A DNA stretch of 56,525 nt, from positions 1-56,525 of the forward strand of contig DASTFB010000097.1 of assembly GCA_035709005.1 (NCBI GenBank), read 5' to 3'. Position 1 is the first letter of the stretch. Every line of letters begins with the position of its first letter. Below, in pieces: positions 1 through 56,525 of the stretch. A program made the translations under genes and the position numbers. A model generated the notes under the pieces. That model was not told where the DNA came from. It saw only the letters and a program-made list of their open reading frames with translations, and ran no database searches. This DNA is from Candidatus Methylomirabilota bacterium. Its GTDB lineage: Bacteria; Methylomirabilota; Methylomirabilia; Rokubacteriales; CSP1-6.

Positions 1-731
<731 letters not shown>

Positions 732-784
732 CGGCGCTCTCCCTCCGGGTGCGATCCGGCTTCTTCTACACCGCGTGGGCGCGA

Positions 785-812
785 TTGACAAGGTGCGCGC
801 GCCAACGATAAT
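785..812 (+). promoter_or_regulatory. Sigma70-like promoter of the ABC importer operon
   Basis: A perfect -35 TTGACA (785-790) and a -10 GATAAT (807-812, 5 of 6 consensus bases) are separated by 16 bp. They lie 38 bp upstream of the binding-protein ATG, which has its own AGGAGG ribosome site at 839-844. This is the clearest housekeeping promoter in the window. Confidence 0.75.
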
Positions 813-850
813 GGGCCAACTTACCCTCGCCCGCTCACAGGAGGAACGCC

Positions 851-2461
851 ATGGGTCGACGCGGCCTGCTCGGCATCGCCCTCGTAGCCGTCATCGCGCT
901 CTCGCTCGGCCTGCCTCCGGCGTTCGGGCAGACGCCCAAGCGGGGCGGGGTGCTGCGGATCGCGGACCGCGAGGCCCCCAACCTCGATCCCCACCTCTCG
1001 GTGAGCTTCATCACCCACACGTGGGCGAGCATGGTCTACAGCCATCTGGTGCGCTTCCCCTACGGTCCGGAGCAGAAGCACTCCGGCGACTTCTCGATCG
1101 TGCCCGACCTCGCCCAAAAATGGGAGTACAAGACCCCGACCACCGTCGTGTTCACGCTCCGCAAGGGCGTCAAGTTCCACAACAAGCCCCCCGTCAACGG
1201 GCGCGAGGTGACGGCCGACGACGTCAAGTACTCGCTCGAGCGCTTCATGGCCAAGTCGGGCTTCCGCTCCCGCTTCGACCAGGTCCAGTCGATCGAGGCG
1301 GTGGACCGCCACACCGTCCGCGTGACCCTGAAGGAACCCTACGCGCCGTTCCTCAACCACCTGGCCAGCCCCTCCTACGCCGTCATCCTTCCCCGGGAGG
1401 TCGAGCAGCGCCACAAGGACTTCAACCACCCGGACGCCGTGATCGGGACCGGTCCCTTCGTGCTGAAGACTTACGAGCGCGGGGTGCGCGTCGTCTTCGA
1501 GCGGAACCCCGATTACTTCATGAAGGGGCAGCCCTATCTCGACGGGGTGGTGATCGAGATCACCCCGGACGCCTCGGCCCGGCTCAGCGTGTTACGGGCC
1601 GGCAAGGTGGATCTCGGGCACATGTGGGGCTGGCTCTCCCCCGAGCAGGGCAAATCGGTGCAGAAGACGAACCCCGAGATGGTCGTCACCCCCACGATGG
1701 TCGTCGGGCAGGGCGTGATCTACATGCGCACCGACCAGCCGCCCTTCAACGACGTCCGCGTGCGCCGGGCCATCGCGCTGGCCATCGATCGCAAGGGCTG
1801 GAACGACGCGCTGCTGTTCGGCGAGGGCTGCATCGACAGCGGGCCGGTGCCGTGCGCCATGAAGGACTGGAAGCTCGATGCGGCCAAGCTCGAGCCGGCC
1901 CGGGCCAAGTATCTCGTGGGGTACGATCCGGCCGAGGCGAAGGCGCTGCTAACCCAGGCCGGCCTGGGCGGCGGCCTGACCGTGCCCATGTTCCACTGGC
2001 CGGGCTACGCGCCGCCCTGGCGATCGTATTACGAGCTGGCCGCCGACAACCTGGGCAAGATCGGGCTGACCGCGGAGCTGAAGCCCGAGGAGTACGGCAA
2101 GTACATCAGCACGACCTACCTCGGCAAGTTCGAGAAGATGGCCATCGGGCCGATCACGCCGTTCACCGAGGTGGACGATTTCCTCTACGGCACGCACGTC
2201 CCCGAGCAGCCCAACAACCGGAGCCACGTGGCCGACGCCGAGCTGAACAAGCTCCTGGTCGCCCAACGCCGCGAGCTCGATCCGGCCAAGCGCCGGGAGA
2301 TCATCGACCGGATCCAGCGCTACCTCGCCGACAAGGCGTACTACGTCTACCTGCCGAACGCGCCCCAGTACATCACCCACCCGCCCCACGTGAAAGGGTT
2401 CAAGCATCACGACGGCTACGGCCTGGGGATGCGGCTGATGCACACCTGGTTGGACAGGTAA
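851..2461 (+). CDS. ABC transporter substrate-binding protein, peptide/nickel family (SBP_bac_5)
   Basis: Periplasmic or surface receptor of a dipeptide/oligopeptide-type ABC importer, 536 aa, the usual family length. It starts with a Sec signal (MGRRGLLGIALVAVIALSLG, cleavage near AFGQ) and has no lipobox cysteine. The mature start KRGGVLRIADREAPNLDPHL and the later YAPFLNHLASPSYAVILP and GTGPFVLKTYERG segments are family hallmarks. The ATG at 851 is chosen for the AGGAGG 6 nt upstream. It is followed after 18 nt by the first permease gene. The ligand could be a peptide, an opine or another solute; sequence does not decide. Confidence 0.95.
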   Translation: MGRRGLLGIALVAVIALSLGLPPAFGQTPKRGGVLRIADREAPNLDPHLSVSFITHTWASMVYSHLVRFPYGPEQKHSGDFSIVPDLAQKWEYKTPTTVVFTLRKGVKFHNKPPVNGREVTADDVKYSLERFMAKSGFRSRFDQVQSIEAVDRHTVRVTLKEPYAPFLNHLASPSYAVILPREVEQRHKDFNHPDAVIGTGPFVLKTYERGVRVVFERNPDYFMKGQPYLDGVVIEITPDASARLSVLRAGKVDLGHMWGWLSPEQGKSVQKTNPEMVVTPTMVVGQGVIYMRTDQPPFNDVRVRRAIALAIDRKGWNDALLFGEGCIDSGPVPCAMKDWKLDAAKLEPARAKYLVGYDPAEAKALLTQAGLGGGLTVPMFHWPGYAPPWRSYYELAADNLGKIGLTAELKPEEYGKYISTTYLGKFEKMAIGPITPFTEVDDFLYGTHVPEQPNNRSHVADAELNKLLVAQRRELDPAKRREIIDRIQRYLADKAYYVYLPNAPQYITHPPHVKGFKHHDGYGLGMRLMHTWLDR

Positions 2462-2479
2462 CCGGCGGCGGCCGACGGG

Positions 2480-3427
2480 ATGAAGCAGTACGTCCTGCGG
2501 CGGGTGATGCTGGCGGTCCCCACCCTGCTGCTCGTGAGCATCATCGTGTTCCTGATGATGCGGCTGATGCCGGGCGACGTCGCCACCCGCATGGTGGAAG
2601 GCCACGCCTATGCCCCGACCCTGGAGGCCCTGCGTCGTGACCTCGGCCTCGACCGGCCGATCGCCACCCAATACTTAGAGTGGATGGGGGGCATCGTCCT
2701 GCGCGGAGACTTCGGGCATTCGTACTGGACTCGTCTGCCGATCCTCGAGGAGTTCGTGCGCCGCTTCCCGGTGACCCTCGAGTTGGCCCTGCTCACCATC
2801 CTGGTCTCGGTGGTGATCGGGATCCTGGTAGGGATCGTGTCGGCCGTCCGCCAGGACACCGCCGCCGATTACCTGGGGCGGGTCTTCGCCATCCTGGCCC
2901 TGTCGGTGCCGTACTTCGGCCTGGCGGTGGTGGTCGTGGTCGTGCCGTCGATCTACTTCAAGTGGACCCCGGTCTGGACCTACGTGCCCTTCACCAGCGA
3001 TCCGCTCGCCAACCTCAAGATCATGATCGTCCCGGCCCTGGTGTTCGGCGTCACGCGGGCGGGTCCCATCATGCGGATCATGCGGTCCTCGCTGCTGGAG
3101 GTGCTGCGTCAGGAGTACATCCGCACGGCCTGGTCGAAGGGGCTGAGCGAGCGGACCATCGTGCTGCGCCATGGACTCAAGAACGCGATGATTCCCGTGC
3201 TCACCCTGGTGGGCCTGCAGACGCCGCTCTACATCGGGGGGTCCGTGATCATCGAGGCCATCTTTCGCCTACCCGGCGTGGGCCTGTTCTTTTTCGAAGC
3301 GTTGATGCGGCTCGACTACCCGGTGGTGCAGGCCGTGAACCTCATCGTGGCGGCGATGGTGGTCGGGCTCAACCTCCTCATCGACTTCGCGTATGCGTTC
3401 CTGGATCCGCGCATCCGGTATCGTTAG
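2480..3427 (+). CDS. ABC transporter permease, DppB/OppB type
   Basis: Inner-membrane permease of the same importer, 315 aa. Six hydrophobic segments are visible (near residues 10-30, 100-125, 135-160, 175-200, 245-265, 285-305). The cytoplasmic EAA loop that docks the ATPase is intact: RTAWSKGLSERTIVLRHGLK then NAMIPVLT near residues 215-240. The N-terminal MKQYVLRRVMLAVPTLLLVS is characteristic of DppB. It is separated from its partner permease by about 180 bp of hairpin and repeat DNA rather than the few bases usual in such operons. Confidence 0.95.
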   Translation: MKQYVLRRVMLAVPTLLLVSIIVFLMMRLMPGDVATRMVEGHAYAPTLEALRRDLGLDRPIATQYLEWMGGIVLRGDFGHSYWTRLPILEEFVRRFPVTLELALLTILVSVVIGILVGIVSAVRQDTAADYLGRVFAILALSVPYFGLAVVVVVVPSIYFKWTPVWTYVPFTSDPLANLKIMIVPALVFGVTRAGPIMRIMRSSLLEVLRQEYIRTAWSKGLSERTIVLRHGLKNAMIPVLTLVGLQTPLYIGGSVIIEAIFRLPGVGLFFFEALMRLDYPVVQAVNLIVAAMVVGLNLLIDFAYAFLDPRIRYR

Positions 3428-3428
3428 C

Positions 3429-3459
3429 TTGGAGGGGGGCAGTTCCTGCCCCCCTCCAA
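3429..3459. repeat. Perfect 14-bp stem-loop directly after the DppB stop codon
   Basis: TTGGAGGGGGGCAG (3429-3442) pairs perfectly with CTGCCCCCCTCCAA (3446-3459) across a 3-nt loop TTC. It begins 1 base after the permease stop codon. No T-run follows, so it looks more like an mRNA-stabilising or attenuating hairpin than a Rho-independent terminator. It could lower expression of the second permease relative to the binding protein. Confidence 0.75.
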
Positions 3460-3590
3460 ACCTCCCCCGTTCACGCGGGGTGCCACACCGGGCCCCCCTC
3501 CAACTCCCCCATTTACGCGGGGTGACACGGCGGACCTCCCTCCAGACCTCACCCATTCACACGGGGGGTGACAGCGTGGCCCCTCCCAAC
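3449..3590. repeat. Imperfect tandem repeat, three units of 42-45 bp plus a partial fourth
   Basis: Units begin at 3449 (44 bp), 3493 (42 bp) and 3535 (45 bp), with a fragment from 3580. Each reads roughly CC-rich tract, CTCCA, then CCCC(G/A)TT(C/T)ACGCGGGG, then TGACA. Within each unit CCCC pairs with GGGG around TTCAC, so each can form a small hairpin. The period is not a multiple of three and the stretch lies between two permease genes. It could be an interspersed REP-like element; I saw no second cluster of it in this window. Confidence 0.7.
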
Positions 3591-3607
3591 ACTGGTGGCG
3601 ACGCCTG

Positions 3608-4522
3608 ATGGCAACGGTTGCGCCCGCGCCCGTTCCGGCTGTCGCCGTCGAGCTTCGGGCGCTGCCGCCGGCCCGGGCGTGGTATCTCGACGTCTGGGTC
3701 CAGATGGTGCGCCGCAAGCCGCTGGGGACGTGCGGCGGCGTGATCGTGCTCGGCATGCTCGCCGCCGCGCTGCTGGCCGACGTCCTCACGCCGTATGGCT
3801 TCGCCGAGACGAGCCTGCGCGAGCGACTCGTTCCCACGAGCGCCGCCCACTGGCTCGGCACCGATCACCTGGGCCGCGACCTGCTCACCCGTCTCCTCTA
3901 CGGGGCGCGGATCTCGCTGTATGTCGGCTTCGGCGCGGTCGGCCTGGGCAGCGTGCTGGCCACCCTGATCGGCGTGCTGTGCGCCTATTTCGGCGGGCGG
4001 GCCGATCTCCTCGTGCAGCGTGGCGTGGACGCGTGGATGGCGTTCCCGCCGCTCCTACTGTTGATGTCGATCATGTCCCTGGTGGGGCCCAGCGTGCTCA
4101 ACATCACGCTCGTCCTGGGCGTGGCCTTCGGCGTCCAGAACTCACGCGTCATCCGGGGTGTCGCGCTGGCGATCAAGGAGCACACCTACATCGAAGGGGC
4201 CCGAGCGGCCGGCGCCGGCCACGCCCGCATCACCATGGGGCACATCCTGCCCAACGTGCTGCCAACGATCATCGTGGTGGCGACGACCGGGCTGTCGACG
4301 GTCATCCTGGTGGAGGCCAGCCTGTCGTTCCTGGGTCTGGGCATCCCCCCGCCCTACCCGACCTGGGGAGGCATGCTCTCGCTGGCCGGGCTGGACTACA
4401 TGTACCAGGCGCCCTGGCTGGCCATCTGGCCCGCGGTGGCCCTGTCGCTCGCCGTCTTCGGCTTCAACATGCTGGGGGACGGCCTGCGTGACCTGCTGGA
4501 TCCGCGGCTCAAGGGCGGCTGA
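3608..4522 (+). CDS. ABC transporter permease, DppC/OppC type
   Basis: Second permease of the importer, 304 aa. It has the N-terminal extension and first membrane helix of DppC (near residues 45-65), then GTDHLGRDLLTRLLYGARIS near residue 85, diagnostic for this family. The EAA loop EGARAAGAGHARITMGHILP then NVLP is near residues 195-215. The end PRLKGG is close to the usual DPRL C-terminus. No DppD/DppF ATPase gene follows; the next gene is on the other strand and overlaps its last 14 nt. Start at ATG 3608; a weak purine stretch precedes it. Confidence 0.95.
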   Translation: MATVAPAPVPAVAVELRALPPARAWYLDVWVQMVRRKPLGTCGGVIVLGMLAAALLADVLTPYGFAETSLRERLVPTSAAHWLGTDHLGRDLLTRLLYGARISLYVGFGAVGLGSVLATLIGVLCAYFGGRADLLVQRGVDAWMAFPPLLLLMSIMSLVGPSVLNITLVLGVAFGVQNSRVIRGVALAIKEHTYIEGARAAGAGHARITMGHILPNVLPTIIVVATTGLSTVILVEASLSFLGLGIPPPYPTWGGMLSLAGLDYMYQAPWLAIWPAVALSLAVFGFNMLGDGLRDLLDPRLKGG

Positions 4523-4994
4523 GCGGCGCCGGCGGCGCCTGGCCGGGTGCGACCGGGGCCGGGCCCGGTGCGACGGGGGCGGAGCCCGGCGCGGCCGGGG
4601 CCGCGGGGCCAGGAGGGGCGGGCGCCGGCGCCTGTTTATCCTCCGCCGTCGCGGGCCGGGGTTTCGTGACCCTGGCGATCTTCGGGTCCTCCACGAACGG
4701 GGCATAGCGGGCCAGGGCCAGCGTGATGCGATCCCCCTCGTCGACGAGCTGCTCGATCTCGGTGACGCGCTCCTTGAACGTGGCCAGCACGGCGCCCTCG
4801 GGGGTGAGCACCGTGAAGAGCAGCCGGTCCGCCTCTCGGAGCTTGCGAACGACCTCGCCCTCGATCAGCGCCGTCGCCCCGCGCATGGCCTGGGGCAGAT
4901 ACGGGTCCGCCCAGCGCGGGCCGAACAGCGTGGCCACCACGCCGACGGCGATGCCGGCGAGGAAGACGGCGACGAAGGCCCAGCGATAGCTCAC
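4509..4994 (-). CDS. Membrane-anchored protein of unknown function with Pro/Ala-rich tail
   Basis: 161 aa, not recognised. One N-terminal membrane segment (residues 5-25, WAFVAVFLAGIAVGVVATLF) is followed by a charged domain of about 85 residues rich in Leu/Glu (EGEVVRKLREADRLLFTVLT). The end is a low-complexity tail rich in Ala-Pro-Gly (APVAPG repeats). The likely topology is N-terminal anchor with the domain outside the membrane. Its start overlaps the stop of the upstream 81-aa gene by 4 nt (ATGA), so the two are probably co-translated, downstream of ku. The 3' end overlaps the convergent permease gene by 14 nt. Confidence 0.65.
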   Translation of the reverse strand: MSYRWAFVAVFLAGIAVGVVATLFGPRWADPYLPQAMRGATALIEGEVVRKLREADRLLFTVLTPEGAVLATFKERVTEIEQLVDEGDRITLALARYAPFVEDPKIARVTKPRPATAEDKQAPAPAPPGPAAPAAPGSAPVAPGPAPVAPGQAPPAPLSRP

Positions 4995-5236
4995 AGCGTG
5001 GGCCCGGGTGGACCGGGTGGAGGGGCGCCCGGCTCGCCGCCCTCGCCTTTGTCCCGGCCCCGGATGAACCGCTCGAGCCGGTCCAGGGCGTCGGCGGTCC
5101 GGTCACGGGCGGCTTCGGTCCGGGCGCTCATCGAGTCGATCTGCCGGCGCATGTCGGGCATCCCGCCGGTCCGGATGAACGCGATCACGGCGAGCACCAG
5201 GGCCACCACGGCGATGAGGAGTGTCACGGCTTCCAT
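4991..5236 (-). CDS. Small single-pass membrane protein
   Basis: 81 aa, not recognised. Residues 3-22 (AVTLLIAVVALVLAVIAFIR) form one membrane helix. A short amphipathic, coiled-coil-like stretch follows (MRRQIDSMSARTEAARDRTA, then DALDRLERFIRG) and a Pro/Gly-rich end. It resembles helical single-pass scaffold proteins in outline only. It lies 26 nt downstream of ku and overlaps the next gene by ATGA, suggesting a three-gene unit ku - 81 aa - 161 aa. Confidence 0.6.
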   Translation of the reverse strand: MEAVTLLIAVVALVLAVIAFIRTGGMPDMRRQIDSMSARTEAARDRTADALDRLERFIRGRDKGEGGEPGAPPPGPPGPTL

Positions 5237-5262
5237 AGGCGGTGATTCCGCCCCGCGGCGGG

Positions 5263-6123
5263 CTACCTCTTGCCCTGAGCGCGGCGGGCGGCGCGGACGG
5301 GCTCTGCCCGAGACGGCTCGGCGCGCTTGGCGGGCACCTTGGCGGGCGGCTTGCGCTTGGCCAGACTTTCCTTGAGCGCCTCCATCAGGTCGACCACCTG
5401 GGCGCGCGGCGCCGCCGGCGCCGCCACCGTCACCTCCTGGCCCTGGACCTTCCGGTTGATGAGGTCGAGGACACGCTGGCGGTACTCGTCGGCGTACTGC
5501 TCGGGCTTGAACTCGTCGTTGGTCAGGCCGTCGATGAGCTGTTGGGCCAGCTCCATCTCGCCGCCCTTGATCTTGGCCGATTGCCCCTTGTCGACCTCGC
5601 CGAAGTCCCGTACCTCGTCCGCGAAGTACATCGTGTGCAGCATGAGCCCATCCTGGGCCGAGCGGATCAGCACCAGGCTCTCCTTGCCGCGCATGACGAA
5701 CTTGGCCAGCGCCACCCGCCCGCTCTTGGCCATGGCGTCGGCCAGCAGGCGGTAGGCCTTCTCGCCGCCTTTGTCGGGCCCGAGATAGTACGTCCGCTCG
5801 AAGTAGATGGGATCGACCTTGTCGAGCGGAACGAACTCGGCGATGTCGATGATCTTCGAGGCCTCGCCCTCCAGAGCCTTCAGCTCCTGATCGGCGACCC
5901 GGGCGTACTGGTCCTTGGCGAACTCGTAGCCGCGCACCAGGTCGGCGCGGTCGACGACGACGTTACATGTCGGACACAGCATTTGCTGGCGCACCCGCGT
6001 GCCGCACTTCGCATGGAGCATGTTGAAGGACACCGCGGCTGAAGAAGTCGCCGTGTACATCTTCACGGGGATCGAAACCAGTCCGAACGAGATCGTGCCG
6101 GAGCCGATGGAGTGCGGCGGCAT
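5263..6123 (-). CDS. ku: Ku protein, non-homologous end joining
   Basis: Bacterial Ku homodimer subunit that binds DNA double-strand ends and recruits LigD. 286 aa from ATG 6123, the usual size. The N-terminus HSIGSGTISFGLVSIPVKMY is the Ku hallmark; HAKCGTRVRQQMLCPTC, GYEFAKDQYARV and MYFADEVRDFGEV follow. The C-terminal 40 residues are Lys/Arg/Ala-rich, as in Ku tails that contact DNA or LigD. A much longer in-frame extension is open upstream but lacks Ku similarity. The ATG is supported by a -10-like TATCGT 7 nt upstream (leaderless layout). Divergent from ligD. Confidence 0.95.
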   Translation of the reverse strand: MPPHSIGSGTISFGLVSIPVKMYTATSSAAVSFNMLHAKCGTRVRQQMLCPTCNVVVDRADLVRGYEFAKDQYARVADQELKALEGEASKIIDIAEFVPLDKVDPIYFERTYYLGPDKGGEKAYRLLADAMAKSGRVALAKFVMRGKESLVLIRSAQDGLMLHTMYFADEVRDFGEVDKGQSAKIKGGEMELAQQLIDGLTNDEFKPEQYADEYRQRVLDLINRKVQGQEVTVAAPAAPRAQVVDLMEALKESLAKRKPPAKVPAKRAEPSRAEPVRAARRAQGKR

Positions 6124-6130
6124 GGTCGAA

Positions 6131-6136
6131 ACGATA
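6131..6136 (-). promoter_or_regulatory. -10 element of ku (leaderless type)
   Basis: On the minus strand TATCGT lies exactly 7 nt upstream of the ku ATG. With no ribosome site visible, transcription would begin at or next to the start codon. The -35 region is not recognisable. Confidence 0.45.
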
Positions 6137-6219
6137 CCACGCGGGGGCACGCGATTCTCCAGCTCTGCCGCTCGCAACCGGTAGGGTGACCCGTTGGGGC
6201 CAGGGGCGACCGGTTGGCG

Positions 6220-6225
6220 TATCCT
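6220..6225 (+). promoter_or_regulatory. -10 element of ligD (leaderless type)
   Basis: TATCCT is 6 nt upstream of the GTG at 6232. It argues for GTG 6232 over the TTG at 6214 as the ligD start. No -35 hexamer is evident at the usual distance. Confidence 0.4.
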
Positions 6226-6231
6226 GCAGCC

Positions 6232-8190
6232 GTGAAGCCACTGGCCACCCTGCGCGCCCGCCTGGACCGCGCCGATGCCCCCCGCCGCGACGTGACGCCG
6301 TCGCGCGCGCCGGTCATGCTGGCGACCCTGGTGGACAAGCCGTTCTCGGGGGCCGGCTGGCTGTTCGAGCCGAAGTACGACGGCGTCCGCCTGCTCGCCT
6401 TCCGCGACGGCGCCCGGGTAGAGCTCTACATGCGGAGCGGCCAGGAGGTGACGGCCCGCTATCCCGAGCTGACGACAGCCCTGCGCGCGCTCCCGCTCGA
6501 GCGCTTCCTCATCGATGGCGAGATCGTGGCGCTGGACGAGGCGGGTCGGCCGTCGTTTCAGCGGTTGCAGGCGCGCATGGGGCTCACCCGCCCGGCCGAT
6601 GTCGAGCGGGCCCGAGCGCTGGTGCCCGTGAGCGGCGTGTTCTTCGATGCCCTGGCCCTGGACGGGCGCGACCTGCGAGGGCTGCCCTTGAGCGAGCGCA
6701 AGGCGTGCCTGGCGCTCCTGCTGCCGCCCCGCGGCGGGCTGGGCTACGGCGCGCACGTCGACGAGCAAGGGGAGGAGTTCTTCCGGGCGTGCTGCGCCCG
6801 GCACCTGGAGGGCGTCGTGGCCAAGAAGGCCGACAGCCGCTACGTGGGCGGGCGCAGCCGGGACTGGCTCAAGATCAAGTGCCAGCAGCGCCAGGAGTTC
6901 GTCATCGGCGGGTACACCGAGCCGCAGGGCTCGCGCGGCTACTTCGGGGCCCTGCACCTGGGGCTGTACGAGGGAGACCGTCTCGTGTACGTCTCCAAGG
7001 TCGGCACCGGCTTCGATGCCAAGACCCTCAAGCAGGTGTGGGAGCGGCTCGCGCCGCTACGGCGGCCGACCTCGCCGTTCGCCGCCGGCACGCCGACGGG
7101 CCGCGGCCATCACTGGGTCGAGCCCACGCTGGTGGCCGAGGTCCGCTTCACCGAGTGGACCGACGACGGAGGTCTGCGGCATCCGGCCTTCCTCGGCCTG
7201 CGCGAGGACAAACACGCTCGCGATTGCCGGCGCGAGGTCCCGATGCCGCTGGGCGGCGCCGACGACGGCCGGCGGGTGACCATCAGCAACCCCGGCAAGA
7301 TCTTCTTCCCCACCGACGGGTATACCAAGGCCGACCTGGTCGCCTATTACGAGTCTATCGCGCCCTGGCTCCTGCCCTATCTCCGGGACCGGCCCGTGGT
7401 TCTGACCCGGTATCCCGACGGGATCGACGGCAAGTCCTTCTATCAGAAGGACGCCCCGAAATCCGCGCCGTCGTGGGTGCCCACGGTCCGCATCCGAGCC
7501 GAAGAGGTGAACCGCGACATCGACTACGTCGTCGTGAGCGACGTGGACGTCCTGCGCTGGGTGATCAACCTGGGCACGATCCCGCTGCACGTGTGGGCGT
7601 CGCGGGTCCCCACCCTGGAGCGGCCCGACTGGCTCGTGCTGGACCTCGACCCCAAGGGCGCTCCGTTCACCAGCGTGGTGGCGGTGGCCCTGACCCTCCG
7701 GCGGATCCTCGAGCGCCTGCAGCTGCCGAGCTACGTCAAGACATCGGGCAAGACGGGGCTGCACATCTTCGTGCCCCTGGGCGCCCGCTACCCGTATGAG
7801 CAGGTGCGGGCCTTTGCCCGGCTGCTGGCCACCCTGGCGGTCGAGGCCGAGCCGCGCATCGCCACCGTCGAACGCCCGCTGCGCGCGCGCGGCGGGAAGG
7901 TCTACGTGGACTGGGGGCAGAACGGCCGGGGCCAGACGGTGGTGGCCCCGTTCGCGGTGCGTCCGCTCCCCGGCGCCCCCATCTCGTGCCCGCTCGCCTG
8001 GAACGAGGTGACGGCCCAGCTCGATCCCCGGAGCTTCACGATCAAGAACGCGCGAGCCCGCGCGGAGGACCCCGGTGACCCCATGCGCGCCGTGCTGACC
8101 GAGGGGATCGACATCGCCGCGGCCCTGACGCGGATCGAGCGTGAGCCCGGCGCCGGCCACGCCCGCGGCCGGCTCAGGCCGAAGGGCTGA
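6232..8190 (+). CDS. ligD: LigD: ATP-dependent DNA ligase fused to NHEJ polymerase/primase
   Basis: End-joining ligase working with Ku. 652 aa from GTG 6232. The adenylation domain is first: motif I FEPKYDGVRL with nucleophilic Lys48, then DGEIVALDE and EGVVAKKADSRY, followed by the OB fold to about residue 330. The polymerase domain fills the second half: DRPVVLTRYPDGIDGKSFYQ, GTIPLHVWASR, WLVLDLDP with the metal-binding aspartates, and VKTSGKTGLHIFVPLG. The order is ligase then polymerase; the phosphoesterase domain found in many LigDs is absent. The last 17 nt overlap the convergent DUF72 gene. A TTG at 6214 would add six residues. Confidence 0.95.
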   Translation: MKPLATLRARLDRADAPRRDVTPSRAPVMLATLVDKPFSGAGWLFEPKYDGVRLLAFRDGARVELYMRSGQEVTARYPELTTALRALPLERFLIDGEIVALDEAGRPSFQRLQARMGLTRPADVERARALVPVSGVFFDALALDGRDLRGLPLSERKACLALLLPPRGGLGYGAHVDEQGEEFFRACCARHLEGVVAKKADSRYVGGRSRDWLKIKCQQRQEFVIGGYTEPQGSRGYFGALHLGLYEGDRLVYVSKVGTGFDAKTLKQVWERLAPLRRPTSPFAAGTPTGRGHHWVEPTLVAEVRFTEWTDDGGLRHPAFLGLREDKHARDCRREVPMPLGGADDGRRVTISNPGKIFFPTDGYTKADLVAYYESIAPWLLPYLRDRPVVLTRYPDGIDGKSFYQKDAPKSAPSWVPTVRIRAEEVNRDIDYVVVSDVDVLRWVINLGTIPLHVWASRVPTLERPDWLVLDLDPKGAPFTSVVAVALTLRRILERLQLPSYVKTSGKTGLHIFVPLGARYPYEQVRAFARLLATLAVEAEPRIATVERPLRARGGKVYVDWGQNGRGQTVVAPFAVRPLPGAPISCPLAWNEVTAQLDPRSFTIKNARARAEDPGDPMRAVLTEGIDIAAALTRIEREPGAGHARGRLRPKG

Positions 8191-8884
8191 GCAACCCGGC
8201 GAGCCGGCGGGCGAAGGCCGGGCCGGTGCCCGACTCCTCGTGCTTGAAGAACACGTAGGCGTCCCGCCAGCCCTGGCCGAGACTGCTGATCGTGTCGGCC
8301 CAGCCGCGATGGTCGGCGTCGTCGTACCCCTCATCGCGCAGCCGCAGGTACCCGAAGTCGGCCGTGGGCACCAGGGGGGTCGTCCCCGCTTCGGTGTCGG
8401 CGATACACAGGGCGGCATTGCGGGCCCGCAGCCGCTCGTAGACCTCGTCGGCGAACCAGGAAGCGTGACGGAACTCGAAGGCGCAGGCCAGCCCGGCCGG
8501 CAGCAGGGCCAGCAGATCGGCGATCCTGCTGAGGTCACACGGAAAGTTCGGCGGCAGCTGGAACAGTAGCGGGCCGAGCTTGTCGCCGAGCGTGCGGGCG
8601 GCGTCGCAGAAGTACCGGACTGGCTCGTCGACGTCGCGCAGCCGCGCGAAGTGGGTGATGCGCTGGGGCGCCTTGAGCGCGAACCGAAACCCGGGCGGCG
8701 TGGCGGCGGCCCAGCCCGCCAGGGTCTTGGCCGTGGGCATCCGGTAGAACGTCGCGTTGATCTCGACCACGGAGAACTGTTCGGCGTAGAAGGCGAGCAT
8801 CCGCGCGGCGGGCAGATCCGCCGGATAGAAGGTGCCTTTCCACTCGCGGTAGTTGTAGCCGGACGTCCCCACCCAGGCCTTCAC
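8174..8884 (-). CDS. DUF72 (YecE-like) family protein
   Basis: 236 aa from GTG 8884; TIM-barrel family of unknown biochemical role. The N-terminal WVGTSGYNYREWKGTFYP is the family signature, followed by FSVVEINATFYRMP, FALKAPQRITH, GPLLFQLPPNF, FEFRHASWF and the C-terminal DAYVFFKHEESG. The reading frame is open for 29 more codons upstream, but that part overlaps the aldo/keto reductase gene and lacks similarity. The GTG lies 13 nt after the reductase stop, so both are probably one transcript. Its end overlaps ligD by 17 nt, convergent. Confidence 0.88.
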   Translation of the reverse strand: MKAWVGTSGYNYREWKGTFYPADLPAARMLAFYAEQFSVVEINATFYRMPTAKTLAGWAAATPPGFRFALKAPQRITHFARLRDVDEPVRYFCDAARTLGDKLGPLLFQLPPNFPCDLSRIADLLALLPAGLACAFEFRHASWFADEVYERLRARNAALCIADTEAGTTPLVPTADFGYLRLRDEGYDDADHRGWADTISSLGQGWRDAYVFFKHEESGTGPAFARRLAGLLSPSA

Positions 8885-8897
8885 GCTCGGCGACGCC

Positions 8898-9701
8898 TCA
8901 CGGACGTGTGGCGAGCGCGGCCACGCGCTCGCGCGCCGCTTCATCGAAGCGACGCGCGCGGCCGACGGCACAGTTGTCCACCGCGTGGGCGACGTCGCGG
9001 GTGGCCGGAATGCTGACGGAGGTCCGCGGATCGCTGACGCCCCAGTTCAGCAGGGCCTGGGCCCAGGTCGACAGCCCGTAGGCCTCGAGGAAGGCGAGCT
9101 CCCGGGCCGGCGGCGGCCGACGGGCCAGCGTCCCCTGACCGAGGGGACGCATCAGCACGACCCCGACACCGCGAGCCGCCGCCAGGGGCAGGAGCCCCCG
9201 CTCGATCTCCCGCTCCCGGGGGTTGTACGGCACCTGGATCGCGTCGACGCGGCCCGTGGCGACGATGGCCGCCATCTCGTCGAAGCAGGCGGCGCTCCAG
9301 TGCGTGATGCCGATGGCGCGGATGCGACTCTGGCTCTTCAGCTCCTCCAGGTAGGGCAGGTGCGTCTGCCACGCTTGCAGGTTGTGGATCTGGTAGAGGT
9401 CGACGTGATCGCCGTACCAGGCCAGGGCGCGCCGGATCTGCTCGCGCCCCTCGCGCGCCGTGCTGGCCCACACCTTGGTGGCCACGATGACGTCCGCGCG
9501 TCTCGGCCCGAGCGTGGCGGCCAGCACTCGCTCGGCATTGCCGTACATGGGTGAGGAGTCGAAGAAGATCCCGCCGTGGGTCATGACCGCGTCCGTCACC
9601 GGCTGGACCAGGCCGGGCTCGCGGACGTCGAAGGTCTGCCAGGTTCCCATCCCGATGACGGGAACCTCGAGACCACTGCGGCCCAGGCGGCGCCGCTCCA
9701 C
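8898..9701 (-). CDS. Aldo/keto reductase
   Basis: NADPH-dependent carbonyl reductase of the AKR superfamily, 267 aa. The start MERRRLGRSGLEVPVIGMGT is typical. The catalytic tetrad can be placed: Asp and Tyr in FFDSSPMYGNAE (near residues 48-54), Lys in VATKVW and His in QIHNLQ. The cofactor-binding end SIPATRD is near residue 235. The start is GTG 9701, with TACACT 8 nt upstream as a leaderless-type -10. The true substrate is not predictable. Confidence 0.9.
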   Translation of the reverse strand: MERRRLGRSGLEVPVIGMGTWQTFDVREPGLVQPVTDAVMTHGGIFFDSSPMYGNAERVLAATLGPRRADVIVATKVWASTAREGREQIRRALAWYGDHVDLYQIHNLQAWQTHLPYLEELKSQSRIRAIGITHWSAACFDEMAAIVATGRVDAIQVPYNPREREIERGLLPLAAARGVGVVLMRPLGQGTLARRPPPARELAFLEAYGLSTWAQALLNWGVSDPRTSVSIPATRDVAHAVDNCAVGRARRFDEAARERVAALATRP

Positions 9702-9709
9702 GGCGACAC

Positions 9710-9715
9710 AGTGTA
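9710..9715 (-). promoter_or_regulatory. -10 element of the aldo/keto reductase gene (leaderless type)
   Basis: TACACT on the minus strand lies 8 nt upstream of GTG 9701. The spacing matches several other genes of the window, and no ribosome site is present between them. Confidence 0.4.
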
Positions 9716-9954
9716 CCGCCGGCCACGCGCCCGGGTCGGCGCCGGTCTAAGGCGACGCCCTCCCAAACCAGGGCAAGCAAGCTCCCGAGAACGGTAAACG
9801 GCTTCACGGGCACCGGCGGAAACCGACCACTGGCCGGGCGAACCCGGCGGTACAGGTCTTGCTGTAGTGAATGGCGGAAGGTGGGTCGGTCGGGCCTCCG
9901 ACCGGGTCGCCGCCAGCCGCGCCCATGCGCCCCTATGGGCGCGGTTTTATTTTT
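9716..9954 (+). ncRNA. Possible plus-strand small RNA ending at an intrinsic terminator
   Basis: This 240-bp gap has no credible protein gene, yet it ends in a strong plus-strand terminator while both neighbours are on the minus strand. Compact hairpins precede it: GCCGGG-CGAA-CCCGGC near 9833-9848 and a nested GGCGG...GGTCGG...CCGACC...CCGCC near 9873-9914. It does not match the conserved cores of tmRNA, RNase P RNA or SRP RNA that I could recall. The 5' end is unknown and no clear plus-strand promoter was found. Alternatively the hairpin simply shields the trpD mRNA 3' end. Confidence 0.3.
9917..9954 (+). terminator. Rho-independent terminator facing trpD
   Basis: CCGCGCCCAT (9917-9926) and ATGGGCGCGG (9935-9944) form a perfect 10-bp stem with an 8-nt loop, followed by TTTTATTTTT (9945-9954). 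The T-run is on the plus strand and contains the complement of the trpD stop codon. It would stop transcripts arriving from the left; on the minus strand the hairpin is preceded by A residues but not followed by a T-run. Confidence 0.7.
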
Positions 9955-11026
9955 CCGGCTTGTCGGCGGCCAGCCGCTGACTGAGGCCGATGAGGGTCTC
10001 GAGCTTGGCGCGCGCCGCCCCGCTGTCGATGGAGCGAGCCGCGACCGCCACGGCCTCCTTCAGCTCCCGCGCCCGGCCCCCGGCCACCAGCGCCGCCGCC
10101 GCGTTCATCAGGACGATGTCCCGCTTGGGCCCGGGCTCGCCCCTCAGCAGCGCGCGAATGATGTCGGCGTTCTGTTCCCGGTCGCCGCCCTTGAGATCGC
10201 CGATGCTGGCTCGGGGCAGGCCGAGGTCCTCCGGCCGCAGCGTGAAGGTCTGCACCGTCCCTTCGCGAACCTCGCTGAGACGGCTGTCCCCGGTGTTCGA
10301 GATCTCGTCGAGCCCGTCGGCGCCGTGGACCACGAAGGCGCGCGCCGTGCCCAGCTCGGCCAGCACCCGGGCCAGCGGCTCGGTGAGCTCGGCCGCGTAC
10401 ACGCCGACCACCTGCGCATTGGCGGAGGCGGGGTTGGTGAGCGGCCCCAGCATGTTGAAGACGGTGCGGATGCCCATCTCCCGGCGGGCGGCCATGACGT
10501 GGCGCATCGCCGTGTGCAGTAACGGGGCATAGAGGAAACCGATGCCGACCTCGTCGATGCAGCGGGCGACCTGGGCCGGCCCCAGGTCGAGGTTGATCCC
10601 CAGCGTCTCCACCACGTCGGCCGAGCCGCACAGGGAGGACACCGAGCGGTTGCCGTGCTTGGCCACCCGGAGGCCGGCCCCGGCCACGACAAAGGCGGTC
10701 GCCGTCGAGACGTTGAAGGTGCCGGCGGCGTCGCCGCCGGTGCCGCACGTGTCGATGAGCATCTCGCGATCGGTCCCGGTCAGCGCGGCGACGCCGTCGC
10801 CGCGGCGGCGGATGCGCACCGCCTTCTGGCGCATGACCTGGGCGAACCCGATCAGCTCCTCGACCGTTTCGCCTTTCATGCGGAGCGCGATCAGGAAGGC
10901 GGCGATCTGAGCGTTGGTGGCCGCGCCCGACATGATCGCTTCCATGGCCGCGGCCGCCTCGATCCGCGTGAGGTGTCGGCGCTCGACCAGCGCCCGCAGG
11001 GCCTCGGTGATGATGGGGCTCGTCAT
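9947..11026 (-). CDS. trpD: Anthranilate phosphoribosyltransferase
   Basis: Second step of tryptophan biosynthesis: joins anthranilate and PRPP to phosphoribosyl-anthranilate. 359 aa, normal length. The PRPP/Mg loop DTCGTGGDAAGTFNVSTATA (near residues 92-111), KHGNRSVSS (from residue 123), ARREMGIRTVFNMLGPLTNP and the metal motif GLDEIS are all intact. The ATG directly abuts the stop codon of the upstream histidine kinase gene. No other trp gene is visible in the window, so this copy is outside a trp operon. Confidence 0.96.
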   Translation of the reverse strand: MTSPIITEALRALVERRHLTRIEAAAAMEAIMSGAATNAQIAAFLIALRMKGETVEELIGFAQVMRQKAVRIRRRGDGVAALTGTDREMLIDTCGTGGDAAGTFNVSTATAFVVAGAGLRVAKHGNRSVSSLCGSADVVETLGINLDLGPAQVARCIDEVGIGFLYAPLLHTAMRHVMAARREMGIRTVFNMLGPLTNPASANAQVVGVYAAELTEPLARVLAELGTARAFVVHGADGLDEISNTGDSRLSEVREGTVQTFTLRPEDLGLPRASIGDLKGGDREQNADIIRALLRGEPGPKRDIVLMNAAAALVAGGRARELKEAVAVAARSIDSGAARAKLETLIGLSQRLAADKPEK

Positions 11027-12244
11027 CTAGGCGCTCGCCGTCCGCGCCAGCACCGCCGTCAGGGTGCTGAGGAGCTGGTCCATGCGCACGGGCTTGGAGA
11101 GGACTTCGTCCACTCCGTGCTCGGCCAGCTCGTCCTCCGTCAGCAGCACCCCCCAGCCCGTCAACATGACCACCGGCACCGAGGGGCGGAGCGTCTTGCA
11201 CATGCGCGCCAGCTGCAGCCCGTTGAGCTTGGGCATGGCCAGATCGGTCACCACGACGTCGAAGGACGAGTCGTTCTTGAACTTGTCGATGCCGTCCGCG
11301 CCATCGACGGCCATGACGACGCCGTGCCCGGCGTTGGAGAGAATGTCGCTGATCATCTGGCGCACCTGAGGGTCGTCATCCACCACCAGGCACCGGGTCG
11401 GGCCGCTCGGCGTGTGCGCGGCGGGCGCCGAGGCCGCGGGCTCGGCCCGCGACACGCCCTCGACCAGGAACTTGACCCGCACCGTCGTGCCCCGGCCGGC
11501 GGTGCTGTCGATCTCGATCTGCCCGCCGTGGCGGGCCACGATCCCGTGAGCCAGGCAGAGCCCGAGCCCGGTGGCTCCGGGCTTGGTGGTGAAGAACGGC
11601 TCGAAGACCCGTGCCTGCACCCCGGGCGTCATCCCCGAGCCGGTGTCGGTGACGCTGACGATGGCCTCGCCCCCCTCCATCTGGGCCGAGACGGTCACGA
11701 CGCCGCCGTCGGGCGCGGCGTCCACCGCGTTGGCCAGGATGTGGGCCAGCGCATGCTGCATGCTCTGGGGGTCGCCGGTGATCGGGGGCAGATGGTCCAG
11801 CTGCTCCTGGAAGTGCACACCGGGACGCCGCGACGCCGTGGCCTGGATGGCCTGGCGGAGCGTGGTCAGCAGATCCACCGCCGTCGCCGGCTCGTCGCGC
11901 CGGGCCCGCATGAACTCCTGGATCCGGCGTACCGTTTGGGCCCCGTCCAGCGCAGCCCGCTCGATCGTGTCCAGCCATTCGCGGAGCTGCGGGTCTCTCA
12001 CGCGCTGAATGAGCAGTTGCGTGCGCCCGATGACCGGCGTGAGCACGTCGTTGAAGGCGTGAGCGAAGCTCGAGGCCATCTCGCCGAGGGCCCCCAGCCG
12101 GCTCAGTCGCTCGGCCTGGGCCCGGGCGTTCTGGAGGTCGCGCTCCAGGCCGTGCACCCGCCGGCGCAGCGTGAAGACCCAGACCGCCAGGCCCCCCACG
12201 GCCGCGGCCAGCGTCGCGATGACGAGCACCGCCAGCGTCTGCAT
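11027..12244 (-). CDS. Hybrid sensor histidine kinase with C-terminal receiver domain
   Basis: 405 aa from ATG 12244. One membrane helix (residues 3-25) is followed by a short coiled coil, then a HisKA-like box GEMASSFAHAFNDVLTPVIG with His62 as phosphoacceptor. The ATPase domain has the N box (HILANAVDAAP), DTGSGM, FEPFFTTK and GLGLCLAHGI. After an Ala-rich linker comes a receiver domain from about residue 285, phosphoacceptor Asp334 in VVTDLAMP and Lys384. There is no sensory domain of size, so input may come from a partner. A TTG at 12256 would add four residues, but TATCTT overlaps it, favouring the ATG. The stop abuts trpD. Confidence 0.9.
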   Translation of the reverse strand: MQTLAVLVIATLAAAVGGLAVWVFTLRRRVHGLERDLQNARAQAERLSRLGALGEMASSFAHAFNDVLTPVIGRTQLLIQRVRDPQLREWLDTIERAALDGAQTVRRIQEFMRARRDEPATAVDLLTTLRQAIQATASRRPGVHFQEQLDHLPPITGDPQSMQHALAHILANAVDAAPDGGVVTVSAQMEGGEAIVSVTDTGSGMTPGVQARVFEPFFTTKPGATGLGLCLAHGIVARHGGQIEIDSTAGRGTTVRVKFLVEGVSRAEPAASAPAAHTPSGPTRCLVVDDDPQVRQMISDILSNAGHGVVMAVDGADGIDKFKNDSSFDVVVTDLAMPKLNGLQLARMCKTLRPSVPVVMLTGWGVLLTEDELAEHGVDEVLSKPVRMDQLLSTLTAVLARTASA

Positions 12245-12365
12245 GCCATCGGCCAAGATACCGTTTCCCGATTCGCTCGTCGAGGATCGCGTGCAGGCCG
12301 CCGGTGAACGGCCGCGCCGGCCTGGTCAGGTCGTCGCGGGTCGCCGGGCGGTGCCCGCGGGCCCG

Positions 12366-13514
12366 TCACTCACCGAGCAGCTCGCGAGCGATGATCACGC
12401 GCTGGATCTGGTTGGTGCCTTCGTAGATCTGCATGATCTTGGCGTCGCGCATGAAGCGCTCCACCGGAAAATCGCGCGTGTAGCCGTAGCCGCCGAAGAT
12501 CTGCACAGCGTCGGTGGTGACCTTCATGGCGGCGTCCCCGGCCCAGCACTTCGCCATCGAGGCCTCGTAGGTGTTGCCCCGGATCCCCGCGTCTACCTGG
12601 CGAGCCGCATGGTGGACCATGAGCCGGGCGGCGTGGATCTGCATGGCCATGTCGGCCAGCATGAACTGGATGCCCTGAAAGTCGGCGATCCGCTGCCCGA
12701 ACTGCCGGCGCTCGCGGGCGTAGCCCACGGCGGCGTCCAGAGCGGCCTGGCCGATGCCCACGGCCATCGCCCCGGTGGCGGGGCGGGTCGTGTCCAGCGT
12801 CTGCATGGCGATGCTGAAACCCTGCCCCTCGCCGCCCAGTCGCTGCTCCACGGGCACGCGGCAATCGTTGAAGTGCAGGGCCACCGTGGGCGAGCCGCGG
12901 ATGCCCAGCTTCCGCTCCTTCCGGCCCACGGTGAAGCCAGGCGTGGTCTTGTCGACGAGGAACGCCGTGACGCCCTTGGCGCGCCGGGACGGGTCGACGG
13001 TGGCGAACACGCAGATGAAGTCCGCGTGATCGCCATTGGTGCACCACTGCTTGGTGCCGTTCAACACGTAGTGGTCCCCGCGGCGGATCGCGGTCGTCTT
13101 GAGGGCGGCGGCGTCGGAGCCGGCCTCCGGCTCCGACAGCGAGTAGGCGGCCAGCAGCTCGCCGGTGGCGAGCCGGGGCAGGTATTTCTTCTTCTGCTCC
13201 GGCGTCCCGAAGGTCAGGATGGGCAGGCCCCCCAGGGGCTGGTCGAGATACTGGGTGGCCGACGCCGCGCAGGCCCAGGCGATCTCCTCGCAGACCAGGG
13301 CCAGGGCCAGGCATCCCAGGTCGCTGCCTCCGTACTCTTCCGGCACCCAGATGCCGAACAGGCCGGCGTCGATGATGGCCCGCATCGCCTCCTCGGGGTA
13401 CCGCTCGCGCTCGTCGACATCGGCGGCGAACGGGGCGATCCGCTCGCGCGCGACTTTCCGCGCGAGGTCGCGGATCATCCGCTGCTCGTCGGTCAGCTGG
13501 AACTCCGTCTTCAT
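12366..13514 (-). CDS. Acyl-CoA dehydrogenase
   Basis: FAD enzyme introducing the alpha,beta double bond in acyl-CoA, passing electrons to ETF. 382 aa. [20 protein letters not shown] opens the N-terminal helical domain; [17 protein letters not shown] and [15 protein letters not shown] form the middle barrel; the C-terminus has [20 protein letters not shown] and [10 protein letters not shown] with the canonical catalytic Glu365. Start ATG 13514 overlaps the stop of the acyl-CoA synthetase gene by 4 nt, and the in-frame region upstream codes for that gene in another frame. Last gene of the 12366-16596 unit. Confidence 0.95.
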
Positions 13515-15550
13515 GGGCGCGCTCCCGCGATCACCAGAGCATCCACCGCGGTGAGCCGGTCCCCGGCCGCGATGATCGGATTGAGGTCCACCTCCAGCAC
13601 GTGCGCCTCCGCCATCATGAGCTCTCCGAGCGCGCGGACCGCACCGGCCAGTGGGCCCCGGTCCACCGGCGGCAACCCCCGGGGTCCCCCGAGCAGGCGG
13701 GGCAGCCCGCCTTCGCTCAGCATCTCGCGGATGTCGTCGTCGGCCACGGGGGCGAGCCGCAGCGCGACGTCGCGAACGACCTCGGTCAGCACTCCGCCCG
13801 CGCCCACCGCAACGACCGGACCGAAGACCTCGTCGCGGCGCGCCCCCAGCAAGAGCTCGACCCCGGGTCCCACTTGGGCCTGGACCACGAAGCGCTCGAC
13901 GCCGACCCGCCCGGCGAGCTCGCGGCACGCCTCCCGCACGGCCGCCGCGTCACGGAGGCTGAGCGCGACGCCGCCCACCTCGGTCTTGTGGATCACTCCG
14001 GGGGCGTCGACCTTCACGACGACCGGGTAGCCGATCGCCTCGGCCGCCATCACCGCCTCGTCGGCAGACCCCGCGGCGCCTTCACGACAGAACGTGATGC
14101 CGTAGGTCTCGAGCAGTCGTCGCGCCTGGGCGTGGGACAGCGGCCGGCTCGCCGCGGCGGCGCCAGCCGGCGCGGACGAGTCGTGCCCGTGACGGCACGG
14201 CGTCGAGCGCGGCGAGCGCCACAGTGCCCGCCAGGCCCGCACGGCGCGCTCCGGCCCGGGCATGACCGGAACGCCGCCGGCGCGGAGGCGGGCCGCGACC
14301 CCGGGGGCGTCGGCGGCGAAGGCCACGGCGGGCTTGCCCGTCGCCCGCGTGGCCGACACGACCGCCTCGGCGAACTCGGGAATATCCAGACCGACGTCGA
14401 TGGCGACCGCACCGGCGATCGTCGGCTGATCGAAGACGACACGGACCGCCTCGACGATGCGCGAGGGCACCACCTGCGGCGTGAGATCCACGGGATTGCC
14501 CAGGGCTGCGAACGCGGGGACGAGCGGCCGCAGCCGGCTTCGCGCGGCCTCGTCCAGCGCCGGTACCGCCAGCCCGGCCCGCTCGGCACAGTCGGCGGCG
14601 ACGACCGAGGGCCCGCCCGAGACGGTGATGATGGCGACGCTGGGCGCCGCCGGTCGCGCCGGCCCGCTGAGGGCCAGGGCCTCGATGGCGTCGAAGAACT
14701 CCTCGGTCTCCTCGACGTGCACGACGCGGGCATGCAGGCAGGCGGCGCGGAACACCGCGCCCGGACCAGCCACGGCTCCGGTGTGCGAGGCCGCGGCCCG
14801 CCGGCCGGCCTCCGAGCCGCCGGCCTTGAGCACGACCACCGGCTTGCGGCCCACCGCGCGCTCGGCGGCGGCGACGAACCGCCGTCCATCGACAATGTCC
14901 TCGAGGAAGCAGGCGATGAGGGTCGTCGCCTCGTCCTCGGCCAGGAAGGCGATCACCTCGGCCGCCTGCACATCGGCCTGGTTGCCGATGGACAGACAGC
15001 GGGCCACGCCGAGATCGCGGCTGCCCAGGTGCCGGAAGATGAGCCCCGCGTAGGCGCCGCTCTGAGAGACGATGCCGATGCCGCCCGGCCGCCGCGGCAG
15101 ATCCCAGAAGTAGGTGCCGTTGAGCCCGGCCGGCGCCGAGTAGACACCCATGCAGTTCGGTCCCACCAGCCTGAGCCCGGCGGCTCGCGCGCTGGCCAGC
15201 AGCTCGGCCTGGGCGCTGCGACCTTCCTCGTCCACCTCGCCGAAGCCCGACGAGAGCACGATGGCCGCCCTGGTCCGCCGCATGGCCAGCGCCTTGACCG
15301 CCGCGGGCACCGCCGCGGCGGGCAGGCTCACCAGGGCCAGGTCGATCCCTTCGGGCAACGCCTCCACGACGGGGACCGTGGGCAGGCCGAGGATCGGCTC
15401 GCCGGCCGGGTTCACCGGGTAGAGCGCTCCGGAAAAACCGCCGTCCTTCACGTTCTTCAGCAGTCGAAAGCCGAGCTTGGCGGGATCGCGCGAGGCGCCC
15501 AGGATCGCGACGGAGCGCGGGGCGAAGAGCGCCTCGAGGCCGTCCATCAC
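13511..15550 (-). CDS. ADP-forming acyl-CoA synthetase (acetate-CoA ligase family)
   Basis: Single-chain NDP-forming acyl-CoA synthetase, 679 aa, interconverting acid + CoA + ATP and acyl-CoA + ADP + Pi. The order is CoA-binding Rossmann domain ([20 protein letters not shown] at residues 9-28), succinyl-CoA-ligase-like domains ([22 protein letters not shown] with the phosphorylated His near residue 257), then an ATP-grasp domain ([29 protein letters not shown], near residues 490-540). A low-complexity linker near residue 455 joins the halves. Overlaps both neighbours by 4 nt. The acid used is unknown. Confidence 0.93.
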
Positions 15551-16596
15551 GGGACCAGGCGGAGGATGCGGTCGTCGCTCGCGGCGGGGGAGCCGCGCCC
15601 GTCCCGGTTGCTCGTGGCGATGTAGAGCGCCCCGTCCGGACCGACCACCACGTCGCGCAACCGCCCGTAGTCGCCGTCGAGCAGGGGCGAGGCCATCGTC
15701 GCCGATCCGTCGGCGGCCAGGTTCACGCGCAGGAGTTGCCGGCCCCGCAGCGTCGCGATGTAGGCGACGCCGTCCAGAATCGCCATGCCGGCCGGCGCCC
15801 AGGTCCGGAACCCCGACTCCAGCACGGGATCTTCGAAGCCCTCCCGGCCAGCCCGGCCGTAGACGTCCGGCCAGCCGTAATTACGACCGGGCCGGATGAA
15901 GCTCAGCTCGTCGTGCCCGCCCGGAATGCCGGAGGGCCCGTGCTCGGAGGCGAAGAGCTGCCCGGCGCCGTCCCAGGCCAGTCCCTGGGGATTGCGATGG
16001 CCGAGGCTGTACACCGGCGAGCCGGGAAAGGGGTTATCGGTAGGCACGGTGCCGTCGGCGTTGTAGCGCAGGATCTTTCCAGCGAGCGAGTCCAGCCGCT
16101 GGGCCAGGCGCGGCTCCGAGGCGTCTCCGGTGGTGAGGTAGAGCTTGCCGTCGGGACCGAACTTCACACGACAGCCGTCGTGCACGGTGGCGCCGGGAAT
16201 GTCGTCGACGAGCACGCGCTCGACGGCGCCTCGGCCTTGGCCGAGCGTGAGCAGCGCGAGCCGATTCACCAGGCTGACGCGCTTGCTCAGCGTGTAGCAG
16301 ACGTACAGCCGACCCGTCTTCGCGAACTCCGGGTCGAGGGCGAGCCCCATCAGACCGCCCTCCCCGCGCGCGGCCACCGGGAGCGTGGCCACGGGCTTGG
16401 GATGCAGCCGCCCCTCGTGCACGACGCGGATGCGGCCGGCCCGTTCGGTGAGGAAGAGCCGCCCGTCGGGGGCGAAGGCCAGCGCCCACGGCACCTGCAG
16501 CCCGCTGGCCACGACCGTGACCCGTGGCTGCGACTGCAGCGGTGAGCCCGCGAGCACGCCCGCCAGCACGACAAGCCCGGCCACGAGGGCCTTCAC
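15547..16596 (-). CDS. PQQ-dependent sugar dehydrogenase (soluble aldose dehydrogenase family)
   Basis: Secreted six-bladed beta-propeller oxidoreductase of the Asd/soluble glucose dehydrogenase family, 349 aa. A signal peptide covers residues 1-22. Family segments: LQVPWALAFAPDGRLFLTER, GEGGLMGLALDPEF, HDGCRVKFGPDGKLYLTTGD with the likely catalytic His, SLGHRNPQGLAWDG, FASEHGPSG, PGRNYGWP. GTG 16596 is used; TACACT 8 nt upstream suggests a separate leaderless promoter. PQQ synthesis genes are not in the window, so the cofactor comes from elsewhere. Confidence 0.9.
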   Translation of the reverse strand: MKALVAGLVVLAGVLAGSPLQSQPRVTVVASGLQVPWALAFAPDGRLFLTERAGRIRVVHEGRLHPKPVATLPVAARGEGGLMGLALDPEFAKTGRLYVCYTLSKRVSLVNRLALLTLGQGRGAVERVLVDDIPGATVHDGCRVKFGPDGKLYLTTGDASEPRLAQRLDSLAGKILRYNADGTVPTDNPFPGSPVYSLGHRNPQGLAWDGAGQLFASEHGPSGIPGGHDELSFIRPGRNYGWPDVYGRAGREGFEDPVLESGFRTWAPAGMAILDGVAYIATLRGRQLLRVNLAADGSATMASPLLDGDYGRLRDVVVGPDGALYIATSNRDGRGSPAASDDRILRLVP

Positions 16597-16604
16597 AAGC
16601 TACG

Positions 16605-16610
16605 AGTGTA
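16605..16610 (-). promoter_or_regulatory. -10 element before the PQQ dehydrogenase gene
   Basis: TACACT on the minus strand lies 8 nt upstream of GTG 16596, in the only sizeable gap (69 bp) between 12366 and 21166. It suggests that the PQQ dehydrogenase - acyl-CoA synthetase - acyl-CoA dehydrogenase genes form their own transcript. Confidence 0.45.
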
Positions 16611-16665
16611 GCGTTCGCGCCCATCGTCCAGCAAACCGGCGGCCGCGACAGACGCCGGTGCCGCC

Positions 16666-17700
16666 TCAGCGGACGACCCGCCTCCAGAGGGACGAGGTCC
16701 AGCCCGCGTGGAGGACCTCCCGGATTTCCCGCAGGGCGAGGTCGCCCAGACCCAGATGCTCGAGGGCCCGACCGCGGCCGGACAGCGGACGGCCCAGGAG
16801 CGCGCTGAACACCAGCAGGAGCCCGCTGCACGCCCCACTGTCCGCTTGCACCGTCCGCGCCGCGGACTCGAGGAGTGTCAGCCCGAGAGCCGCGTCCTCG
16901 GTGACGTACCGGTGGGTGAGACTCACGGGCCCGTCGAGACCGACGGCGCCGTCGCTGGCGGCCAGCGCGTAGGCGGCGGGCGAATAGCCCCACCCGGCGC
17001 GAGCCGCCCCTCGCTCGGCGTCGACGGCGTCCACGAGTCGCCGGGCGCTCGCCGTCATATCGATATCCCGGCCTTGATCGATCCCGCCGAGGTTCAGCAG
17101 GACCAGCGCCGGGTGGAGCACCGGCCCGCCGTCGGTCAGGGCGGCGTCGAGGATGTCGACCGACGGCCGCGCCGACGGGAACAGCTCGCTCGCCGCCGCC
17201 AGCGCCGTGGAGCGCGCTGCCGGGAATGCGCCAAGTTGCAGGCTGGCGACGCGCTGCGCGACGTGCACTGCGGCCGGCCCGGTCTGCCGAGCTTGGTAGG
17301 GGAACGTGCCCGTCTCGACGAACGCCCGGGGCAGCCGGCCGCCGGCGCGGGTGATCTCCCGGGCCATGACGAAGGCCCCCAGGGTGCCGGGGGCGACCAC
17401 GACGACGTGTCGGTCGTCGAGGTGCGCAGCTAGCCGTCGGGCCACGTCCTCGTGCGCGGCGGCCGGCACGGCGACGATGATGACGTCGGCGCCCGCCACG
17501 GCTTCACCGAGGTCCTCGACGACGGAGAGCGGCGCCTTGCCGGAGCGGTCCGGGGCGGCCAGCGTCAGGCCCCCGGCCTGACGGATGGCCGCGAGCTCCC
17601 TCGCCGCGCGGCGCCAGAGGCGCACGTCGTGGCCGGCCAGGGCCAGGTCGGCCGCCACCGCATACGCGCCACTGCCGCCTCCCAGGATGGTGACCGGCAT
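16666..17700 (-). CDS. NAD/NADP octopine/nopaline dehydrogenase family protein
   Basis: 344 aa. The N-terminal Rossmann fold starts MPVTILGGGSGAYAVAADLA (GxGxxA at residues 6-12); the C-terminal half is the all-helical opine dehydrogenase domain with HPALVLLNLGGI near residue 200. The family reductively joins an amino acid to a 2-oxo acid, or the reverse. The ATG overlaps the CoA-transferase stop by one base (TGATG). It may be the last gene of the GntR-led run, since a gap and promoter follow. The opine substrate cannot be read. Confidence 0.88.
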   Translation of the reverse strand: MPVTILGGGSGAYAVAADLALAGHDVRLWRRAARELAAIRQAGGLTLAAPDRSGKAPLSVVEDLGEAVAGADVIIVAVPAAAHEDVARRLAAHLDDRHVVVVAPGTLGAFVMAREITRAGGRLPRAFVETGTFPYQARQTGPAAVHVAQRVASLQLGAFPAARSTALAAASELFPSARPSVDILDAALTDGGPVLHPALVLLNLGGIDQGRDIDMTASARRLVDAVDAERGAARAGWGYSPAAYALAASDGAVGLDGPVSLTHRYVTEDAALGLTLLESAARTVQADSGACSGLLLVFSALLGRPLSGRGRALEHLGLGDLALREIREVLHAGWTSSLWRRVVR

Positions 17701-18893
17701 CACTTGATGGCTCCCGCCTGGCGCAGCCCGGCGATCCGATCGCCGGAGTAGTTGAGCAGCTCGCCGAGCACGGCCTCGGTGTGCTCGCCCAGCGCCGGAG
17801 GCGGAGCCACTTCGAGACCGAGCTGGCCGTCGACCTTGATCGGGGTGCCCAGCGTCGGGATCGTGCCGTGACGAGGGTGCTGCATCTCGACCACCATCTG
17901 GCGTAGACGCAGCTGCGGATCGACGAGCACGCGGTCGACGGCCTGAATGGGAGCCGCCGGCACGCCCTCGGCGGTCAGCCGCGACAGCCACTCGACGCTC
18001 GTCCGGGCCGCGAAGACCGTCTCGATGAGCGGCGTGAGCGCCTGGCGGTTGGCGACCCGGTCGCGGTTCGTCGCGAAGCGTGGATCCCGTTCCCACTCCG
18101 GATGCCCGGCGGCCAGACAGAAGCCGCGCCAGAACTTCTCCGCGAACACGGCGACGATGATGTGCCCGTCGCGCGTGGCCAGCGCCTGGTAGGGCGCGAC
18201 CGAGAGGTGGGCCGAGCCCTGAGGGCCGGGCACGCAACCGTCGGTCCAGAAGTACTGAGCCAGGTAGGTCAGCAGGGAGACCTGGCAGTCGAGCAGGGAC
18301 AGATCGAGATGGGCGCCGTGGCCGGTCACCTGCCGGCGGAACAGAGCCGCGACCACGGCGAAGGCGGCCATCATGGCCCCGGCCAGGTCACCCATCGGCA
18401 GCCCCATGCGCACGGGGCGTCCACCGGGTTCGCCGGTGAGACTCATGGCTCCACCCATGGCCTGCAACGCCAGGTCGAACGCCGGCCAGTCACGGTAGGG
18501 GCCGTGCTGTCCGTAGGCCGAGACCGAGCATACGACCAGGCGCGGGTTGATTGCCGCGAGCGACGCGTACTCGCAGCCGAGCCTGGCCATGACGCCGGGC
18601 CGGAAGTTCTCCCACACCACGTCGGCGGTGCGTACGAGGTCCAGGAACACCTGGCGCCCCGCCGGCTCCGCCAGGCCCAGGGCCACGGACTTCTTGTTGC
18701 GGTTGATGGCCAGGAAGTACGCGCTCTCGCCATCGGGCAAGAACGGCGGACCCATGGCGCGCATCGGATCGCCCCCCTCCGGGTCCTCGATCTTGATGAC
18801 CTCGGCTCCCATGTCGGCCAGCAGCATGGAGCCGTACGGGCCGGCCAGCATGCGCGACAGGTCCAGGACGCGAACGCCGTTCAACAGCCGCAT
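17700..18893 (-). CDS. CaiB/BaiF family CoA-transferase (class III)
   Basis: 397 aa, family length. It moves CoA between an acyl-CoA donor and a carboxylic acid through an aspartyl-CoA anhydride. The nucleophile is Asp169 (MGLPMGDLAGA), the same number as in formyl-CoA transferase. Other signatures: VLDLSRMLAGPYGSMLLADM, GAEVIKIEDPEGGD, NRNKKSVALGL, WENFRPGVM, AYGQHGPYRDWPAFDL. ATG 18893 is 5 nt after the stop of the molybdenum hydroxylase gene. Its likely role here is activating the acid formed by the upstream enzymes. Confidence 0.95.
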   Translation of the reverse strand: MRLLNGVRVLDLSRMLAGPYGSMLLADMGAEVIKIEDPEGGDPMRAMGPPFLPDGESAYFLAINRNKKSVALGLAEPAGRQVFLDLVRTADVVWENFRPGVMARLGCEYASLAAINPRLVVCSVSAYGQHGPYRDWPAFDLALQAMGGAMSLTGEPGGRPVRMGLPMGDLAGAMMAAFAVVAALFRRQVTGHGAHLDLSLLDCQVSLLTYLAQYFWTDGCVPGPQGSAHLSVAPYQALATRDGHIIVAVFAEKFWRGFCLAAGHPEWERDPRFATNRDRVANRQALTPLIETVFAARTSVEWLSRLTAEGVPAAPIQAVDRVLVDPQLRLRQMVVEMQHPRHGTIPTLGTPIKVDGQLGLEVAPPPALGEHTEAVLGELLNYSGDRIAGLRQAGAIK

Positions 18894-18898
18894 GGGGG

Positions 18899-21166
18899 TC
18901 AGCGGCCCCGCGCCTGCAGGGCGGCGCGCACCGTGGCCGCGCTCACCGGCAGCTCGGTGAAGCGGATGCCGATGGCCTGCGCGAGGGCGTTGGCCACCGC
19001 CGCCGACACGGGGATGGCGCCCGATTCGCCGAGCCCCTTGGCTCCGAACGGGCCCTCGGCGTCCACGCTCTCGATGAGGCGGACGATGAGCTCGGGCATG
19101 TCGCTGGCGCGCAGGATCGCATAGTCCAGGAAGCTCGTCGTCAGCACCTGGCCGTCCTGCACGACGAGCCGTTCGCTCAGCGCGTAGCCCAGCCCCATGT
19201 GGATGCCGCCGTGGATCTGGCCCTCGGCGGCCGGGGGATTCAGCGCCCGGCCCACGTCGTGAGCCGAGGCGACCCGGCGGACGACGATGCTGCCCGTCGT
19301 CTCGTCGACGTCGAGCAACACCGCCTGGGCGGCGAAGCCGTACGCCGCCGACACGTTGCCCCGTAGATCCTTGTCGAGCATCCGGGTGGGCGGGTCGTAG
19401 AACGCCTCCGCGACGAGCGGGCGGCCCCCCTCGCGGAGGTGCCCGGCCCGGGCCACGCGCTCGTAGGGCAATCGCCGGCTCGGCTCTCCCCTGACCGCGA
19501 TCCAGCCATCGCTGAGCTCCAGCCGCTCGATCGGGACCTCCAGCTGGGCGGCGCCCAGGGCCAGCAGCTCGGCCCGCAGCTTGAGCGCGGCCAGGCGGGC
19601 CGCGTTGCCGGCGACGAACGTCGTGCGGCTGGCATGCACACCCACGTCCCACGGCTTGACGGTGGTGTCGGCGTTGACGACCTCGACGCGCTCCAGCGGC
19701 ACGCCCAGCGTCTCGGCCACGATCATGGCCAGCACGGTGTCCGCCCCCTGCCCGATCTCGCTGGCGCCGGTGATCAGCGACACGATGCCGAAATCGTCGA
19801 GCTTGAGGATGGCCCCACACCCGTCGGAGCGATAGATGCGGGCACCGCCCCCCACGTGGAACATGGCCGCGTAGCCGATGCCCCGGCGCCAGCCGGGGGT
19901 CAGGGGCGGCGGCTGCCTGCCGATGTCCTCGGCCACCGCCTCCAGGCACTCCCGCATCGCACAGGACGTGATCTCGAATCCCTGCGGCGTCACGTCACCG
20001 GAGTTCAGCACGTTGCGCCGGCGCACCTCGAGACGATCCAGCCCCAGGCGGACGGCCAGCTCGTCCATCTGGGACTCCACCGCGAAGGTCGACTCCAGAT
20101 TGCCGTAGCCCCGCATGGAGCCGGAATAGGGATTGTTCGTGTACACGATGGTGGTATCGAAGCGGACGCTGGGACAGCGGTAGAGGCCGGTCACGGTCCC
20201 GAGCATCACGTACGGTGTCGTCGCGCCCCACGAGACGTACGCGCCGCTGTCGATGGTGACGTGGGCCTCCCGGGCCAGGATGTGGCCGCCGGCATCGGCC
20301 GCCGTGCGCAGGCGGATGCGGCAGGGTTCGCGGGTGGGGCAGGCGATGAACTCCTCGACCCGGTCGAACTCCAGCTTCACCGGCCGGCGGGCCCGCCGGG
20401 CGAGCAGCGCCGCGATCACGTCGATCGGATAGAGATCCAGGCCGCGGCCGAAGTTGCCGCCCACCGGCGGCTGGATCACGCGCACCCGGTCTCCGCCGAT
20501 GCCGAGCGCGGCGGCCAGCTCGCGCTGATAGACAAAGGGCACCTGCGTGGTGGACCACACGGTCAGCCGGCCCTGCGGGTCCCAGTCGGCGATGGCGACC
20601 ATCGTGCCCAGGCATGCCGGCGTGACGAAATGCACGCGGTACTCGCCTTCGACCACGGCCGCCGCGTCCTGGACGGCCCGATCCACGTCGCCGTGGGCGA
20701 ACTGATAGCGCAGGCTCGTGAGGTTGGTGCCGAGCTCATCGTGGACGAGGGGGGCCCCGGGCCGGAGCGCGACGTCGGGATCGAAGACCCCGGGCAGCTC
20801 GGCGTACTGCACGTCGATCGCGGCGACGGCCTCCTCGGCCGCCGCCTGCGTCTCGGCCGCCACCGCCGCCACCTCGTCACGGATGCACCGCACTTTGCCC
20901 CGCTTGAGGGCCAGCTGGTCCCGGGCATAGCCGAAGGGCTGCTGCTCGACCTCGTCGCCGGTGAGGACGGCCACGATGCCGGGCACACGCCAGGCCCGTG
21001 AGGCATCGATGCCGAGCAGGCGGGCGTGGGGATACCGGGTTCGCAGGATCTTGCCGTACAGCATCCGGGGCAGCTCGAGGTCGTGCAGATAGCGGGTGCG
21101 CCCGGTGACCTTGTCGAGACCGTCGCGCCTGGGGACCGACGTGCCGACGACGCTGAGCCCGCTCAC
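18899..21166 (-). CDS. Xanthine dehydrogenase family molybdopterin-binding subunit
   Basis: Large catalytic subunit of a molybdenum hydroxylase, 755 aa. It hydroxylates C-H bonds, typically on N-heteroaromatic or aryl substrates, with water as oxygen source. Signatures: RRDGLDKVTGRTRYLHDLEL at the start, VGGNFGRG, NNPYSGSMRGYGNLES, GASEIGQGADTVLA, and the catalytic Glu near 714 in GAKGLGESG. The usual small 2Fe-2S subunit and FAD subunit are not adjacent or anywhere in the window, so they must be encoded elsewhere or be lacking. Next to a CoA-transferase; a CoA-linked aromatic substrate is one possibility. Confidence 0.93.
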   Translation of the reverse strand: MSGLSVVGTSVPRRDGLDKVTGRTRYLHDLELPRMLYGKILRTRYPHARLLGIDASRAWRVPGIVAVLTGDEVEQQPFGYARDQLALKRGKVRCIRDEVAAVAAETQAAAEEAVAAIDVQYAELPGVFDPDVALRPGAPLVHDELGTNLTSLRYQFAHGDVDRAVQDAAAVVEGEYRVHFVTPACLGTMVAIADWDPQGRLTVWSTTQVPFVYQRELAAALGIGGDRVRVIQPPVGGNFGRGLDLYPIDVIAALLARRARRPVKLEFDRVEEFIACPTREPCRIRLRTAADAGGHILAREAHVTIDSGAYVSWGATTPYVMLGTVTGLYRCPSVRFDTTIVYTNNPYSGSMRGYGNLESTFAVESQMDELAVRLGLDRLEVRRRNVLNSGDVTPQGFEITSCAMRECLEAVAEDIGRQPPPLTPGWRRGIGYAAMFHVGGGARIYRSDGCGAILKLDDFGIVSLITGASEIGQGADTVLAMIVAETLGVPLERVEVVNADTTVKPWDVGVHASRTTFVAGNAARLAALKLRAELLALGAAQLEVPIERLELSDGWIAVRGEPSRRLPYERVARAGHLREGGRPLVAEAFYDPPTRMLDKDLRGNVSAAYGFAAQAVLLDVDETTGSIVVRRVASAHDVGRALNPPAAEGQIHGGIHMGLGYALSERLVVQDGQVLTTSFLDYAILRASDMPELIVRLIESVDAEGPFGAKGLGESGAIPVSAAVANALAQAIGIRFTELPVSAATVRAALQARGR

Positions 21167-21188
21167 CGGCTGCCCGCCCCGACGTGGC

Positions 21189-21878
21189 TCATGCCAGGGC
21201 GCCCACCTGGATCCGCTCGTACAGCATGCTCACCATCTCATCGACCCCGGCGCACGCCCACACGCGGAAGAACGGCGAGGCCTGCAGCTCCATGAACTCG
21301 CGGTCCCCGCGGGCCTGGGCCTGCTCTTCGCTCTCACCGGGCCGGCGGGCTCGCATGCTGGCTCGGATGCGGTCCTTGTGATAGACGGCCGGATACTCGA
21401 TGTAGTGGTACAGCAGCTCCATCTGCCGGGTGAAGAATGCCACGACCGGGATCGATTGCCACGTCTGCCCTCGCTTGAGGTTGAGGAACTGGCTCATGAG
21501 GTCGGCGTTGGGCGATTCGGCCGGGTCCGGGGCGGCGGCCCGGCTGCAGCGCTGTCCATCGCGGGGGACGATGCGCAGCTCCAGGCCCGCGACGTCGGCG
21601 ACCCGGGCCACCATCGGCACGTCGCGGCGACAGTCGGACGACCACTCCTCCGAGATGACCAGCACCCTGGCCGGCCCGCCCGGTTGGGCCGCCAGCCACT
21701 TCCACGCCTGCGCCTGGGCCTCGGACAGACGGGCCGCCTCGTACGCCTTGCCGAGAAAACCGCTCCAGTCCCTGCGGGCGCCGTGGGACCCCTCCCGCTC
21801 GAGGTTTTCCGGGCTCCCCGTGTACGCCACGTACTGAGCGAAGGTCATCCCGGCTGCGAAACGCTCCGCCGTCACCAT
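21189..21878 (-). CDS. Thioredoxin-like fold protein
   Basis: 229 aa from ATG 21878 (GGAGG upstream). A helical N-terminal part (about 65 residues) precedes a thioredoxin-like core: ARVLVISEEWSSDCRRDVPM, where the usual WCxxC site is WSSDC, retaining only the second cysteine. VARVADVAGLELRIVPRDGQ and SIPVVAFFTRQMELLYHYIE follow, including the cis-Pro (IPVV). Single-cysteine thioredoxin-like proteins of this kind are usually annotated only as thioredoxin family. It overlaps the mutase gene by 7 nt, so co-translation is likely; its job there is unknown. Confidence 0.75.
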   Translation of the reverse strand: MVTAERFAAGMTFAQYVAYTGSPENLEREGSHGARRDWSGFLGKAYEAARLSEAQAQAWKWLAAQPGGPARVLVISEEWSSDCRRDVPMVARVADVAGLELRIVPRDGQRCSRAAAPDPAESPNADLMSQFLNLKRGQTWQSIPVVAFFTRQMELLYHYIEYPAVYHKDRIRASMRARRPGESEEQAQARGDREFMELQASPFFRVWACAGVDEMVSMLYERIQVGALA

Positions 21879-23467
21879 CTCACCGCCTCCTTGTGCTCGC
21901 CGAAGACGCGCCGCAGGGCGTCGGCTATCTCGCCGACCGTCGCGTACGCGCGCACGGCTTCCATGATCGGTTCCATGAGATTGACGGTGCTCCGCGCCCC
22001 GTCGGTGAGGCGCCGCAGCGCGGCGTCGACCGCCGCGCCGTCCCGCTCCCGGCGCAAACGCTGGAGCCGGGCCACCTGCGCGCCGGCGACGCGGGCATCG
22101 ACCGTGTACGGCTCCACCACCCGGTCGTCGGCGGTCAGCCGGTCGCCCGCGTGACAGTTGACGCCGACCTTCCGGACCTCGCCCGCGGCCAGCTGCTGCT
22201 CGAACCGGTACGCTTGTCTGGCCACCTCGGCCTGGATGGCCCCCGTCTTCACCGCCTCCACGATGCCGCCCAGCCGCTCGACCATGGCCAGCTCGTCCAG
22301 GATGCGCTCTTCCATCTGGTTGGTGAGCGTCTCCACGAAATAGGCGCCGCCGAGCGGATCCGCGGTATCGGTGACGCCCGTCTCCTCGGCGCAGATCTGC
22401 ATGGTCCTGAGCGCGAGGAGCTGGGCCTGGGCCGAGGGGATCGTGTAGGCCTCGTCGTAGGTAGGCAGGGCCATCGTCTGGGCGCCGCTGAGCGCCGCGG
22501 CCAGCGCGATGTAGGCGCCCCGCACGATGTTGTTTTCCGGCTCCTCGGCCGTGAAGGCCGAGCCGCCGCCGCCGATGAGGGTGCGGAACATCCACGAGCG
22601 GGGATTGCGGGCGCCGAAGCGCTCTCGCAGCATCCGGGCGTAGAGCCGGCGGCCGGCCCGAAACTTGGCGACCTCCTCGAAGATCTTCCCCCAGCACGTG
22701 AAGTTGAACGACAGGCGCGGCGCGAACTCGTCGGCGGCGATGCCACGGCTCTGCATCAGCTCGATGTAGGCGGCCGCCATGGCCAGCCCGTAGGCCATCT
22801 CCTGGGCGGTGGTGCAGCCGGCTTCGCGGATGTGGTAGCCACACACCGAGAGGGGATTCGAGCGCGGATAGCGGCGGATGGAAAACTCCACGAGGTCGCC
22901 GACCAGGCGCAGCGAGGACTCCACCGGGTAGATCCAGGTGCCCCGAGCGATGAACTCCTTGAGGATGTCGTTCTGCGGCGTCGTCACCACACGGTCGGCC
23001 GCGGCACCCTGCTGGTCGGCCACCGCGAAGTACATGGCCGTGATGGGCGCGGCCATACCGTTGATGGTGAGCGAGACACTGACCCGGTCGAGCGGGATGC
23101 CGGCGAACGCCTCTTCCATGTCGGCCAGGGAGTCGACGGCCATGCCCACCCGCCCCACTTCCCCCTCGGCCCGCGGGTGGTCGGAATCCAGACCGAGCTG
23201 CGTGGGCAGGTCGAAGGCGACGTTGAGAGCGTCCTGGCCGTGGGCCATGAGGTACTTGAACCGCGCATTCGTCTCCGCGGGCGTGCCGAAGCCGACGTAC
23301 TGGCGCATCGTCCACAGCCGCTCGCGATACATGTGCGGGTGAATCCCGCGGGTGTAGGGATACTCGCCGGGACGCCCGACGTCCCGGGCGACGTCGCGAC
23401 CGGCGAGGTCCTCGGGCCCGTACACCGGATTGACCGGGATCCCGGCGTGCAGCGTGACGTCTCGCAT
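21872..23467 (-). CDS. Methylmalonyl-CoA mutase large (catalytic) subunit
   Basis: B12-dependent acyl-CoA mutase TIM-barrel subunit, 531 aa, lacking the B12 domain, which is a separate gene at 24331. RGIHPHMYRERLWTMRQYVG gives Tyr57; FIARGTWIYP gives Arg175; GYHI gives Tyr211-His212. The spacings (118 and 36) equal those of Tyr89, Arg207 and Tyr243 of Propionibacterium methylmalonyl-CoA mutase; isobutyryl-CoA mutase has Phe and Gln at the first two. This supports methylmalonyl-CoA/succinyl-CoA interconversion. AGGAGG precedes ATG 23467. No MeaB chaperone or epimerase gene is near. Confidence 0.94.
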   Translation of the reverse strand: MRDVTLHAGIPVNPVYGPEDLAGRDVARDVGRPGEYPYTRGIHPHMYRERLWTMRQYVGFGTPAETNARFKYLMAHGQDALNVAFDLPTQLGLDSDHPRAEGEVGRVGMAVDSLADMEEAFAGIPLDRVSVSLTINGMAAPITAMYFAVADQQGAAADRVVTTPQNDILKEFIARGTWIYPVESSLRLVGDLVEFSIRRYPRSNPLSVCGYHIREAGCTTAQEMAYGLAMAAAYIELMQSRGIAADEFAPRLSFNFTCWGKIFEEVAKFRAGRRLYARMLRERFGARNPRSWMFRTLIGGGGSAFTAEEPENNIVRGAYIALAAALSGAQTMALPTYDEAYTIPSAQAQLLALRTMQICAEETGVTDTADPLGGAYFVETLTNQMEERILDELAMVERLGGIVEAVKTGAIQAEVARQAYRFEQQLAAGEVRKVGVNCHAGDRLTADDRVVEPYTVDARVAGAQVARLQRLRRERDGAAVDAALRRLTDGARSTVNLMEPIMEAVRAYATVGEIADALRRVFGEHKEAVRW

Positions 23468-23476
23468 CGTGGCCTC

Positions 23477-24334
23477 CTAGCCCTCGACGAAGCGGACAAC
23501 GAGCGGGGCCAGCGCGGGACCCCGCTCCTCGGGCGGCGCGTGGCCGACATCCGGCAGCGTCACCACCTCGGCCTGCTCGAACACCGTCCGCCACCGCGGC
23601 AGCGCGCTGGCGAACGCCCGATCCTTCAATCCCCACACGAGCAGGGCCGGGATTCTGGCCAGCCGGGCTCGCCGCTGCCAGAGCGTGTCATACCACGCGC
23701 TCGACCCCAGCAGCTCGCGCGCATACACCCAGGTGGCTTCCCGCTGTCCGGGCCCCAGCGGGGACGCGTAATGCCGGTGCACGGCCGGCGTGTAGCGGCG
23801 CCGGTCGGCCAGGCTGTACCGGAACATGACGTTGACCGAGAAGCCCCAGCGCTCGTAGAGCACCCGGCCGAGCGGGCCTCCGAGCACGCGGCCGGCCCAG
23901 GCGATCCGTGGCTCGCCGGCGAACGACCACATCCAGGTGTTGAAGAGCACGAGGCTCCGCACCTGCTCGGGACGCTCGATGGCATGGGCCAGGCCGATGG
24001 GACCACCGAAGTCGTGCACGACCAGCGTGAGGTCCTTGAGCCCGAGCGCGTCGATCAACCCGCTCAGGCGACGGGCCTGTTCCGCCGGCCGGTAGCAGGC
24101 GCCAGGAGGCTTGTCGCTGAGGCCGAAGCCCGGCAGGTCGGGGGCGATGCACCGAACGCGCTCGCGCAGCGCCAGAATGAGATCGCGGTAGAGGAAGGAC
24201 CACGTCGGCGTGCCGTGGACCAGCACCACCGGACGTCCCGTGCCCTCGTCGACGTAATGCAGCCGGCCGGTGTCGACCTCGAGCCAGTGCGGCGCGAACG
24301 GGTAGAGCGCGGGGTCGAGCCAGCTCGCGCTCAC
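23477..24334 (-). CDS. Alpha/beta hydrolase, haloalkane dehalogenase/epoxide hydrolase-like
   Basis: 285 aa alpha/beta-hydrolase fold. The HGxP motif is [12 protein letters not shown] (residues 39-50). The nucleophile elbow [11 protein letters not shown] carries Asp108, not Ser, as in haloalkane dehalogenases and epoxide hydrolases. The residue after it is Phe where dehalogenases have the halide-binding Trp, so the substrate may differ. A third acid lies in WGLKDRAF and the His in VGHAPPEE. It sits between the two mutase subunit genes, overlapping the B12-binding gene by 4 nt and 9 nt before the large subunit. Confidence 0.88.
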
Positions 24335-24711
24335 AGGCGATCCTCGCGGAACGCCGCCACCACGTCGGGCAGGGACGTGCCCATGGGGAACACCCGGCGG
24401 ACCCCGGCGGCCAGCAGCGCCGGCACGTCCTGCGGCGGGATCGTCCCCCCCACCACGACCGCGATCTCGTCGGCGTGCTGGCGCCGCAGGCCCTCGATGA
24501 CCCGGCGGCTCAGCGTCAGGTGAGCGCCCGACAGGATGCTGAGGCCGATCACGTCCACGTCTTCCTGGATCGCCTCCTCGATGATCTCCTCGGGGGTGCG
24601 CTTGAGACCGGTATAGAGCACTTCGAAGCCGGCGTCGCGCAGGGCCTGGGCGACGACCTTGGCGCCGCGGTCGTGGCCGTCGAGGCCGGGCTTGGCGATG
24701 AGGATTTTCAT
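24331..24711 (-). CDS. B12-binding subunit of methylmalonyl-CoA mutase
   Basis: 126 aa cobalamin-binding domain, the small subunit for the mutase at 21872. The base-off/His-on motif DxHxxG is Asp11-Gly-His13-Asp-Arg-Gly16 in [25 protein letters not shown] and [11 protein letters not shown] form the rest of the corrin and nucleotide pocket. Split mutases of this kind are known in archaea and in isobutyryl-CoA and related mutases. Overlaps 4 nt with the phosphoesterase gene before and the hydrolase gene after. Confidence 0.95.
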
Positions 24712-25223
24712 TGAACAGGGTGCGGGCATCCGGGCTTGGCCACGCCCGGGCCCGGCCCCAGCAGGGGGATGATCGCGGGGCGGATGCGGCGGTCGGAGAT
24801 GGTCAGGCGGCCGACGGTGACGGGCAGGCGGAAGCGTCGCGGGCCGGCGCTGCCCGGGTTGAAGAACAGCACGCCGTCGCGCTCCTCGGCGCGGGGCTGG
24901 TGGCTGTGCCCGGCCAGCACGGCGGCGAAGCCCCGGGCCCGCGGATCCAGGTCGAGCGTCTTCACGTCGTGCCGGACGTAGACGCGCACGCCGGCGATCT
25001 CGACGATGGCATCGTCGGGCAGCGACTCGGCCCACACCCCCCGGTCGTTGTTGCCCCGGACGGCGGTGACCGGCGCGATCTCCGCCAGCGCGGGCACGAT
25101 GTCCGGTGAGCCGATGTCGCCGGCGTGCACGATGGCGTCGGCGCCCCGGAGCGCGGCGACCGCCTCCGGCCGCAGCAGCCCGTGGGTGTCGGCGATCACC
25201 GCGAGCGTGGCGACGGGCGTCAT
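24708..25223 (-). CDS. Metallophosphoesterase, YfcE/MJ0936 type
   Basis: 171 aa calcineurin-like phosphodiesterase. Metal ligands are visible in order: VIADTHG (Asp-x-His), VHAGDIG, RGNND, and GHSHQP, with FNPGSAG near the C-terminus as in YfcE. It probably hydrolyses a phosphodiester; the natural substrate of this family is unclear. Start ATG 25223 overlaps the DUF35 stop by 4 nt. The C-terminal 20 residues are Pro-rich. Its presence in an acyl-CoA operon has no obvious explanation. Confidence 0.9.
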
Positions 25224-25648
25224 GCCGGGGCGAAGGCGGGCAGCCAGCGGGGCTCGCCGGTGGGCCCGTCGGCCACACGCAGCGGCCGGAGCCGCACGCG
25301 CTGGCCGACAGCCACGCGGCCGGCCTCGCCGTTCAGAATGACGGTGAAGATGCGCAGGCCGTCCACCGCGACGATGGCGAACACCCGGGGTCCCGGGAAG
25401 CCGGCGGGCAACCCCGTCTCCTGCACCGTGAAGGCCTGGATCGCGCCTTCCCCGCTGAGGTCGACCCACTCGAAGCGGTCGGCGCAGCAGTCCCCGCAGA
25501 AGGCGCGCGGCGGCCAGGCCAGGCGGCCGCATCCGGCGCAGCGGGTGGTGCTGAGCCGACCCTGGCCGAGCCGAGCATAGAACTCGGCCAGCTTCGTGTG
25601 GTCGGCCGATTGCAGCGGAAACGGGTCGACGGCCCGCCAGTACGTCAC
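25220..25648 (-). CDS. Zn-ribbon/OB-fold protein (DUF35), thiolase partner
   Basis: 142 aa. A short N-terminal helix is followed by a rubredoxin-like zinc ribbon with Cys37, Cys40, Cys51 and Cys54 ([19 protein letters not shown]), then an OB-fold with GAIQAFTVQ and [11 protein letters not shown]35 proteins bind SCP2-type thiolases and aldolases and may hold acyl-CoA. The start GTG 25648 overlaps the thiolase stop by 4 nt, matching that partnership. Confidence 0.92.
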
Positions 25649-26823
25649 GCCGGCTCCCTGCCGTAGATCATCACGACGTGCTCGCCCATGCCGCTGTTGT
25701 TGTGGGTGAGCCCGATGGCGGCGTCCGGCACCTGACGCGGGCCGGCCTGGCCGCGCAGCTGCAGGAAGATCTCGGCGGCCTGGGCGACGCCGGTGGCCCC
25801 CAAGGGATGCCCGCAGCCGATCAGGCCGCCGCGCGGGTTGACCACGACATCGCCGCCGTCGTCGCTTCGCCTGGCCGCGATGAACGGCCCGGCCTCGCCC
25901 TGGTCGCAGAAGCCGAGCTCTTCGTAGGCGATGAGCTCGGCGATGGCGAAGCAGTCGTGCACCTCGGCCACGTCCACGTCCCGGGGGCCCACCCCGGCCA
26001 TACGATAGGCGGCCTGCGCGGCCCGCTCGAGGGCGGGCCAGCGCGCCAGATCGTCGGGCAGCGAGCTGAGCTGGAAGCCGTCGAGGGCCTGCCCGGTGCC
26101 CCGGATCCACACGGGACGGTCCGTGAGATCCCGCGCCCGCTCGGCGCTGGCCAGGACCACCGCGGCGGCGCCGTCGGTGATCGGTGAGCACATGAACAGA
26201 CGCAGCGGGCTCGAGATCATGCGGGAGCACAACACCTGGTCGAGCGTGGCGCCCTTCTGGAAATGGGCGTTGGGGTTGCGGGCGGCATGGGTATGGTTCT
26301 TGACCCCGACCAGCGCCAGCTGCTCCTCGGTCGTGCCGTAGCGCATCATGTGGCGCTGGGCGGCCAGCGCGAAGCACGGCGGCGCGGTGAGACCGAAGGC
26401 GGCTTCCCACTCCCGGTCGACCCCCGTGCCCATGTTGAGGATGGCCTCCTCGCCCGAGGGCTGATTCAGCTTCTCGACGCCCAGGACCATGACGAGATCG
26501 GCGAGGCCGGCGGCGATGAAGGCGTAGGCGTAGCGGATGCCCACGGTGCCGGAAGCGCACATGTGCTCGGTGCGCGCGCTCAGCGCGCTGGGCCGGATCC
26601 CCAGCGCCTCGGCGGCCAGCGAGGCGATGTGACTCTGGAACGCCGTCCGTTCCGGCAGCACCGAGCCCACCACCAGCCCCTCGAGGTCGCGCGGACGCAG
26701 TCCGGGGACGGCGTCGAAGCAGGCCTTGCCGGCTTCCCAGATGAGCTCCCGGAAGCTCGCCCGGCGGACGCCGAACTTGCATACCCCCGCGCCGACGAGC
26801 GCGACCCCTCGCGAGGCGCTCAC
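25645..26823 (-). CDS. Thiolase family protein, SCP2/lipid-transfer type
   Basis: 392 aa acetyl-CoA acetyltransferase-like enzyme. The acyl-accepting Cys89 is in EHMCASGTVGI; EVHDCFAIAELIAYEELG is the SCP2-thiolase form of the central His motif; CGHPLGATG carries the other His-Cys region. It could cleave a 3-oxoacyl-CoA or, with DUF35, act as a retro-aldolase as in steroid side-chain breakdown. Overlaps the dehydrogenase stop by ATGA. I favour thiolysis because all cysteine and histidine motifs are present. Confidence 0.92.
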   Translation of the reverse strand: MSASRGVALVGAGVCKFGVRRASFRELIWEAGKACFDAVPGLRPRDLEGLVVGSVLPERTAFQSHIASLAAEALGIRPSALSARTEHMCASGTVGIRYAYAFIAAGLADLVMVLGVEKLNQPSGEEAILNMGTGVDREWEAAFGLTAPPCFALAAQRHMMRYGTTEEQLALVGVKNHTHAARNPNAHFQKGATLDQVLCSRMISSPLRLFMCSPITDGAAAVVLASAERARDLTDRPVWIRGTGQALDGFQLSSLPDDLARWPALERAAQAAYRMAGVGPRDVDVAEVHDCFAIAELIAYEELGFCDQGEAGPFIAARRSDDGGDVVVNPRGGLIGCGHPLGATGVAQAAEIFLQLRGQAGPRQVPDAAIGLTHNNSGMGEHVVMIYGREPA

Positions 26824-27980
26824 GCGAATACCTCGGCGCGATCCCAGTCCAGCTCTCGCCCGATCACGATGCGGAGCATCTCCGACGTCCCGCCCCCGGG
26901 CAGCAAGAAGCGGGCGTCGCGGAAGTAGCGCTGGGCCGGATACTCCATGGCCAGCCCGTACGAAGCGAAGATCCGGGCCGCCTCGTCGGTCACCCGAACG
27001 GCCATTTCCGAAGCGAAGAGCTTGGCCATCGCCGCCTCGCGGGCGACCGGACGCCGCCGATCGATGGCGCCCGCCGCCTGATAGGTCATGAGCGCCGCCC
27101 CGTGGAGCGAGGTGAGCATGTCGGCCAGCTTGAAGGCGATCGCCTGGTGCTCGACGATCGGCTTGCCGAAGGCGACACGCTGGCGCGCGTAGGCCAGGGC
27201 CGCCTCGTAGGCGGCCCGGGCCAGGCCGACAGCGAGGGCGGCCGTCATGACCCGGATCTCGGCCAGGATGGTGCCGATCTTCTCCACGCCTCCGCCCTCG
27301 CCGCCCAGCAGGTGCTCGGCGGGCACCTCGACATCGTCGAGGAGGATCTCGCCGGTCTCGGAGGCCCGCACGGACATCTTGTCGATCGTCTTGCCCAGCG
27401 TGATCCCTCGCATGGTGGCACGGTCCAGCAGGAACAGGGCGATGTTTCCCAGGCCCCGCTCCGGCGAGGTCTTGGCGGCGACGGTCAGGACGTCGGCGAC
27501 GGGCGCGTTGGTGACCCAGGTCTTGGCTCCGCGCAGTACCCAGCGATCACCGCGGCGCTCGGCCCGTGTCGCGAGGTTGGCCACGTCCGAGCCGGCGCCC
27601 GGCTCGGTCAGCGCGAACGTCGCCACCAGATCACCGCGCAGGGCGGGCACGAGATAGCGCTGGTGGAGCGCCTGAGACCCGTAGCGGTAAACGAAGTAGG
27701 TGCCCATCAGCGATTGCATGGCCACCGCCGCCGCCAGCGAGAGCGAGCCCCGGGCCAGCTCCTCCGCGAAGAGACAGTACGTCACCATGTCGGCCTCGGC
27801 GCCCCCGTACGGCTCGGGGTAGCGCAGGCCGAAGTAACCCAGCTCCCCCACCCGCTTGAACAGCGTCATGGGGAACTGGGCGCGCTCGTCGATGGCGTGG
27901 GCCTGGGGCACGACCTCGGCGTCGACGAAGCGCGCCACGGCGCGGCGAAAGCTCTCTTGCTCGGTAGTAAACCGGATCAT
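26820..27980 (-). CDS. Acyl-CoA dehydrogenase, isovaleryl-CoA-dehydrogenase-like active site
   Basis: 386 aa FAD-dependent acyl-CoA dehydrogenase. LTEPGAGSDVANLATRAERR and GAKTWVTNA form the middle domain; ASYGLAMEYPAQRYFRDARF the C-terminal one. The usual catalytic YEGT Glu is missing (LLPGGGTSEMLR). Glu241 in AEIRVMTAALAVG lies where isovaleryl-CoA dehydrogenase keeps its base on another helix, which suggests a branched substrate. ATG 27980 overlaps the stop of the small repeat ORF by 4 nt; no ribosome site is obvious, so translational coupling is plausible. Confidence 0.93.
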   Translation of the reverse strand: MIRFTTEQESFRRAVARFVDAEVVPQAHAIDERAQFPMTLFKRVGELGYFGLRYPEPYGGAEADMVTYCLFAEELARGSLSLAAAVAMQSLMGTYFVYRYGSQALHQRYLVPALRGDLVATFALTEPGAGSDVANLATRAERRGDRWVLRGAKTWVTNAPVADVLTVAAKTSPERGLGNIALFLLDRATMRGITLGKTIDKMSVRASETGEILLDDVEVPAEHLLGGEGGGVEKIGTILAEIRVMTAALAVGLARAAYEAALAYARQRVAFGKPIVEHQAIAFKLADMLTSLHGAALMTYQAAGAIDRRRPVAREAAMAKLFASEMAVRVTDEAARIFASYGLAMEYPAQRYFRDARFLLPGGGTSEMLRIVIGRELDWDRAEVFA

Positions 27981-28192
27981 TGTAGCGGGGTCCGCGAGAC
28001 CAGCTCGGGGCGTGGGTGGCCTGCCCTAGGTGCGTGTGGCTGCGTCCGTTGTAGCGGGGGCCGTGAGGCCGGCTCGGGGCGTGGGTGGGCTGCCTTGGGT
28101 GCGTGTGGCTGCGTTCGTTGTAGCGGGTGCCGCCAGCCCGGTTCGAGCCGTGGGTGGGCTGCTCTAGGCAGGTGTGGCTCCGTCCGTTTCAC
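27977..28192 (-). CDS. Candidate 71-residue His/Pro/Arg repeat protein
   Basis: The ORF consists almost entirely of three 23-residue repeats of pattern RT(E/Q)PHxPxAxHPRxExxxRxPLQ, each with two conserved histidines. The GTG start overlaps the hyuB stop as GTGA (28189-28192) and its TGA overlaps the next ATG as ATGA (27977-27980), exactly like bona fide genes of this operon. It is very basic and without a membrane segment. No family is recognised. It could instead be a non-coding 69-bp repeat whose period happens to keep a frame open; the double coupling argues for coding. Confidence 0.4.
   Translation of the reverse strand: MKRTEPHLPRAAHPRLEPGWRHPLQRTQPHAPKAAHPRPEPASRPPLQRTQPHAPRAGHPRPELVSRTPLQ
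27981..28187. repeat. Three tandem copies of a 69-bp repeat
   Basis: Units begin at 27981, 28050 and 28119 with TGTAGCGGG and end CTGCGTCCGT or similar; the period is exactly 69 in both steps. Units 1 and 2 are the most alike; unit 3 has drifted. The repeat fills the whole gap between hyuB and the acyl-CoA dehydrogenase gene and is in frame with the 71-residue ORF on the minus strand. Confidence 0.85.
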
Positions 28193-29955
28193 CGATTGAT
28201 CTTCTTCTGTATCTTCTGCTGCTGCTTCTGCTTTCTTTTTTGTCTCAGGGTGTGGGTGGCGGGCTCGTCCACGCGCAGGTCGGGGCCGGTGCCGGTGATG
28301 ACCACGGCGTAGTCGGCGCGGGCCGACGCTGGCGACACGAGCTCTTCTCGCACGTCTTCGAGGACCTGGGCCGGGTCGCGCTCGAAGGGATCGCCGTAGC
28401 CGCCCGCCCCGGGCTGCTGGAAGGAGACGACGTCGCCGTAGCCGAAGTCACGCGACTCCTTGCCGTGCACCACGACTTCGTCGGGCCCCGGATTGATCAC
28501 GGTGCGGCCCAGCGCGCCGGGCCGGCCGCCGAACAGCCCCCAGGCGGGAATGCGCTGTCGGTCCGTGAGGTTGGTGAGCTTGCCGTCGTCGGCCAGGAAG
28601 CGCAGGTCCCGTCGGATGCCGCAGCCGCCCCGGAACTTGCCGGCGCCGCCCGTGTCGCGGATGAGCTCGAAGCGCTCCACGACGATCGGGTGGCGCGCCT
28701 CCTGCGCCTCCACCGGAATATTCGCGGCATTGAAGGCCCAGGCCATCGCCTCGCACCCGTCCTTGGTGGCGCGGGCCCCCGTGCCCGAGAGAACCAGCTC
28801 GTAGGCCACGAAGCGGCGCCCGCGCCCACGGTCCCAGCCGCCGAAGGTCGGGTTGGCCATGTGGGAGGCCGCCGCCGCCACTCGCTCGGGCAGGGCCGGG
28901 GCCAGCGCGCCCAGCACGGCCTCGAAGATCCGATAGCAGATGAGCGCGCGCGGCCCGCCGCCGGCCGGCGGGCGCGGGTTGAGAAACGAGCCCTCCGGCG
29001 CCGAGACCGTCACCGGGCGGAACGCGCCCTCGTTCATCGGCCCCAACGGATCGGTCAGGCACTTCACCGCCGCATAGGAGTAGGAGCGCGTGTAGTTGAT
29101 GTAGGAGTTGAGTCCCGAGGGCGTCTGCGGGCTGGAGCCCGCGTAGTCGACGGTGATGGCGTCGCCCTCGACCGTCACGGTCACGCACACCCGCAAGGGA
29201 TCGGTCCCGGGCCCCCAGTCGTCGAGGAAATCCTCGAAGGTGTAGCGGCCGTCGGGGATCGCACGGACGGCCGCCCGCACGCTGGCTTCCGTCCGCGCGA
29301 GGATCTGCTCCATGGCCGCCGACAGCACGGCGCGCCCGTACCGCTCCACCAGCTCCTGCAGCCGCAGCTCGCCCACCCGCAGCGCGCTGCGCTGGGCCCG
29401 GAGATCGCCCAGCACCTTGTCCGGCGTGCGGGTATTCGCGGCGATGAGGCCGATGACGGCCTCGTCCTCCCGGTACTCGCGCCACACCCTGGTCGGCGGG
29501 ATCCGGAGGCCTTCCTGGTGATAGTCGAAGATGCCGACCACGCCCTGGCTGCCCGGACGCTGGCCTCCCACATCGGTGTGGTGAACGATGTTCACGACGA
29601 ATCCCACGAGCTCCCCACTCGAGAACACGGGCTGCGTGATGAAGAAGTCCGGGAGGTGACCGGAGCCGAGCAGCGGGTCGTTCAGCAGCACGCCGTCCCC
29701 CGGGCGCAGCGTCTCGAGCGGGTGCGCGGCCAGGGCGTGGCGCACGGCGAAGGACATCGCGCCCATGTGTCCCGGTGAGTAGGGCCCCTGGGCCACCATG
29801 CGCCCGGCCGGGTCGAAGACCGCGACCGAAAAGTCCTGCCCCTCGCGCGCCTGCTCGGAGTAGGCGGTCCGCTGGACGGCCGTGCCGATCTCCACGGCGA
29901 TGGACTGCAGCGCCCCCCACACGACACCCAGGGTGATGGGATCGAGCGCGGTCAT
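28189..29955 (-). CDS. hyuB: Hydantoinase B/oxoprolinase family protein (HyuB)
   Basis: 588 aa beta subunit of an ATP-dependent amidohydrolase or carboxylase of the N-methylhydantoinase/5-oxoprolinase/acetophenone carboxylase group. MTALDPITLGVVWGALQSIA, RTAYSEQAREGQDFSVAVFD, NDPLLGSGHLPDFFITQPVF, HHTDVGGQRPGSQG and DTGGAGKFRGGCGI are diagnostic. The last 20 residues are an unusual Lys/Gln/Arg tail (RQKRKQKQQQKIQKKINR) encoded by a locally AT-rich, purine-rich tract. ATG 29955 overlaps hyuA by 4 nt. The frame is open for 94 more codons upstream within hyuA without similarity. Confidence 0.95.
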   Translation of the reverse strand: MTALDPITLGVVWGALQSIAVEIGTAVQRTAYSEQAREGQDFSVAVFDPAGRMVAQGPYSPGHMGAMSFAVRHALAAHPLETLRPGDGVLLNDPLLGSGHLPDFFITQPVFSSGELVGFVVNIVHHTDVGGQRPGSQGVVGIFDYHQEGLRIPPTRVWREYREDEAVIGLIAANTRTPDKVLGDLRAQRSALRVGELRLQELVERYGRAVLSAAMEQILARTEASVRAAVRAIPDGRYTFEDFLDDWGPGTDPLRVCVTVTVEGDAITVDYAGSSPQTPSGLNSYINYTRSYSYAAVKCLTDPLGPMNEGAFRPVTVSAPEGSFLNPRPPAGGGPRALICYRIFEAVLGALAPALPERVAAAASHMANPTFGGWDRGRGRRFVAYELVLSGTGARATKDGCEAMAWAFNAANIPVEAQEARHPIVVERFELIRDTGGAGKFRGGCGIRRDLRFLADDGKLTNLTDRQRIPAWGLFGGRPGALGRTVINPGPDEVVVHGKESRDFGYGDVVSFQQPGAGGYGDPFERDPAQVLEDVREELVSPASARADYAVVITGTGPDLRVDEPATHTLRQKRKQKQQQKIQKKINR

Positions 29956-32024
29956 GCCGCCGCGGCGAGCGTCACGATAAGGTTGGCATAGGCGTCGACG
30001 ACGGCCTGGGCGCCGGGCGGCAGCACGGTCGTGGACTCGCGCTCCTCCACGATCGCCGGCCCCGTCAGCGACAGACCGGCCCACAGCCGGTCGCGATCGT
30101 ACACGGGCGTGTCGATGTACCCGCCGGCCTCCGGGAAGTACGCCCGGCGCACGGCCTTGCGAGGCGACTCGCCGGGCTCCGTCCCGGCCTTGGCCAGAGC
30201 CAGGCCCGGCGTGCCCCCGACCGCCGAGAGCTTCCACGTCACGACCTCCACCGGCTCGGCGGGCTGGGCGTAGCCGTAGCGGGCGGCGTAGATCTCGTCG
30301 AAGCTGGCCCGGATCCGGGCCAGGCCGGCCGCGCTCAGCGGGCCGGCCGGCACCGGCACGCTGAGCTCGTAGCCCTGCCCGACGTAGCGCGCGTCCGCGG
30401 CGCGGCTCACCGTGAGCTGGCCGGACACCGCTGAATCGCGCACCACGGCCGTCGCCTGGTCCGCCATCTCGGCGTACATCGCGGCCAGCGCCGCCGGGTC
30501 GGCTTCGTCCAGGCGATCGACGTGCGTGCGCGCCACGTCGAAGCGCACCTCGGCGCCGAGCAGCCCGATGGCGCCGGTCACGCCGGCGGCGGCGGGCAGG
30601 ATGACCCGGGGGACCCCGAGCGCCTGGGCCAGGCGGCAGCCGTGCACGGGCCCCGAGCCGCCGAACGCGACCAGGGTCAGCTGGCGCGGATCACGACCGC
30701 GCTCGATCGAGACCACCCGCGTGGCGAGCTCCATGTTCGTCGTCACGATCTGGTGCACGCCCCAGGCGGCCTCTTCCAGCGCCAGCCCCAGCGGGCGCGC
30801 CAGCCGCTCCTCGATGGCCCGGGCGGCCGCGGGGAGCGACAGGCGCATGGCGCCTCCGGCGAAGAAGTCGGGGTTCAGGTAGCCCAGGACGAGGTTGGCG
30901 TCCGTCACCGTCGGCTCCGCGCCTCCCCGACCGTAACAGACGGGACCCGGCGTCGAGGACGCGCTCTCCGGGCCGACGGCGATGACGCCCATCCGGGGCC
31001 GGGCGATGGAGCCGCCTCCGGCGCCGATCTCGACGAGGTCCAGGGCCTGGATGTTGATGGGCAGCCCGCTGCCCGGGGCCAGCCCCACGCGATGCAGCTC
31101 GAAGGACGCGGTCGTGAAGGGCCGGCCCTGTTCGATGAGGGCGAGCTTGGCGGTGGTGCCGCCCATGTCGAAGGCGATCACGTCGCGGTAGCCGGCCAGC
31201 TCGCCGTAGGCGGCGGCCATGAGCGCCCCGGCGGCCGGGCCGGACTCCAGCATGCGCACGGGATACCGCTCCATCGCCTCGGCCGTGGCCACGCCGCCCG
31301 AGGACTGCATCACGAAGAGCCGGCCCCGGCAGCCGCGCTGCCGCAACGAAACTTGGAGATCACGCAGGTACTCGCGCACCGCCGTCATCACGTAGGCGTT
31401 GACCACGGTCGTCGACGTCCGCTCGTACTCGCGGGCCGTGGGCGACACCTCGTGAGAGAGGCTCACGACGATGTGGGGCGCCTCCTCGGCGACGATCCGG
31501 GCCACGCGCTGTTCGTGCGTGGGATTGACGTACGCGTGGAGCAGGCACACGGCCAGCGTCCGTACTCCGCGCGCGGCCAGCTCGCGGACGGCCCGGCGGG
31601 CGTCGGCCTCGTCGAGGGGCGTGCGCACGCTGCCGTCGGCCAGGACCCGTTCGGTGACCTCGCCGATGAGGCGACGGGGCAGCAGCGGCGGCGGCTTGTC
31701 GATGTTGAGATCGTAGACCTGGTAGCGCTTCTCCCGGCCGATCAGAAGCACGTCCCGGAAGCCGCGGGTCGTCAGCAAGCCGACGTTACGCCCCTTGCGC
31801 TCGATGACGATGTTCGAGCCCAGCGTCGTGCCGTGCACGGCCTCGGCGACGGCGGGCCAGGCCACCGCCGCCCGATCGAGCAGCTCGTCGAGGCCCGCCA
31901 GGCAGGCCTGGGCGGGGTCGGGATACGTGGTCAGCCGCTTGGCCGTGACCAGCTCGCCGCCCGGCGCCTGCAGCACGAAGTCCGTGAACGTGCCCCCGAC
32001 GTCGAAGCCCAGTCGGTAGGGCAC
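29952..32024 (-). CDS. hyuA: Hydantoinase/oxoprolinase A family protein (HyuA)
   Basis: 690 aa ATP-binding alpha subunit, partner of HyuB; together they hydrolyse cyclic amides or imides, or carboxylate ketones, using ATP. Signatures: RLGFDVGGTFTDFVLQAPGG at the start (actin-like phosphate loop), HGTTLGSNIVIERKG, VSLSHEVSPTAREYERTSTT, DMGGTTAKLALIEQG and AFGGSGPVHGCRLAQALGVP. Start GTG 32024 lies 6 nt after the regulator gene. Which member of the group it is cannot be decided from motifs I can read; the operon lacks acetone or acetophenone carboxylase accessory genes. Confidence 0.95.
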   Translation of the reverse strand: MPYRLGFDVGGTFTDFVLQAPGGELVTAKRLTTYPDPAQACLAGLDELLDRAAVAWPAVAEAVHGTTLGSNIVIERKGRNVGLLTTRGFRDVLLIGREKRYQVYDLNIDKPPPLLPRRLIGEVTERVLADGSVRTPLDEADARRAVRELAARGVRTLAVCLLHAYVNPTHEQRVARIVAEEAPHIVVSLSHEVSPTAREYERTSTTVVNAYVMTAVREYLRDLQVSLRQRGCRGRLFVMQSSGGVATAEAMERYPVRMLESGPAAGALMAAAYGELAGYRDVIAFDMGGTTAKLALIEQGRPFTTASFELHRVGLAPGSGLPINIQALDLVEIGAGGGSIARPRMGVIAVGPESASSTPGPVCYGRGGAEPTVTDANLVLGYLNPDFFAGGAMRLSLPAAARAIEERLARPLGLALEEAAWGVHQIVTTNMELATRVVSIERGRDPRQLTLVAFGGSGPVHGCRLAQALGVPRVILPAAAGVTGAIGLLGAEVRFDVARTHVDRLDEADPAALAAMYAEMADQATAVVRDSAVSGQLTVSRAADARYVGQGYELSVPVPAGPLSAAGLARIRASFDEIYAARYGYAQPAEPVEVVTWKLSAVGGTPGLALAKAGTEPGESPRKAVRRAYFPEAGGYIDTPVYDRDRLWAGLSLTGPAIVEERESTTVLPPGAQAVVDAYANLIVTLAAAA

Positions 32025-32030
32025 GCCGGG

Positions 32031-32756
32031 TCAGCTCCGTCGCTCGGGACGGGAGAGCACCACGCGGAACGGATACCGGCGCCCGGCCTGGTAGGCGACG
32101 ACGTACTCGACAGGGTCGCCGCTCACCGCGAACCACGTCCGCTCGAACAGCAGCAGCGGGGTGCGCGGCCGCACCTGCAGCAGCTCGGCCACGTGCCGCG
32201 GCGCCAGGGCGGCGTCGGTCACCTGCTCGAGCACCTTGATGGGCAGGCCGAGCTGCCGTTCGATCGCGGCCACCAGCGACGTCTTCGAGAGGTCCTCGTC
32301 GGACAGCGCCCGGCCGATCTCGAAGGGCAGGTACACGGTCACGTGCTGGAACGGCCCGACGTCGGCATGCCGGATGCCGACCACCCGGTACCCGTCGGCG
32401 CCCGGCGGCAGCCGCAGCGCCTGCGCGATGTTCGGGGCCAGGCGGACCCGGTCGCGCGATTCGAGCTTGAACCAGGTCTCATCACCGAGCGCGATCATGT
32501 CATCGACCGAGCCGATGACGCGCAGCTTGGGATCGCCGCCCGGGGTCGGAGTGCTGAAGGTGCCGCGGCCGGCGTGGCGGTACAGCCGGCCTTCTTGCAC
32601 GAGGACGTCGAGGGCCTGCCGAACGGTGGGGCGGCTCACCCGGAACCTCGCACAGAGCTGGTGCTCGGAGGGGATCCGTTCGCCTTCTCCCCGCAAATCT
32701 TGCCGGATCGCGTCGGCTATCTGAAGGTACCGCGGAATTCCGTGGCGATAATCCAC
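32031..32756 (-). CDS. GntR-family transcriptional regulator with UTRA domain (HutC subfamily)
   Basis: 241 aa. The winged helix is at residues 10-70 (RYLQIADAIRQDLRGEGERI, SEHQLCARFRVSRPTVRQAL, GRLYRHAGRGTF); the UTRA ligand domain follows to the end (VVGIRHADVGPFQHVTVYLP, LLLFERTWF, GRRYPFRVVL). GTG 32756 has GGAGG 5 nt upstream. First gene before hyuA with a 6-nt gap, so it likely controls the whole run and itself, responding to the substrate or an intermediate. The palindrome at 32778 is a candidate operator. Confidence 0.93.
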   Translation of the reverse strand: MDYRHGIPRYLQIADAIRQDLRGEGERIPSEHQLCARFRVSRPTVRQALDVLVQEGRLYRHAGRGTFSTPTPGGDPKLRVIGSVDDMIALGDETWFKLESRDRVRLAPNIAQALRLPPGADGYRVVGIRHADVGPFQHVTVYLPFEIGRALSDEDLSKTSLVAAIERQLGLPIKVLEQVTDAALAPRHVAELLQVRPRTPLLLFERTWFAVSGDPVEYVVAYQAGRRYPFRVVLSRPERRS

Positions 32757-32777
32757 TGCGGCCTCCTGCTGTCAGAA

Positions 32778-32787
32778 TGTCCAGACA
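32778..32787. promoter_or_regulatory. Candidate GntR operator TGTCCAGACA
   Basis: TGTC-CA-GACA is a perfect TGTC-N2-GACA inverted repeat, similar in layout to HutC-type sites. It lies 12 bp before the regulator ribosome site, inside the 88-bp gap that must hold the promoter. A wider CTGTC...GACAG pair (32769-32788) surrounds it. Autoregulation and control of the hyu operon are inferred. Confidence 0.45.
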
Positions 32788-32844
32788 GTTATCACCGGAA
32801 GCCTGTCACGTCAAACGAGGGCCTGGCAGCGAGTTACGCGACGA

Positions 32845-33705
32845 TCAGCCCTTGCGGTAGCTGTAGAATCCGCGTCCGGTCTTGCGCCCCAGATGCCCGG
32901 CCATCACCATGCGTTTGAGCAGCGGGGGCGCCGCATAGCGGGGCTCGCGGAACTCCTCGAACATCACCTCGGCCACGTACAGGGTCGTGTCCAGGCCCAC
33001 CAGGTCCAGGAGCGTGAACGGCCCCATGGGGTACCCGCAGCCCAGCTTCATGGCCTGGTCGAGGTCCTCCAGCGAGCCCAGGCCGCTCTCGTAGAGACGG
33101 ACGGCGTCGAGCAGATAGGGGACCAGGAGGCGGTTCACGATGAACCCCGTGGAATCCTTCGTCTGGACGGGCACCTTGCCCACCGCCCGCACCCACTCGG
33201 TGGCGGCCGACACGACGTCCTCCTCGGTGAGGATCGTGCGGGCGACCTCTACCAGCTTCATGAGTGGGACCGGGTTGAAGAAATGCAGGGCGAGGACGCG
33301 ACCCGGCCGGCTGGTGGCCGCCGCCATCGCCGTGACGTTGCACGACGAGGTGTTGCTGGCCAGGATCGCGTGGGGCGGGCAGACCCGGTCCAGCCGGGCG
33401 AAGGTCTCGTTCTTGAGCGTCTGGTTCTCGGTGATCGCCTCCACGACCAGATCGCAGTCCTTGAAGTCGTCGATGCGCACGGTGCCGGCGATGCGCCCGA
33501 GCGTGGCGTCCTTCGCCTGGGGCTCGAGCTTGCCGCGGGCGGCTAGCCCCTCGAGCGTGGCGCGGAGGTTGCCCATTCCCCGCTCCAGCAGCTCCGGTGT
33601 GGCCTCGAGGACCGTTGTCCGGAAGCCTGCCTGCGCGGAAACCTGGGCGATGCCCGAACCCATGAGCCCGCATCCCAGAACGCCTACGTGCTTGACAACC
33701 ATCAT
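32845..33705 (-). CDS. 3-hydroxyacyl-CoA (3-hydroxybutyryl-CoA) dehydrogenase
   Basis: 286 aa NAD-dependent dehydrogenase oxidising a 3-hydroxyacyl-CoA, of short monofunctional type. N-terminal Rossmann fold: VGVLGCGLMGSGIAQVSAQA. Central SNTSSCNVTAMAAATSRPGR, HFFNPVPLMKLVEV with the catalytic His, and KDSTGFIVNRLLVPYLLDA; the C-terminal helical domain has GCGYPMGPFTLLDLVGLDTT. ATG 33705 (a second ATG follows) has a GGAGGCC ribosome site. The reading frame extends upstream without similarity. Confidence 0.95.
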   Translation of the reverse strand: MMVVKHVGVLGCGLMGSGIAQVSAQAGFRTTVLEATPELLERGMGNLRATLEGLAARGKLEPQAKDATLGRIAGTVRIDDFKDCDLVVEAITENQTLKNETFARLDRVCPPHAILASNTSSCNVTAMAAATSRPGRVLALHFFNPVPLMKLVEVARTILTEEDVVSAATEWVRAVGKVPVQTKDSTGFIVNRLLVPYLLDAVRLYESGLGSLEDLDQAMKLGCGYPMGPFTLLDLVGLDTTLYVAEVMFEEFREPRYAAPPLLKRMVMAGHLGRKTGRGFYSYRKG

Positions 33706-33775
33706 CGGGCCTCCGAAGGCCCTCGGCCCGCAGGCGGCGGGACGGGGCCGCAACGGTGGTCTGCTCGGTGGGCGA

Positions 33776-34105
33776 TCAGTTCCGGGCGCGACGACCGGGC
33801 AGGGGGCGAGGCTCGTCGTGGAACGAGCCCGGAGGGCAGGGGTTCCTGACCGTGACGCTCACCCCCAGACGGTCGGTGCCGTAGCGCAGGCTGCCGTCGG
33901 GCTGCAGCACGAAACCCCGCTGCGGCGGGGCCGAGCCCGCGTCCTTGAGTGACTCGTCGTAGGCGACGTCGCGGGAAGACACGGGCGCCGACAGGATGTT
34001 CAGGAGCATCGAGGCGCTCACCGGGGTCTTGGCTTCGTCGGCGGCGGCAGGCGCGGCACCGGCCACGAGGATCAGCGCAGCGACCAGAGTCAACCAGGGC
34101 ACCAT
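33776..34105 (-). CDS. Small exported protein of unknown function
   Basis: 109 aa from ATG 34105, chosen for GGAGG 7 nt upstream; an earlier in-frame start at 34135 would overlap apt. A clear signal peptide (MVPWLTLVAALILVAGAAPA, cut near AAADEA) is followed by about 85 residues without recognisable domain, predicted extended and polar (LLNILSAPVSSRDVAYDESL). The C-terminus is Arg/Pro-rich. It lies 22 nt after apt and 70 nt before the hydroxyacyl-CoA dehydrogenase. Confidence 0.6.
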   Translation of the reverse strand: MVPWLTLVAALILVAGAAPAAADEAKTPVSASMLLNILSAPVSSRDVAYDESLKDAGSAPPQRGFVLQPDGSLRYGTDRLGVSVTVRNPCPPGSFHDEPRPLPGRRARN

Positions 34106-34127
34106 GCTCGGCCTCCTACGCCCGAAG

Positions 34128-34652
34128 CTACTCATAGACGATCAGGGAGTGCAAGGGATAGTTCTTCAGCTTCTCCCGGCCGTGCAGGAAGGCGAGCTCG
34201 ATCAGAAAACTGACGCCGACGACCTGACCGCCGAGCTGCTCGATGAGCCTCAGCGTCGCCGCCATCGTCCCGCCGGTGGCCAGGAGATCGTCCACGGCGA
34301 GCACCCGCTGGCCGGGCCGGATGGCGTCGGCATGAATGGCCAGGGCATCACGGCCGTACTCGAGCTCGTACTCCACCTCGATCGTCTTGCCCGGCAGCTT
34401 GCCCAGCTTGCGCACGGGCACGAAACCGGCCTGCAGTTGATGTGCGACGGCGCCGGCGAAGATGAACCCGCGAGATTCGACGCCGACCACCACCTGGACC
34501 TGCTCGCCGCGGTGCAGCGTGGAGAGCCGGTCGACGACGTACCGGAACGCCGAGGCGTCCTTGAGCAGCGTGGTGATGTCCTTGAAAAGGACTCCCTCGG
34601 TCGGAAAATCCTTGATATCACGGATTTTCGAGCGCAGCCCGGCGACGTCCAC
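34128..34652 (-). CDS. apt: Adenine phosphoribosyltransferase
   Basis: Purine salvage enzyme making AMP from adenine and PRPP; 174 aa, normal length. [20 protein letters not shown] opens the protein, [17 protein letters not shown] holds the adenine region, [15 protein letters not shown] is the flexible loop, and the PRPP-binding motif [13 protein letters not shown] spans residues 117-129. Start is GTG 34652; TAATAT lies 7 nt upstream as a leaderless-type -10. Confidence 0.95.
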
Positions 34653-34659
34653 GGCGCGT

Positions 34660-34665
34660 ATATTA
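34660..34665 (-). promoter_or_regulatory. -10 element of apt (leaderless type)
   Basis: TAATAT on the minus strand is 7 nt upstream of GTG 34652. No ribosome site lies between. The 233-bp gap 34653-34885 otherwise shows no gene or structured element I can support. Confidence 0.45.
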
Positions 34666-34885
34666 CCGGCGGCATGGCGCGCTGCGCAAGGCGGTCCCCT
34701 GCGCGCGCCCGGCGCGCAGCCACGCTGGCACGCACGGACGTCGGGGTGTCAATCTCGCGACGATCCGCGCGCCGGCCGCCCCGACCACGTCCGCGATTTC
34801 CCGGGAACAATGGCTCCTGGTCGCCCTGGCACCTCCCTTGCTCCCTCGTTGGCGCGTCGCGTGAAGCCAGGCGAGGGGAGGACTC

Positions 34886-35233
34886 ATGGTGTTTCGCTCC
34901 GATGCGGCTCAGATGGTTCGAAGCCTCCTCGGTGAGCTTGCGCCCGACTGGCAAGTGGTGGGCGAGGTCACCGAGGTGACCGTCCGCGACCCGGAACACT
35001 GGTTGTCGGGAAACGGCACGTTCGGCGTCATGCTGCAACACCGCCCGACCGGCAAGCTCAAGGTCCTCGGGCGGCGCGCGGGGGCGGGGCCGGGAGCGAC
35101 CTACCACCGCGGGATCTCCTTCGTGCTGCTGCAAGCGTACGCGCAGCGCAACATGGACCCGATCTGGCGCTACCTGAGTGAGGTCGGGCTCGCCTCTTAC
35201 CAGCAGCGCAGCGCGGCGCTCAGAACCGCGTAG
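34886..35233 (+). CDS. Conserved-looking protein of unknown function
   Basis: 115 aa, not recognised. ATG 34886 has AGGGGAGGA 7 nt upstream, the main reason to accept it. No signal peptide or membrane segment; an alpha/beta pattern is plausible (MVRSLLGELAPDWQVVGEVT, FGVMLQHRPTGKLKVLGRRA, HRGISFVLLQAYAQRNMDP). It stands alone between apt (divergent) and the HAD gene (convergent, 63 bp away). Confidence 0.55.
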   Translation: MVFRSDAAQMVRSLLGELAPDWQVVGEVTEVTVRDPEHWLSGNGTFGVMLQHRPTGKLKVLGRRAGAGPGATYHRGISFVLLQAYAQRNMDPIWRYLSEVGLASYQQRSAALRTA

Positions 35234-35296
35234 GTCCTTCCCGGCGCGCACGGTGCGCAGCCCTGCGCCCGACTCGTGTTGGCCGGCCCCGGGCCG

Positions 35297-36043
35297 TCAG
35301 CGCGCTGCGAGCTCGTCGATCACGTCGGGAAGCGCGGCCAGCCCCTCGATGACCGCGTCGGCCTCCAGGCCCGCGGCCCGTCGCCCGCCGCGGCTCACCT
35401 GGACCACCCGCATGCCGGCGACACGGGCGCCCTGCACGTCGAGCACGGGGTCGTCTCCGACGTGCACGGCGCTCTCGGCCTCCCCGCCCACGGCCTTGAG
35501 CGTCAGCCAGAAGATCTCCGGCGCCGGCTTGCGCACCCCCACCTCATCGGAGAACGTGGTGTGCGAGAAGTGCTCGAGCAACCCGTAGTGAGCCAGCAGC
35601 CGGCGCAGGATGGCGCCCGGCGTCCGCATCGTGTTGGAGACCACCGCGAGGGTGAGCCCACGAGCCCGCAGCGCCGGCAGCGCGCCGAGCGCGCCCGGAT
35701 CCACGGTCGGGGGCACGAGGAGGGCAGGCCGGGCGAAGGCATCGAGGAGCGCCGCCAGCGTCGCCGCCGGCAGCCGCTGCGGCAGCGCCGGATCGGCCGC
35801 CGTCAGGATCGCCCGCACGTGCTCCTCCGCCGACACGTCGCGCTGAGTCGCCCACACCCGGGCCAGGAACCCGCGCGATGCCTCGTAGGCCCTCTCCAGG
35901 GCGGGACGGGCCACCGTCAGGCCCGCGGCCGCCAGGGCGTTCTGAAAGCCGTCCAGCCTGACACGCTTGTAGCGCTCGTCACTGACCGGCAAGTCCCAGA
36001 GAAGCGTTCCCCAGAAGTCGATGGTCACGGTTCGGATCTTCAC
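35297..36043 (-). CDS. HAD-superfamily hydrolase with Trp in place of the second motif-I Asp
   Basis: 248 aa from GTG 36043. Motif I is TIDFWGTLL: nucleophile Asp9, but residue 11 is Trp rather than the acid/base Asp of phosphatases. Motif II VVSNTM, motif III Lys in VGVRKPAPEIFW and motif IV HVGDDPVLDVQGA are intact. Haloacid dehalogenases have an aromatic residue (Tyr) at the same spot, so this may not be an ordinary phosphatase. The start overlaps the enoyl-CoA hydratase stop as GTGA; last gene of a five-gene unit. Confidence 0.88.
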   Translation of the reverse strand: MKIRTVTIDFWGTLLWDLPVSDERYKRVRLDGFQNALAAAGLTVARPALERAYEASRGFLARVWATQRDVSAEEHVRAILTAADPALPQRLPAATLAALLDAFARPALLVPPTVDPGALGALPALRARGLTLAVVSNTMRTPGAILRRLLAHYGLLEHFSHTTFSDEVGVRKPAPEIFWLTLKAVGGEAESAVHVGDDPVLDVQGARVAGMRVVQVSRGGRRAAGLEADAVIEGLAALPDVIDELAAR

Positions 36044-36816
36044 CGGCCGCCCTCGAAGCGGGGGGCTCGCTTGGCCAGGAAGGCCTCTGCGCCCTCGGCC
36101 GGCTCTCCGGTGGCGTAGGCCTCGACGAACGCCTCGATGCCCGCCCGGATGGCGGTCTCGAGGTCCGAGTAGCGCCACCGCACGAGCAGGCGCTTCTGCA
36201 GCCGGACCGCGCCCGGCCCCGCCTTCAAGATCTTCGTCAGCAGCGCCTCGACGGCATCCCGAAGCCGCGGCGCTTCGACCACCTGGTTGACGAGCCCCCA
36301 GCCCAGCGCCCGCTCGGCCGGGATCGCCTCGCCGGTGAGAGCCAGCTCGGCGGCCCGCCCGGGGCCCACCAGCGGCGGCAAGAGCGCCGCCTCGATCACC
36401 GAGGGAACGCCGACCCTCACTTCGGGCAGACCGAAGATGGCATCCGCGGAGGCCAGCCGTATGTCGCAGGCCAGAGCCAGCTCGAAGCCGGCGCCCAGGC
36501 ACGGGCCGTTCACCGCGGCCACGACGGGGACCGGGCTGTGATGAACGGCCTCGATGGCCGCGTGGAGCGCCGTGATGAGCTCGCGCGCGCCGGGCCCGTC
36601 GAGGTCGCCGAGCACGCGCACGTCCATCCCCGCGCAGAAGGCGCGACCACCGCCGGTGAGCACCACGGCGCGGAGCGCGCCATCGGCCGCGAGGTCGGCG
36701 AACGTCGCGCCCAGGGCCCGGATGAGCCCGGGCTCCAGGAGATTGAGGGGCGGTCGGTCGACCGTGCACCATGCCACCGGGCCCGCACGCTCGATGCGGA
36801 CCGGCGCGTCCGCCAT
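36040..36816 (-). CDS. Enoyl-CoA hydratase/isomerase family protein
   Basis: 258 aa crotonase-fold enzyme. Oxyanion-hole segments: GGGRAFCAGMDVRVLGDLDG near residue 55 and NGPCLGAGFELALACDIRLA near residue 103, followed by FGLPEVRVGVPSVIEAALLP. The position equivalent to the first catalytic Glu of crotonase is occupied in SVIEAALLPPLVG, whereas the second (PEVRVGV) has Glu. Its start overlaps the rhodanese stop by one base. Substrate unknown. Confidence 0.92.
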   Translation of the reverse strand: MADAPVRIERAGPVAWCTVDRPPLNLLEPGLIRALGATFADLAADGALRAVVLTGGGRAFCAGMDVRVLGDLDGPGARELITALHAAIEAVHHSPVPVVAAVNGPCLGAGFELALACDIRLASADAIFGLPEVRVGVPSVIEAALLPPLVGPGRAAELALTGEAIPAERALGWGLVNQVVEAPRLRDAVEALLTKILKAGPGAVRLQKRLLVRWRYSDLETAIRAGIEAFVEAYATGEPAEGAEAFLAKRAPRFEGGR

Positions 36817-37133
36817 CAGTACCGCCGCATCTGGGGGTCGACGGCGCGGGCCCAGTAGTCGAGCCCGCCCATCAGGTTGCGGACGCTCGAGAAGCCCAGC
36901 CCGCGGAGGTACTCGGCCACGGCGGCGCTGCGCACGCCCTGATGGCAGTACACGACGATCGCGTCGTCGGGGTCGAGCTCCTCGACGCGGAACTCGATCT
37001 CCTCGATCGGGATGTGCACCGCGTTGGGGAGGCGGCACAGCTTCGTCTCCCAGTCCTCGCGGACATCGAGCAGCACCGGACCAGGGCCGGCGTCCAGCTG
37101 TTGCTTCAGTTCCTGGGGGCTGATCTCGTTCAT
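36816..37133 (-). CDS. Rhodanese-like domain protein
   Basis: 105 aa single rhodanese domain, probably a sulfur carrier or sulfurtransferase (GlpE type). Start MNEISPQELKQQLDAG, then VLLDVREDWE, AVHIPIEEIEF and the active loop VVYCHQGVRS with Cys63 able to form a persulfide. ATG 37133 has AAGGAGC upstream. It shares a unit with the D-cysteine-desulfhydrase-like gene, suggesting sulfide or sulfane-sulfur handling. Confidence 0.92.
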   Translation of the reverse strand: MNEISPQELKQQLDAGPGPVLLDVREDWETKLCRLPNAVHIPIEEIEFRVEELDPDDAIVVYCHQGVRSAAVAEYLRGLGFSSVRNLMGGLDYWARAVDPQMRRY

Positions 37134-37147
37134 CGCAAGCTGCTCCT

Positions 37148-37999
37148 TCAACGAGGGGCCGGTCGGGCGACGAGGAAGCGACTCAGCCAGCCGTTGACCG
37201 GCTCGGGATGTTCGAGCTGGGGAAAGTGCCCGCAGGCGTCGACCCATCGAGTCTCCGCGCGCGGCAGGTCCCGCATCATCGCCTCGCAGTGCGCCGCCGG
37301 CACGACGGGGTCCTGCCGGCCGTGGATGAGGAGCATCGGCATCCTCAGGGCCTGGAGCCGTCGGCGATATTCCGCGCCCTGCTCGTGAAAATCCTGGCGC
37401 ACGGCTCTCACGGTGGAGAGATAGGCCGCCCGCGCCCCCCATCCGGTGCGTACCGCATAGTCGCAGTTCACGAGGAACTCGATCTCGTCGGCCCGCCGAC
37501 GATGAAAGCACCGGGCCAGGGCGGCCCGATACACGGCGGCGCAGCCACACAGGGCGAGCACTTCCCCGAGCGCGGGGATCGCCAGGGCCCGATACACGGG
37601 CGACAGCCGGTACGGGAAGCCCGGGACGAGAGCGCCGACGAAGGCGACCCGGTCGACGCGCTCGGGGCGAGCGAGCGCGCAGGTCAGCGCGACGGCGGCC
37701 CCCAGCGAGTGACCGACGAGACCGACCTGCCGCACGCCCAGCGCGTCGAGGAAGCGGTCGACGACCTGGGCGAAGAACCCGAGCCCGTAACGGGTGCGCG
37801 GCTTGGCCGACCGCCCGAAGCCGGGCAGGTCGAGCGCCAGCACAGTGGCCCGTCCGGCCAGCGCCTCCATAGTGGGCCCCCACGATGCCGCGAACCCCCC
37901 GAGTCCGTGGACGAGCGCCACCACCGGGCCCCGTCCCTGGACGAGGTAGTGGAGGTCAAGGCCGTCGAGAGCACCTCCTCGCAGGCGCAACTGCGGCAT
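37148..37999 (-). CDS. Alpha/beta hydrolase
   Basis: 283 aa alpha/beta-hydrolase fold with Ser nucleophile: LVGHSLGAAVAL, Ser98; oxyanion region VHGLGGFAASW; DLPGFGRSAKP; Asp in IHGRQDPVVP; catalytic His in ACGHFPQLEHPE. Likely an esterase or C-C hydrolase. A region of lid helices between residues 125 and 200 is Cys-rich for such a protein (LALCGCAAVY). ATG 37999 lies 12 nt after the desulfhydrase-like gene with AGGAGGA before it. Confidence 0.9.
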   Translation of the reverse strand: MPQLRLRGGALDGLDLHYLVQGRGPVVALVHGLGGFAASWGPTMEALAGRATVLALDLPGFGRSAKPRTRYGLGFFAQVVDRFLDALGVRQVGLVGHSLGAAVALTCALARPERVDRVAFVGALVPGFPYRLSPVYRALAIPALGEVLALCGCAAVYRAALARCFHRRRADEIEFLVNCDYAVRTGWGARAAYLSTVRAVRQDFHEQGAEYRRRLQALRMPMLLIHGRQDPVVPAAHCEAMMRDLPRAETRWVDACGHFPQLEHPEPVNGWLSRFLVARPAPR

Positions 38000-38011
38000 A
38001 GGAGGAGGATT

Positions 38012-39022
38012 CTACCAGTCGCGCCGGTCGATGAGCGGGCGCAGCGCGTGACGGAAGGGAAAGATGCTGAAGATACCGCCCGTGTGGATGAAGCAGACGC
38101 GGCGGCCGAGGGCGCCTCGCTCGCGGCGGAGCGTGTCGAGCAGCCCGTGAAACGCCTTGCCCGTGTACACGGGATCGAAGACGATTCCCTCACGCCGGGC
38201 CAGCCGAACGACGGTCCGAAGCTCCTCCGGCTGTACTTCGGCGCGGCCCGATCCCTGATAGCCGTCGATCAGCTGGATCTCCTCGGACACGGCGACGTTG
38301 AGACCGTAGCGCAGGCGGGCCTGACGGATGACGTCCTCGACGTACGCGCGGACGCGCCCGGCCTCCCAGGCGATGGGGATCGACACGATCCGCGCCCGCA
38401 AGCCGGCCAGCTGCTTGGCCATCAGGAGCCCGGCCTGGCTGCCGCCGCTGAAGGCCGTGATCGCCACCGTGTCGAACGGGGGAGCGCCGTGGCGGGCCTG
38501 CTCGGCGAGCTCGCGGCCGCACGCCAGATAACCCAGCGCGCCGGTGACGGTGGCCCCGCTCTCCGGAATGACGTACGGAGTGCCGCCCCGGGCCCGGACC
38601 CGGTCGGCCAGGTCGCCCAGCACCTCGTCGATGCGTCGCCAGGCGGCGTCGTCGCAGTAGTGGACCTCGGCGCCGAGCATGTGATCCAGGAGGAGGTTCC
38701 CGTCGTACTCCTCGGGAGGGGTCCCCTTGAGCGCGAGCACCGCTCGCAGGCCCAGCCGGGCCGCCACGGCGGAGACGGCGCGACAGCAGTTGGACTGCAG
38801 CGTGCCGCAGGTGATGAGGGTGTCGGCCCGCTGGCTGAGCGCCTCGCCGACCAGGAACTCCAGCTTGCGGATCTTGTTCCCGCTCTCGAGCAGCCCGGTG
38901 AGGTCGTCGCGCTTGATCCACAGCTCCACACCGAGCTCCGCCGACAGGCGCTCCAGCTTCAACAGCGGCGTGGGGCCGAGCGCCAGCTCGACTCGCGGGA
39001 TCGCCGACGCCACCGTGGGCAT
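38012..39022 (-). CDS. D-cysteine desulfhydrase / ACC deaminase family PLP enzyme
   Basis: 336 aa fold-type II PLP enzyme. Schiff-base Lys50 is in ESGNKIRKLEF; TLQSNCCRAVSAVAARLGL and FSGGSQAGLLMAKQLAG (phosphate cup) and IHTGGIFSIFPF are typical of D-cysteine desulfhydrase, which makes pyruvate, ammonia and H2S. ACC deaminases are close relatives and cannot be excluded. ATG 39022 is preferred over GTG 39031 because GATAGT lies 7 nt upstream of it (leaderless layout). First gene of the unit ending at 35297. Confidence 0.9.
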   Translation of the reverse strand: MPTVASAIPRVELALGPTPLLKLERLSAELGVELWIKRDDLTGLLESGNKIRKLEFLVGEALSQRADTLITCGTLQSNCCRAVSAVAARLGLRAVLALKGTPPEEYDGNLLLDHMLGAEVHYCDDAAWRRIDEVLGDLADRVRARGGTPYVIPESGATVTGALGYLACGRELAEQARHGAPPFDTVAITAFSGGSQAGLLMAKQLAGLRARIVSIPIAWEAGRVRAYVEDVIRQARLRYGLNVAVSEEIQLIDGYQGSGRAEVQPEELRTVVRLARREGIVFDPVYTGKAFHGLLDTLRRERGALGRRVCFIHTGGIFSIFPFRHALRPLIDRRDW

Positions 39023-39113
39023 CGCCACCACTATCTCAGGGGGGGCCGCCGGGAGGCAAGCGTTGCCGACACGCGTCCGGGCCTGCAGGACCGCGGAGCG
39101 TGCAGCGTCGAGG

Positions 39114-39482
39114 CTAGGGACTTTCGAGCAGCCGGTACAGCTGGTCGGGATCGATGGGCTTCACGAGGTGGGCGTCGAAGCCGCTCTCCAGCGCACGCCG
39201 GCGATCGGCGACCTCACCGTAGCCGGTCAGGGCCACGAGCCTCATGCGCTTGCCCTCGTTGGTCGCCCGGATCCGCCGCGCGACCTCGAAGCCGTCGAGC
39301 CCCGGCAACCCGATGTCGATCAGGACGACGTCGGGACACGAGGTCAACGCGGTTTCGAGCGCTCCGGGTCCGTCGGCGGCCACGTCGACGCGATGCCCGC
39401 GGACTTCGAGCAGGCAGCGCACAGCTTCGCGGGCATCTGCATGGTCCTCGACGACCAGGACATGACGGCCCACAGACAGCAC
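39114..39482 (-). CDS. Single-domain response regulator (receiver)
   Basis: 122 aa from GTG 39482. One receiver domain: acidic pocket VLVVEDHADA (Glu12, Asp13), phosphoacceptor Asp56 in VVLIDIGLPGLDGFEVA, Thr in LVALTGYG and Lys108 in LVKP. No output domain, so it probably acts in a phosphorelay or by binding a partner, like CheY-type proteins. An upstream extension to 39584 is open but lacks similarity. No kinase gene is adjacent. Confidence 0.88.
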   Translation of the reverse strand: MLSVGRHVLVVEDHADAREAVRCLLEVRGHRVDVAADGPGALETALTSCPDVVLIDIGLPGLDGFEVARRIRATNEGKRMRLVALTGYGEVADRRRALESGFDAHLVKPIDPDQLYRLLESP

Positions 39483-39707
39483 GCTACCTGTCTCGCGCCA
39501 GCGCCCGCAAGCCCTGAAATCATTTTCTTCGCGCGCCCATCGGGCACGCTCGACGATCGGCTCGGACGCTGCGGACGGGATCAAGAGGCCGCGCGACTAC
39601 CCGGCGCATGGCCATCGTCGACGCCACGGCGGCCGCCACGATGGTGAGTGCCGCGACGAGCGGTCTGTTGCAGTGAGCGCCCCCGTCCTGCCAGGGGCCA
39701 GGGCTTT

Positions 39708-40310
39708 TTAGCGGGAAGCGGCCTTGCCCAGGAGGGTCAGGATGTGGGCTCGGAAGTCGGTGATGGAGAAGGGCTTTTCGATGAAGTCCTCGGCCCCGCA
39801 GGCGATGATCTTGCGCTTGACCTCACCTTCGGAGTACGCCGTCATGGCCAGGATCCGGATCCCGGCGGTGTCTCGCCGAGCCTTGAGGCGGCGGCAGACC
39901 TCGAAGCCGTCCAGCCGGGGCATCCGGATGTCCAGGGCGAGCACATCCGGTCGGAACGCGCCCACCTGCACCAGCGCCTCGTAGCCGTCGGTGGCCGTCC
40001 TGATCTGCGCGTCCGGCATCTCGTCCTGGAGGGATTCCTTGAGGATCTCCGCCAGGGGGGCGTCGTCGTCCACGACCAGGATCCGGGACCGGGCGGCGTT
40101 CTGGCAGCTCTCCACCAGCTCGGCCTGGAAGGCCATCAGGTCCCGCTCGGTGATACGGTGGTGGCCGCCGGGGGTCCGCAGGGCAGGCAGCCGTTTCTCG
40201 CGGATCCAGGCCTTGATCGCGTTGATCGTCACGCCCAGCCGCTCGGCGGACTCCCGGGTGGTCAGATATCGCGTGCCGTCAGGACTGGCTTGCCGGGGGC
40301 GACGGGACAT
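39708..40310 (-). CDS. HTH (MerR/excisionase-like)-receiver regulator with inverted domain order
   Basis: 200 aa. Residues 15-60 form an excisionase/BldC-type winged helix (YLTTRESAERLGVTINAIKA, RLPALRTPGGHHRI), followed by a complete receiver domain (residues 76-195): Asp81-83, phosphoacceptor Asp127 in VLALDIRMPRLDGFEVC, Thr in LAMTAYS, Lys178 in EKPFS. Classical response regulators have the receiver first. It is likely a phosphorylation-controlled DNA-binding protein. A palindrome touches its start codon, suggesting autoregulation. ATG 40310 was chosen as first start of the frame. Confidence 0.9.
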   Translation of the reverse strand: MSRRPRQASPDGTRYLTTRESAERLGVTINAIKAWIREKRLPALRTPGGHHRITERDLMAFQAELVESCQNAARSRILVVDDDAPLAEILKESLQDEMPDAQIRTATDGYEALVQVGAFRPDVLALDIRMPRLDGFEVCRRLKARRDTAGIRILAMTAYSEGEVKRKIIACGAEDFIEKPFSITDFRAHILTLLGKAASR

Positions 40311-40351
40311 ACCTACTGATAGGTATGACGGTTTTGATATTTAGGTGTCAA
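40311..40351 (-). promoter_or_regulatory. Promoter/operator of the HTH-receiver gene
   Basis: A perfect inverted repeat ACCTA-CTGA-TAGGT (40311-40324) directly adjoins the ATG at 40310. Upstream on the minus strand a perfect -35 TTGACA (40351-40346) is followed after 17 bp by a weak -10 TCATAC. A protein on the palindrome would block early transcription, a typical autoregulatory layout; the HTH-receiver protein itself is the natural candidate. Confidence 0.5.
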
Positions 40352-40387
40352 CTTCTGCGAGGGCCTCCTCAAGCGCCCGGGTTCCTG

Positions 40388-40393
40388 TACAAT
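40388..40393 (+). promoter_or_regulatory. -10 element TACAAT of the zinc-ribbon gene
   Basis: TACAAT, preceded by TG, lies 8 nt upstream of ATG 40402. The transcript would have almost no leader. The region 40311-40401 thus serves two divergent genes. Confidence 0.5.
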
Positions 40394-40401
40394 TCGCCGC
40401 G

Positions 40402-40635
40402 ATGACCGAGGGGAGCGCCTTCGAGGAGTTCGAGGCGGCGAGTCTGTTCTGCCCCAGGTGCCGCCGGGCCACGCCGACCCGCAAGAAGCTGCTGCTGGTC
40501 CTGCCCACCGGAACCAAGTACGACTACGTCTGCGCTGAGTGCGGGACCCCCGTCGGGGGTAAGACGGACAACGACCCGACCGAGTTCTACCGGACGGCCG
40601 GGCCCCGGCGACCCCGGCTCCCGGGAGGTCGCTAG
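40402..40635 (+). CDS. Small zinc-ribbon protein
   Basis: 77 aa from ATG 40402. Two CxxC knuckles, Cys17-Pro-Arg-Cys20 and Cys44-Ala-Glu-Cys47, separated by a basic beta-rich stretch (RKKLLLVLPTGTKYDYV), form a classical zinc ribbon; the rest is short and charged. Ribbons of this size bind nucleic acid or proteins; no specific family was recognised. Divergent from the HTH-receiver gene and 215 bp before the lytic transglycosylase gene. Confidence 0.7.
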   Translation: MTEGSAFEEFEAASLFCPRCRRATPTRKKLLLVLPTGTKYDYVCAECGTPVGGKTDNDPTEFYRTAGPRRPRLPGGR

Positions 40636-40668
40636 AAGCACTCCAGGGCCGGTAGGCGAAGGACTTCA

Positions 40669-40706
40669 ACTACCGTATCTAGTACGCCCGAACTACCTCG
40701 GCTAGT
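40669..40706. promoter_or_regulatory. Twin palindromic sites ACTA-N7-TAGT, 23 bp apart
   Basis: ACTA-CCGTATC-TAGT (40669-40683) and ACTA-CCTCGGC-TAGT (40692-40706) have identical arms and start-to-start spacing of 23 bp, about two helical turns. They lie in the 215-bp gap before the lytic transglycosylase gene, next to a TATA-containing stretch (40719-40722), and look like a cooperative operator. A 10-bp palindrome AAGGATCCTT (40779-40788) lies further downstream in the presumed leader. Confidence 0.5.
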
Positions 40707-40850
40707 GGGCTGACACGTTATAGCCTCCCACCCCTTGCGCAAGCCCTCGCGCCCGTGCAATCATGAGCCCGGTTACGTAAGGATCCTTCCTTCTGATCGT
40801 CTAGTCGGTTCGGAATCGAGATTGAGGTGAGGCTAAGGAGGATTCTCCGT

Positions 40851-41501
40851 ATGAGTCGGCATAGCAAGACCCTCGCGGGCTTGACCTTCTTCATCGTCGT
40901 CGCGGTGAGCGGGATGGCCCTCTCGCGGCAGGTCATTGCGGTAGCCGGGGAGGCGGATTTCGAGCGGCTGCGCCGTGCCATCCTCAGTCACGTAGCCGAG
41001 AAAAACCCCCAGGCGCCGATCAGCGCCTTCCGGGGCTTCCCCGAGACCCTCATGGTGGAAGCCCAGCGAACCAAGATCGATCACTGCCTGGCGCTGGCCC
41101 AGGCCGAGGTCGAGTCGGATTTCAGGCACGATGCGGTCGGGGCGGCCGGAGAGATCGGCCTTTTCCAGATCCTGCCCAGCACAGCGGCAATCTTCGAGCC
41201 CGAGCTCGGCAAGTTCCGACGCCCGCAGCTCAACAAGCCCAGGCGGGACCTGGGGGACCTGGCCGATCCGGCGGTCAGCACGCGCTTCGCCATGGCCTAC
41301 CTGCGGGACATCATGAAGCGGCGGGCCACTATTCGAGAGGCGTTGACCGAGTACAACGGCGGGCCCACTGGCCGGCACCCGCACTACTACCGGATGGTGA
41401 TGGGGGCATACGTCGAGGTCCTGGAACGCCCCTCGCTGCGCTGCCGGTTCCAGGAGGCTCCGCAGCAGCCACCGTTGTTGACCCTGCTGACGCGGGTCTG
41501 A
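40851..41501 (+). CDS. Lytic transglycosylase (SLT domain)
   Basis: 216 aa exported muramidase that cleaves peptidoglycan glycan strands with 1,6-anhydro product. ATG 40851 has AAGGAGG 9 nt upstream. A signal or anchor helix spans residues 7-25. The SLT fold carries catalytic Glu88 in ALAQAEVESDFRHDAVG, then GEIGLFQILPSTA and the C-terminal YNGGPTGRHPHYYRMVMGAY (family AYNxG element). The spacing upstream with twin palindromes suggests regulated expression. Confidence 0.92.
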   Translation: MSRHSKTLAGLTFFIVVAVSGMALSRQVIAVAGEADFERLRRAILSHVAEKNPQAPISAFRGFPETLMVEAQRTKIDHCLALAQAEVESDFRHDAVGAAGEIGLFQILPSTAAIFEPELGKFRRPQLNKPRRDLGDLADPAVSTRFAMAYLRDIMKRRATIREALTEYNGGPTGRHPHYYRMVMGAYVEVLERPSLRCRFQEAPQQPPLLTLLTRV

Positions 41502-41649
41502 CGGCTCGACCCGAGCCCAGATCCCGGTCTTGACGGGAAGGAAGCACCGGCTTCCGGCGCCCGCTCCCTGCTCTGCGAGCCCGCCGAGCCTGCCCCGGCC
41601 CCTGTAAGCGGCGCAGCCGCTGCCACGGCCCGGAGTCCAGCACACGGGC

Positions 41650-41655
41650 TATAAT
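41650..41655 (+). promoter_or_regulatory. Consensus -10 box TATAAT before the dehydrogenase gene
   Basis: A perfect TATAAT lies 33 bp upstream of ATG 41689, which has CCGGAGG 8 nt upstream. No good -35 hexamer is found 16-18 bp before it. The rest of the 187-bp gap 41502-41688 shows nothing else I can support. Confidence 0.5.
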
Positions 41656-41688
41656 GCCGTGGCCGTTGCCGTCACCGGAGGTGCCTCG

Positions 41689-42978
41689 ATGAAAGGCGTC
41701 ACGCTACCCACCGAAACGGTTTTCGTCATGGAGATGTCTCCCATCAAGTTCGGCCTCGGCGCCACCGAGGAGATCGCCTACGACGCCCAGCGGCTGGGCC
41801 TCGGACGTGTCCTCATCGTGACCGACCGGGTCATCGGCGAGCTGGGCCTGCCCGAGCGCGTCCGGGCGCTCCTGGCCGAGCAGGGCATCAAGGCCGACGT
41901 CTACGACGGCGTCCAGGTCGAGCCGACCGACCGCTCGATGGAAGAGGCCGCCGAGTACGCCAGGACCAAGGAGTTCGATGGCCTGATCGGGGTGGGGGGC
42001 GGCAGCGCCCTGGACACCTGCAAGGCGGTCAACCTGCTGACCACCTACCCGGCCCCGCTTCTCGACTACGTCAACAAGCCGGTCGGCGGGGGCAAGACGG
42101 TGCCGGGACCGCTCAAGCCGCTGATCGCCGTGCCCACCACCGCCGGAACAGGGAGCGAGACGACCGCGGTGGCCGTGACGCACGTGCTGGGGCAGCACGT
42201 CAAGGCCGGCGTCTCGCACCGGCTGCTGCGCCCGTCTCTCGGTATCGTCGATCCCCTCAATACCCTCACCGCCCCGCCGGAGGTCACGGCGGCAGCGGGG
42301 GCCGACATTCTCACGCACGCCATCGAGTCCTACACGACGCGGCCGTTCGACGCACGGTCCAAGCACCATCCCCCCGATCGGCCGGCGTACATCGGGGCCA
42401 ATCCGGCGAGCGACATCTGGTGCGAGAAGGCCATCGAGTACGTGGGCCGGTACCTGCGCCGCGCGGTCCTCAATGGGCTCGACCTCGAGGCCCGCGTGCA
42501 CCTGGCGCTGGCCGCGAACTACGCGGGGATCGGGTTCGGAAATGCGGGCGTGCACATCCCGCACGCCGTCGCCTACCCGATCGCCGGGCTCGTCCGGGAC
42601 TGGGTGCCACCCGGCTACCGCACCTCCCACCCGCTCGTGCCCCACGGCGTCTCGGTGATCCTGACGGCCCCGGCGGTCTTTCGCTTCACCTACCCGACGG
42701 CGCCGGACCGCCACCTCCGCGCGGCCGAGCTGATGGGCGCCCCCACGGCGGGGCTGTCGGAGCGGGAGCGCCGCGAGGCGCTGCCGCGGGCGCTCCTGGC
42801 GCTCATGCGGGATGTCGGCATCCCCAACGGCCTGACCGCGATCGGCTACGGAGAGCACGATCTGCCCGCCCTGATCGAGGGCACGCTCAAGCAGCCGCGG
42901 CTGCTCGCCGGGGCCCCCCGGACCGTGGGGACTCAGGAGCTGGATTTCATCCTGCGCGACTCTTTGACGTTGTGGTGA
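41689..42978 (+). CDS. Iron-containing alcohol dehydrogenase, hydroxyacid-oxoacid transhydrogenase-like
   Basis: 429 aa group III alcohol dehydrogenase. It follows human ADHFE1-type transhydrogenase (4-hydroxybutyrate + 2-oxoglutarate) closely: DGLIGVGGGSALDTCKAVNL, PLKPLIAVPTTAGTGSETT, DPLNTL, RPAYIGANPASDIW, GIGFGNAGVHIPHAVAYPIA and SHPLVPHGVSVILTAPAVF. Metal ligands Asp and three His lie in GADILTHAIESYTT, GVHIPHAV and PLVPHGVS. ATG 41689 is supported by the ribosome site; an upstream in-frame GTG at 41659 is not. Substrate by analogy: a small hydroxy acid. Confidence 0.9.
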   Translation: MKGVTLPTETVFVMEMSPIKFGLGATEEIAYDAQRLGLGRVLIVTDRVIGELGLPERVRALLAEQGIKADVYDGVQVEPTDRSMEEAAEYARTKEFDGLIGVGGGSALDTCKAVNLLTTYPAPLLDYVNKPVGGGKTVPGPLKPLIAVPTTAGTGSETTAVAVTHVLGQHVKAGVSHRLLRPSLGIVDPLNTLTAPPEVTAAAGADILTHAIESYTTRPFDARSKHHPPDRPAYIGANPASDIWCEKAIEYVGRYLRRAVLNGLDLEARVHLALAANYAGIGFGNAGVHIPHAVAYPIAGLVRDWVPPGYRTSHPLVPHGVSVILTAPAVFRFTYPTAPDRHLRAAELMGAPTAGLSERERREALPRALLALMRDVGIPNGLTAIGYGEHDLPALIEGTLKQPRLLAGAPRTVGTQELDFILRDSLTLW

Positions 42979-43003
42979 TCAGGTCCAGGCGGGGAGGGTT
43001 CAT

Positions 43004-43444
43004 ATGCTCAAGGAGTTCAAGGAATTCACGCTCAAGGGCAACATGCTGGACCTGGCGATCGGCGTGGTGCTCGGGGTTGCCTTCGGCGCCGTGGTGGCCT
43101 CGCTCGTCAAAGACGTGCTCATGCCCCCGATCGGCAAGCTCCTGGGCGGCGTGGACTTCTCGGATCTCTTCGTCGTCCTGGGCGCCGGGAGCTACCCCTC
43201 GCTCAAGGCGGCTCAGGATGCCGGGGCCGCCACCATCAACTACGGGCTGTTCCTGAACACCGTGATCAACTTCGCGCTCGTCGCCGCGGCGCTGTTCTTC
43301 GTGGTCAAGGCGGTCAACGCGGCTCGTCGCCAGCCGCCGCCGGCCGTGCCCACGGAGCGAGAGTGCCCGGCGTGCCTGGGCAGGGCCCACGTGCGGGCGA
43401 CGCGCTGCCCGCACTGCACCAGCGCGCTGACCCCCGCCGCCTGA
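43004..43444 (+). CDS. mscL: Large-conductance mechanosensitive channel with C-terminal zinc ribbon
   Basis: 146 aa MscL, opening under hypo-osmotic shock. LKEFKEFTLKGNMLDLAIGV is the N-terminal amphipathic helix and TM1 start (gate pore glycines GVVLGVAFGAVVASLV); LFLNTVINFALVAAALFFVV is TM2. Instead of the usual C-terminal helical bundle only, the protein ends in a CxxC...CxxC zinc ribbon (Cys121, Cys124, Cys135, Cys138). GGGGAGG precedes ATG 43004. It lies 25 nt after the dehydrogenase gene and may be co-transcribed. Confidence 0.95.
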   Translation: MLKEFKEFTLKGNMLDLAIGVVLGVAFGAVVASLVKDVLMPPIGKLLGGVDFSDLFVVLGAGSYPSLKAAQDAGAATINYGLFLNTVINFALVAAALFFVVKAVNAARRQPPPAVPTERECPACLGRAHVRATRCPHCTSALTPAA

Positions 43445-43456
43445 CCCGGGGAGCGC

Positions 43457-43864
43457 TCAGAGGGAAGACAGCAGCTTGCGGTCGGACTCGTAGCGCAGGC
43501 GGGCCAGCGCTTCTCCCGGCTCGAGCCAGGCGACCTCGTCCACCTCGTGGTCGTGCTCGCCGACCTTCTCCAGGGGCCGCATCAGGTACCACCGCACGGT
43601 CTTGCGTATGCGGCGCCCGTTGCGCTGGAACCAGTAGGTCACCGGCTCCAGCGGCCGCACGATCTCACAGCGGTAGCCCGTCTCCTCTCGGACCTCGCGC
43701 ATGGCCGTGTCCTCGCTCGACTCGCCGGCCCCCGGGGCGCCCTTGGGCAAGGTCCAGACGGAGCGGTCGCGCAAGTCGCGGGCCCGGATGAGCAGGACAC
43801 GGCCGTGGTCATCGACGACCACGCCGCCGGCGGAGAACTCGAGCATCGGGCGGCGCGTGGCCAT
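43457..43864 (-). CDS. NUDIX hydrolase
   Basis: 135 aa. The Nudix box GAPGAGESSEDTAMREVREE-TGY (near residues 42-64) matches G-x5-E-x7-REUxEExGU completely; the frame SAGGVVVDDHGRVLLIRARD and WTLPKG lead into it. Probably hydrolyses a nucleoside diphosphate derivative (MutT or Ap4A type). ATG 43864 has TATCAT 7 nt upstream (leaderless layout). Confidence 0.93.
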   Translation of the reverse strand: MATRRPMLEFSAGGVVVDDHGRVLLIRARDLRDRSVWTLPKGAPGAGESSEDTAMREVREETGYRCEIVRPLEPVTYWFQRNGRRIRKTVRWYLMRPLEKVGEHDHEVDEVAWLEPGEALARLRYESDRKLLSSL

Positions 43865-43871
43865 GCTTCAG

Positions 43872-43877
43872 ATGATA
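43872..43877 (-). promoter_or_regulatory. -10 element of the NUDIX gene (leaderless type)
   Basis: TATCAT on the minus strand lies exactly 7 nt upstream of ATG 43864, with no ribosome site between, repeating the layout seen at ku and apt. Confidence 0.45.
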
Positions 43878-43893
43878 CGCGAGGCCCGCCGGC

Positions 43894-44481
43894 TCAACGT
43901 CCTTCGACACGATCCCGCACGGCCTTCAGCGTCGCCACCACCCCGTCGCGCTCGGCCGCACGGGTGACGAAGGCCGGCAACACGGTGCGCGCGGCCATCG
44001 CGTAGGTGAGGAAGCTCGTCTGCCCGCGCGGGTCGATCTGCCAGTATCCCCAGCTGTCGCGGAACAGGGCGTTGGACCGGTCGGCGGCCAGTCGCCACTC
44101 GAGCCGGTGCCGGCTGGAATCGGGGTAGTTGGTGACGTGGAAGCCGAACGAGAATGGCCCGACCCCGACGACGTAGCGGACGAGAGCGTGACGGCTGTCG
44201 GCCTCGACCACTTCGGCGTCCACGACGTGCGGGTACAGCCCCCGGTGAGCGGGGTAGTCGACCAGCAGCCGCCACACGGCCTCCGCGGGAGCCTGAATCA
44301 GGGCGACGCCGGTGCCGCCCTGGGCGGACTGGCCGGCGCCCCCGGGGGGCAGGTGATCGAGCAGGACGATCTCGCGGCGCTGGAGCCGATCGAGCTGGTC
44401 GCGCGAGAGCCCGACGGGCTTGGCGTCGGCGCTCCAGGCTGCGACAATGAGGAGGGCCAGAACGAGGGCGCGGTAGGTCAT
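43894..44481 (-). CDS. Exported SRPBCC/START-like domain protein
   Basis: 195 aa from ATG 44481. A signal peptide (TYRALVLALLIVAAWSADA) is followed by QLDRLQRREIVLLDHLPPGG and a START-like lipid-binding fold (GVALIQAPAEAVWRLLVDYP, YPHVVDAEVVE, FGFHVTNYPDSSRHRLEWRL). Such proteins bind hydrophobic ligands in the periplasm or act in polyketide-like steps. The open frame upstream to 44745 lies within the divergent gene and lacks similarity. Its start codon overlaps that of the divergent gene. Confidence 0.8.
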   Translation of the reverse strand: MTYRALVLALLIVAAWSADAKPVGLSRDQLDRLQRREIVLLDHLPPGGAGQSAQGGTGVALIQAPAEAVWRLLVDYPAHRGLYPHVVDAEVVEADSRHALVRYVVGVGPFSFGFHVTNYPDSSRHRLEWRLAADRSNALFRDSWGYWQIDPRGQTSFLTYAMAARTVLPAFVTRAAERDGVVATLKAVRDRVEGR

Positions 44482-45406
44482 GAACACCTCGGTTTTGAGT
44501 TCCGGCGGGAGGGGCGATACGCTCGACCCGGCCAGCGAACGATCAAAGTCTCCCACGGCCCAGGCCGACCTGAAAGCCAAAAGTCGCATTATCGCCCTCC
44601 TGCTGCTCCTGACCTGCGCGGCGACGGCGTCCGGCGACGCCGGTGACCGCCACTGGCCCCCCTTCCTGGCGCCGGCCTCGATGTTCTCGGAGGACATCGT
44701 GGCCACTGTGGAACGTCTGTGGTCGGCTCCCACCTTGACGCGCACCGTCCAGGGGGACCCGGCCCATGTCCCCTTCGAGCTCTACCTGGCGCTGGTCGAT
44801 GAGCCGGCAGTGATGGCGGCCGCCGCGCGGCATCTGGGACTGGCCCGGTACGAGGTCGAGGCCATCGACGATGGATGGTACCGGGCGACCGACAACGACG
44901 GCGCGCGCGGCGTGTGGCGCATCCTGGCCCGCGGGCCCACCCGGCGCATCGTGCTGTCACGCGGCGAGCACTCCGGCCGGCTGCTGGGCCACATCGGGGG
45001 CAGCGCGCTGACGATCCTCGAGCTCGAGCCCCTCGGCGACGGTGTCCAGCCCAGGCTCACCGCCCACGTCCACATCGACAATCGCGTGGCGGCGGCGGTG
45101 GCCCGCGTGCTCATCGCGGTGTTCGGCCATCTGGCCGACGACAAGCTCGCGGAGGGCTTCAGGGTCACGGCCGGCGTGGCCGCGTGGGCGGCCGCTCAGC
45201 CCGAAGCGTTCTGCGCGTGGCTGGCCGAGGCGCCGATCCCCCAGGCGCGCCGCGCGCGCCTGCTCGACGTGGTGTCCACCTCCACGCCGAACGGCTGCGG
45301 CCTGGCCAACGCGTCGCTCACGCCGCCACGTCGTAGCGCCGGCCCCGCCACTCGACCACCCTCCACACGCGAAGCCGGAGCAGTGAGTCCAGGCTCATGG
45401 CGATGA
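44480..45406 (+). CDS. Exported protein of unknown function
   Basis: 308 aa as drawn, not recognised. A hydrophobic export segment follows a Lys/Arg stretch (KAKSRIIALLLLLTCAATAS, residues 32-51), late for a signal peptide, so the true start may be inside (TTG 44495 or a later non-ATG codon). The body has an alpha/beta look (YEVEAIDDGWYRATDNDGAR, RRIVLSRGEHSGRLLGHIGG, LTAHVHIDNRVAAAVARVLI). The last 30 residues overlap the convergent glycosyltransferase by 89 nt and are low-complexity. The START-like neighbour may be a functional partner. Confidence 0.6.
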   Translation: MNTSVLSSGGRGDTLDPASERSKSPTAQADLKAKSRIIALLLLLTCAATASGDAGDRHWPPFLAPASMFSEDIVATVERLWSAPTLTRTVQGDPAHVPFELYLALVDEPAVMAAAARHLGLARYEVEAIDDGWYRATDNDGARGVWRILARGPTRRIVLSRGEHSGRLLGHIGGSALTILELEPLGDGVQPRLTAHVHIDNRVAAAVARVLIAVFGHLADDKLAEGFRVTAGVAAWAAAQPEAFCAWLAEAPIPQARRARLLDVVSTSTPNGCGLANASLTPPRRSAGPATRPPSTREAGAVSPGSWR

Positions 45407-46466
45407 GGGCCAGGATCGCCAGCGGCTGCCCGAGCGCGAGCCACGGCGGGTATCCGGCGCGAAGATCCGAGGCCAGCCTGAGCAAGACCGCCGCGGCGAT
45501 CTCGGCCAGAGGCATCCAGCGCCACAGCGCGCCAGTCCGGCCGAGCGCCGCGCCCAGCCCCAGGATCACCGGGGGGCCGACGAACAGCGCGGCCAGGGCC
45601 GCCAGCGCCAGCAGGAGCACCGCGGGCGAGTCGAAGAAGACGGCGAGGAGGTTGCGCGCGTTCGCGCCCCAGAGGTCGCGGACGGTCGCGTAGGGACGAC
45701 AGCGCAGCAGGCGGGCGCCGTCGAGCAATCGCACCCGGTAACCTCCGGCGGCGAGATGACGGCCCAGGTGCACGTCCTCGGCCAGCGAATCGCGGGCGAC
45801 GCTGAACCCGCCGCTGGCGTCGTAGACGGTGCTGCGAATAGCGAGGAACTGCCCGTTCAGGGCGGCGCAGCGGACGCGACCCTGGCCGGTGTCCAGCCAT
45901 GACGGCACGAACACCAGCGCTCCCCAGTTCTGCAGCCCGGCCAGCAGGCGCACGCCCACGTGCGGGCTCTCGTGCGCAGGCACTGCGGACAGCGCGTCGG
46001 CGCCCAGGAGGGCCAGCGCGTCCGCCGTGCGGCCGAGGACGTCGGGCGCGGGCACGATATCCGCGTCGGCGAAGACGAGGACCTCGCCCACCGCCTCGGC
46101 ACGCAGCCGGTGACAGGCCCACGGCTTGCCCGCCCATCCCGGGGGCAGCGGGCCGCCGCGGACGACACGAAGACGGGACCGGCCCGCGGCGGCGGCCAGC
46201 GCACGCGCGGCCGTGTCGTCGGCGGAGTCGTCGTCGTAGACAATGACCTCGAAGGTTGGATAGTCTTGGCCTACCCAGCCCGTCACCGACGCTCGGATGC
46301 GCGCCGCCTCGTTCCGGGCGGGAATCAGGACGGACATCCGGGGCGGTGGCGCCGACGACCGCATGCGATCGAGTCGGCGCAGCGTCAGGTGATTGAGCAG
46401 CGTGTGCAGGCTCAGGGCGGCGAGCCCCGCGCCTGCGACGAGGTGGTAGATGGACAGTGCGGTCAT
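45318..46466 (-). CDS. Family 2 glycosyltransferase, membrane-anchored
   Basis: 382 aa. One N-terminal membrane helix (residues 5-25), then a GT-A domain: MSVLIPARNEAARIRASVTG, VYDDDSADDT, VFADADIVPAPD (metal-binding DxD), ALNGQFLAIRS and LAEDVHLGRHLAAGG; then three or four C-terminal membrane helices (residues 275-365). Resembles CrtQ/hopene-type and other polyisoprenoid glycosyltransferases that act on lipid acceptors at the inner membrane face. GAGGG precedes ATG 46466. Acceptor unknown. Confidence 0.9.
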   Translation of the reverse strand: MTALSIYHLVAGAGLAALSLHTLLNHLTLRRLDRMRSSAPPPRMSVLIPARNEAARIRASVTGWVGQDYPTFEVIVYDDDSADDTAARALAAAAGRSRLRVVRGGPLPPGWAGKPWACHRLRAEAVGEVLVFADADIVPAPDVLGRTADALALLGADALSAVPAHESPHVGVRLLAGLQNWGALVFVPSWLDTGQGRVRCAALNGQFLAIRSTVYDASGGFSVARDSLAEDVHLGRHLAAGGYRVRLLDGARLLRCRPYATVRDLWGANARNLLAVFFDSPAVLLLALAALAALFVGPPVILGLGAALGRTGALWRWMPLAEIAAAVLLRLASDLRAGYPPWLALGQPLAILALIAMSLDSLLRLRVWRVVEWRGRRYDVAA

Positions 46467-46514
46467 CGCGCGCCCTCAGATGACCGGCCGCGTCGGGAGA
46501 CCGACGATGGGGTG

Positions 46515-47120
46515 ATGGTCTCTCCGGCGAGGCGCGGACGCCGGCACGCCTCCGAGTGGGCCGTCGTGGCCTACGACCGCGCCTACCGGTGGGTGCACGG
46601 GCTCGATCGGCCGGGCGCCAGGATCGGTCCGGCGCTCAGCGTCGAGATCCGGCGCTGCCTGCGACCCCGGACGCTCCCCGATGGCACCCATCTGGGATTC
46701 GGTGACCGCGTCGGCATCTGTCACCTCGACAATCCTCGCATCGTCGCCATTCACGGCGACGCTCGCTCGCCGCTGGGCGTCGGCCTCGAGCTCCGCCGGC
46801 AGCTTCTCGTCTCCCTGCGCGCGCTGGCGGCGCTGGTGGCGCCCGGCCAGCAACTGAGCGACGTGCGGGCCGTGGCCGCGACCACCATCTTTCACTCCGG
46901 GCTGGTCCGGCTGGGCTTCACCGTCGAGCCCGGCCGCCCGGCCTGCCCGCGGCTGGTCGCCGCGTATCAGCGCGCGCTCCTGGCCACGATTCATCCCGGC
47001 AGCCGCCGGCGCCCCCGCCCGGCGGCCTATCGCGAGGCGCGGCGGCTGTGGCTCTCCCGCGAGACGCTGCTGGCCCGATATCTGGAGCGGCCGGCGGCTA
47101 CGTCGGCGGCGCGCCGGTGA
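46515..47120 (+). CDS. Protein of unknown function, possibly YkoP-like
   Basis: 201 aa from ATG 46515. No signal peptide. RLGFGD-like core: DRAYRWVHGLDRPGARIGPA, LSVEIRRCLRPRTLPDGTHL, GFGDRVGICHLDNPRIVAIH, and a helical C-terminal half rich in Arg. The pattern DGT..xxGDxVGxxHLDN recalls the YkoP domain found with polysaccharide deacetylases, a weak resemblance. The frame is open 185 codons further upstream, antisense to the glycosyltransferase, and was not used. The last 23 nt overlap the convergent amidase gene. Confidence 0.6.
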   Translation: MVSPARRGRRHASEWAVVAYDRAYRWVHGLDRPGARIGPALSVEIRRCLRPRTLPDGTHLGFGDRVGICHLDNPRIVAIHGDARSPLGVGLELRRQLLVSLRALAALVAPGQQLSDVRAVAATTIFHSGLVRLGFTVEPGRPACPRLVAAYQRALLATIHPGSRRRPRPAAYREARRLWLSRETLLARYLERPAATSAARR

Positions 47121-48501
47121 ACCCGCCGACGAGCCGCTCCCAGGCGCGGCCCACCCGGAGCACCGTCGCCTCGTCGAACGGTCGGCCCACGATCTGCAGA
47201 CCGAGCGGCAGCCCCTGGGGTGATAGCCCGCACGGCACCGACAGCGCCGGCAGCCCCAGGCCGTTGAAGGGCCGGGTCAGGCGCGAGAACCGCGTCATGT
47301 GGGCGATGATCTCGCCGACGGGCGGCCGCGTCACCTCGTCGATGCTCGGCGCCGGCTCGGGAATCGTCGGCGCCAGCAGCGCATCCACGTCCGCGAACAC
47401 CTCGCCGACGAAGTGGCGGGCCATCCCGGCGCGGAGCCGGAGCGCCTGGATGTAATCGTACGCGGAGATCTGCAGCCCGACCTCCAGGCGGGCCCGGACC
47501 ACGGGCTGCAGCTCGTGGGGACGCTCCTTCAAGATCTGCACGTGGATGGCGGCGCTCTCGGCCCGGCTGATCACGCCCGTCACGTCGGCCACCGGCGCGG
47601 GGTCCGGCACACGCAGGCGAACCAGACGCGCGCCCGCTTCGGCCAGCCGACGGGCGGCCTCCTCGACGGCGGCGGCGACGGCGCCGTCGATGCCGTCGAA
47701 ATAGTAGTTCTCCGGCACGCCCAGCCGCACACCGGCCACGCCGCCCTCGAGGCCATCGAGGTAGTCGGGCACCGGGCGACGACTCGATGTCCCGTCCTCG
47801 GCGTCGTGCCCGGCGATCACCTGCAACAGCACGGCGGCGTCCCGGACGGTGCGGGTCATGGGGCCGAAGTGATCGTTCGACCACGAAAGCGCCATCCCTC
47901 CGGCGCGGCTCACCCGGCCATAGGTGGGCTTGAACCCGACGATCCCACACGCGGCGGCCGGCAGCCGGATCGAGCCCCCGGTGTCGGTGCCGAGCGCCCC
48001 CAGCGCGAGCCCAGCGGCGACCGCCGCGCCCGATCCGCTGCTCGAGCCGCCCGAGCAGTGGCCGACCCGCCAGGGGTTCTGCACGTGCCCGTGGTGGGCG
48101 TTGTCCCCGAAGGGGCCCAGGGCCAGCTCCGACATGTTGAGCTTGCCCAGGGTGACGGCTCCGGCCGCGCGCAGGCGCGCCACGGCCGTGCACTCGCGCT
48201 CGGTCCGGAAGTACTCGGCGGTCTGCGTCCCGCAGGACGTCGGTAGCCCGGCGACGAAGCAGAGGTCCTTGTAGGCCAGCGGCAGGCCGTGAAGCGGTCC
48301 TCGCCAGCGGCCCGACGCCAGCTCCGCGTCCCGCTCTTTGGCCGTGGCCCGTGCGCCCTCGGCGTCGAGCGTGATGAAGGCGCGCAACCGGGAATCGAGG
48401 CGGGCGATCCGAGCCAGGCACGCTTCGACCAGCTCCAGCGAAGAGATCCGGCGAGCCTGCACCGCCGCGCTCTGGGCTTCGAGCGTCCAGTCCGTCATCA
48501 C
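47098..48501 (-). CDS. Amidase, amidase-signature family (GatA/AtzF-like)
   Basis: 467 aa serine amidase with the Ser-cisSer-Lys triad: Lys78 in LPLAYKDL, Ser153 in CSGGSSSGSGAAVAAG and nucleophile Ser177 in GTDTGGSIRLPAAACG. Spacings 75 and 24 equal those of fatty acid amide hydrolase (142/217/241). Its start overlaps a tiny upstream ORF by 4 nt, as in small-subunit/amidase pairs such as AtzG/AtzE. Since the GatB gene is absent, a catabolic amide hydrolase is likelier than tRNA transamidation. Confidence 0.93.
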   Translation of the reverse strand: MMTDWTLEAQSAAVQARRISSLELVEACLARIARLDSRLRAFITLDAEGARATAKERDAELASGRWRGPLHGLPLAYKDLCFVAGLPTSCGTQTAEYFRTERECTAVARLRAAGAVTLGKLNMSELALGPFGDNAHHGHVQNPWRVGHCSGGSSSGSGAAVAAGLALGALGTDTGGSIRLPAAACGIVGFKPTYGRVSRAGGMALSWSNDHFGPMTRTVRDAAVLLQVIAGHDAEDGTSSRRPVPDYLDGLEGGVAGVRLGVPENYYFDGIDGAVAAAVEEAARRLAEAGARLVRLRVPDPAPVADVTGVISRAESAAIHVQILKERPHELQPVVRARLEVGLQISAYDYIQALRLRAGMARHFVGEVFADVDALLAPTIPEPAPSIDEVTRPPVGEIIAHMTRFSRLTRPFNGLGLPALSVPCGLSPQGLPLGLQIVGRPFDEATVLRVGRAWERLVGGFTGAPPT

Positions 48502-48662
48502 GCGGGCTCCGCAGGCGACGGGGCCGAGCTCGCCGACTCCAGAACCACCTGGAAGCGCGCCGGCTCTTCGGCTAGAGCGAGATCACCAGCCCAGCGCTCG
48601 ATGGCGCCGGCGAGATAGGCCAGGTCGATCGCGAGCGTGGGATCGCGTCGCGGAGCCTCCAC
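48498..48662 (-). CDS. Small protein in front of the amidase gene
   Basis: 54 aa from GTG 48662, or 78 aa from GTG 48734. Helical and acidic (IDLAYLAGAIERWAGDLALA). The shorter form is preferred because TATCCT lies 8 nt upstream of GTG 48662 and the longer form would start inside a palindrome. It overlaps the amidase start by ATGA. Size and place recall GatC/AtzG-type helper subunits that stabilise amidases, but sequence similarity is not clear enough to claim it. Confidence 0.5.
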   Translation of the reverse strand: MEAPRRDPTLAIDLAYLAGAIERWAGDLALAEEPARFQVVLESASSAPSPAEPA

Positions 48663-48726
48663 GGCCAGGAAGGATACGCTCGCCGGCGACGGGATTCCAT
48701 CGAGGTCGGTGACAACTTGAGCGGCC

Positions 48727-48743
48727 CATGACACCCTGTCATG
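48727..48743. promoter_or_regulatory. Perfect palindrome CATGACACCCTGTCATG
   Basis: Seven-base arms CATGACA/TGTCATG around CCC, lying between the amidase unit (leftward) and the roadblock gene (rightward). Length and symmetry fit an operator for a dimeric repressor. No regulator gene is next to it. Confidence 0.5.
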
Positions 48744-48844
48744 TCCGGGTGGCGGCGCGGCCGCGAACCCGGCGTCGCCGCATCGTTTCCGTCGGTAACC
48801 GGTTTGGCCGGGAAATTGAATGCGTTGCCTACGCGGAACGCGTG

Positions 48845-49225
48845 ATGATCCCGCCCACCGCCGCCAAGCCCAGCCTCGATCTCGATCTGATGCTGGCCGA
48901 CCTGGCCCGCCTCGAGCACGTCCAGGGCGGCCTCGTGATCTCCCCGGACGGCCGGGTCATGGCGATCCACCTGCCCCGTGAGCTTGCCGTCGAGCCGCTG
49001 GCCGCCATGGCCACCACGCTGGGACGTGATCTGGAGCTGCAGGAGCCGCCGATACGCCGGGGGACCTTCATGATGGCCCACGTCGCGACCGGCGACGGGA
49101 CCGTGTTCGTGTGCGCCACGCCCGTCGGCTTCATCGTGCTCCTCGCCGACCCCGAGATGAATCGCAAGGCCGTCCGCCACGCCCTGATCGCGGCGATGCA
49201 GGCGGTCCGGCCGGCCTGCGCCTGA
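48845..49225 (+). CDS. Roadblock/LC7 domain protein
   Basis: 126 aa from ATG 48845 (GTG 48842 also possible). Single roadblock/LC7 (MglB-like) fold: LDLDLMLADLARLEHVQGGL, VISPDGRVMAIHLPRELAVE, GTVFVCATPVGFIVLLADPE. Such proteins act as regulators of small Ras-like GTPases such as MglA; no GTPase gene is in the window. An open extension to 48728 has no similarity and crosses the palindrome. Confidence 0.8.
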   Translation: MIPPTAAKPSLDLDLMLADLARLEHVQGGLVISPDGRVMAIHLPRELAVEPLAAMATTLGRDLELQEPPIRRGTFMMAHVATGDGTVFVCATPVGFIVLLADPEMNRKAVRHALIAAMQAVRPACA

Positions 49226-49241
49226 ACCGACTCGCCCTGCC

Positions 49242-50726
49242 CTAGCCTCCCAGCGCGGCCTTCGCCGCGGAGCGCCCCGCGATGCGCCCGAAGACGGCTC
49301 CGGCCATGAGCCCGGCCCCGCCCGGATAGTTGTGATAGAAGAGACCACCCACCAGTTCCCCGGCTGCGAACAGCCCGGGGATGGGGCGCTCCTCGCAGTC
49401 GATCACCTGGGCCTCGCTGCCGATCCGCAGGCCCCCGAACGTGAACGTGATGCCGGTGGTGACCGCGTAGCCCACGAACGGTGGAGTATCCAGCGGCTGC
49501 GCCCAGTTCGACTTGGGGGGTGTGATGCCGCGGGTGGCCTTACCGTCCTTGACGGCGGGATTGAACTCGCCCGGCTGCACGGCGGTATTGAACGCGCGGA
49601 CGGTGCGCACGAACCCCTCGACGTCGATCTCGAGCTTGCGGGCCAGCCCTTCCAGCGTGGGGTCCTCGGCTTTGGTCACCTCCCGGATCCGGTACTCCTC
49701 GCGGAGCAGCGACACCACCTTCTGGTCGAAGATCTGGAACGCGGCGCGGCGGGGCTGCTGGATCACGGCGCGACCGTACTTCACGTAGGTGTAGTTGCGG
49801 AAGTCGGCGCCCTCGTCGACGAAGCGCTCGCCCCGCAGGTTGACGATGATCCCCAGCGGGTACGAGTGCTTCTGGAAGTTGTCGCCCACTTTGCGGTCCC
49901 CGTGCCAGGGCGCGTTGAGGTCCCACTGCACGGCGTGGCAGCCGCTCCAGTGGCCCCAGGGGACGGCGTTGGCGTCGAGGGCCATCCGGATCGCGTCACC
50001 CGTGTTGTACGGGGTGCCGCGCACGCGCGCCAGCTCCCAGTTCGGGCCCAGGTACCGCGTGCGCATCTCGGCATTGGCCTCGAACCCGCCGGCGGCCAGC
50101 ACGACCGCGCGGGCGCCGATCGTCTCGGTGCCCTGCGGCGTGCGGATGACGACGCCGGTGACGCTGCCGCGGTCGTCGGTCACGAGCCGGGTCGCCTTGG
50201 CCTCGAAGCGCACGTCGATGCCAGCCTTGGCGGCGGCGGCGTACTCCATGTCGATCAGGCCGGCGCCCCCGCCCACCGCCTCCAGCACCATGCCGCCCCA
50301 GAACCGGAACCGGTTGCCGATCTTGTAGGCCTGGCGGCCGAACATGGGGATCCAGCGGATGCCGATGTCCCGCATCCACTGCACCGTGGGCAGCGATTGC
50401 CGCACCAGGAGCAGGCCCAGGTCGGCGTCGGCGCAGTCCTCGGTCACGCGCATCAGGTCGTCGTAGTAGGTGTCCTCCGTGTACGGGTCCACCTCCATGG
50501 CGGCCACTTCCTGGTCGGACAGGTCGCCGACCAGCGCGCGCAGCTCCTGGAAGGACTTGAAGGCGAAGCGAAAGCCCCCGGCCGTGAAGTACGAGTTACC
50601 GCCCCGCCAGGCCTCGGGGGCTTTTTCCAGCACCAGGACGCGGGCGCCGTGCTCGCGCGCCGACAGCGCCGCGCAGAGCGCGGCGCTGCCTCCACCGACC
50701 ACGATGACGTCGGCCGCCCTGGCCAC
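49242..50726 (-). CDS. FAD-dependent tricarballylate dehydrogenase-like protein
   Basis: 494 aa flavoprotein of the succinate dehydrogenase/fumarate reductase/3-ketosteroid dehydrogenase fold. ADVIVVGGGSAALCAALSAR binds FAD; RGGNSYFTAGGFRFAF, GGMVLEAVGGGAGLIDMEYA, LAAGGFEANAEMRTRYLGPN, FTFGGLRIGSEAQVID, GLFAAGELVGG and NYPGGAGLMAGAVFGR match TcuA, which oxidises tricarballylate to cis-aconitate in tricarballylate use. The TcuB partner is not visible. It follows the EthD gene with a 1-nt gap. Confidence 0.9.
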   Translation of the reverse strand: MARAADVIVVGGGSAALCAALSAREHGARVLVLEKAPEAWRGGNSYFTAGGFRFAFKSFQELRALVGDLSDQEVAAMEVDPYTEDTYYDDLMRVTEDCADADLGLLLVRQSLPTVQWMRDIGIRWIPMFGRQAYKIGNRFRFWGGMVLEAVGGGAGLIDMEYAAAAKAGIDVRFEAKATRLVTDDRGSVTGVVIRTPQGTETIGARAVVLAAGGFEANAEMRTRYLGPNWELARVRGTPYNTGDAIRMALDANAVPWGHWSGCHAVQWDLNAPWHGDRKVGDNFQKHSYPLGIIVNLRGERFVDEGADFRNYTYVKYGRAVIQQPRRAAFQIFDQKVVSLLREEYRIREVTKAEDPTLEGLARKLEIDVEGFVRTVRAFNTAVQPGEFNPAVKDGKATRGITPPKSNWAQPLDTPPFVGYAVTTGITFTFGGLRIGSEAQVIDCEERPIPGLFAAGELVGGLFYHNYPGGAGLMAGAVFGRIAGRSAAKAALGG

Positions 50727-50727
50727 G

Positions 50728-51042
50728 TCAGCTCACGATCTCGCTGATCTGGATCTGCGGCGGGATGTCCGTGTAGTTCGCGACGTCGGCCATGAGCTCC
50801 TTGCCGTGCTGGCCCATGCCCTTCTGGAAGTTGGCGAGCGCGTCGAAGTAGATGTGGCAGGCGCCCACGAACGGCGCCGGGCTGCCGGGCGCCCCACCGG
50901 CCATGCCTTTGTCGACCTCGTACCGGATCATGCCGAAGGGCGTGAGCCGCTGGGCGACCAGCGGCATGTGCTTGTCCTTGTAGTAGGCGTGATCGAACTT
51001 CTTGCCCGCTTCGTTGGGGTAGAGCACGCTGATCCGGATCAT
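50728..51042 (-). CDS. EthD domain protein
   Basis: 104 aa ferredoxin-like dimeric alpha/beta-barrel protein of the EthD family: IRISVLYPNEAGKKFDHAYY, DKHMPLVAQRLTPFGM, and C-terminal FQKGMGQHGKELMADVANYT. The family includes a helper for ether-degrading P450s and small enzymes; specific role unknown. ATG 51042 has GAGGAGG upstream; the reading frame continues upstream without similarity. Co-transcribed with the flavoprotein at 49242. Confidence 0.9.
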   Translation of the reverse strand: MIRISVLYPNEAGKKFDHAYYKDKHMPLVAQRLTPFGMIRYEVDKGMAGGAPGSPAPFVGACHIYFDALANFQKGMGQHGKELMADVANYTDIPPQIQISEIVS

Positions 51043-51101
51043 CGCTGCCTCCTCGGCGGGTGTCAGTGTGACGGGTACGCTAAGCGCCCGGCGCGAGCCT
51101 G

Positions 51102-51899
51102 TCAAGAACTGGAGGGGGGCCGACTGGCGCGCGCCTGTTGCAGCATCTCGATCAAGACGGCGCGGGCCTCGGCGGCCGTGGTGACCTCCCGGGGAAAGGC
51201 GACGCGCACGCTCCAGCGTCGGGGGCCGCGACGCAGCCGCAGCTTGAAGCCCAGACGGTCGAGGGAGGTCATGCTGGCCTCGTCGGCCTCCGTGCCGGCG
51301 AAGAAGCCAGCATAGAGCCGCAAGGCCTCGGCGTGATCGCGGTTCATGTGCTCCAGGATTCCGCCCGCCACGTCGGCCAGCGGGTCCGGCCGTGCGGCGC
51401 CGTACTCGCCGGCGCTCACCCAGCCCATGGCGCCGAACCCGGCCACGAAGTAGACGTCGCGCACCTCGAGGCGCCACAGCGCGAAGTCGGGAAACTCCGC
51501 CCAGGAGCGGGCGGGGGGATGCCGCGTCAGGTAGATCTCCCGGTCGGCGCGCTCGCTCGTCGGGACCTGCGTGACTTCACCCATCAGCGTCACCCGCCCT
51601 CCGGCCAGCGGCTCGGCTGGCGGGTCGGGCTGGGTGACGAGCAGGCTCGCCCGCGCATCGGCCGTGAGGTTCTGCGTGTGGACGGCCATCGAGGAGATGA
51701 GCACGAGCGGCCGGCCGGCGGGATCGAGCGCGTAGGGCATGAGCGAGGCGAACGGGTGACCCGGGTGCTTGCGCGACAGCGTGGCCAGGGTCCCGGTGCG
51801 CGCCTGGGCCACGAGCGTCCGCGCCCGCTCGGCGAACGTGGGCTCGGGGACGGGCGGTCTGTCGGTCTGGGCCGCCGGTGGCCCGGCGTGGGAGCTCAA
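51102..51899 (-). CDS. HugZ-like protein: pyridoxamine-phosphate-oxidase fold plus DUF2470
   Basis: 265 aa. The N-terminal split barrel (RTLVAQARTGTLATLSRKHP, ASLMPYALDPAGRPLVLISS, TQNLTADARASLLVT) resembles FMN- or heme-binding HugZ; DUF2470 follows (LADVAGGILEHMNRDHAEAL, LYAGFFAG, DRLGFKLRLR), a domain shared with heme-oxygenase-like and glutamyl-tRNA-reductase-binding proteins. Likely heme handling. Start is TTG 51899 with AAGGAGT 7 nt upstream. The C-terminus overlaps no gene. Confidence 0.9.
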   Translation of the reverse strand: MSSHAGPPAAQTDRPPVPEPTFAERARTLVAQARTGTLATLSRKHPGHPFASLMPYALDPAGRPLVLISSMAVHTQNLTADARASLLVTQPDPPAEPLAGGRVTLMGEVTQVPTSERADREIYLTRHPPARSWAEFPDFALWRLEVRDVYFVAGFGAMGWVSAGEYGAARPDPLADVAGGILEHMNRDHAEALRLYAGFFAGTEADEASMTSLDRLGFKLRLRRGPRRWSVRVAFPREVTTAAEARAVLIEMLQQARASRPPSSS

Positions 51900-51914
51900 G
51901 TCCGGACTCCTTCC

Positions 51915-54881
51915 CTACTCGCTGGTGGCGGTGAAGGGGCAGATCTGGTTGTAGGCGCAGGAGCGGCAGGCGCCCCAGGACGGCGTGGCCTCGAAGCGGC
52001 GGGTCCGGATGCCGGCCGCAGCCGTCTTGACCGCGGCGATCGCCTCCTCGGTGTCGCCGGCGGTGGGCGTATGGCGCCCCACCACGTTGGCGTCGATGAA
52101 ACGCAGCTCCACGCGCTGGGGCAACTGGCCCGTCATCTCCCGCCAGGCCAGCGCGTACATCTTGAGCTGGAGATTACCGGCCACCCGACGGTCCGCGTCC
52201 TTCTGCCGGGTCACGTCGCTCGTCTTGTAGTCGATGATCACCGCGCCCAGCAGGTCTTCGTCCACCCGGTCGAAGCGCCCGCGCACGCGATCGGGCCCGA
52301 GCGTGAAGCCGAACTCCTTCTCCACCCACGTGGGCTTGACGCCGTCCGCCTCCTCCTGGTGCCAGAAGCGCCGGAGCGCCTCGCGACCGGCCGCCTTGCG
52401 CGCCTCCTCGTGCTCGCGGGTGAGGAAGCCCTCGGCCGGCTCGCTGGCCCCGGGACGGTCGCGCAGGATGTCCTCGCCGGCCCAGGCGCGCTCGTAGACG
52501 GCCAGCAGATCGTCCAGCGGCGTGTAGTTGCCGACGGCACGGCGCCGCAGGTAGTACTCCACGACCTTGTGGACCACCGCGCCGTAGGCGACGGCGTGGT
52601 GGCGGCGGATCGGGATCCGCTTGACGTGGATGTTCTGGTACTTGAGCGGGCAGGTCTGGTAGTCGTCGATCTGCTTGTGGCTGAGCACCAGCTCGCTGTC
52701 CGGGGGCAGCGGGCCCAGGGCCGCGTCCTCGCCGACGGCCGGCGGGCCGAAGCGCTCGATCTCCTCCACGGCGCGCGCCTTGACCGGGTGGGCCGCGTCG
52801 CGAGGCAAGTCGAGGGCCTCCAGCACGAACTGGCTCACCTTGCGCGGCCGGCCTCCGCCGTAGTCGCCGGCGCTGGTGAGGTAGAGCTCCCGCCGGGCCC
52901 GCGTCATGCCGACGTAAGCCAGCCGGCGCTCCTCCTGCAGGTGATGATCGCCGGTGGGCAGCGCATCCTTCATCAGCTCCACCGGCAGCTCGAGCGCGTC
53001 CCGGCGGCGCCGCGAGGGAAACTTGTCCTGGACCAGCGTGACCAGAAAGACGACGGGGAACTCCAGACCCTTGGCTTTGTGGACGGTGAGCACGCGCACC
53101 GCGGGCGTCTCCACGTCGGCCTCGGCCACGGCGGGATCGTCCCCGGCCTCGATCAGCGCGTCCAGGTGCTTGACGAACTCCCGCACGTTGTCGTAGCGCA
53201 GGGCCTGGGAGGCCGAGCGGACGCGATCGAAGAACTTCGCGATGTTCTTCGTCTCGGCCACGTCGCGCGCGGTCTCGGCCCGGTACATGCGGGTGAGCCA
53301 GCCGGAGTCCTTGATGAACTGGTAGAGCACCTCGCCGGTGGGCACCTCACGGGCCAGCTCCATGTAGCGCTCGAGGTCGGCCACCAGGTGGCGGATCGCC
53401 GCGTGGCCGGCCTCGCCGATCTCGTCGCGGAGCTCGCGGATCTCGGCCGTCCGCCGGAGCACGTCGAACAGGTGGACGTGCCGGCGGTCGGCGTGGGTCG
53501 AGCAGCGGGTGAGATCCACGATGGGCACGTCGTAGAGGTCGGACGACGCCAGGTAGTGCAGGCTCACCGATTCGTCGGTGTGCACGAGCGAGCGCAGGAA
53601 CGCGATGAGCAGGCGGATCTCCGGCCGGCCGTACAGCCCGGAGTTGCCGGAGAACGTCCAGGGCACGCCCTTGAGGTTCAGGGAGCGCAGGAACTGGTCG
53701 GCGTCGTCGTTGGACCGCACGAGGATGGCGACGTCGTCCGGCTTCCAGACCCCGGCGGCGACCCGCTCGCGGATCAGCTCGGCCACGGCGTCCGCCTCCT
53801 GCGTGCCCGTCTCGAAGTGCCGGTGGAGCGGCGCCGGTCCCGGCGGCTGGTGCACGGCGACCAGGCGCTTGCTGATGCCGCTGCGCACCTCCAGGCGGTC
53901 GGGGTTGTTGTGAGTGATCAGGCGATGGGCGGCGTCGAGGATCGACTGATGCGCCCGGTAGCTCTCGGTGAGGACCACCTGGCGCGCCTCGGGATAGACC
54001 GTTTGGAAGCCGAGCACGTTGGAGATGGCCGCCCCGCGCCACCGATACACTGCCTGGTCGTCATCGGCGACGACCGCCACGTTGCCGTGGCGCGCGGCCA
54101 GGAGCTTCACCAGCTCGAACTGGGCGTGGTTGGTATCCTGGAACTCGTCGACCAGCACGTACCTGAAGCGCCGCTGATACCCGCTCAGCACGTAGGGCCG
54201 CGCGCGCAGCAGGCGGAGCACCAGCACGATCTGGTCGCCGAAGTCCACGTACCCGTGCCGGGCCATCAGCTCCTGATAGCTCGCGTAGGTGGCCGCCAGC
54301 TCCCGCTGCTGGCTGGCGCGCTCGCGGGCCGCCTCGAAGTCGTCGGCCGCCGCCGCGGCCCTGGCCAGGTGCTCGGCGTGGGCCTGGTATTCCTCGGGCG
54401 CGAGGTCCTCGTCCTTGCAGCGACTGATCAGCGTGATCAGGGCGTGGATGTGCCGGGTGGGATCGCCCAGCGGCCGGTAATGGCTGAGGGGCAGCTCGAA
54501 GAGACGGTCGCGCAGGAAGATGATCTGCTCGGCGCGGTTGAGCACGCGGAAGTCGGGGGTGAGCCCGATCTCCAGGGCGTGCTCGCGGAGGATGCGGTCG
54601 CCGAACGCGTGGAACGTGGCGATCTCGACGTCGGCGTAGCCGTAGGGCACGAGCGTGTCGACACGCTCCTCCATCTCGGCGGCGGCCTTGTCGGTGAAGG
54701 TCAGGGCCAGGATCTCCTCGGGACGGGCCCGGCGCGCGGCGATGAGCCAGGCGATGCGGCGCGTGATGACGGTGGTCTTGCCGGTGCCGGCGCCGGCCAC
54801 GATCAGCAGCGGACCGGCATCGTGAGTGACGGCCGCCCGCTGACCCTCGTTGAGGCCTTCGAGGATGCGGTCGGCGGCCAT
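51915..54881 (-). CDS. UvrD/PcrA-type DNA helicase with C-terminal RecB-like nuclease and Cys cluster
   Basis: 988 aa SF1A helicase-nuclease. Motifs in order: Q motif LNEGQRAAVTH, Walker A GAGTGKTT (30-37), LVDEFQDTNHAQF, TESYR, GLEFPVVFLV and AYVGMTRARREL. From about residue 735 comes a PD-(D/E)xK nuclease: SHKQIDDYQTCPLKY, AVAYGAVVHKVVEYYL, GRFDRVDEDLLGAVIIDYKT. Cys744 with Cys972, Cys975 and Cys981 (CRSCAYNQIC) fits the iron-sulfur staple of AddB-type nucleases. Likely in recombination or end resection; no partner subunit is adjacent. ATG 54881 has TATAGT 9 nt upstream. Confidence 0.95.
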   Translation of the reverse strand: MAADRILEGLNEGQRAAVTHDAGPLLIVAGAGTGKTTVITRRIAWLIAARRARPEEILALTFTDKAAAEMEERVDTLVPYGYADVEIATFHAFGDRILREHALEIGLTPDFRVLNRAEQIIFLRDRLFELPLSHYRPLGDPTRHIHALITLISRCKDEDLAPEEYQAHAEHLARAAAAADDFEAARERASQQRELAATYASYQELMARHGYVDFGDQIVLVLRLLRARPYVLSGYQRRFRYVLVDEFQDTNHAQFELVKLLAARHGNVAVVADDDQAVYRWRGAAISNVLGFQTVYPEARQVVLTESYRAHQSILDAAHRLITHNNPDRLEVRSGISKRLVAVHQPPGPAPLHRHFETGTQEADAVAELIRERVAAGVWKPDDVAILVRSNDDADQFLRSLNLKGVPWTFSGNSGLYGRPEIRLLIAFLRSLVHTDESVSLHYLASSDLYDVPIVDLTRCSTHADRRHVHLFDVLRRTAEIRELRDEIGEAGHAAIRHLVADLERYMELAREVPTGEVLYQFIKDSGWLTRMYRAETARDVAETKNIAKFFDRVRSASQALRYDNVREFVKHLDALIEAGDDPAVAEADVETPAVRVLTVHKAKGLEFPVVFLVTLVQDKFPSRRRRDALELPVELMKDALPTGDHHLQEERRLAYVGMTRARRELYLTSAGDYGGGRPRKVSQFVLEALDLPRDAAHPVKARAVEEIERFGPPAVGEDAALGPLPPDSELVLSHKQIDDYQTCPLKYQNIHVKRIPIRRHHAVAYGAVVHKVVEYYLRRRAVGNYTPLDDLLAVYERAWAGEDILRDRPGASEPAEGFLTREHEEARKAAGREALRRFWHQEEADGVKPTWVEKEFGFTLGPDRVRGRFDRVDEDLLGAVIIDYKTSDVTRQKDADRRVAGNLQLKMYALAWREMTGQLPQRVELRFIDANVVGRHTPTAGDTEEAIAAVKTAAAGIRTRRFEATPSWGACRSCAYNQICPFTATSE

Positions 54882-54890
54882 GCCGCCTCG

Positions 54891-54898
54891 ACTATACT
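54891..54898. promoter_or_regulatory. Overlapping divergent -10 boxes
   Basis: The 8-bp sequence ACTATACT reads as TATACT (54893-54898) for the thioesterase, 7 nt before GTG 54906, and as TATAGT (54896-54891) on the minus strand for the helicase, 9 nt before ATG 54881. The two promoters share four base pairs, so only one polymerase can open them at a time. Confidence 0.5.
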
Positions 54899-54905
54899 AC
54901 GAGCC

Positions 54906-55331
54906 GTGGCGGACGACCTCGTGGCCACCGTCCGTGAGCGCGCCCGACGCAACCGCTTCTGGGCCCACCTGGGCGTGCAGGTGGACGACGCGCGGGAAGG
55001 CTGGGTGCGGCTGCGCCTGGCCGTCCGCGACGACCTCTGCAACGATACCGGCGCCCCGCTGCACGGCGGCATCTATTCCGCACTGGTCGACATGGCGGTG
55101 GGCGGCGCCCTGGGCACCTACGCGGCTCCGGCCAGCGGCGGGCTCGATCAGACCACGCTCGACCTCAACGTCAGCTTCCTGGCCGGGATCCGCGAGGGCG
55201 AGATCGTGGCCGAGGGCGCCATTTTGAGGAAGGGCCGCACCATCGCCTTCGGGGAGGCCCGGATCACCGACACCGCCGGCCGACTGCTCGCGATCGGCCG
55301 CGCCACCTACATGCTCCTCAGCCGGACGTGA
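54906..55331 (+). CDS. Hotdog-fold thioesterase, PaaI family
   Basis: 141 aa from GTG 54906. Hotdog fold with the PaaI-type catalytic region LCNDTGAPLHGGIYSALVDM (His-Gly-Gly and a following Asp) and GGLDQTTLDLNVSFLAGIRE; C-terminal GRTIAFGEARITDTAGRLLA. It hydrolyses acyl- or aryl-CoA thioesters, typically to rescue CoA. A huge open frame continues upstream antisense to the helicase and is rejected. Leaderless-type start. Confidence 0.92.
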   Translation: MADDLVATVRERARRNRFWAHLGVQVDDAREGWVRLRLAVRDDLCNDTGAPLHGGIYSALVDMAVGGALGTYAAPASGGLDQTTLDLNVSFLAGIREGEIVAEGAILRKGRTIAFGEARITDTAGRLLAIGRATYMLLSRT

Positions 55332-55344
55332 GCCCGTCGCCGGC

Positions 55345-56525
55345 ATGCAGGCCACCATCCGCCGGAAGCTCGTCCTCCTCAGCCTTCTCATCCTGGTCGT
55401 CGTCTCGTTCGCCTTCACGCTGCTCAACCACGCCATGTCCCGGGCGTGGGTGGAGGAAGACCTGCGCGAGCGCGCCGTCAATTTCGCGCGCGAGATCGCC
55501 GCGACCATCGGCGATCGGCGCGAGTTCGAGAGTCGTTTGCTCCTCGAGCGCCAGATCCGCGACATCATGGCCGTCCGCCAGAACGTCCTGCAGCTCGACG
55601 TGCTGGACCTCGACGGCGGCCGAGCCCGGGTGGTCGCCACCAGCCACCCGGAGGTGCGCCTGCCCCTCACCCGCAAGGAAACGGAGCAGGTCCGCCGTGG
55701 TCGCGTCGTCTCGCGCCTGATCCACGAGGCGTCCGGGCGCTACTGGGAGGTCCTGGCGCCGGTCACGCTGGGTGAGTCGGTGGCGGGAGCGGTGGCGGCC
55801 AAGTTCTCGCTGGACCGGGCCGACGCGGTGGCCGCCCGGGTCAGCCGGGGCGCCCTCGTCCTCACCGCCGTCTCGGTCGTGGTGATGGGGCTGCTGATGA
55901 GCCTCGCCGTTCACTTCGTCGTCGACCGCCCCTTGCGCCGCTTTCTGCACACGATCGACCGCGTCCGGCAGGGCGACACCCGGGTGGCGCTGCCGGTGAC
56001 GGGCGATGACGAGTTCGCCGTGCTGGGCCGGCAATTCAACGAGATGGTCGTCCGCATCCGGACCTTCAACGACGACCTCCAGGCCCGGATCGAGGAGGCG
56101 ACGCGTCAGCTCCAGGCGCGCTATCGGGAAGTGGAGCGGCTCAACGAGCAGCTATTCGCGATGCAGCGGAGCCTCAGCCACGCCGAGCGGCTGGCGCTCT
56201 CCGGGCGCATCGTGGCCGAGATCGCTCACGAGGTCGGCACGCCCCTGCACTCCATCGCCGGCCACCTGGAGCTGCTGCGTCAGGACGTGACCGCGGGCGC
56301 GCCGCCGGAGGCCACCACCCGGCGACTCAACGTGGTCGAGGGTCAGCTGGCGCGCGTCACGGAGATCATCACCCAGCTCCTCGACCTCACCCGTCGCCCG
56401 ACCGGCGAGGCCGCCTCGGTGGACGTCAACGGTCTCGTGCGCGAGACCATCGAGCTGGTCCGCCCGGGGCTCGGCGCCGCCGGCCTGAGCCTGGGCCTGA
56501 GCCTGAGCCCGGGCCTGCCACGCGT
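55345..56525 (+). CDS. Sensor histidine kinase, C-terminus beyond window
   Basis: First 393 residues. Two membrane helices (residues 9-29 and about 170-193) flank an extracytoplasmic sensor domain of about 140 residues; a HAMP domain follows (RPLRRFLHTIDRVRQGDTRV, ALPVTGDDEFAVLGRQFNEM), then a coiled coil and the HisKA box SGRIVAEIAHEVGTPLHSIA with phosphoacceptor His near residue 296. The ATPase domain is mostly outside the window. ATG 55345 lies 13 nt after the thioesterase stop. Confidence 0.92.
   Translation, partial: MQATIRRKLVLLSLLILVVVSFAFTLLNHAMSRAWVEEDLRERAVNFAREIAATIGDRREFESRLLLERQIRDIMAVRQNVLQLDVLDLDGGRARVVATSHPEVRLPLTRKETEQVRRGRVVSRLIHEASGRYWEVLAPVTLGESVAGAVAAKFSLDRADAVAARVSRGALVLTAVSVVVMGLLMSLAVHFVVDRPLRRFLHTIDRVRQGDTRVALPVTGDDEFAVLGRQFNEMVVRIRTFNDDLQARIEEATRQLQARYREVERLNEQLFAMQRSLSHAERLALSGRIVAEIAHEVGTPLHSIAGHLELLRQDVTAGAPPEATTRRLNVVEGQLARVTEIITQLLDLTRRPTGEAASVDVNGLVRETIELVRPGLGAAGLSLGLSLSPGLPR

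Follow-up and report, generated by a model that had tools for sequence, protein, structure and literature searches.

The operon considered here raises a simple question: what is the open reading frame of 71 codons, built of three repeats, that lies between a hyuB gene and an acyl-CoA dehydrogenase (ACAD) gene and overlaps both? The operon, the hyuA of which corresponds to PF01968 in Pfam, lies in a window of 56,525 nt (the whole stretch of DNA that was analysed, contig DASTFB010000097.1) from a Candidatus Methylomirabilota bacterium. Its relevant features, in order of transcription, are:

28189..29950, minus strand: hyuB (Hydantoinase_B), the upstream gene, start approximate (PF02538 over 28192-29790; tblastn to relatives)
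28187..28206, minus strand: leader of the array (...ATCAATCGGTGAAACGG), taking in the final hyuB codons and the hyuB stop (printed flanks)
28189..28192, minus strand: GTGA, in which the hyuB stop TGA (28191-28189) overlaps the GTG of the ORF (28192-28190) (sequence, ORF list)
27977..28192, minus strand: ORF of 71 codons, GTG start and TGA stop, with three repeats in one frame (ORF list and the relay trace described below)
28118..28186, minus strand: repeat unit 1, core 28183-28118 (repeat alignment)
28049..28117, minus strand: repeat unit 2, core 28114-28049 (repeat alignment)
27980..28048, minus strand: repeat unit 3, core 28045-27980 (repeat alignment)
27977..27980, minus strand: ATGA, in which the stop TGA of the ORF (27979-27977) overlaps the ACAD ATG (27980-27978) (sequence, ORF list)
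26820..27980, minus strand: ACAD gene, downstream (PF00441, PF02770, PF02771; orthologues)

The ORF list and the repeat alignment confirm the original prediction of three 69-bp repeats within a 71-codon ORF, and the sequence bears out both of the overlaps that it described, with the hyuB stop and with the dehydrogenase start. The three units are arranged head-to-tail with identities of 100, 88 and 80%. Just ahead of the array, at 28205-28245, hyuB ends in a low-complexity Lys/Gln tail (KRKQKQQQKIQKKINR), encoded on a CTG/CTT-rich stretch, which differs from the hyuB ends in relatives.

Using the raw DNA of the array as query, we found 27 further matches in the same genome, and a profile search, the counts of which are minima, recovered at least 46 copies there and at least about 50 to over 100 copies in each of several relatives. 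The profile also places the repeat in 40 of 57 genomes and 16 of 24 genera examined from this Rokubacteria family. In the 38 genomes examined from the phylum's other families no copy was found, and a plasmid collection gave no match. The unit is about 66 bp long and arrays hold 1 to 5 copies; 32 aligned copies from the genome of the window, on which the profile was built, have a mean column identity of 83% and share the invariant core CAG.CCACCC.CG, in which a single G/C position varies. A leader like that of the window array (ATCAATCGG..GA) also stands ahead of other copies, for example at L016, L017, L031 and L048. The orthologues nearest to the ACAD of the window come from Candidatus Rokuibacteriota, which places the host among the Rokubacteria and not the mycobacteria. 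The ORF is made up of a short mobile DNA repeat in three head-to-tail copies, a repeat that one family of soil bacteria carries by the dozen per genome; since the unit recurs genome-wide beside unrelated genes, the ORF is not a gene specific to the hyuB-ACAD operon.

Within the same family, fourteen genomes from several genera are free or nearly free of copies; either the element disappeared from these genera or it never spread in them. A subfamily, found at five loci, has the ends AATGAGCGACGC...ACAAATGA, and at two of these loci (L181 and L187) the left end recurs in the sequence beyond the right edge (ATGAGCGACGC).

The genes behind the copies of the window's own genome are mutually unrelated (CDP-alcohol phosphatidyltransferase, DUF445, radical SAM, ABC transporter and glycosyltransferases), and the position of the copies follows a preference. 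Of 114 arrays, 95 have a co-directional coding start between -10 and +120 nt relative to the right edge, often exactly at it, and the repeat points the same way as the adjacent genes. Immediately past the right edge, 59 of 104 terminal copies have a stop codon (45 TGA, 9 TAA and 5 TAG), which is mostly part of the ATGA or GTGA at which the following gene starts. The shortest form, seen for example at ten loci, is ATGANGCC...CTACA ahead of ATGA, with an ORF of 22 codons and 4-nt overlaps at both sides. Many arrays are without an overlap at one end or have an unclear neighbouring gene (39 unclear in a first set of arrays and 33 in a second). At five loci the copy is followed by a Shine-Dalgarno-like AGGAG motif and a start 10-13 nt further on, without a 4-nt overlap; coupling has perhaps been replaced there by an own ribosome site. 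One own-genome copy (L026, 940-1035) adjoins what appears to be the 3' part of a tRNA on the opposite strand, not a protein gene.

The original prediction had seen in the translated product a His-rich peptide that could bind metal inside a cobalamin/metal-enzyme operon. A functional small protein of this kind, for the hydantoinase/ACAD operon, would agree with a real ORF, with overlaps that are conserved at the hyuB-ACAD junction and with the regular pattern of His, Arg and Pro, but the repeat precedes unrelated genes, ten orthologous junctions do without it and its codon changes are neutral. The synonymous excess of a conserved small protein is lacking: in the frame of the peptide, synonymous changes make up 31.0% of single codon changes, where neutrality predicts 31.2% (0.310 versus 0.312). 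Codon-position entropy likewise gave no third-position excess and no coding signature, and the peptide has no match in Pfam. Because the peptide shows no more conservation than neutral change would leave, metal binding is unsupported, and we consider a functional small protein very improbable; conservation lies in the DNA element, not in the peptide.

According to the original prediction, homologous operons should vary in repeat number but hold the frame and both overlaps if the ORF is translated, and a plain short junction in relatives would speak against it. At the hyuB-ACAD junctions of nine other species the element is present in one or two copies, either as an insert of 82 to 277 nt or with read-through of hyuB, and an open frame joins hyuB to ACAD in nine of nine, so that copy number indeed varies while the frame and both overlaps are held. 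In six of them the way from hyuB to the ACAD start is bridged, with 4-nt overlaps, by a separate ORF or pair of ORFs (57, 29, 34, 94, 59 and 2+51 codons); at one of these junctions (L050) the bridge joins an in-frame GTGA that lies 3 nt inside the ACAD start as aligned. In the other three the hyuB frame itself runs on through the element as far as the original ATGA. Plain short junctions do occur, in the form of a bare 4-nt overlap (ATGA or GTGA) at ten orthologous junctions in as many species, yet they represent sites that the mobile insertion does not occupy and are no evidence against the ORF. Four more distant or rearranged junctions have neither the 4-nt overlap nor the element.

Other empty sites are clean. 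Genome G030 carries a 65-bp unit between CTCGCGCG and ATGACGG, whereas in its congeners G003, G031 and G032 CTCGCGCG or CTCGCGCA runs straight into ATGACGG with no unit. A second G030 unit stands ahead of ATGAGCAAATTC, and in four homologous loci of congeners ATGAGCAAATTC directly follows the upstream gene. Both comparisons correspond to a 65-bp insertion exactly ahead of ATGA that restores both 4-nt overlaps, and neither neighbouring protein changes, since the upstream stop and the downstream start are identical with and without the unit. At a third site GTGA stands in the empty congener, and the filled site is flanked by ATGA on the left and GTGA on the right; this single case suggests that the element carries its own ATGA instead of duplicating its target.

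Within genomes, the nearest neighbour of a copy is a copy of the same genome in 82 of 125 cases, against 25 after shuffling, which fits repeated transposition within lineages, with gene conversion as an alternative. Should the array of the window be an ordinary local tandem duplication, or an ancestral feature of the junction inherited vertically and not a mobile element, tandem copy number could well vary at the hyuB-ACAD junction as it does. The repeat is genome-wide, however, its empty sites in congeners are clean, and the window copies are up to 91% identical to own-genome copies elsewhere but at most 82% identical to copies at the hyuB-ACAD junction loci of the other species compared; such an origin is hardly credible.

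The frame itself is maintained across arrays. We traced a relay by stepping over 4-nt or 1-nt overlaps from the upstream stop to the downstream start, and found that it reached this start in 40 of the 45 arrays that have overlap-type ends, in 8 of the 40 via upstream read-through; with phase randomised and inserts shuffled, 300 runs gave a mean of 8.8 and a maximum of 16. A second set of 62 loci, mostly from genomes not used before, was traced with an alternative in-frame downstream start accepted and read-through cases set apart, and gave 15 complete relays in 20 against a null mean of 4.6 and a maximum of 9 (400 runs). As the copies are related, these figures overstate the number of independent events. 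The landing on both junctions exceeds chance, for which about 9 complete relays in 45 are expected. In arrays with a stop at the right edge, an open frame that starts at or near the upstream stop was found 31 times in the frame ending at the right-edge stop and 5 times and once in the others. Tandem spacing was 0 mod 3 in 30 cases (fused ORF), 2 mod 3 in 18 (ORFs overlapping by 4 nt) and 1 mod 3 in one. About a third of the clear arrays are without a relay, and about 30 to 35% of the first set and half of the second were unclassifiable, the gene calls being made by a simple codon score and not by a trained gene finder. The further suggestion that the ORF acts as a coupling spacer holds as an inference from sequence, in view of nine junctions out of nine and of relays far above the phase-randomised null.

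These data also bear on the possibility that the repeat is an element of DNA or RNA placed before starts, such as a regulatory site, a transcript stabiliser or a REP-like sequence, and that the ORF is a by-product of stop-poor, GC-rich sequence. That the DNA and not the peptide is conserved would suit such an element, as would the fact that frames in sequence of this composition often stay open (31 and 18 of 44 in the control frames), but it does not account for a phase between overlaps that is kept far above the null despite varying insert length. Nor did the RNA level offer support: there is no Rfam family, single folds are no better than shuffles, and the consensus fold of the repeat has 2 pairs at -0.07 kcal/mol, with no conserved RNA structure or palindrome. 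We judge this explanation unlikely. A promoter at the right end, where the sequence TACAAT resembles a -10 box, was weighed by sequence and set aside because the ATG falls inside this hexamer.

As regards the means of movement, no Y1 transposase was found in the window's own genome, and PF01797 is absent from genomes G000, G003, G004, G005 and G008; two genomes lacking the element (G002 and G006) do have Y1 transposases. A REP/RAYT system was rejected on the absence of a conserved imperfect palindrome and of a Y1 transposase in the own genome. The terminal inverted repeats typical of MITEs were not seen either, as the unit ends ATGANGCC and CTACA are not inverted on inspection and are without conserved pairing. 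A search for a longer autonomous version gave 113 left-half matches without a right half within 80 nt; those listed resembled diverged right halves or tandem copies, with no clear split element among them.

The reading that we favour, with a probability of about 0.8, is that of a MIRU-like miniature mobile element of Rokubacteria whose mini-ORF would keep translational coupling intact. A 65-bp cassette, ATGANGCC...CTACA, would insert in one orientation directly ahead of the D-TGA stop/start overlap of an operon, and its left ATGA would take over the overlap for the upstream gene, leaving stop and protein unchanged. The 22-codon ORF of the cassette would end at the original TGA, still overlapping the original downstream start, so that coupling could survive by a terminating ribosome re-initiating twice through 4-nt overlaps. 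Tandem amplification would follow, giving one fused ORF (3 x 69 nt in the window) or a chain of ORFs overlapping by 4 nt, and the decay of some copies would let the upstream gene read through to the same TGA. Dispersal, choice of site, clean empty sites and a maintained frame are observed. We infer that ribosomes ending the upstream gene would re-initiate in the mini-ORF and then at the downstream start; the element would thus probably pass the ribosome on to the next gene, insertion would be non-polar and tolerated, and the constraint on frame would presumably reflect the need to avoid polar effects on the gene downstream.

MIRUs, widely known as markers for typing tuberculosis strains, raise the questions of how they move and whether their ORFs serve coupling; DTGA sites have reportedly also been proposed by Supply et al. 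as MIRU targets. Both questions can be approached by comparison with a second family from a different phylum, which has copies by the dozen in a genome, clean empty sites in congeners and a measurable frame constraint. This family also speaks for 4-nt overlaps as places where mobile DNA lands repeatedly. A single orthologous junction already provides natural spacers of 29 to 94 codons for the range of relayed re-initiation. There is about an even chance, in our estimate, that the repeat forms a selfish class with no relation to the MIRUs of mycobacteria and has evolved on its own to target stop/start overlaps, by means of a copy of the overlap (ATGA) at its left end, every insertion sparing both proteins and their coupling; if so, an uncultured phylum would supply ribosome-relay spacers as a set that is naturally replicated across whole genomes. 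In the literature searched we found nothing on such repeats in Rokubacteria and no MIRU-like elements outside mycobacteria, the sole "MIRU-like" match being a Trichodesmium species name.

Among known repeats, REP/BIME sequences with RAYT are likewise short, dispersed, intergenic and present in many copies per genome, but the Rokubacteria repeat is without a conserved stem and its own genome without a Y1 transposase. To our knowledge, start-codon positioning is not a REP trait. The beta-proteobacterial repeat element BRE (about 90 bp, up to 29 copies) is also intergenic and in some cases overlaps ORF ends, whereas the accessible part of its description mentions neither targeting of start/stop overlaps nor a coupled ORF (PMC3110155). 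Between rnc and fpg1 of M. tuberculosis a repeat array of varying length ends at the start codon of fpg1, as the present arrays do at that of the following gene; in other species only a few bases separate rnc from fpg1. That array differs in organisation, with units of 55 and 79 bp, and its length correlated with mRNA level (PMC2734929).

The closest likeness is to the MIRUs of mycobacteria, described in the accessible part of a 2025 review (PMC12548453, citing Supply et al. 1997) as dispersed repeats of 40-100 bp with varying tandem copy number, apparently mobile, that insert at start codons and carry an ORF coupled at -4 nt, which probably limits the effect on the gene. The Rokubacteria repeat has tens of dispersed and partly tandem copies (about 66 bp, at least 46 in the own genome, 1 to 5 per array), is inserted at start codons or stop/start overlaps and co-oriented with genes (95 of 114 arrays), and holds an internal ORF that, as judged from sequence alone, would be coupled at -4 nt (in 40 of 45 and in 15 of 20 of the arrays whose ends are of overlap type). 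It differs in that upstream read-through and chains of mini-ORFs overlapping by 4 nt are common, neither of which that part of the review describes for MIRUs, and in its host, Rokubacteria instead of mycobacteria. By this analogy, which is one of description and not of sequence and which crosses phyla, the repeat appears to be of the same kind as the MIRUs, both functionally and anatomically.
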